A stretch of DNA of 22,070 nt from a virus. The notes under the pieces were generated by a model. The model saw only the letters and a list, made by a program, of their open reading frames with translations. It was not told where the DNA came from and did not search any database. This document shows positions 1 to 22,070 of this stretch, one piece after another. Location of the stretch: IMG/VR virus record IMGVR_UViG_3300018084_000018, positions 1-22,070 of that record. The stretch is one strand, 5' to 3'. Numbering within the stretch: position 1 is the stretch's first letter; every line of letters starts with the position of its first letter. Made by a program: the position numbers and the translations under genes.

Positions 1-395
1 GTGGGTGGGCGGCCAACCCGCTCAGTGGCCACCGTGTTACTAGGGGCACTGACAGAGCTTGTTGCCGGTGTGGCGGCAACAACATTGTAATAGGTGAATT
101 TGAACCCAGGGGTGAAGGCGGCACTGATTGCGGTCGTCCTGAGATTGATCGGGATCGATTTCAAGATGATTGTCGTCTTGGTGAGATCGTCCGTCCAACG
201 AAGCTGAAACTCTGCATAGGCGGGCTCATCGACCACCAGATAGTCCCAGAGAAATGTCGTGTTCTCACCAACAAATTTCTTCACGGTCATCGTGGGCGCG
301 GTCGTCTGCGCGTGCGCGTGCGCGGATAACAATAGAAGCAGCATGATGATGCTGGCAATCACGATGGTCAACCTGCAGGTCTTAATGTAGGTCAT
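1..395 (-). CDS. Secreted protein with signal peptide (3' end beyond window)
   Basis: The visible 131 codons start at ATG 395, one base after the large terminase stop, so the gene is probably translated after it. The N-terminus is a classic signal peptide: basic residues (K5, R8), a hydrophobic stretch rich in I, L and M at about 10-23, and an AHAHA-Q junction near residue 29 that would suit signal peptidase I. The mature part is beta-rich in character (FLWDYLVVDEPAYAEFQLRW and the later FTYYNVVA), and the pattern ending in SAPSNTVA resembles a fibronectin III or Ig-like fold. That fold is a guess from composition. No stop is reached before the window edge, so total length is unknown. A structural or host-interaction protein is possible; I do not recognise a family. 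Confidence 0.7.
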   Translation of the reverse strand, partial: MTYIKTCRLTIVIASIIMLLLLLSAHAHAQTTAPTMTVKKFVGENTTFLWDYLVVDEPAYAEFQLRWTDDLTKTTIILKSIPINLRTTAISAAFTPGFKFTYYNVVAATPATSSVSAPSNTVATERVGRPP

Positions 396-396
396 G

Positions 397-1983
397 TCAA
401 TACCCCGATACTTTGCTGACTGAATTTTCAAGTGCATGGATTCGTTTCCTCACAACCTCATATTCTTCCTCCCCAACTGGGCGCCTGCAGATCTCATCAG
501 CGTGAGAGTAGGCGTCAAGGAGATCAACCGTGACCCCCGAGGGGAACTGAATGTACTCTTTTCTAAACTCCACGTCTGAGTCTACCAGCGCGACCGACCT
601 ACGCTCAAACCGAGGCTGAGTCGCCCTGATCCTCTCCTCTTTGCTCTTGTCCGTCGACTTCTTAAACACCACCACCTTCATCTTCTTCTTCTCGACGCGG
701 GCCTTGTAGTTCATGTAGTTCTGCAGGTGCTGATCGCCGCCATAACCCTCAATCCCGCATCGCTGACACTTGAACCTCTCATAGGCGTAGAACGCCTTCT
801 CCATCATCGCATCGGTCGAGCCACGCTCCGCCCACGCATATAGGATCCAATGATCCTCCTCTGTATCGACACCAACAACGATAACAGCGTGTCTGGCCTT
901 GCCCCTCTTACCCTCACGAGCAGGATCCACAAGCACAAAGCGATTAAGTTTACCCAGATACGTGCGCTTTCCATCATCCCGGACATAGACCTCCACCTTT
1001 TGGGCCTGTTGGCTTGCCCCTGGTTTGGTCTCAAGCTCAACGGTGAATGATCGCAGCCACTCGGGCTCGAAGTCGTGCGCCCCCGGCGCGACCGGATCAT
1101 TAAGATACTGACAGGAGTAGAAGTAGTCCCCCTGCTTCCGCCTAATCCTGGCGAGGCCCTTAAGGCTGAACCTCTCAGGAAAGATGACCTTCCCATCCTC
1201 AATCGCCGAGCGCGTGATGAACTCATAATCGAGCTCATTCTCACGTATCCAGGAGTTCAGGTCATTAAATGCCCACCGGTTTCCAATGACCAGGGACTCA
1301 CTACGATCCGGGTCATCAAATGCCCCCTCAAGGAGCACGTGGTAGTCGATGACCTTTTTCATGACCGTCTCAGATCCCATGGCATCGATGCCCACGAGAT
1401 CATCCTCAATCATAATATCATAGTGTCTTGACTGGAGCGCGCTGCCTACGCCGATCGCCTCAACCGTCGACTCACTGAACTTCTCAGTCCGATTGAACTC
1501 TAGCTCGGTGTCCGTCCACCGGCATTTCTCATTCGGCAGCAAGCTTGGCCAGAGGCTGCGGAACAGCGCATTCGACTCGAACTGCTGCCTCGTTGACCTA
1601 AGGATCTTTTTCGCGTTCGTCTCAGTGCTGCTAATAACGAGGACGCGGACATTAGGGTTATGCACCGCTCGAAGCTGCTCGACCTCTTCAGGGGTTGTCC
1701 ACCCCTTTTTGAGCGCATACTCAATGACCTCCTCCTCCATCGGGAGGGCCCGCCACGTTGGTAGCGACTTCGAGGCCACCGTTGTCTTAAAGTGACCCCT
1801 GGGGATCTCAACCACGGTCTTGCCCAGGGACCGCTGCAACGTGTTGCACAACGGCTGGTGAAGGTGAGGCACCAGCTTGTTATACTTGAATATTACCTTC
1901 GCGAAGAAGTAAAGTGAGGAGAGCGCCAACCACTTCATCCGCATCGCAAATTCAAACGGATCGTGGATGTTGGGCTCAATCAT
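397..1983 (-). CDS. terL: Terminase large subunit (ATPase-nuclease packaging motor)
   Basis: The large terminase pumps phage DNA into the prohead with an N-terminal ATPase and cuts the concatemer with a C-terminal RNase H-like nuclease. The 528-residue length is normal for the family. Visible motifs are a Walker A-like PRGHFKTT (61-68), a Walker B YDIMIEDD (188-195) with the catalytic acid next to it, and GNRW (234-237) in the coupling-motif position. The nuclease core has LVDPAREG with D353 and, near the end, VDLLDAYSHADE (486-497) carrying the last acidic residues. The Walker A is of the GHFKTT form seen in some phages and prophages rather than canonical GxxxxGKT. The gene sits two bases from the upstream 79-residue gene. 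The family assignment is firm; the packaging type (cos or headful) cannot be read from this. Confidence 0.96.
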   Translation of the reverse strand: MIEPNIHDPFEFAMRMKWLALSSLYFFAKVIFKYNKLVPHLHQPLCNTLQRSLGKTVVEIPRGHFKTTVASKSLPTWRALPMEEEVIEYALKKGWTTPEEVEQLRAVHNPNVRVLVISSTETNAKKILRSTRQQFESNALFRSLWPSLLPNEKCRWTDTELEFNRTEKFSESTVEAIGVGSALQSRHYDIMIEDDLVGIDAMGSETVMKKVIDYHVLLEGAFDDPDRSESLVIGNRWAFNDLNSWIRENELDYEFITRSAIEDGKVIFPERFSLKGLARIRRKQGDYFYSCQYLNDPVAPGAHDFEPEWLRSFTVELETKPGASQQAQKVEVYVRDDGKRTYLGKLNRFVLVDPAREGKRGKARHAVIVVGVDTEEDHWILYAWAERGSTDAMMEKAFYAYERFKCQRCGIEGYGGDQHLQNYMNYKARVEKKKMKVVVFKKSTDKSKEERIRATQPRFERRSVALVDSDVEFRKEYIQFPSGVTVDLLDAYSHADEICRRPVGEEEYEVVRKRIHALENSVSKVSGY

Positions 1984-1985
1984 CC

Positions 1986-2225
1986 CTAGTCCTTAAACCC
2001 AAGCCTTTTTATCCCAAGCTCAATCAACATGGCCGCAAATACCCGTGAGTCTGGGCACTTAGAGAAGTTGGTGCACCAATACCCCGACTTCAACTCGGCC
2101 ACGTAGCCGACACCGACGATCTCACCATTCTTCGCGCGTGCCAGGATCTCCTCTAGAACCTTAATGACCGACTTATTTTGTATGTGATCATGCGGCACAA
2201 CCTTTAGGGGCCTAGCCTTCCGCAT
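1986..2225 (-). CDS. Small conserved-looking phage protein upstream of terL
   Basis: This encodes a 79-residue protein between the putative small terminase gene (14-bp overlap) and terL (2-bp gap), so it is almost certainly cotranslated with the packaging genes. A helical segment VIKVLEEILARAKNGE (20-35) is followed by a beta-like GVGYVAELKSGYW. Short phage and prophage proteins with a similar pattern (a leucine-rich helix, then an acidic/Gly turn, then V-x-V-A strands) are common, but none that I recall has a defined function. There is no metal motif, signal peptide or membrane segment. Its place suggests a role in late gene expression or packaging, which is only inference. Confidence 0.75.
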   Translation of the reverse strand: MRKARPLKVVPHDHIQNKSVIKVLEEILARAKNGEIVGVGYVAELKSGYWCTNFSKCPDSRVFAAMLIELGIKRLGFKD

Positions 2226-2904
2226 CGGTGGCCTCCTGCCTCAGCTCGTCACGCTCCTCCACGGTCATCGAACCCACCGTCCTCTCCGCCGGCACCAAGC
2301 GTGTCTGCGGCCCGGCCATCTCCTTGAGGGTACCCAATACCTCACGAACGACGTCGGCACCGAAGTTAAACACGTTGCCACCCCCACCAGGATTCCCGGC
2401 ATTTACGCGCGCGGGCACGAGCGCATGGGCGCGATCCATAACCATCGTCACCGCGGCCAGCCGATCACTATCCTTTGCGCTCTTACGCCGGGCGATCTCC
2501 AGGGTAATGTGCATCATCTCGTCAGCCGAGAGGCGGAGGATCATCTGCAACTCCTTGAGGGAGTCCTGAATCTCCGCCTCCAGCTTCTGCACCCCACCGA
2601 GGGTGTACTCGTTTAAGCTCTCCCTGAAGTCGTGGTCGCCAAGCCTTGCATGAACAAGTGGCTCGATCTCCTTCCCACCCATCGCCGCGATGATCTTTGG
2701 CAGCGGTTGTCGTAGCACCAGCCGTCTGATCAACTCCTGGTCAAACCGAAATGCCACGATCTTCTCAGGTGCAACCTGATGTGGCCGCTTTTCCTCAGGC
2801 AGTGAGTCAATCATCTTCTGCTTCTCAGACTTACGTGCCTCTCTCAACATCTTGGACTGCCGCGTCTTCCGCTCCTTGTCTGGAAACGCGCGTGCGCGTA
2901 GCAT
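2212..2904 (-). CDS. Helical protein, candidate terminase small subunit
   Basis: This 230-residue protein is the first gene of the leftward packaging operon. Its start has an ideal Shine-Dalgarno (AGGAGG, about 8 bases upstream of ATG 2904). The N-terminal 40 residues are very basic (many K and R). The middle (about 48-90, IVAFRFDQELIRRLVLRQPLPKII) could hold a helix-turn-helix. Residues 100-165 are predicted helices (VQKLEAEIQDSLKELQMILRL and following). A Gly-rich turn (GNPGGGGN, about 169-176) precedes an acidic tail. Small terminases usually combine an N-terminal DNA-binding region with a helical oligomerisation core and lie just upstream of terL. Position and composition fit, but I see no diagnostic motif, so the name is tentative. 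Confidence 0.6.
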   Translation of the reverse strand: MLRARAFPDKERKTRQSKMLREARKSEKQKMIDSLPEEKRPHQVAPEKIVAFRFDQELIRRLVLRQPLPKIIAAMGGKEIEPLVHARLGDHDFRESLNEYTLGGVQKLEAEIQDSLKELQMILRLSADEMMHITLEIARRKSAKDSDRLAAVTMVMDRAHALVPARVNAGNPGGGGNVFNFGADVVREVLGTLKEMAGPQTRLVPAERTVGSMTVEERDELRQEATDAEG

Positions 2905-2928
2905 CGGAGTTACCTCCTGAAGCTTGAG

Positions 2929-2958
2929 ATTGTAGGCAAGGGTGATTTATTCTGTAAA
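2929..2958 (-). promoter_or_regulatory. Sigma70-like promoter of the packaging operon
   Basis: On the minus strand TTTACA (2958-2953) is followed after 18 bp by TACAAT (2934-2929), and the start codon of the first packaging gene lies 24 bp further on. The -35 box sits inside TTGTTTACA, the same nine bases found in the promoter near 18186. The match to the -10 consensus is five of six. Confidence 0.7.
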
Positions 2959-2973
2959 CAACAATTTTTGCCT

Positions 2974-2993
2974 AGGTTAAATTTATTTAACCT
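2974..2993. promoter_or_regulatory. 20-bp palindrome, operator-like
   Basis: AGGTTAAAT and ATTTAACCT form perfect 9-bp arms around a 2-bp centre. The site lies about 15 bp upstream of the -35 box of the packaging promoter, a normal place for an activator or repressor site. The other promoters in the window do not have a copy, so it may be specific to late genes. Confidence 0.5.
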
Positions 2994-3223
2994 GCCCTGC
3001 CCAATGCCCGAGCACTACGTGGTCCTTGGGTAAACCTTACCGGAGAAGATAGTGAGTGAGTGAGGTTGGGCCCCAGACCAGCAAATGCGAGATACTTGGG
3101 TAGAGTTGAGGGACGTTCGGCCAGGAACCAACACTGGAAACTACGGCAAAATTACGGGGACGGCTTGAGTGAGGTGGGTCGATTGCCGGTTTTGGGAGCC
3201 GGGCCCTTCCAGGATCACCCACA

Positions 3224-3272
3224 AACTGACAGAATAGGGCAGTGCGTGAGAGAACTGACAACCAAGGGCAGT
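3224..3272. repeat. Imperfect 20-bp direct repeat pair
   Basis: AACTGACA, four variable bases, then AGGGCAGT occurs at 3224-3243 and again at 3253-3272. The 16 fixed bases are identical, and the start-to-start distance is 29 bp, close to three helical turns. This would fit a pair of protein-binding sites on one face of the DNA, for example for a small terminase or regulator. Confidence 0.55.
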
Positions 3273-3304
3273 ACAGAAATGTAACTGATTGGTGGTTAGA
3301 GGGA

Positions 3305-3327
3305 GGGGAGACCGTGATGGTCTCCCC
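3305..3327 (-). terminator. Strong GC hairpin behind the two-gene leftward unit
   Basis: GGGGAGACC and GGTCTCCCC form 9 perfect pairs around a 5-base loop. It lies about 11 bp past the stop of the small membrane-peptide gene on the minus strand. Neither strand has a clear T-run after the stem, so it is not a textbook intrinsic terminator. It may stop transcription with help or protect an RNA 3' end. Confidence 0.5.
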
Positions 3328-3338
3328 CTTGGGTAGGA

Positions 3339-3440
3339 TTAGCGGCGGGTGGTTTTGGAAGGGATCTTAGCGGATGGTGATCTTTTGGGGACGAGAGCGC
3401 TGGTGATCACCAACCAGATTAGGATCTCCATAATCCACAT
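3339..3440 (-). CDS. 33-residue membrane peptide
   Basis: ATG 3440 follows the stop of the upstream winged-helix-like gene by two bases, and AAGAGGG sits about 9 bases before it, so translational coupling is likely. The peptide has one hydrophobic helix (ILIWLVITSALV, residues 6-17) followed by a basic tail rich in K, R, S and P (PKRSPSAKIPSKTTRR). This suggests an N-out or N-in single-pass inner membrane peptide with a cytoplasmic basic end. It ends just before the GC hairpin, closing the unit neatly. Function is unknown; a small host-membrane effector or holin-like accessory is possible but unsupported. The short length leaves real doubt. Confidence 0.45.
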   Translation of the reverse strand: MWIMEILIWLVITSALVPKRSPSAKIPSKTTRR

Positions 3441-3442
3441 GG

Positions 3443-3760
3443 TTAGGCCCTCTTAGCGGTCTTCTTGCTGACAGATTTTGTCACCTTCTTGGTGGATACG
3501 GTCTCAGCGGTCTTCACCCTCAGTGCGCTCAGCTCCGTCTCCGTGATCTCCTTGACCTTACCGATCTTGCCAAGGTGGATCATGTAGAACATGACCACTC
3601 GGGTAGGATCCTGCTTCGTGACGAGACCACCGCGGACCACATGCTCAGTGATCTCCTTGACGGTCCCGCCCTTTAGATCACCAAACGCATTCGAGATCAG
3701 CCGGAGCTGCCCCACTGGACTCGTGGTGAGGACTTGTGTTGGTGTGTAGATGCGTGCCAT
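3443..3760 (-). CDS. Winged-helix-like DNA-binding protein with basic C-terminal tail (paralogue A)
   Basis: This 105-residue protein starts at ATG 3760 with AAGGAG upstream. Residues 18-72 form a compact domain (QLRLISNAF, then TVKEITEHVVRGG, then VTKQDPTRVVMFYM) that recurs in two proteins encoded at 18259 and 18631. Shared positions include the opening Q, a T-[VI]-x-E-[IL]-T helix, a TKQ or TRQ turn and a V-V-x-[FY]-Y helix, a pattern that fits a winged helix. The tail (82-105) is rich in K, T, S and V (KKVTKSVSKKTAKRA), as in histone H1-like or DNA-coating proteins. It has its own promoter and is transcribed away from the control region, so a regulator or nucleoid-type protein is likely. 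The fold and role are inferred from pattern, not from a search. Confidence 0.8.
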   Translation of the reverse strand: MARIYTPTQVLTTSPVGQLRLISNAFGDLKGGTVKEITEHVVRGGLVTKQDPTRVVMFYMIHLGKIGKVKEITETELSALRVKTAETVSTKKVTKSVSKKTAKRA

Positions 3761-3806
3761 GGTTATTCTCCTTGTTCATGGGGCTGGATTGCCTCATGTT
3801 GGGATA

Positions 3807-3838
3807 ATCATACCATGAACTTTTGTGCAAGTACACAA
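3807..3838 (-). promoter_or_regulatory. Promoter of the leftward winged-helix unit
   Basis: On the minus strand TTGTGTACT (3838-3830, containing the hexamer TGTACT) is followed after 17 bp by TATGAT (3812-3807). The 9-mer is close to TTGTTTACA of two other promoters here. TTGTG and CACAA flank it as short inverted arms (3838-3823), which may mark a regulator site. Confidence 0.55.
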
Positions 3839-4000
3839 CTTTTTTCACGATCTCGGATCTAGGATCATCAGCCTTCCACAGCTATTAAAAGGCGTTAACC
3901 AAACAAATGGGTAATCTACGGCCTTTTGGATACCAATCGCAACGGTCTCCTGCCGCAAATTCACAGTGAATTATGGTCTATAGGCGCTATGAATATAACC

Positions 4001-4336
4001 TAATCATCGTAACATAGCCAGAGTGTAATGACGCGTCGTTCAATACATAGGTCGTAAACTCCCGCGCAATGCTCTGACGTAATCATCGTATCATAGCAGC
4101 TTATAGATGTGTGAATTTATGTCAACACTGAACTGCAGCGCCTTCTCCTTAACCTTTACGATTAAAGGATAATCAGAACGTGAGAAAGGAAGCACAGCTG
4201 CAGAACAGCATTTTAAGTCTATGGTCGTATCATGACAGGATTCAGGTGTAACGATTCGTTACAAAACCCATGACTTTTCATTCCTGCAACCGCTATTGTG
4301 CAAAAGCGGCACGTTCGACGGCCTAGCTATGTTACG
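4001..4336. repeat. Dispersed TCGTAWCATAGC motif family
   Basis: TAATCATCGTAACATAGC (4001-4018) and TAATCATCGTATCATAGC (4080-4097) differ at one of 18 bases. A partial copy TCGTATCATGA lies at 4225-4235, and the 11 bases CGTAACATAGC recur on the minus strand at 4336-4326. A weaker relative, GATCGTAACG, lies near 4388. Spacing is irregular, so these are more like regulator or initiator boxes than a tandem array. Confidence 0.55.
4247..4263. repeat. 17-bp perfect palindrome
   Basis: TGTAACGATTCGTTACA has 8-bp perfect arms around a single T. It resembles a dimeric helix-turn-helix operator in size, and its half-site GTAACGA shares GTAAC with the dispersed motif family around it. Confidence 0.55.
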
Positions 4337-4771
4337 TCTATTGCATATCGCAACTGTCTAGATGCCGGTGGTGTACGTTAACTGAACGATCGTAACGTTC
4401 CTGTGTCAAAAAGAACGAAAAAACTCCCGCTGTAGAGTTTTAACCCTTTCGTCGTAGTCTTCCCGTATAAATCTGCTTTCCTCACTTGCTTTGTACTTGA
4501 CTGCAGTTCGACGCTAGAGATCAAATGTAATAAACGTAAGCATAGTTTAGTAAGAAGCGGATAGAGCTGCAGTCCGTCGTAAAAACGTTTTTTGCAAACA
4601 AACGTTTCGTCAAAAAAAGTCGATTTTGTCTATATGACTTCGTACTACTCTTGTAGTAGCCTTCCCCACACAGTGAGGGAGACACACCACTGACACCGTC
4701 TTCAGCATCCAGAGACCCCTCGCCTGAGATGTTAGATGAGAATAAAAGGTCAGGCACTTTCTCGATAGGAT

Positions 4772-4840
4772 TATATTTGTCCTGCCGTATGTACACCAGA
4801 CGTCTGCATTAATTATAATGTATCCAGTAGTATATACACA
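4772..4840 (+). promoter_or_regulatory. Early promoter of the small-protein operon, with shared 33-bp block
   Basis: TGTACA (4790-4795) is followed after 18 bp by a perfect TATAAT (4814-4819), 43 bp before the first start codon. The -35 box is inside TGTACACCAGACGTC, part of a 33-bp block (4772-4804) that matches 10029-10061 at 28 positions with the same internal spacing. TATATACACA (4831-4840), just downstream of the likely start point, also recurs at the second promoter (10074-10083). The block begins with TATATTTG and contains the palindromes TGTACA and GACGTC, so it is probably a promoter overlapped by a regulator site. Confidence 0.75.
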
Positions 4841-4861
4841 ATCCTTAGATCGGAGATAACC

Positions 4862-5089
4862 ATGGCGATGGAGCGTGTGGTACGCAACAGCGAGTTAAAG
4901 GAACTGGGCATTGAGCGCCCTCACCGGTTGGAGGTGCCGGTATCATCGGAGATCCTACTCCAGTTGAAGGCCTACTATCACAAGAGCAAGGGATGCAGGA
5001 CCATCTTTGCTAACACGGAGGAGCTGCTGATCGGGCTACCGTCTCAGGCTGAGATCCTCTATTATCAGCAGGAGGTGGCCAGTGTCTAA
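4862..5089 (+). CDS. Hypothetical protein, first gene of the rightward operon
   Basis: This 75-residue protein follows the early promoter directly; ATG 4862 has GGAGATAACC before it. It has a basic N-terminus, a strand-like RLEVPVSSEILLQL (22-35) and a helical C-terminal part (SQAEILYYQQEVAS). It contains one Cys only and no recognisable motif. As the most promoter-proximal gene it would be made early and abundantly, which in phages often goes with host takeover, but nothing in the sequence shows that. The gene overlaps the next one by eight bases. Confidence 0.7.
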   Translation: MAMERVVRNSELKELGIERPHRLEVPVSSEILLQLKAYYHKSKGCRTIFANTEELLIGLPSQAEILYYQQEVASV

Positions 5090-5384
5090 CTCCTGGAGGC
5101 AAGCATTAGCTTGTACCTGTGGCGGGTTCGCCTGTCAGTGTGGGAGGACGGTGCCTACGTCGCTCGGGATGGCTCGTCTTGAGAACCAGCGGGATCGGCT
5201 GCAGCTGGTGACGACGGAGGTGCAGCCAACGAGGCGGGCCCACGCCAAGATGCTGAAGCGGCACGCCAAGCTGAACACGTTTGTCAAGTGCCCGGCATGT
5301 CGGCAGCGGGGCGGGATGTATTACCTGCACACACCAAGCGAGGCTGAGACGCGGTGGTGCTACTACTGTGGGTACACATCATGA
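5082..5384 (+). CDS. Small double zinc-ribbon-like protein
   Basis: This is a 100-residue protein with a GTG start chosen because AGGAGG lies about seven bases upstream. It has two Cys clusters: C11, C13, C18 and C20 near the N-terminus, and C70-x-x-C73 paired with C93-x-x-C96, typical of a zinc ribbon. The region between (30-68) is a charged helix rich in R, K and Q. No catalytic motif is seen. It overlaps the next gene by four bases (ATGA). Zinc ribbons this small in phages usually act as protein- or nucleic-acid-binding adaptors; the partner is unknown. Confidence 0.75.
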   Translation: MSNSWRQALACTCGGFACQCGRTVPTSLGMARLENQRDRLQLVTTEVQPTRRAHAKMLKRHAKLNTFVKCPACRQRGGMYYLHTPSEAETRWCYYCGYTS

Positions 5385-5578
5385 CTGACACGTTAAGGTT
5401 CTGTCCGTTGTGTCAGGGTGAGTTGGAGCTGGTCTATGAGGAGGTAGACATCGGCGTTGGTGTGCAGCGGTACGCGGTGGGTGCCATATGTAAGGAGGGG
5501 CATCAGTTCAGCATCTGTAATACCTGTGGTCGGTTAGATGTGGAGGAATGCACCACATGGTGCAAGGAGCTAAGATGA
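5381..5578 (+). CDS. Small zinc-binding protein
   Basis: ATG 5381 overlaps the previous stop in an ATGA, so this start is preferred over an upstream in-frame codon at 5354. The 65-residue product has CPLC (8-11), C37, CNTC (46-49), C57 and C61, enough ligands for one or two zinc sites. Between them is a beta-like segment (ELELVYEEVDIGVGVQRYAVGA). No family is recognised beyond zinc-ribbon style. It is translationally coupled on both sides. Confidence 0.72.
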   Translation: MTDTLRFCPLCQGELELVYEEVDIGVGVQRYAVGAICKEGHQFSICNTCGRLDVEECTTWCKELR

Positions 5579-5910
5579 TAAGACTGCACTGCAGCACCTG
5601 TGATGAGCAAATCGAGGTACGGGCGGAATACGTCGCCAACTGGGGATTCAGGCTGGTGATTCCCACTGGCTGGGCGCTCGCGATGTGGCCCTCGACAAGG
5701 CAGCCGGTGGGTTGTCCACACTGTGTTGAGGTGTCGACCAGCATGCCAGAGAAGATAGACCCACTTCCAGGACCTAATCTGCCACCGGCTGAGAACAACA
5801 TGCCTGCCCCATCGCCTGAGCCTGATGGAGATTCAGATGACACGATTAGGCAGGCGGAGGAGTTCAGGAAGAGGTTCGTCAACAAGCCGTATGGGAGTAA
5901 GAAGCCATGA
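5575..5910 (+). CDS. Zinc-binding protein with Pro-rich acidic linker
   Basis: The start at ATG 5575 again overlaps the previous stop (ATGA). The 111-residue product has a ribbon formed by CSTC (6-9) and CPHC (47-50) with an aromatic strand region between (YVANWGFRLVIPTGWALAMW). A disordered Pro- and acid-rich stretch follows (about 60-90), then a basic helical end (EEFRKRFVNKPYGSKKP). This arrangement looks like a folded adaptor with a flexible arm. No enzyme motif is present. It overlaps the next gene by four bases. Confidence 0.72.
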   Translation: MIRLHCSTCDEQIEVRAEYVANWGFRLVIPTGWALAMWPSTRQPVGCPHCVEVSTSMPEKIDPLPGPNLPPAENNMPAPSPEPDGDSDDTIRQAEEFRKRFVNKPYGSKKP

Positions 5911-6107
5911 GCAAGCATTGTTGGCAACGGATTGAGGACAACACGAAGAAGCTTGAGTGCATGAAGTGTGGCGCCCGCCAGCCCCTTGGCCTGATCCTGT
6001 GGCTGCGGGAATATCAGGCACTTGGTGTTCAGAAGAAGGAGTGTCCGGGCATGAGACAATCGTTTAGGCGGGCGCTGCGTCGGCACGTTCGCACACACCA
6101 GCATTAA
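5907..6107 (+). CDS. Small Cys-containing basic protein
   Basis: This 66-residue protein is coupled to its upstream neighbour by an ATGA overlap. Likely zinc ligands are C5, CMKC (18-21) and C46. The C-terminal third is strongly basic (RQSFRRALRRHVRTHQH), which would suit nucleic-acid binding. It starts MSKHCWQRIEDN and has the pattern C-(12)-CxxCG, seen in small phage proteins, but I know of no assigned function. A 12-bp gap follows before the next gene. Confidence 0.68.
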   Translation: MSKHCWQRIEDNTKKLECMKCGARQPLGLILWLREYQALGVQKKECPGMRQSFRRALRRHVRTHQH

Positions 6108-6119
6108 AGGAGAGAAACC

Positions 6120-6425
6120 ATGGCAGGCAAAGGGGTGTGGAAACCCAAGATTCACCCATTCACAGGAGAGTGCAGCCTCGTCCCATCACAGACCAAGGAC
6201 CCTATGACCTATGAGCCTATGCCCCTAAACCTGGAGGGGATCACATGCCAGGAGGCAAGCACGTTCAGTCATACCACGTACATCGCGTGTGGCGCACCCG
6301 CCGAGGCGCTCGTCTGGCATGAGAAGGACAAGCGGGTGTATCCGATGTGCAAGGCATGCGCGTGGCACAACCTCTGTAATCGTGGCGGACGCCTGTTGGC
6401 TGGAGACCGGAGGTTGACCAGATGA
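6120..6425 (+). CDS. Small zinc-binding phage protein
   Basis: A good ribosome site (AAAGGAGAG) lies about six bases before ATG 6120. The 101-residue product has a C-terminal zinc module: C43, C57 (in ACGAPAEALVWH), CKAC (77-80), H83 and C86, followed by RGGR. The pattern 'C-G-x-P-A ... mC-x-x-C' is common in small phage proteins that are probably structural zinc folds. The first 40 residues are Pro-rich and probably flexible. It overlaps the next gene by four bases. Confidence 0.7.
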   Translation: MAGKGVWKPKIHPFTGECSLVPSQTKDPMTYEPMPLNLEGITCQEASTFSHTTYIACGAPAEALVWHEKDKRVYPMCKACAWHNLCNRGGRLLAGDRRLTR

Positions 6426-6652
6426 GTGAACCACAGCAGATCATTGTGGTAGAGCCAGCATGGCAAGATCCAAAGACTAGGACTGGGATAGGTAAGATTG
6501 ATTGGGCACGGATCAATCGTTTGGTCGCGCGTGGGTTCACGAGATTGTACCCAATCAATGGTGCTTGGGTCATCGCGGCGAAGCATTGGGTCACGCAGAA
6601 GCGCGCGATGCAGTTATGGCGGGCGAACGGACATAGAGGGCCACATCGATGA
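6422..6652 (+). CDS. Hypothetical basic protein without Cys
   Basis: This 76-residue protein overlaps both neighbours in ATGA junctions. It has no Cys, unlike most of the operon. A conserved-looking centre (KIDWARINRLVARGFTRLYPINGAWVIAAKHW, about 25-56) mixes a helix and strands with several Trp residues, and the C-terminus is basic. Nothing shows its function. Its firm coupling in the operon supports that it is a real gene. Confidence 0.68.
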   Translation: MSEPQQIIVVEPAWQDPKTRTGIGKIDWARINRLVARGFTRLYPINGAWVIAAKHWVTQKRAMQLWRANGHRGPHR

Positions 6653-6906
6653 GCAGAGGAATTCGTAGGTTATTGGTCTCAGCTAACCTGGTTGAGGATA
6701 TGCTTCGTGACGGCAACACCATCAATTCGTGCAGGGTGATGCATGGTGGCTTGCCGGTGGACGCGCAGGTTGAAGGTGCAGAATACAGGAATAGGGTGAT
6801 CACAATCACCGTCAGTTCAGAGAGCTGGCCAGAGGGTAGTGACGGGGTTCTGAGCCCAACATTGGAGAGGACAGATGATAAGTACCTGGACGCATCACCT
6901 GTGTGA
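6649..6906 (+). CDS. Hypothetical protein
   Basis: This 85-residue protein starts at an ATGA overlap. It has a short N-terminal helix (LLVSANLVEDMLRDG), then a mostly beta pattern including YRNRVITITVSSESW. It has one Cys and no metal motif. The 3' end overlaps the next gene by 32 bp. I do not recognise a family. Confidence 0.62.
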   Translation: MSRGIRRLLVSANLVEDMLRDGNTINSCRVMHGGLPVDAQVEGAEYRNRVITITVSSESWPEGSDGVLSPTLERTDDKYLDASPV

Positions 6907-7075
6907 GGCCTGCTGGGCTTTGTACAAACCAGACAGTGACCCCATCCGCTTGAAGGAACAATTTCGTGAGCTAGAGACATGCTGCTCATGTGGGATCCCA
7001 ACCATGACGGGGATCATGGTACGTGAGGATCCTAAGAAGATGCTGTGCGCGGGGGTGCATCGTGAAGACCATTGA
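6875..7075 (+). CDS. Small phage zinc protein (CxxCW ... CCxCG ... C-x3-H type)
   Basis: GGAGAGG lies about five bases before ATG 6875. The 66-residue product has CEACW (10-14), CCSCG (36-40), then the string GIMVREDP and C58 with H62. This arrangement (Cys pair, CCxCG, T-x-x-GIxVR-DP, C-x-x-x-H) is familiar from small phage proteins of unknown function and should bind one or two zinc ions. The family style is recognised; no function is known to me. Its end overlaps the start of the next frame by 14 bp. Confidence 0.75.
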   Translation: MISTWTHHLCEACWALYKPDSDPIRLKEQFRELETCCSCGIPTMTGIMVREDPKKMLCAGVHREDH

Positions 7076-7922
7076 TGACTTTATCGAGGAGGTGACCAAG
7101 TGCTATGCAAGTCTGATAGCCTACGGTAGGTGGGCCGACCGGTCACCATACTCAGAGGATGAGGCCTGGAGTAAGGCATTCTTGGGTACTGCACAAACAT
7201 ATCGTAAGGAGGTTAAGACCGATGTTCATCTTAGAGATACTACTGTGGTTGCTGGTCGCGGACGTCGTGATGAGGCTGTACAAGTACTGGACAAGGAGGG
7301 TCAGATGAGAGAAGGGCAACCAATGGAGCAATCACCTGCAGATCGAGATAAGGCATTCAGCGACAGGTGTGTCATCCTGCTCATTCGCTTGGTCGCTCAG
7401 CTTAAGATGGTGCATCAAAGTCCAGAGTATCTTAATGTATGGAGGTACTGGACTATGGCTTTTGGGCCATATGCAGGGCCAAGTTATGCACCACAATTTG
7501 ATGAGGCTCTTGCTCATGTTGAATGGAAGTTCGACAAACCAGTGCTTAGCTCATATCTCAAGCAGATTGAGTCAATCAGCGACCTCATCAAGACCTGGCA
7601 TGGCCGTTTCCTTAACGTGATCAACGTTGTGGACAACAGCCTGCACTCTGGTGGGTTCCCTGTGATGGGTGAGGTATACCATCGACGTGAGGTGACCGAC
7701 AAGGTATCTACCTTCGACTTGGCGTTTGAGCAGTTGAGGCACAAGCTCCTTAATAAGGAGAACTTTGAGGGAGATACCCTGTACATTCGTGTTGCTCCAA
7801 CAATTGAGAAGGTGTATGACTTTGAATCTACCAAGGACGTTTACTGCGGGATAGCTCGTTTCTCATACACCGTCAGGCTTGGGACAGTTGTGATAGATAA
7901 GGATAAGTTCATGCAAAAGTAG
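7062..7922 (+). CDS. Long open frame, possibly two genes joined in frame
   Basis: From GTG 7062 the frame runs 286 codons. The first roughly 50 residues (KTIDDFIEEVTKCYASLIAYGRW and following) read like a real short protein. The next roughly 30 (KTDVHLRDTTVVAGRGRRDEAVQ) look like an out-of-frame translation and coincide with a nested membrane-peptide gene in another frame. At ATG 7305 a strong ribosome site (AAGGAGG) restarts translation and overlaps that peptide's stop (ATGA), giving a 205-residue protein. The 205-residue part is the better supported gene. It has a helical first half and a beta-rich end (DTLYIRVAPTIEKVYDF and following). No family is recognised. The upstream part may be a separate gene that lost its stop. 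Confidence 0.65.
   Translation: MKTIDDFIEEVTKCYASLIAYGRWADRSPYSEDEAWSKAFLGTAQTYRKEVKTDVHLRDTTVVAGRGRRDEAVQVLDKEGQMREGQPMEQSPADRDKAFSDRCVILLIRLVAQLKMVHQSPEYLNVWRYWTMAFGPYAGPSYAPQFDEALAHVEWKFDKPVLSSYLKQIESISDLIKTWHGRFLNVINVVDNSLHSGGFPVMGEVYHRREVTDKVSTFDLAFEQLRHKLLNKENFEGDTLYIRVAPTIEKVYDFESTKDVYCGIARFSYTVRLGTVVIDKDKFMQK
7222..7308 (+). CDS. Nested 28-residue membrane peptide
   Basis: AAGGAGGT (7206-7213) lies nine bases before ATG 7222, one of the best ribosome sites in the operon. The peptide has one hydrophobic helix (FILEILLWLLVADVVM, residues 2-17) and a basic end (KYWTRRVR), and its TGA overlaps the next ATG in an ATGA. The frame differs from the long one around it. It resembles the leftward 33-residue membrane peptide in design (a helix with W and L, then a basic tail). 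Function is unknown. Confidence 0.5.
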   Translation: MFILEILLWLLVADVVMRLYKYWTRRVR

Positions 7923-7930
7923 GAGGGACC

Positions 7931-8341
7931 ATGAAACCAATCAGCATCATCAGATGCCAAAATCTCCTAGACAGCATCTCGCCTAGGGCGATGAAGGCAT
8001 GGAAGGAGCTATGGGAAAAACCAACCAAGGATCTTCTCAACCTACGACTCGCGGCTGAGCTCATGTCCGGTGAAGAACTCGATATGCACTTCGATAAGTG
8101 GTACGAGGTAATGATGGAGGACATCGAGGATAGAAAGCTACGAGAAAAAAACAAGAATCATGTGATGAGATCAACAAAGGAGGAGGTAAGAAACCACGTT
8201 CTTGAGCTGTATGTCATTGTCAGGGAGGTCCTGTCGCGCTACTACGCAGGGAGGCTACATGTCGGTGCAGGTTTACTTGCTAGGTCAGGTGGACCATCAG
8301 GAGTTAAGCGCTCAGTTGGCCACCAAAGTACAGATTCTTGA
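7931..8341 (+). CDS. Hypothetical helical protein
   Basis: AGGAGGG lies five bases before ATG 7931. The 136-residue product is mainly helical and charged (KAWKELWEKPTKDLLNLRLAAELM, then a run rich in E, D, K and R). The last roughly 28 residues (LHVGAGLLARSGGPSG and onward) look like out-of-frame coding and overlap the next gene by 83 bp, suggesting that an original stop near 8250 was lost. No motif is recognised. Confidence 0.62.
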   Translation: MKPISIIRCQNLLDSISPRAMKAWKELWEKPTKDLLNLRLAAELMSGEELDMHFDKWYEVMMEDIEDRKLREKNKNHVMRSTKEEVRNHVLELYVIVREVLSRYYAGRLHVGAGLLARSGGPSGVKRSVGHQSTDS

Positions 8342-8489
8342 CGAATCCATCAGGGCGATCACGTTTGAGGAGGGTCAGCGCGCCCTCCAAGAAGGACGGA
8401 TCATTCGGTTCTTAACCTTGTTGAGGTGGTTGGATGAGCTCGCTACCGAACAAGATTTCCATCATGTACCAAGGTGGTTTAACTGCTGA
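8259..8489 (+). CDS. Hypothetical helical protein
   Basis: ATG 8259 is chosen because GGGAGG lies about six bases upstream; an in-frame codon at 8202 has no such support. The 76-residue product is helical (DHQELSAQLATKVQILDESIRAITFEEGQRALQEG) with a C-terminal LLRWLDELATEQDF. It has no metal motif or membrane segment. The long overlap with the upstream gene is in a different frame. Confidence 0.6.
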   Translation: MSVQVYLLGQVDHQELSAQLATKVQILDESIRAITFEEGQRALQEGRIIRFLTLLRWLDELATEQDFHHVPRWFNC

Positions 8490-8919
8490 GGTAATCGCGA
8501 TCGACGTGAATTGCCCCATCTTTAAGTCTGGTTGCGGCTACTGCTGGACCTATGCACAGGCGTGGGGGATGACGGAGGCAGAGCTATGTGAACGATGCTG
8601 GAAAAAGCATGATGAGTTGAGGATTTGCCCTAACTGTAAGCGTCACTGTCTTGACCCTAAACTTTGGAACTTTAAGCGGCACATGTGTCTGACGTGTGCG
8701 AAGGAGAAACCATGGCCACCACCGAAGCAAAGATCTTCAACTGCACCAACTGCAACGATGCAGGTGCAGCCTCTGAAATGTTCATCTACAATAACGAGCT
8801 TCTCTGCCGTAAGTGCATCAAGGCACATACCCCCTACCCCTTCTGTCATGACCCCACCAAGTGCCTCCAACGAGGAATCTGCACAGCCGACCCCAACTGC
8901 TGCGAGTGAGGAATCATGA
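8434..8919 (+). CDS. Multi-zinc-site protein with out-of-frame-like tail
   Basis: GAGGTGG lies about five bases before ATG 8434, favouring this start over ATG 8464. Residues 20-90 carry ten Cys: C27, C34, C37, C52, C55, C65, C68, C72, C85 and C88, enough for two zinc sites and perhaps a third. This section reads as a real zinc protein. From about residue 91 onward the sequence becomes Pro/Ser/Thr-rich and lies over the next gene in another frame, so it is probably not the ancestral C-terminus. No function can be assigned. Confidence 0.6.
   Translation: MSSLPNKISIMYQGGLTAEVIAIDVNCPIFKSGCGYCWTYAQAWGMTEAELCERCWKKHDELRICPNCKRHCLDPKLWNFKRHMCLTCAKEKPWPPPKQRSSTAPTATMQVQPLKCSSTITSFSAVSASRHIPPTPSVMTPPSASNEESAQPTPTAASEES
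8712..8909 (+). CDS. Small Cys-rich phage protein
   Basis: GGAGAAACC precedes ATG 8712; an earlier in-frame codon at 8685 has weaker support. The 65-residue product has CTNC (11-14), CRKC (32-35) and a Cys-rich end with C45, C51, C57, C63 and C64 in a 'CHDPTKC...C..DPNCC' arrangement. That end pattern is familiar from phage zinc proteins of unknown function. The gene lies wholly inside the 3' part of the neighbouring frame, and its codon pattern looks the more natural of the two. It is followed by ATG 8916 six bases after its stop. Confidence 0.7.
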   Translation: MATTEAKIFNCTNCNDAGAASEMFIYNNELLCRKCIKAHTPYPFCHDPTKCLQRGICTADPNCCE

Positions 8920-9368
8920 ACTTCAAGAATGAGCAAGAAAAGAAGGACCACGCAGACAGCGTACGGTTCTTTAGGTCTTACTGCGTGCACTACGACTCAG
9001 CTGGGATGCCGTCCTTTTGTAAGGCGGGCATCTCCTATAGGTCAGTTGGCCTGGACTTTCTTAGTCGGCCCTGCATCAATGGTCATAAGGATGCTCAGAA
9101 GAGCTTGGTTAAATGCAGTAGGTGGGAGAGACCAAGCGAACCGGCCGCCACCGAGCACGCGGATCAGGCCGTATACAGTGATCGCAGGATGAGGATCCTA
9201 TTGCCCTTCCTTGCCAATTGGAAGAAGAAGCACTGGAATGAGAATCTTGTTGATGTGATCGACTGCCCAGTATGTGAGACTGGCCAGCTGACCATCAGCA
9301 TGAGGACCAGCAATAAGCATACCCGTGGGCACTGTACCACCATCAATTGTGTGAGGTGGATTGAATGA
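8916..9368 (+). CDS. Two-part zinc-binding phage protein
   Basis: GAGGAATC precedes ATG 8916. The 150-residue product has an N-terminal zinc module (C23, C35, C53 and C67, in the form C-x-H-Y ... FCKAGI ... PCIN ... C-x-x-W) seen in many small phage proteins. A second ribbon sits at the C-terminus (CPVC 117-120, C140, C145). A basic, Trp-containing helix (LPFLANWKKKHWNE) joins them. The role is unknown, though nucleic-acid binding would fit. It overlaps the next gene by four bases. Confidence 0.74.
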   Translation: MNFKNEQEKKDHADSVRFFRSYCVHYDSAGMPSFCKAGISYRSVGLDFLSRPCINGHKDAQKSLVKCSRWERPSEPAATEHADQAVYSDRRMRILLPFLANWKKKHWNENLVDVIDCPVCETGQLTISMRTSNKHTRGHCTTINCVRWIE

Positions 9369-9598
9369 TACAGGAGGATAAGACCAGTATGAGTGATATT
9401 CATGAAGGAGAGTGGAAGAGAAACGAGAACTATGTATGTCGCACCTGTGAGGATGCGGCGTACATCAGTAAGTTCAATGTAAACCTGTGGGGCTGTAAGA
9501 CCTGTGGCTTCACCACATTGAACGTTTACATCTATTTTAAGGAGATCGGCAATGTCAAAGTGCCTGTGCAAGCTAGAGATCATCCCAATACAGATTAA
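9365..9598 (+). CDS. Small zinc-ribbon protein
   Basis: ATG 9365 forms an ATGA overlap with the previous gene. A second in-frame ATG at 9389 follows AGGAGG by 11 bases, so the true start could be either, giving 77 or 69 residues. The product has a simple ribbon: CRTC (25-28) and CKTC (44-47), with strands between and after. The 3' end overlaps the next gene by 47 bp. No specific family is recognised. Confidence 0.68.
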   Translation: MIQEDKTSMSDIHEGEWKRNENYVCRTCEDAAYISKFNVNLWGCKTCGFTTLNVYIYFKEIGNVKVPVQARDHPNTD

Positions 9599-10025
9599 CT
9601 TATCTTGCCCATGGCATGGTAATATCAAATTGGATGAAGGGACCTTTACGGTAACTCCAGATGGGGTTGTTGAGGTAGGGTTCTTAACCTATGAACAACT
9701 CAAAAAGATCATTAATGATCTGTCTGCCCTTAATCCACCGTTGTATGGTATTAAGAACTTTCAAACGGCTGGCCAGGCGATCATGGAACATCTGACCGCA
9801 CAACAGATGGACCGACCAGTGGTGACTGCGTTCGAGGTGGCTAGAGCCGACTTCATGATAATACCTAAGATTGGTCGCTGGCGATGTCCTGTGTGCAACC
9901 ATTGGGTAGATGAGAAGGCTGGCTGGCGCATTACCCCAGAGGAGGAGATCTGTGGGGAGTGCTATCGCATCTTAAAGGGAGGAGAGCCTGAGAAGCAGGG
10001 TGACTCTGAGTGGTTACCGCGATAG
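9552..10025 (+). CDS. Last gene of the operon, zinc-binding protein
   Basis: AAGGAGATC precedes ATG 9552. The 157-residue product opens with MSKCLCKLE and CPWHG, has a helical middle (TYEQLKKIINDLSAL; FQTAGQAIMEHLTAQQ) and ends with a clear ribbon: CPVC (112-115) and CGEC (134-137), followed by a charged tail. It is the largest of the zinc proteins here. After its stop comes the second promoter block, so it probably closes the operon, although readthrough into the next gene is likely because no terminator is seen. Confidence 0.7.
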   Translation: MSKCLCKLEIIPIQINLSCPWHGNIKLDEGTFTVTPDGVVEVGFLTYEQLKKIINDLSALNPPLYGIKNFQTAGQAIMEHLTAQQMDRPVVTAFEVARADFMIIPKIGRWRCPVCNHWVDEKAGWRITPEEEICGECYRILKGGEPEKQGDSEWLPR

Positions 10026-10028
10026 AAG

Positions 10029-10083
10029 TATATTTGACCTCACGGGTGTACACCAGACGTCGGGTTTTGATACTATATACACA
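10029..10083 (+). promoter_or_regulatory. Second copy of the shared promoter/operator block
   Basis: The 33-bp block 10029-10061 matches 4772-4804 at 28 positions. TGTACA (10047-10052) is followed after 18 bp by TACTAT (10071-10076), a weaker -10 than in the first copy. Here the -35 box is centred in the perfect palindrome GGTGTACACC. TATATACACA follows at 10074-10083. The next start codon is at 10112. Confidence 0.7.
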
Positions 10084-10111
10084 GTAGTTGATAAAAACGA
10101 GGAGGCCAACC

Positions 10112-11293
10112 ATGGCGACGATCACGAAGAGCAGGAATCTGTACGCCGCGTCTAACCAGTGGGCGACGCGACCGGCAGATGAGCGGTTCTGGGATTTGCA
10201 GGGCATGTATGACCAGTGCCACGAGTATTACAAGAATCGCATTGAGCAAACCATGATGTTGAGGGAGCTCCGCTTTGAGGCAGACGCGTCGAATGAGCTG
10301 TACGTAAATGCCAAGGGCGGGTCGATGAGCATGACGAACTGGGGGTTCAAACAGCTGTGTGGTGAGTTTGGGGCACCGGCAGGATATCTCAGTGGTCTGC
10401 CATCGGTGCTGACGTCATCGGTCTTGAACCATCACCTTGACAACCATCGGTCTGTTAACCCGGTGACGGTGGTCGGACTGAAGAACAACGGTCATGAGAA
10501 GTTCAGGTTCTTTAACACCCCGACCTACACCAGGATCTGGAATTATCAGATCGTTCAGCAGTTGATGGAGGTCTGTCGAAAGGATGCTGGTTGGAGAGTA
10601 CCACCGGCTCGACCAGCCATGAATGGGGGACCAACGAGGATTGCGACGAAGACGGACGTGTTGAGAGGTAGAGATAACGGCCTGTCGATCAAGATAGGGG
10701 ATCACATCGGTCCAGCCGGGCTGTACGCAAGTGACCACGACATGTTCGCATTCCTCGTGAACGAGGAGCATCGCATTCCAGATGGGACGGACGCCGGCCT
10801 CGCGCGCGGCATCTTTATCTCAAACTATGAGGTTCCTGGGTACGCCTTCAAGGTGTGGCGATTCCTCTATCGGTACGTGTGTGGCAACCATATCGTGTGG
10901 GGCGCGGAGAATGTGGCCACCTTCCGGATCATTCACGTGAACGTCTCCTTTCAGCTCGCGTGGGAGGCGATGTCCAGGGAGCTGCAGGGTTGGCTGGATC
11001 GATCCTCTAAGGAGGATGAGACTAAGATCAAACGCCTGCAAACTTATAAGCTTGGTGATGATCTTGAGGAGGTATGTGACAAGATCTATGCATTTCGGTT
11101 TGGCATCACTCGCAAGCAGTTGGAATTGGCCTACGTCAAGGTTCAGACCGAGACGTTCGATCAGGATGGTGACCCATGCACCCCATGGGGGATGGTTAAT
11201 GGTCTCACGCGACTGAGTCAGGAGTCGCCGTACGCCGATGAGCGCACGAAGCTTGAGACTGCGGTTGGTCGGCTGATGATGGTGAACTTCTAA
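10112..11293 (+). CDS. DUF932 phage/plasmid-type protein
   Basis: This 393-residue protein starts at ATG 10112 after GAGGAGG. The order of features matches DUF932 (phage/plasmid-related proteins): an N-terminal region with GFKQLCGEFGAPAGYLSGLPSVL, a central beta-rich domain with LYASDHDMFAFLVNEEHRI and GIFISNYEVPGYAFKVWRFLYRYVCGNHIVWGA, and a helical C-terminus with PWGMVNGLTRLSQESPY. The 'CGNHIVWG' and 'W..vNg.T...Q' segments are the most telling. DUF932 proteins are widespread in phages and plasmids near replication genes; their biochemical role is not settled as far as I know. It has its own promoter from the shared block, so it may be strongly made early. Confidence 0.85.
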   Translation: MATITKSRNLYAASNQWATRPADERFWDLQGMYDQCHEYYKNRIEQTMMLRELRFEADASNELYVNAKGGSMSMTNWGFKQLCGEFGAPAGYLSGLPSVLTSSVLNHHLDNHRSVNPVTVVGLKNNGHEKFRFFNTPTYTRIWNYQIVQQLMEVCRKDAGWRVPPARPAMNGGPTRIATKTDVLRGRDNGLSIKIGDHIGPAGLYASDHDMFAFLVNEEHRIPDGTDAGLARGIFISNYEVPGYAFKVWRFLYRYVCGNHIVWGAENVATFRIIHVNVSFQLAWEAMSRELQGWLDRSSKEDETKIKRLQTYKLGDDLEEVCDKIYAFRFGITRKQLELAYVKVQTETFDQDGDPCTPWGMVNGLTRLSQESPYADERTKLETAVGRLMMVNF

Positions 11294-11343
11294 CGGCGGG
11301 TCCCACGTGTCCCGTTTAGATGCAGATACCGAGTCAGCGACCT

Positions 11344-11377
11344 GAGGGGCGGCTTCCTGCCATGGTTACCGCCCCTC
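11344..11377 (+). terminator. GC hairpin after the DUF932 gene
   Basis: GAGGGGCGG and CCGCCCCTC form 9 perfect pairs around a 16-base loop, 50 bp past the DUF932 stop. No T-run follows, so this may be a weak terminator, a processing site or an RNA-stabilising structure. The next gene's ribosome site (AAGGAG) begins a few bases later. Confidence 0.45.
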
Positions 11378-11394
11378 GAATCTAAGGAGAAAAT

Positions 11395-11607
11395 ATGGGA
11401 ATCATGGTCTATCCGTACCTCATCATGTATGTAGTCTGCATGAATCAGAAGGAGCAGGCAAATCGAGTGCTCTTTCTTCAGACGAGGGAGGACTACTACA
11501 AAGCCCTGTACTGCATCGCGCAGTATCCGGGCAACACGCTACAGTACGCAGGTCGAGGCAATCCTTACCTGGAGTTAAATCCCCCTATAGGGAGCTATAA
11601 AGAATGA
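11395..11607 (+). CDS. Hypothetical small protein
   Basis: AAGGAGAAAAT precedes ATG 11395. The 70-residue product begins with a hydrophobic, Tyr-rich segment (IMVYPYLIMYVVCM, 3-16), then a mixed region (ANRVLFLQTREDYYKALYCIAQY) and a polar end. The N-terminal part could be a core strand-helix unit rather than a membrane span, because it is short and contains Pro and Tyr. It overlaps the next gene in an ATGA. Function unknown. Confidence 0.65.
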   Translation: MGIMVYPYLIMYVVCMNQKEQANRVLFLQTREDYYKALYCIAQYPGNTLQYAGRGNPYLELNPPIGSYKE

Positions 11608-11930
11608 GAAGGTACAAACACAAATCCTATGGAAGGAACCTAATCCTTATGGCAGAAGAAAAACTGTCTGACTTTGCATCACGCCCAATCAGCATCAGCT
11701 TTCGGATGATCTCAACCAAGTATAGCTCCAACCAATGGGAGGTTGAGATCCAGATGTCAGCCCAGGTCTTTGGTCCAAAAAACAACAACTCGCTCTGTGT
11801 GGGCAGGGCCTTTGTGGTCGACACATATGGGACCATGAGTCCCCTCTTGGCATTTAAGACCGCTGTAGATCAAATTGTGAAAGGAGACAAGAATTGGAGA
11901 CCAATCTTGTGCCACGACCAGGAAAGATAA
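11604..11930 (+). CDS. Hypothetical protein, beta-rich
   Basis: The start at ATG 11604 is coupled to the previous stop (ATGA); an internal ATG at 11650 (MAEEKLSDF) is an alternative that would give 92 residues. The product has a beta-rich middle (ISISFRMISTKYSSNQWEVEIQMSAQVFG) and a helical end (LLAFKTAVDQIVKGDKNW). No motif is recognised. Its end overlaps the SNF2-like helicase start by 37 bp, so the two are probably translated together. Confidence 0.62.
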   Translation: MRRYKHKSYGRNLILMAEEKLSDFASRPISISFRMISTKYSSNQWEVEIQMSAQVFGPKNNNSLCVGRAFVVDTYGTMSPLLAFKTAVDQIVKGDKNWRPILCHDQER

Positions 11931-13378
11931 GTCCGCTGATCGCCACACAACGGACCGCCCTCAAGGCGTTTCTGGCCAACGACTACTTCGCTTTGTTCGA
12001 TGAGCCAGGGATGGGCAAATCACGGGTTGCTATTGAGGCGGCCAAGGAGATGTTTAAGTCTGGGTTGGTAACCCGCGTGATGGTGGTTTGCCCAGCGCCC
12101 GTCCGTTTTGCGTGGGCAGATCCAGAGTTTGGTGAGCTGCCAGCATGGGGTGTGGACTCGAAAGATGTTTTCATCTTTGACTCGTACTCATACCACAAGC
12201 TATGGCACAAAAATTGGCAGTGGGTCATCGTCTCGTACGACATCCTTCGGAGTGAAGGCCATCATGCCAGCTTGATCAAGTGGGCAAGAGAACAGCACGC
12301 CATGATTGTGATGGATGAAAGCTCCTACATCAAGGCAATGCGTGCCGCGCGTACGAAGGCGTGCATCAAGCTAGCCCGATACTTTAAGCGGAGGTACATC
12401 CTCAATGGTACACCGATCGCTAACACGCCTGAAGACCTGTACTCCCAGTTTTTGGTGCTTGATTACAACATCATTGATTGCAGTCGTTGGGTCTTTCGCC
12501 TACGTTATTGTAAGATGGGTGGATACATGGGGAAGCAGGTGGTGGGCCTCGCGAAGGAGACGCAGGTAGAGCTGTACAAGAAGATCAGACCGTTCTATCT
12601 GCAACGTAGAAAGAAGGAGGCCTTAGACCTTCCACCTGTCACCTTAACGCCACGGTTCGTTCCACTGGACAAAACGACGTGGAAGATATATGTAGACATG
12701 CGTGACGAGCTCATCGCAATCCTCAAGGATGGGCCTGGAGACCAGAAGATTCTCACCGCTTCTAATGCTGGTGTTAAGCTTGTTCGGCTGATGGAGATCA
12801 CGGCAGGCCAAGTAGAAGAGCATGTGGTAGGAAGTGAGAAAATTGACGATACCCTCGACTATCTTGCAGAGCGACAAGAGGGGCGCCTGATCATCTGGAC
12901 CTGGTTTAGGGTTGAGACTAAGCGCGTTACTCAGGCCCTTAATGTGGTGGAGAACCGTTCAGTCGGCATGCTGATAGGTGGCATGTCTCAGCATAATCGA
13001 GAGGCAGTACTGCACCAGTTTAACGATGATCCAAACGGGATCCTCGTCTCGCAGCTCGCGGCCGGTGGGATGGGTCTCAACATGCAGCGTGCCTCTAACA
13101 TGTTGTTCCTCTCGCGTGCGTATAGCCTGTTGATGAGGATACAGGCCATTGGTCGAATTGATCGCATGGGTCAGGCCGCTGAGAGTGTCTCTGTGGTAGA
13201 CTCGATCGCGACGGGACCAAAGGGTGAGCCAACCGTGGACCGTGCGGTGCTGAAGGCTTTGAAGAGAAAGGCCGAGCTTGCCAACTGGACTAGGGGAGAA
13301 TGGTTAAAGGTCCTTCAGGAGGAAAAGACATCAGCGTTACGAAGTAAGGATTTATTTGACGCATCTGATTTACAGTAG
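11894..13378 (+). CDS. SNF2/SF2-family DNA helicase-translocase
   Basis: This 494-residue protein starts at TTG 11894 behind AAAGGAGAC; GTG 11909 is a fallback. It has the full SF2 set: Q-motif-like Q19R20TAL, Walker A DEPGMGKS (36-43), CPAPV (66-70), the DExx box MDESS (140-144), NGTP (171-174), and in the second RecA domain LAAGGMGLNMQRA (388-400) and QAIGRIDRMGQ (417-427). The GRxxRxGQ signature points to the SNF2 branch. These enzymes move along double-stranded DNA using ATP, to displace proteins or branch-migrate. Short SNF2 proteins like this are common in phage replication regions, and its neighbours (primase, UvrD-like helicase, polymerase) suggest a role in replication or recombination. 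Confidence 0.93.
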   Translation: METNLVPRPGKISPLIATQRTALKAFLANDYFALFDEPGMGKSRVAIEAAKEMFKSGLVTRVMVVCPAPVRFAWADPEFGELPAWGVDSKDVFIFDSYSYHKLWHKNWQWVIVSYDILRSEGHHASLIKWAREQHAMIVMDESSYIKAMRAARTKACIKLARYFKRRYILNGTPIANTPEDLYSQFLVLDYNIIDCSRWVFRLRYCKMGGYMGKQVVGLAKETQVELYKKIRPFYLQRRKKEALDLPPVTLTPRFVPLDKTTWKIYVDMRDELIAILKDGPGDQKILTASNAGVKLVRLMEITAGQVEEHVVGSEKIDDTLDYLAERQEGRLIIWTWFRVETKRVTQALNVVENRSVGMLIGGMSQHNREAVLHQFNDDPNGILVSQLAAGGMGLNMQRASNMLFLSRAYSLLMRIQAIGRIDRMGQAAESVSVVDSIATGPKGEPTVDRAVLKALKRKAELANWTRGEWLKVLQEEKTSALRSKDLFDASDLQ

Positions 13379-13594
13379 TGTCTCACCATGATATGATTTG
13401 TTTACTCCACGGCCAAGTAATGGAGATGCGGGTGGCTAGATCCCTGCCTAGTTTCAGCTTAATACTATGCCACAATACCGTAGAGATCCTAATGAAAGGA
13501 GGTTTAGGTAGGAACTATGAGGAGTTGGCAAGCATATCGGTGAACACCCCGGCCCGCCACAGTCGAGCGTGGCGGGTCGTTATAAGGAGGTAAT
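13379..13594 (+). other. Intergenic stretch with GC hairpin
   Basis: No well-supported gene is seen here. A 71-codon frame beginning at GTG 13378 exists but has no ribosome site and runs through the hairpin, so I leave it out. CCCGCCAC and GTGGCGGG (13553-13560, 13569-13576) form 8 perfect pairs around an 8-base loop just before the next gene's ribosome site. TTGTTTACT near 13396 resembles the -35 boxes elsewhere, but I find no -10 at the right distance. Confidence 0.45.
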
Positions 13595-13915
13595 GTGAAG
13601 ACCGTCATGAGGCACAATTTCTATAAGTCTCTAGGTAGAGCGCTTGCTCCTGGTAAGAACCAAGAGGAACAACTAGAGAAAGCTATGGAAACGATGACAG
13701 AACTTACAGAGCTTGAACTGAGCTCGAATTTGCAGAAATTCTTCATGATGGCAAGTAAAAAGCCATGGATGTATGATGTGTTCCACCTAATAAAGGAAAG
13801 GAAACAGAAAGATGCCTACGAACAGCGCGAAACAAAAAGCGCCTCAAGGCGACAAGGGTACGTCGACCCAGCAGCCGAGTTCTTTGACCTCGTCAAAAGT
13901 CATGACGGGACCTAA
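13595..13915 (+). CDS. Hypothetical charged helical protein
   Basis: The GTG start is preceded by AAGGAGGTAAT, a near-perfect ribosome site. The 106-residue product is mostly helical and highly charged (NQEEQLEKAMETMTELTELELSS, then KKPWMYDVFHLIKERKQKDAYEQ). The last roughly 35 residues lie over the next gene in another frame and may not be under selection for this protein. No motif is recognised. It lies between two helicase/primase groups, so a replication accessory role is possible but unproven. Confidence 0.65.
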   Translation: MKTVMRHNFYKSLGRALAPGKNQEEQLEKAMETMTELTELELSSNLQKFFMMASKKPWMYDVFHLIKERKQKDAYEQRETKSASRRQGYVDPAAEFFDLVKSHDGT

Positions 13916-14321
13916 GTACACAACAGGCCCAAAGCCATTAACCATATCACAACTCGCCGAGAGGTTCTCAGTAGAACGTATCAAGAAGGAAGATCTTGAA
14001 AAGCAGTTAAAGGATGTCAACGAACGCCTTGGTTCCATTGAGGACAATCTTGTTGACCTCATGGAGTCCTCAGACCTAACCGCCCTTAAGACCGCAGCAG
14101 GTCATCACCTCTCCTTACGAGGTTCATGCTACCCCACCGTGGCGGATAAGCCAGCATTCATGAATTGGATTGAGGACAATGGGTTTCATGATGCCCTGAC
14201 CATGCATCACTCCACCCTTAAGGCCATGTGTAAGGAACTTCTTGAGGAGGCAAAACCTTTACCTGACGGCGTGGAGGCGTACATGAAGTCAAAGATCACC
14301 TTCCGACGTGGCGGAAAGTGA
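13812..14321 (+). CDS. Phage protein with coiled coil and C-terminal conserved-looking domain
   Basis: AAAGGAAAC lies upstream of ATG 13812. The 169-residue product has a polar, disordered N-terminus (1-40), a probable coiled coil (LTISQLAERFSVERIKKEDLEKQLKDVNERL, about 43-73), and a C-terminal domain with YPTVADKPAFMNWIEDNGFHDAL, HHSTLKAMCKELLEEAKPLPDGVEAYMKSKITFRR. The pattern 'F..W...NG...L....HhsTLk......lE...plP.GV......k.ItfR' is one I associate with phage proteins of unknown role near recombination and replication genes. The upstream gene overlaps it by 104 bp. Role unknown; an oligomeric DNA-metabolism factor is plausible. Confidence 0.72.
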   Translation: MPTNSAKQKAPQGDKGTSTQQPSSLTSSKVMTGPKYTTGPKPLTISQLAERFSVERIKKEDLEKQLKDVNERLGSIEDNLVDLMESSDLTALKTAAGHHLSLRGSCYPTVADKPAFMNWIEDNGFHDALTMHHSTLKAMCKELLEEAKPLPDGVEAYMKSKITFRRGGK

Positions 14322-14383
14322 AGTTCCAAGGGTTTAACCCGATCGCCAACGTCTGGTATAACCTTAACATGGAGGAGTTTACA

Positions 14384-14539
14384 ATGCAGGTCAAGCATGG
14401 CGGTTGTCAGAGGTGCAAAACCAAAGATCAGGAGATTCTTAAGTCGGTGCTCCTGAAAGGAGAAGTCATGGGGTTCGCACTCTGTGACGTGTGTGTATCC
14501 AATGCTCGCAAGAAGGGGACCCTCATCGAAAAGGATTGA
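14384..14539 (+). CDS. Small zinc-ribbon protein
   Basis: ATG 14384 is chosen because GGAGGAG lies six bases upstream; an in-frame GTG at 14318 that overlaps the previous stop would add 22 residues. The 51-residue product is a simple ribbon: CQRC (8-11) and CDVC (34-37), with a short helix and strand between and a basic end (NARKKGTLIEKD). It is a lone zinc protein inside the replication block and may have been duplicated from the early operon. Function unknown. Confidence 0.62.
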   Translation: MQVKHGGCQRCKTKDQEILKSVLLKGEVMGFALCDVCVSNARKKGTLIEKD

Positions 14540-14558
14540 CAAGAATGCAGTGCCTCCA

Positions 14559-14711
14559 ATGCGCCGGCAGGAGGAAATCGTCAAGATGCTTGATGGTGGT
14601 GAGTCAGTGATCAAGTTCCATTTGGAAAATGGCCGTGAGCCGAATTATGTAAAGGGGGTGGTAGACGCTTTGAAGTGGGTCCTACGTAAAGGCGAAAGTC
14701 CTATGAGATAA
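14559..14711 (+). CDS. Small phage protein with REPNYVKGVVDALKWVL motif
   Basis: The start is uncertain: ATG 14559 gives 50 residues, and a frame start at 14484 would add a segment that lies over the upstream gene. The product has a charged N-terminus and the phrase NYVKGVVDALKWVLRKG, which recalls a short domain seen in phage and prophage proteins. A small regulatory or structural role is possible; none is known to me. A good ribosome site for the next gene follows its stop after a short gap. Confidence 0.5.
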   Translation: MRRQEEIVKMLDGGESVIKFHLENGREPNYVKGVVDALKWVLRKGESPMR

Positions 14712-14720
14712 GGAGAGACC

Positions 14721-15515
14721 ATGGCAAAGGCAGTAAAGGAAGATCCCAAGAAGAAAGATCCAGTCAAGCCGGCGGCGTCTAAGGCACTGGTAGACCAAAA
14801 GGGTGGGGCGTTAGCATCAAGACCATCCTACATTCCGGCAGGTTCTACGGGGTTGGAGGAGGCAGACAACCAGGATTTTACAGTACCACGCCTGGCTATC
14901 TGTCAATCCAATAGCCCGCAACGAAAGAAGCAAGATCCCAAGTTTATCCAAGATCTACTTGAGGGTCAGTTATTCAACACGCTTTCTGGTGAGATCTATG
15001 ACACTGAGATTGATCTCATCCCGCTGTACATGATTAAGACCCGCATCAAGTTCAAACCAATCGCAGAGGGCGGTGGCATTGAGTGCCAATCGTTCAACGC
15101 AATTGATGGTGGCAGGTTATGCGAGACCTGCGCCTCCTGCCCACACTCACAGTTTCAGGAAGATGAACCTCCCGCCTGCTACCTCATCTACAGTTATCCG
15201 TCACTGATCGTTCGAGACGGTAAGCTGACCTCTGAACTGATTGCCATGAGCTTTAAGAGCGCCAGCACAAAGGTGGCTCGTAACTTCAATACCATGGTAA
15301 GGATGCGCAATGCACCCTTGTATGCCGCGATGGTTCACGTGACCCCAATTGACGACGTAGGAGCTGGTCAGCAGTTCTTCAACTACAAGTTGGAGTCGAG
15401 GGGCTGGTTGGATGACCAGATGTTTAAGCAGGTTACCTCATTCTACGAATCCATGAACCGCGAGGCACTCAAGGTACACGCTGATGACGACCCCGAACCA
15501 ACTGGTGATATTTAG
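14721..15515 (+). CDS. Candidate phage ssDNA-binding/replication protein with Cys cluster
   Basis: GGAGAGACC precedes ATG 14721. The 264-residue product has a Lys/Ala/Pro-rich flexible N-terminus (1-40), a core opening with DFTVPRLAICQSNSPQ and LEGQLFNTLSGEIYDTEIDLIPLYMIKTRIKF, and a Cys cluster (C122, C134, C137, C140 and C153) that could bind zinc. Its C-terminus is acidic (DDDPEPTGDI), a common feature of phage and bacterial SSB proteins. The 'vPRL..Q..SP' start and beta-rich core resemble a phage family often found beside primase and recombination genes. I think of it as an OB-fold-like DNA-binding protein, but this is inference; a direct fold comparison would settle it. Confidence 0.6.
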   Translation: MAKAVKEDPKKKDPVKPAASKALVDQKGGALASRPSYIPAGSTGLEEADNQDFTVPRLAICQSNSPQRKKQDPKFIQDLLEGQLFNTLSGEIYDTEIDLIPLYMIKTRIKFKPIAEGGGIECQSFNAIDGGRLCETCASCPHSQFQEDEPPACYLIYSYPSLIVRDGKLTSELIAMSFKSASTKVARNFNTMVRMRNAPLYAAMVHVTPIDDVGAGQQFFNYKLESRGWLDDQMFKQVTSFYESMNREALKVHADDDPEPTGDI

Positions 15516-16974
15516 TGGGCTGTTCACCGGTCGGGCGTCGGCATACGGGATTTGGAGTGATCAGCACGGGGCGAAGACCATCCAACGCCCCGTGACTCCT
15601 CAGCATTATCAAGATCACTTGGATGGTAAGCTCGGTCTAGGCATCGTCCCAATCCAAGAAGATGGGACTTGTCTGTTCGCGGCCATCGACGTTGACGTCT
15701 ACGACCTGAACCACCTGACCCTTGCAAAGCGGATTGCAGACTACAAACTACCGCTCATTGTCTGCAAGACAAAATCTGGAGGTGCACACCTATTCGCATT
15801 CTTTAAGGAACCAATTCAGGCAGCTGTCGTAAAGTCTCAGATGAAGTCATGGGCGACTAAGCTCGGATACACAAAGTCAGAGATCTTTCCAAAGCAGGTT
15901 AAGATCACTCCAGATGTCATCGGTAATTGGATCAATCTTCCGTATCATAATGCTAATCAGACGGTCCGATATGCCATCGGCACAGAGCGACCACTCTCAT
16001 TAGCTGAGTTCTTTGAAGCTGTAGACAAGCTGCCAACATTTCAGATCCAAGAATCTGGAGTAATCGATGATGATGAGGTATTAAAGGAGTATCCGCCCTG
16101 TCTCAGGGCATTGACCAAGCTAGGACTACCAGAGGGGTCACGTAACTCTGGGCTGTTTAACTTCGGAGTTTTCTTTAAGAAGTCAAACCCGAAGGATTGG
16201 GAATCTCAGTTGATGGAGCACAATCTTCGGAATGTGAGTCCACCACTCCCATACAAGGAGCTTAACACCGTTGTCCGGTCACTTAACAAGACCACGTACC
16301 AATATACCTGTGACACGGAGCCAATCTGTAGTCATTGCGACTATGACTCATGCGCAAAACTTAAGTTTGGGATATCGAATTTCCCTGGTAAGGAATCAGA
16401 TAGCATCTACCATCCGGCGGTGATCACACACTGTAGGAAACTTAATACGGATCCACCATACTTTATGTTGGAGGTGAACGGCAAGGATATCTCACTTTCA
16501 AGTGAAGAGTTCCTGAACTTTAGAGTCTTCCGATTGCGCCTGATGGAGATCATGAATCTAGTGGTCAAGCCGCTGAAGCAACTTGACTGGGAGAAGCAGG
16601 TAAAGGACTTGCTTGATAAGCGGACTGAGATTGGGGCACCTCAGGATGCCTCTATCAATGGTCAGATCCTTAACTGTGTTACAGAGTTCTTGGAGTTGTG
16701 TGAAAAGGCCAAGCAAGACATGGACATCTTTCGTGATCTACCAGTAAAGAAAGGAGAGTACATTGTCTTTAGGGGCAACTCACTCAAGAAGTACATGGCA
16801 ATGCATAAGTTAGATAGGATCGCAGATAATAAGCTCTTCATGCTGATTAAGAATCATGGTTGCAATTACAAACGGGTCTCAATTGACGGCAAGTTGGTCT
16901 TGTTATGGGCAATTAAGTACGATGAGTTCTTTGGTCTAAGAAAAGAAGAGGAGTCCGATGCCTTGGAGATATAA
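15484..16974 (+). CDS. Archaeo-eukaryotic-type primase (AEP/PriCT architecture)
   Basis: This 496-residue protein has an N-terminal AEP catalytic core: FAAIDVDVYD with the metal-binding D69 and D71, KSGGAHLFAFF (97-107) with the H102 position, EIFPKQ (133-138) and GNWINLPYHN (147-156). A PriCT-like helical region follows (PPCLRAL from 205, EGSRNSGLF from 217), then a Cys cluster (C276, C282, C285 and C290) that probably binds zinc. The core most resembles the TOTE/phage AEP group. It would make primers for replication. The C-terminal roughly 190 residues are helical and not recognised. ATG 15484 has only a weak ribosome site and overlaps the previous gene by 32 bp; the start is therefore less sure than the function. 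Confidence 0.88.
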   Translation: MTTPNQLVIFSGLFTGRASAYGIWSDQHGAKTIQRPVTPQHYQDHLDGKLGLGIVPIQEDGTCLFAAIDVDVYDLNHLTLAKRIADYKLPLIVCKTKSGGAHLFAFFKEPIQAAVVKSQMKSWATKLGYTKSEIFPKQVKITPDVIGNWINLPYHNANQTVRYAIGTERPLSLAEFFEAVDKLPTFQIQESGVIDDDEVLKEYPPCLRALTKLGLPEGSRNSGLFNFGVFFKKSNPKDWESQLMEHNLRNVSPPLPYKELNTVVRSLNKTTYQYTCDTEPICSHCDYDSCAKLKFGISNFPGKESDSIYHPAVITHCRKLNTDPPYFMLEVNGKDISLSSEEFLNFRVFRLRLMEIMNLVVKPLKQLDWEKQVKDLLDKRTEIGAPQDASINGQILNCVTEFLELCEKAKQDMDIFRDLPVKKGEYIVFRGNSLKKYMAMHKLDRIADNKLFMLIKNHGCNYKRVSIDGKLVLLWAIKYDEFFGLRKEEESDALEI

Positions 16975-18148
16975 GTTATTCGGACCCCCTGGAACTGGTA
17001 AGACAACCACGATGATCAATACACTTTCATCATGGTTAAGGCAGATACCCATCGATGAGATAGCGTTTGTGACCTTCACGCGTGCGGCACGAAAAGAAGT
17101 CGAGGACAGGGTTAAACAAGACCCACGATATAAGCACAATAACAATTTTCCGCGTCTTAAAACTATCCATGCAATGTGCTATGCTGAGCTACGCGGTGTG
17201 AATGTCATGGGTGCAAAAGAATTGAAGGAGTTTGGAAAATCAGCAGGGGTAGATCTGAACACAGGTCTTACACTTGATCCATTGATGGAAAATGAGTTCA
17301 CGTTTACTAGATCAAGAAATCAGTGGGATAAGATCCTGCAGGCTTACCACCTTGCACGGCACAAGATGCTTGACCTGAGTGAGGTATTGCCAATTGAGAT
17401 CCCTCAGTCGGCGGCTGATGCCTTCATCAATGCTTTTAGGGAGTGGAAAAACGTACAAGGGTTGTCTGACTTTACTGATCTTCTATTCCTGTATCTTAAC
17501 TTTGGTCACCCGCTTCCCATAAGGCGAATGATCATCGATGAGGCGCAGGACTTATCAAAGTTGCAATGGAAGGTTGTCGATAAGATGTCGCAACAATGCG
17601 AGATGGTGTATATGGCAGGAGACGATGACCAAGCAATTTTCAACTGGGCAGGTGCATCGTCCGAGGTTTTCTTAGATAGAGAGGTGGACGAGTTTAAGGT
17701 CCTGGGTAACAGCCACCGGCTGACTGCTCAGGTAAAGGAGGTAGCTGATAAGATAATCTCTCGTGTAGACAGAAGGCAGGAAAAGGTCTTCATCCCAAGA
17801 ATGATGATGGGACCTAATGTGGAGATCGCATTCCGTCTAACTGAGAACATGTTCCATGATCCTAATACTATGATCTTAGCACGTGGGCGTTCGCAATTAA
17901 ACGAGATGCTTGGACCACTTAAGTTTCTAAAGGCGAAGCCGCTTGATGGGATGATGACGATCCACCAGGCTAAGGGGCGTGAGGCGAACACGGTCGTCTT
18001 AAACACAGCGATGCCGAAGTTGAGTCATGATCACTTTTGGCAGGTCTCAGATCAAGAAGAACACCGTGTGTGGTATGTGGCCGTCACCAGGGCGAAGCAC
18101 AAACTAGTAATCTACAAACCTGACTCATGGCGGAATTACGACATATAG
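16958..18148 (+). CDS. UvrD/Rep-like SF1A DNA helicase
   Basis: GAGGAG precedes ATG 16958. The 396-residue product has Walker A GPPGTGKT (9-16), motif Ia FVTFTRAA (37-44), motif II DEAQD (194-198), motif III GDDDQAIFNWAGA (221-233), motif V-like HQAKGREANTVVL (about 335-347) and motif VI VAVTRAKHKL near the C-terminus. It is much shorter than bacterial UvrD (about 700 residues), with small 1B and 2B subdomains, which is usual for phage versions. Its likely job is to unwind duplex DNA 3' to 5' at the fork or in recombination, next to the primase whose gene it overlaps by 17 bp. Confidence 0.93.
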   Translation: MPWRYKLFGPPGTGKTTTMINTLSSWLRQIPIDEIAFVTFTRAARKEVEDRVKQDPRYKHNNNFPRLKTIHAMCYAELRGVNVMGAKELKEFGKSAGVDLNTGLTLDPLMENEFTFTRSRNQWDKILQAYHLARHKMLDLSEVLPIEIPQSAADAFINAFREWKNVQGLSDFTDLLFLYLNFGHPLPIRRMIIDEAQDLSKLQWKVVDKMSQQCEMVYMAGDDDQAIFNWAGASSEVFLDREVDEFKVLGNSHRLTAQVKEVADKIISRVDRRQEKVFIPRMMMGPNVEIAFRLTENMFHDPNTMILARGRSQLNEMLGPLKFLKAKPLDGMMTIHQAKGREANTVVLNTAMPKLSHDHFWQVSDQEEHRVWYVAVTRAKHKLVIYKPDSWRNYDI

Positions 18149-18168
18149 TTGGTCCCCTGCCGCAGAAG

Positions 18169-18214
18169 TATTTTTGTCGATCTTGTTTACACGGGACAAA
18201 ATTCTTAATATAAT
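18169..18214 (+). promoter_or_regulatory. Promoter of the modification/replication cassette
   Basis: TTTACA (18186-18191) is followed after 17 bp by a perfect TATAAT (18209-18214). Upstream, AGAAGTAT with TTTTG (18164-18176) parallels the upstream part of the shared block near 10024-10036, 19 rather than 20 bp from the TACAC of the -35 region. The first start codon, ATG 18259, has AAAAGGAG before it. Confidence 0.7.
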
Positions 18215-18258
18215 GAATCCACTTTGTAGTTAATGTTCAAAAACAAAAGGAGAATATC

Positions 18259-18609
18259 ATGGCTAAGAAACAGAGTAAGGCCGCCGCGGCTCCCACGGAG
18301 AAGGTCAGCAAGAAGGCAGCTGAGACTGATGTTGGTGCTGCTGCAGGGAAGAAAGCAGCCAAGGAGGCAAAGGTACCCAAGGTCGCCACGAAGTTCAAAT
18401 TGACCGACAAGGAGGTGAAGTTCAAGACTGGTGGCCAGGTCGAGTTGATCGTCAACGCTCTGAAGAAGAAGGGAGAGGCCACGATCGATGAGATCACAAA
18501 AGAGATCGAGGGAAAGCTGCAGACGAAACAATCCGCGAAGTCAGTGGTCAGCTTCTACATGACCAGCATGAAGAAGAACGGCACCATCGAGGCAGTCAAG
18601 GCAGCCTAA
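18259..18609 (+). CDS. Winged-helix-like protein with histone H1-like Lys/Ala tail (paralogue B)
   Basis: This 116-residue protein is the first gene after a strong promoter. Residues 1-48 are rich in K and A (MAKKQSKAAAAPTEKVSKK and onward), as in histone H1 tails and bacterial H1-like proteins. Residues 60-113 carry the domain shared with the products at 3443 and 18631: QVELIVNAL, ATIDEITKEI, TKQSAKSVVSFYM. H1 also pairs a winged helix with basic tails, so similarity of design is clear even if common descent is not. It would coat or bend DNA, or regulate transcription. A standalone regulator is equally possible. A 21-bp gap separates it from paralogue C. Confidence 0.82.
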   Translation: MAKKQSKAAAAPTEKVSKKAAETDVGAAAGKKAAKEAKVPKVATKFKLTDKEVKFKTGGQVELIVNALKKKGEATIDEITKEIEGKLQTKQSAKSVVSFYMTSMKKNGTIEAVKAA

Positions 18610-18630
18610 CCACAACGATCGGCCACTCAC

Positions 18631-19233
18631 ATGAAAAACCAACCTATTGAACCCGTCCTTCGCGAGAAGGACGGGGATCTTTACTACGTGAAGGGGTCTT
18701 ATGAGCTTCTTATTAGTGCTCGTGGGATCTCTGTCACGGTCGCGAAGTTGAAGCTACTCAGTGCATCATCCGCCCAACGGTTTCTCATTCATCACGATTT
18801 AGAGATGCCGCTCACCTGCCCATCCGAAATCTACGTGCCTGTCGTTGCCAGCTTCGTACAGCTTACATGGTTACAGCATTATTTCCATGCAGTTGACCCG
18901 AAGATTAAGGACCGCCATGATAAGCGGGTAGAAAGGTTCAAGATCTTTCTTAAGACTGGTGAGATGCCTGACAGCTATATTCAGCCCAACAAAAAGACCT
19001 CAGACGTTCTGCAGAAAAGATACATCCTGAAAGAAGGTACCAAGACTGGTGGCGGTCAACGTGGCGTGGTGTTCGATTCGTTGAAACGTTTGGGTCCCGC
19101 AACCATCGCCGAACTTACTGCAGATGTGGTCAAGGGTGGGAAGTTAACCACTCGTCAAGAACCTGAGCGCATCGTCCGATACTACATTGTTCTCCACCGA
19201 GATAAGGAGGTCCTTGATGCCCCAGCCGACTAG
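18631..19233 (+). CDS. Two-domain protein with winged-helix-like C-terminus (paralogue C)
   Basis: This 200-residue protein has an N-terminal domain (about 14-110, with YVKGSYELLISARGISVTVAKLKLL and LQHYFHAVDPKIKDRHDKRVERFKIFLKTGEMP) that I do not recognise. Its C-terminal winged-helix-like domain (143-196; QRGVVFDSL, ATIAELTADVVKGG, TRQEPERIVRYYI) matches paralogues A and B. No ribosome site is seen before ATG 18631, and a strong hairpin lies in the first codons, so translation may be controlled or may start further inside (for example GTG 18688). The 3' end overlaps the methyltransferase start by 17 bp, tying it to that cassette. Confidence 0.75.
   Translation: MKNQPIEPVLREKDGDLYYVKGSYELLISARGISVTVAKLKLLSASSAQRFLIHHDLEMPLTCPSEIYVPVVASFVQLTWLQHYFHAVDPKIKDRHDKRVERFKIFLKTGEMPDSYIQPNKKTSDVLQKRYILKEGTKTGGGQRGVVFDSLKRLGPATIAELTADVVKGGKLTTRQEPERIVRYYIVLHRDKEVLDAPAD
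18652..18675 (+). promoter_or_regulatory. Hairpin at the start of paralogue C gene
   Basis: CCCGTCCTT and AAGGACGGG form 9 perfect pairs around the 6-base loop CGCGAG. It spans codons 8-15 of the gene as called. It could stop transcription after paralogue B, or block ribosomes at the start of paralogue C. No T-run follows beyond GATCTTT, so termination would be weak. Confidence 0.5.
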
Positions 19234-19963
19234 GTCGGGCCGTACGCGTTCAGCGCGTCGGTTTGACAAGACCCAACTTAAGGCTGCACATTACGGGTAC
19301 AACGTACACCGTGACTACGCAGCCCACTTCTTCCGATGGGGGTTCATTAATAAGAACCGCGCCTATGGGAAGAGGATCCTTGATGTCGGTTGCGGGCAAG
19401 ATCAGCCGCTACTCCGTGTCCTGATGGGGAACAAAAGCCTTATCCCTGCCGAGTACAACGGTATTGATCTAAATAAACAACCTGAGAGATCCATCTGCCC
19501 GTCATGGGCATCCATCTGGTGGGAGTTTAACTTCATCGCAGATTTCATTGAGCTGCGTGGGCCCTATGATACGATCACCTGCTTTGAGGTGATTGAACAC
19601 ATGGAGACTGAGGATGGTCTTACCCTGTTGATCAACATCAAGTCATTAATGGATCAACGTTCTACCCTCTATCTGTCAACGCCCGTGTTTAACGGTGCCG
19701 CGGCGGTAAACCACATTCATGAGTACACCATCGAGGAACTCAACAGTCTTATTGAGGAGGCAGGCCTCAAGGTCAAGAAGCGTTGGGGTACCTTCGCCAG
19801 CAAGCCTGAGATCATCAAGGCCATGGATGAGAATGAACGCCAGATCTTTGAGATGCTAAATGAGTACTATGGTGGGGAGGTCATGTCCATCATGTTTGCT
19901 CCGCTGTATCCAGACTACTCACGGAACAACCTGTGGGAGGTGACCCTTGCAGATCGTTCTTGA
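19217..19963 (+). CDS. SAM-dependent methyltransferase (class I fold)
   Basis: ATG 19217 is chosen because AAGGAGG lies about six bases upstream. The 248-residue product has a basic N-terminus (MPQPTRSGRTRSARRF), motif I ILDVGCGQD (54-62), the acidic end of strand 2 in YNGIDLN (80-86), and TCFEVIEHME (121-130) after strand 4. It lacks DPPY/NPPY or the PC catalytic pair of DNA base methyltransferases, so direct DNA methylation at adenine N6 or cytosine C5 is unlikely. The form is that of small-molecule or cap-like methyltransferases (type 11/12). It lies next to the kinase-glycosylase fusion and the synthase homologue (17-bp overlap), so a nucleotide or modified-base substrate is possible but not shown. 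Confidence 0.85.
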   Translation: MPQPTRSGRTRSARRFDKTQLKAAHYGYNVHRDYAAHFFRWGFINKNRAYGKRILDVGCGQDQPLLRVLMGNKSLIPAEYNGIDLNKQPERSICPSWASIWWEFNFIADFIELRGPYDTITCFEVIEHMETEDGLTLLINIKSLMDQRSTLYLSTPVFNGAAAVNHIHEYTIEELNSLIEEAGLKVKKRWGTFASKPEIIKAMDENERQIFEMLNEYYGGEVMSIMFAPLYPDYSRNNLWEVTLADRS

Positions 19964-20876
19964 AGGATGTGACTGCACCGGTAAGACGGTGTTTGCCAAG
20001 AAATTGGCAGAGAAGATCATGGAGCTATATGGTAAGGAGGTGAGGCATGAACATGAAGGCCTCCCACCAGATGTCTCCAACCTGTTTGAGTACTATGCCA
20101 TCAAGGCGATCACGTACGATTACTGTATCCATGACCGCCTACACCTGGGTGAACGCACGTATGGCCTGGTCTATCGTAACAACGACCGGCTTGGTGCGGT
20201 TGGTCAACACATCATCGATCACATCATTGCGAGTGAGGGGTTTGGTGTGATCTGTACTCATCCATTTGTTGAGGTTGAAAAACGCTGGAGAAAGCGCATT
20301 AACCGTGAATATGTTAAAGATTCTGAATCCTTACGCCGTATTCATGCCGCCTATGATGACTACGCCTCTGATCATTGGATGCGTATTGATCCATTCGATA
20401 TCCATGATCAGACCATCGTGTTTGCACGGCTGAAGCATCTACGCGAAAACAATAAGCTCATCCCCTTCGTTTGGGGCATTGGACCAAGCACGTCTGAGAC
20501 CCTAATCGTTGGGGAGATGAGCAACCATCCGATCTATGATCTGCCGTTTTTCTCAACCAGTGGATCAAGTGCCTACCTCATCAACACCCTCCTGCGTCTC
20601 AAGATCGGGCACAACTACTACCTGACCAACGCCTATCGGAAAGATGGATCACCCCGTGTGATGAAGCCCATCATCAATGAGCTTAAGAACCTTAAACGCG
20701 TCATCGCGTTAGGGGCCGTGGCCATCAAGATGTTAAGGCAGCAAGGAATCCCAGCAGTTAATATCTCGCATCCTCAGTACTACCAACGCTTCAAGCATCA
20801 TGAGGCCATGGAATATCTCAAACTATTCAAGATCGCGATGGAGGCCAACAATGCAGCTCAACTGCGGTTACTTTAA
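19947..20876 (+). CDS. Fusion of NMP-kinase-like P-loop domain and uracil-DNA-glycosylase-like domain
   Basis: The TTG start at 19947 is favoured by GGAGGTG seven bases upstream. Residues 1-165 look like a thymidylate-kinase-type P-loop fold: P-loop GCDCTGKT (7-14), IHDRLHLGE (61-69) at the DR position, RWRKRINR (113-120) as a possible lid. Residues 172-309 resemble the UDG superfamily: LIVGEMSN (186-193), PFFSTSGSSAYLINTLL (200-216), YLTNAYRKDG (225-234), VIALGAVA (252-259) and HPQYYQRF (275-282). These match the order GE-x-P ... PF-x-x-SG ... TN ... HP of family 4/5-like glycosylases. I know of no standard phage enzyme with this pairing. A role in making or policing modified nucleotides is inferred from its neighbours. 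Confidence 0.82.
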   Translation: MQIVLEGCDCTGKTVFAKKLAEKIMELYGKEVRHEHEGLPPDVSNLFEYYAIKAITYDYCIHDRLHLGERTYGLVYRNNDRLGAVGQHIIDHIIASEGFGVICTHPFVEVEKRWRKRINREYVKDSESLRRIHAAYDDYASDHWMRIDPFDIHDQTIVFARLKHLRENNKLIPFVWGIGPSTSETLIVGEMSNHPIYDLPFFSTSGSSAYLINTLLRLKIGHNYYLTNAYRKDGSPRVMKPIINELKNLKRVIALGAVAIKMLRQQGIPAVNISHPQYYQRFKHHEAMEYLKLFKIAMEANNAAQLRLL

Positions 20877-21693
20877 TGCGGCATATCGTGGTCTTGCCAA
20901 CCATATCATCTACGACGGCACACCCGCCGGGCCACGTGGCATCCAGACGCGAGAGATTCTCGGTGCATCATTCCGCGTGAATGAGCCCATGCACAATATC
21001 CTGTACCATCCCAACCGCGACCTGAACTACAGGTTTATGGTTGCGGAGTTTCTGTGGATCCTCTTTGGTTACGACGACGCGCCGTCCATAGGAAATTACA
21101 ACAAACGAATCGTCGAATTCTCTGATGATGGCTTAAAGATGTGGGGTGCGTATGGGCCAAGACTTCAGGTGGCACTTCCATACGTGCTTGGGAAATTAAG
21201 GGAGGACCCACAGACAAGGCAGGCGGTGGCCAATATCTGGGAAACCCCGTGGACGCCAACCAAGGACGTCATGTGTACCCTGAACGTTCAATTCATCCGA
21301 CGAGAGGATTTCTTGAACACGATCGTCACCATGCGGAGCTCAGACATCTTCCTTGGTCTGCCGTATGATTTCTATGTATTCTCACAGATTCAAAATTTGA
21401 TGTGTCACTACATCAAGTGCCTGCCAGGTTTCTTACAGTTTAACCTAGGTTCAGCCCACATGTATGATAGAGACCTAGACAGACTTGGTGAGATGTGCAG
21501 TGGTCTGCAAGACATCTCATGTTATGGTAGCGACCGTATGTTCTCCCCTCCTCCACCAGAGCTTGCCGCTGTCTTCAATGACCCTAAACCTGAATGGGCT
21601 ACCACAACCTTTTCCCAACCATGGAATACGCTCAAAGAAGTATTGATCCACCCGCGTAAGGAGGCCTTTAATCTCCTGCTGACGGATCAATAA
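20851..21693 (+). CDS. Thymidylate synthase homologue, probably dCMP-type (hydroxymethylase or methylase)
   Basis: ATG 20851 is chosen because GGAGG lies about six bases upstream; the frame opens earlier at 20800 but lies over the upstream gene. The 280-residue product keeps the synthase fold marks: E66 in EFLWIL, catalytic C142, R162, S163, D165, the GLP loop (169-171), H203 and Y205. The spacings from C142 to R162, S163, D165, residue 173, H203 and Y205 equal those in E. coli ThyA from C146. At the position of ThyA N177, which selects dUMP, this protein has D173. T4 dCMP hydroxymethylase also has Asp there. The residue after the catalytic Cys is T143 instead of His. The enzyme should therefore use dCMP, adding a hydroxymethyl or methyl group at C5. 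Confidence 0.87.
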   Translation: MQLNCGYFNAAYRGLANHIIYDGTPAGPRGIQTREILGASFRVNEPMHNILYHPNRDLNYRFMVAEFLWILFGYDDAPSIGNYNKRIVEFSDDGLKMWGAYGPRLQVALPYVLGKLREDPQTRQAVANIWETPWTPTKDVMCTLNVQFIRREDFLNTIVTMRSSDIFLGLPYDFYVFSQIQNLMCHYIKCLPGFLQFNLGSAHMYDRDLDRLGEMCSGLQDISCYGSDRMFSPPPPELAAVFNDPKPEWATTTFSQPWNTLKEVLIHPRKEAFNLLLTDQ

Positions 21694-22070
21694 TGCAGGC
21701 CAAACTTGACTTCACGGTAAACGCGCCGAAGGTGAAGATGGAACCACCCAACCTTACCGGCGTTAAGATGATAGGTCTAGATACTGAGACCACAGGTTTG
21801 AACTGGCGTGGTCATGACGAACCTACTGGATTCGGTATCTATGCCCCTGGTCTAGAGTATTACTTCGGGTGGGCCCATCAAGGCGGTGGTAACATGGACA
21901 AGGCCGCGGTCTCTCGATGGGCGAATGACAACCTAAAAGGAAAAGAGATAGCACTGGTCAATCCTAGCTTTGACATCTCAATGATGTTGAAGGCGGGGGT
22001 TGACCTTGAAAAGCTTGGGTGCAAGCCCAGATGCGTCCAGTACTATTACGCCTTGCTCAATGAGCAGCGA
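21693..22070 (+). CDS. DnaQ-type 3'-5' exonuclease domain, probable start of family A DNA polymerase (3' end beyond window)
   Basis: ATG 21693 overlaps the previous stop (TAATG). The 126 visible codons include GLDTETTGL (28-36) with the metal-binding D30 and E32, the exonuclease I motif of the DnaQ fold, and ALVNPSFDISMML, an Exo II-like motif with Asp. The spacing and sequence fit the proofreading domain of phage DNA polymerase I-type enzymes, where the polymerase domain follows. A stand-alone exonuclease cannot be excluded because the frame runs past the window edge without a stop. Placement after the dCMP-type synthase suits a polymerase that would use modified nucleotides. Confidence 0.8.
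   Translation, partial: MQAKLDFTVNAPKVKMEPPNLTGVKMIGLDTETTGLNWRGHDEPTGFGIYAPGLEYYFGWAHQGGGNMDKAAVSRWANDNLKGKEIALVNPSFDISMMLKAGVDLEKLGCKPRCVQYYYALLNEQR

Follow-up and report, generated by a model that had tools for sequence, protein, structure and literature searches.

A single open reading frame in the stretch of virus DNA analysed here (22,070 nucleotides of IMG/VR record IMGVR_UViG_3300018084_000018; the window) encodes a P-loop dNMP kinase joined to a compact domain with the uracil-DNA glycosylase (UDG) fold (Table 1). Each part is of a known kind; their pairing is apparently undescribed, as a preliminary description of this DNA had supposed. That supposition holds for the open-access literature, in which no report of the pairing was found and in which the papers on phages AXL3 and PW916 mention no glycosylase. 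Public records of the homologues carry the label thymidylate kinase, as in AXL3 and DSL-LC01, or no label.

The frame runs uninterrupted from the TTG at 19947 to a stop codon ending at 20876. A strong Shine-Dalgarno sequence, GGGAGGTGA (19935-19943), lies closely upstream of the TTG, and a start codon is present at the equivalent position in L005, a close relative (86% identical). The whole protein was modelled by AlphaFold with a pLDDT of 94.7 and a pTM of 0.91. Full-length homologues spanning 91-96% of the protein were identified in five phage records, and an IMG/VR profile scan gave about 80 loci, nearly all with both halves in one frame. Isolate or assembled phages with the fusion are AXL3, PW916, DSL-LC01, ctUtU524, and phage G, whose gp315 is a distant fused member. 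The open frame and these homologues put the fusion beyond chance and agree with the preliminary description of two domains in one uninterrupted frame. A frameshift or two-gene artefact was rejected, because full-length homologues of unrelated contigs keep one frame. At its 5' end the fusion gene is overlapped by a methyltransferase-like gene that stops 17 bases inside it, and the most likely start of the downstream TS homologue, ATG 20851, is located inside its 3' end. These overlaps suggest that the three genes may be translationally coupled.

Table 1. Features of the kinase/UDG-like fusion gene and its neighbours in the window
Feature	Position	Strand	Basis
Kinase/UDG-like fusion gene (309 aa, TTG start)	19947..20876	+	Open frame, Shine-Dalgarno, full-length homologues, AF2
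dNMP-kinase domain, residues 1-170	19947..20456	+	YorR 3kb2 Z 15.1; profile; phrog_761
P-loop GCDCTGKT, residues 7-14	19965..19988	+	Conservation among 57 homologues
DR motif, residues 63-64	20133..20138	+	Invariant, 57 homologues
UDG-fold domain, about residues 176-303	20472..20855	+	Lone-domain model, structural matches, profile to 1ui0
Motif 1 remnant G189-E190 (= G40-E41 of Thermus UDGa)	20511..20516	+	Asp/Glu in 55/57
F201, stacking Phe (= F54 of Thermus UDGa)	20547..20549	+	Phe in 56/57
N228, base-reading Asn (= N80 of Thermus UDGa)	20628..20630	+	Asn in 57/57
Motif 2 H275-P276-Q277 (= H155-P156 of Thermus UDGa)	20769..20777	+	Conservation, alignment
dCMP-type TS homologue (predicted dCMP hydroxymethylase)	20851..21693	+	Pfam TS E 1.2e-18; MilA match; Asp177, Cys
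SAM-methyltransferase-like gene (ATG 19217)	19217..19963	+	Pfam Methyltransf_23 E 1.9e-12
DNA polymerase exonuclease region, cut by window end	21693..22070	+	phrog_17 E 1.7e-6

The N-terminal half possesses the P-loop, the DR motif and the fold of a dNMP kinase of the thymidylate kinase/YorR type. Among 57 homologues, G7, G12, and K13 of the P-loop are invariant and D9 is nearly so. Residues 1-170 of the fusion model matched YorR (3kb2) at Z 15.1 and thymidylate kinases at Z about 13-14; a profile built from the 57 homologues matched YorR (2axp) at E 9e-22, and the domain matched phrog_761 at E 2.7e-8. YorR of SPbeta and the thymidylate kinases (2axp, 3kb2) thus share the P-loop kinase fold and DR motif with the fusion, but they are single-domain proteins, and for the fusion the neighbouring genes suggest that the substrate is a modified dCMP. 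In T4, gp1 phosphorylates hm-dCMP; the step predicted for the fusion, encoded beside a dCMP-type TS homologue, has its counterpart in the pair of gp1 and gp42 (dCMP hydroxymethylase). The fusion and its kinase have no detectable relative in T4, whose whole record, gp1 included, gave no match to the family profile. A scan of genome contigs returned only three weak matches to the kinase half, on Actinoplanes-type contigs, and PADLOC matches to the fusion were confined to the P-loop region.

The C-terminal half, modelled alone (pLDDT 94.4), has the alpha/beta/alpha fold of the UDG superfamily. With VIA-align, 50 of the 50 matches listed belonged to this superfamily, the best being UDG TM0511 (1vk2; Z 13.4, rmsd 2.7, 125 aligned), which also aligned with residues 169-303 of the full model (Z 13.2, rmsd 2.7, 132 aligned). 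Family 4 and UdgX headed the matches listed (Z 12.1-13.4), followed by the UDG domain of the phiLo phage DNA polymerase (11.7), then MUG and SMUG1; the UdgX-dUMP complex 6ajp was also listed, and vaccinia D4 structures occur among the fold matches. The 57-homologue profile matched TM0511 at E 2e-5, and a profile of the C half only matched Thermus family 4 UDG (1ui0) at E 6.6e-7. When the 57 C halves were searched separately, Pfam UDG matched 34 of them (best 9.6e-11) and gave no match to the copy encoded in the window. According to the structural model, the C half is predicted to be a UDG fold closest to family 4/UdgX. It is under purifying selection, with dN/dS of 0.24 and 0.18 against two relatives. 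The profile searches and the superposition on a family 4 UDG, both proposed as checks in the preliminary description, bear out its assignment of the two halves, and the motifs it had named were all located (GCDCTGKT, 7-14; DR, 63-64; VGE, 188-190; PFFSTSG, 200-206; TNA, 227-229; HPQ, 275-277). An unrelated fold for the second half was rejected, since the structural matches listed were all of the UDG superfamily.

Residue equivalences were taken from an alignment to Thermus UDGa (1ui0), and conservation was counted over the 57 homologues. The pocket residues of family 4 (Glu/Asp, Phe, Asn, and His) are kept in 55, 56, 57, and 55 of the 57, respectively, E190 of the fusion standing for E41; in motif 2 the His is found in 55, the Pro in 57 and the Gln in 49. 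Previous study of Thermus UDGa showed that N80 bonds N3 and O4 of uracil and that His155 is the main catalytic residue, H155S losing over three orders of k2, while the effect of Asn89 is only about six-fold (PMC5387724). The invariant Asn of the C half would be the residue that reads the uracil face. Brig1 and Brig3, also UDG superfamily enzymes, act on glucosyl-hmC and hmC (PMC11078745, PMC13160076); the base-reading position of Brig1 is Glu147 (PMC11078745), and Brig3 requires Asp127. These defence glycosylases share with the fusion the superfamily and the link to modified cytosine, but they are bacterial, stand-alone and acidic at the base-reading position, an acidic residue that none of the 57 homologues has. 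Because this residue is Asn throughout and not Asp/Glu as in the Brig enzymes, the C half would be better suited to a base of the uracil type than to cytosine or hmC.

Unlike the family 4 enzymes (Thermus UDGa 1ui0, TM0511 1vk2), with which it shares the fold (Z about 13) and the equivalents of E41, F54, N80, and H155, the C half is joined to a kinase. Its motif 1 is without the PG, and it has neither the Fe-S cysteines nor the loop of Asn89, nor the hairpin that precedes motif 2. None of the four cysteines of the family 4 Fe-S cluster is present, with zero Cys in the C half of the window. Where family 4 has GE(A/G)PG in motif 1 and Asn89 in motif 3, the protein of the window shows GEMSN and only a short loop, and the Glu47 position of Thermus UDGa is absent as well. 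Relatives vary in motif 1 (GERAG in L008, GERPG in L012), and position 42, Gly in Thermus UDGa, is often Lys/Arg among the homologues. The missing hairpin, judged against the Thermus UDGa alignment, may be where UdgX has its catalytic loop with the cross-linking His109, and its loss makes DNA binding by the C half uncertain; the net charge of the C half is about zero on average. The UDG half is perhaps an active glycosylase.

The neighbouring genes point to modified cytosine. The TS homologue in the window has its best PDB match in the CMP hydroxymethylase MilA; it carries Asp where E. coli TS has residue 177, and the catalytic Cys is also present. Among 119 distinct TS homologues, Asp177 was found in 118 and the Cys in all; the sole Asn belongs to Triscuit, whose kinase is without the UDG half. 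According to previous studies, Asp177 marks dCMP preference and is tied to modified-cytosine contigs (PMC8670742), and its T4 counterpart is Asp179, likewise with dCMP preference (PMC6400193). That all but one of the 119 have the dCMP-type Asp indicates a pathway of 5-modified cytosine, whose product is probably 5-hydroxymethyl-dCMP. A thymine-modification (dUMP-type) pathway is not favoured for the same reason. Structure prediction, profile searches and the neighbouring genes support the link to a modified dNMP that the preliminary description proposed, and the modified base is narrowed to a cytosine derivative.

A TS homologue lies near the fusion in 83 of 85 loci, usually immediately 3'. 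Genes for dCMP deaminase accompany 71 of the loci, those for a MazG-like pyrophosphatase 27 and those for the methyltransferase 18; all these counts are lower bounds because the flanks are limited. In the window, the upstream methyltransferase-like gene is 35% identical to AXL3 gp31, which is two genes 5' of the AXL3 fusion; the polymerase that the window cuts is complete at 7762-9513 in the near relative L005. AXL3 carries the fusion (gp29) together with this gene set. Its authors took the cluster for thymidylate synthesis, and they reported that AXL3 DNA resisted 35 of 37 restriction enzymes; the two that cut it, TasI and Tru1I, recognise sites made up of A and T alone (PMC7504290). This pattern fits modified C, and modified G could also account for it. 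The Asp-type TS argues against the thymidylate-synthesis reading.

The UDG half is not found throughout the family. On the kinase tree (97 rows), relatives with the kinase alone are scattered, which makes the UDG half a separable module. The tree has 11 changes of the fused state, of which well-supported branches force at least eight, compared with 16.9 in shuffles. This distribution fits an old fusion that would have been lost several times, and gain by exchange could also have contributed. A survey from the TS side, which used a smaller TS alignment leaning towards close Asp-type relatives, covered 66 loci: the fusion was present in 30 and the kinase alone in 24, the flank held no kinase in 11, and a single locus had just a UDG-like frame. 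The 24 kinase-only loci indicate that the UDG half is dispensable for modification. Pfam UDG detected no separate UDG gene in 11 IMG/VR kinase-only contigs, with a model that also missed most fused copies, and searches of the whole records of M6, SPO1, Vi01, PhiW-14, YuA, and T4 found zero relatives of the fusion. In L079 (5992-6723) the kinase is followed by a short degenerate UDG half in which neither the HP motif nor the Phe of the pocket is present, likely a loss in progress. L145 (196-708) has a UDG-like frame with no recognisable kinase half, immediately 5' of an Asp-type TS homologue and near the contig end.

We propose that the two-domain enzyme would function in a phage pathway that substitutes a 5-substituted cytosine for cytosine. 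The product of the TS homologue would be 5-hydroxymethyl-dCMP (or 5-methyl-dCMP). This modified dCMP would then be phosphorylated by the kinase half to give the diphosphate, the step that gp1 performs on hm-dCMP in T4. Less surely, the UDG half may flip a uracil-type base into its pocket and excise it, the Asn reading the uracil face, the Phe stacking and the His stabilising the leaving base; candidate targets are U and the 5-hydroxymethyl-U that arises from hmC deamination. One protein would in this way carry both the supply of modified C and a check for U-type errors. As a whole, an hm-dCMP kinase with a uracil-type base checker that cuts on DNA is put forward tentatively, at somewhat less than an even chance. 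The further step, a built-in quality check in which the kinase supplies modified C and the UDG half removes its deamination product from nucleotides or fresh DNA, is a rather doubtful one, and we know of no organism in which the supply of a modified base and the removal of its deamination product are combined.

The UDG half might instead bind without cutting: it would hold DNA or a uracil-type base, whether flipped out or free, and would tether or tune the kinase at the replication site. Catalytic parts of motif 1 and motif 3 are missing or replaced, UDG domains occur on the polymerase frames of SPO1, PMBT14, and Triscuit and in 9qhs, and vaccinia D4, a UDG that serves in the vaccinia polymerase holoenzyme, is among the fold matches of the C half. 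However, the pocket Asn, Phe, and His are near-invariant here and the SPO1 and PMBT14 polymerase copies are without the Asn and Phe, while catalysis in Thermus UDGa depends mainly on His155 and only about six-fold on Asn89 (PMC5387724); binding without cutting is possible, though on the improbable side. Less probable again is that the UDG half works on mononucleotides, binding or hydrolysing dUMP or hm-dUMP, and in this way bars deaminated nucleotides from the adjacent kinase. The compact domain without Fe-S lid or hairpin before motif 2, the basic residues that follow motif 1 in many members, its confident placement against the dNMP kinase (pTM 0.91), the dCMP deaminase near 71 of 85 loci and the solved UdgX-dUMP complex (6ajp) would all suit this, but the fold model was built ligand-free and, to our knowledge, the known UDG superfamily enzymes all act on DNA.

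Purifying selection on the C half, the invariance of its pocket residues and the neighbouring dCMP-type TS homologue speak against an ordinary thymidylate kinase with a decaying, functionless C-terminal remnant, and we consider this very improbable in spite of the thymidylate kinase label in the AXL3 and DSL-LC01 records, the absence of the C half from scattered relatives and its degeneration in L079. Recognition of modified cytosine itself, for example in testing DNA for correct modification, has a precedent in Brig1 and Brig3 on glucosyl-hmC and hmC (PMC11078745, PMC13160076), but Glu147 and Asp127 of those enzymes are replaced by Asn in 57 of 57 homologues, and removing its own modified base would wreck the phage genome; the chance of this is slighter still.

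A UDG fold is likewise joined to a DNA-synthesis enzyme in the family-A DNA polymerases of SPO1, PMBT14, phiLo (9qhs; Z 11.7 to the C half), and PaBG, some of these phages having modified DNA, although the partner there is a polymerase and not a kinase. Such frames were located in SPO1 (NC_011421, 102292-102729), in Triscuit (MH047631, 44041-44367), and at 8522-10327 of L089; in PMBT14 and Triscuit the UDG domain is on the polymerase while the kinase is without one. In the SPO1 and PMBT14 polymerases, Ser or Pro replaces the base-reading Asn and the Phe is gone. Since the kinase-fused copies kept both, they appear to have been retained for binding a uracil-type base. In Bacillus phage G (gp313-gp319; L086, 3759-9495), the fusion gp315, whose motif 1 is more MUG-like (AQNPG), is near an alpha-glucosyltransferase (gp313), a dCMP deaminase-like gene (gp317) and an Asp-type TS homologue (gp319), a gene set that suggests glucosylated hmC DNA. 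Pseudomonas phage M6, which has hypermodified thymine, encodes a stand-alone frame with weak UDG similarity (gp048; L162, 3833-4339).

Phages that replace cytosine must distinguish the modified base from its deaminated form, and repair of such DNA has hardly been studied. The fusion suggests that phages couple the building of modified DNA to the checking of wrong bases; with the kinase and the UDG-like domain on one chain, and the pocket intact across many phages, this question can be tested with one purified protein. The fusion may also yield a new base-specific binding or cutting reagent, and its identification corrects the name thymidylate kinase that AXL3 gp29 and others bear in public records.

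The other genes identified in the window include a terminase large subunit (397-1983, -), an SNF2-type helicase (11894-13378, +), a primase (15484-16974, +), and a UvrD-type helicase (16958-18148, +), which are an ordinary tailed-phage replication and packaging set. Finally, three small proteins (18631-19233, +; 18259-18609, +; 3443-3760, -) seem to have a common segment, T..E.T..V..G...T.Q.P.R.V..Y, the first and the last aligning at E 2e-8, and this segment is perhaps a repeated winged-helix-like domain.
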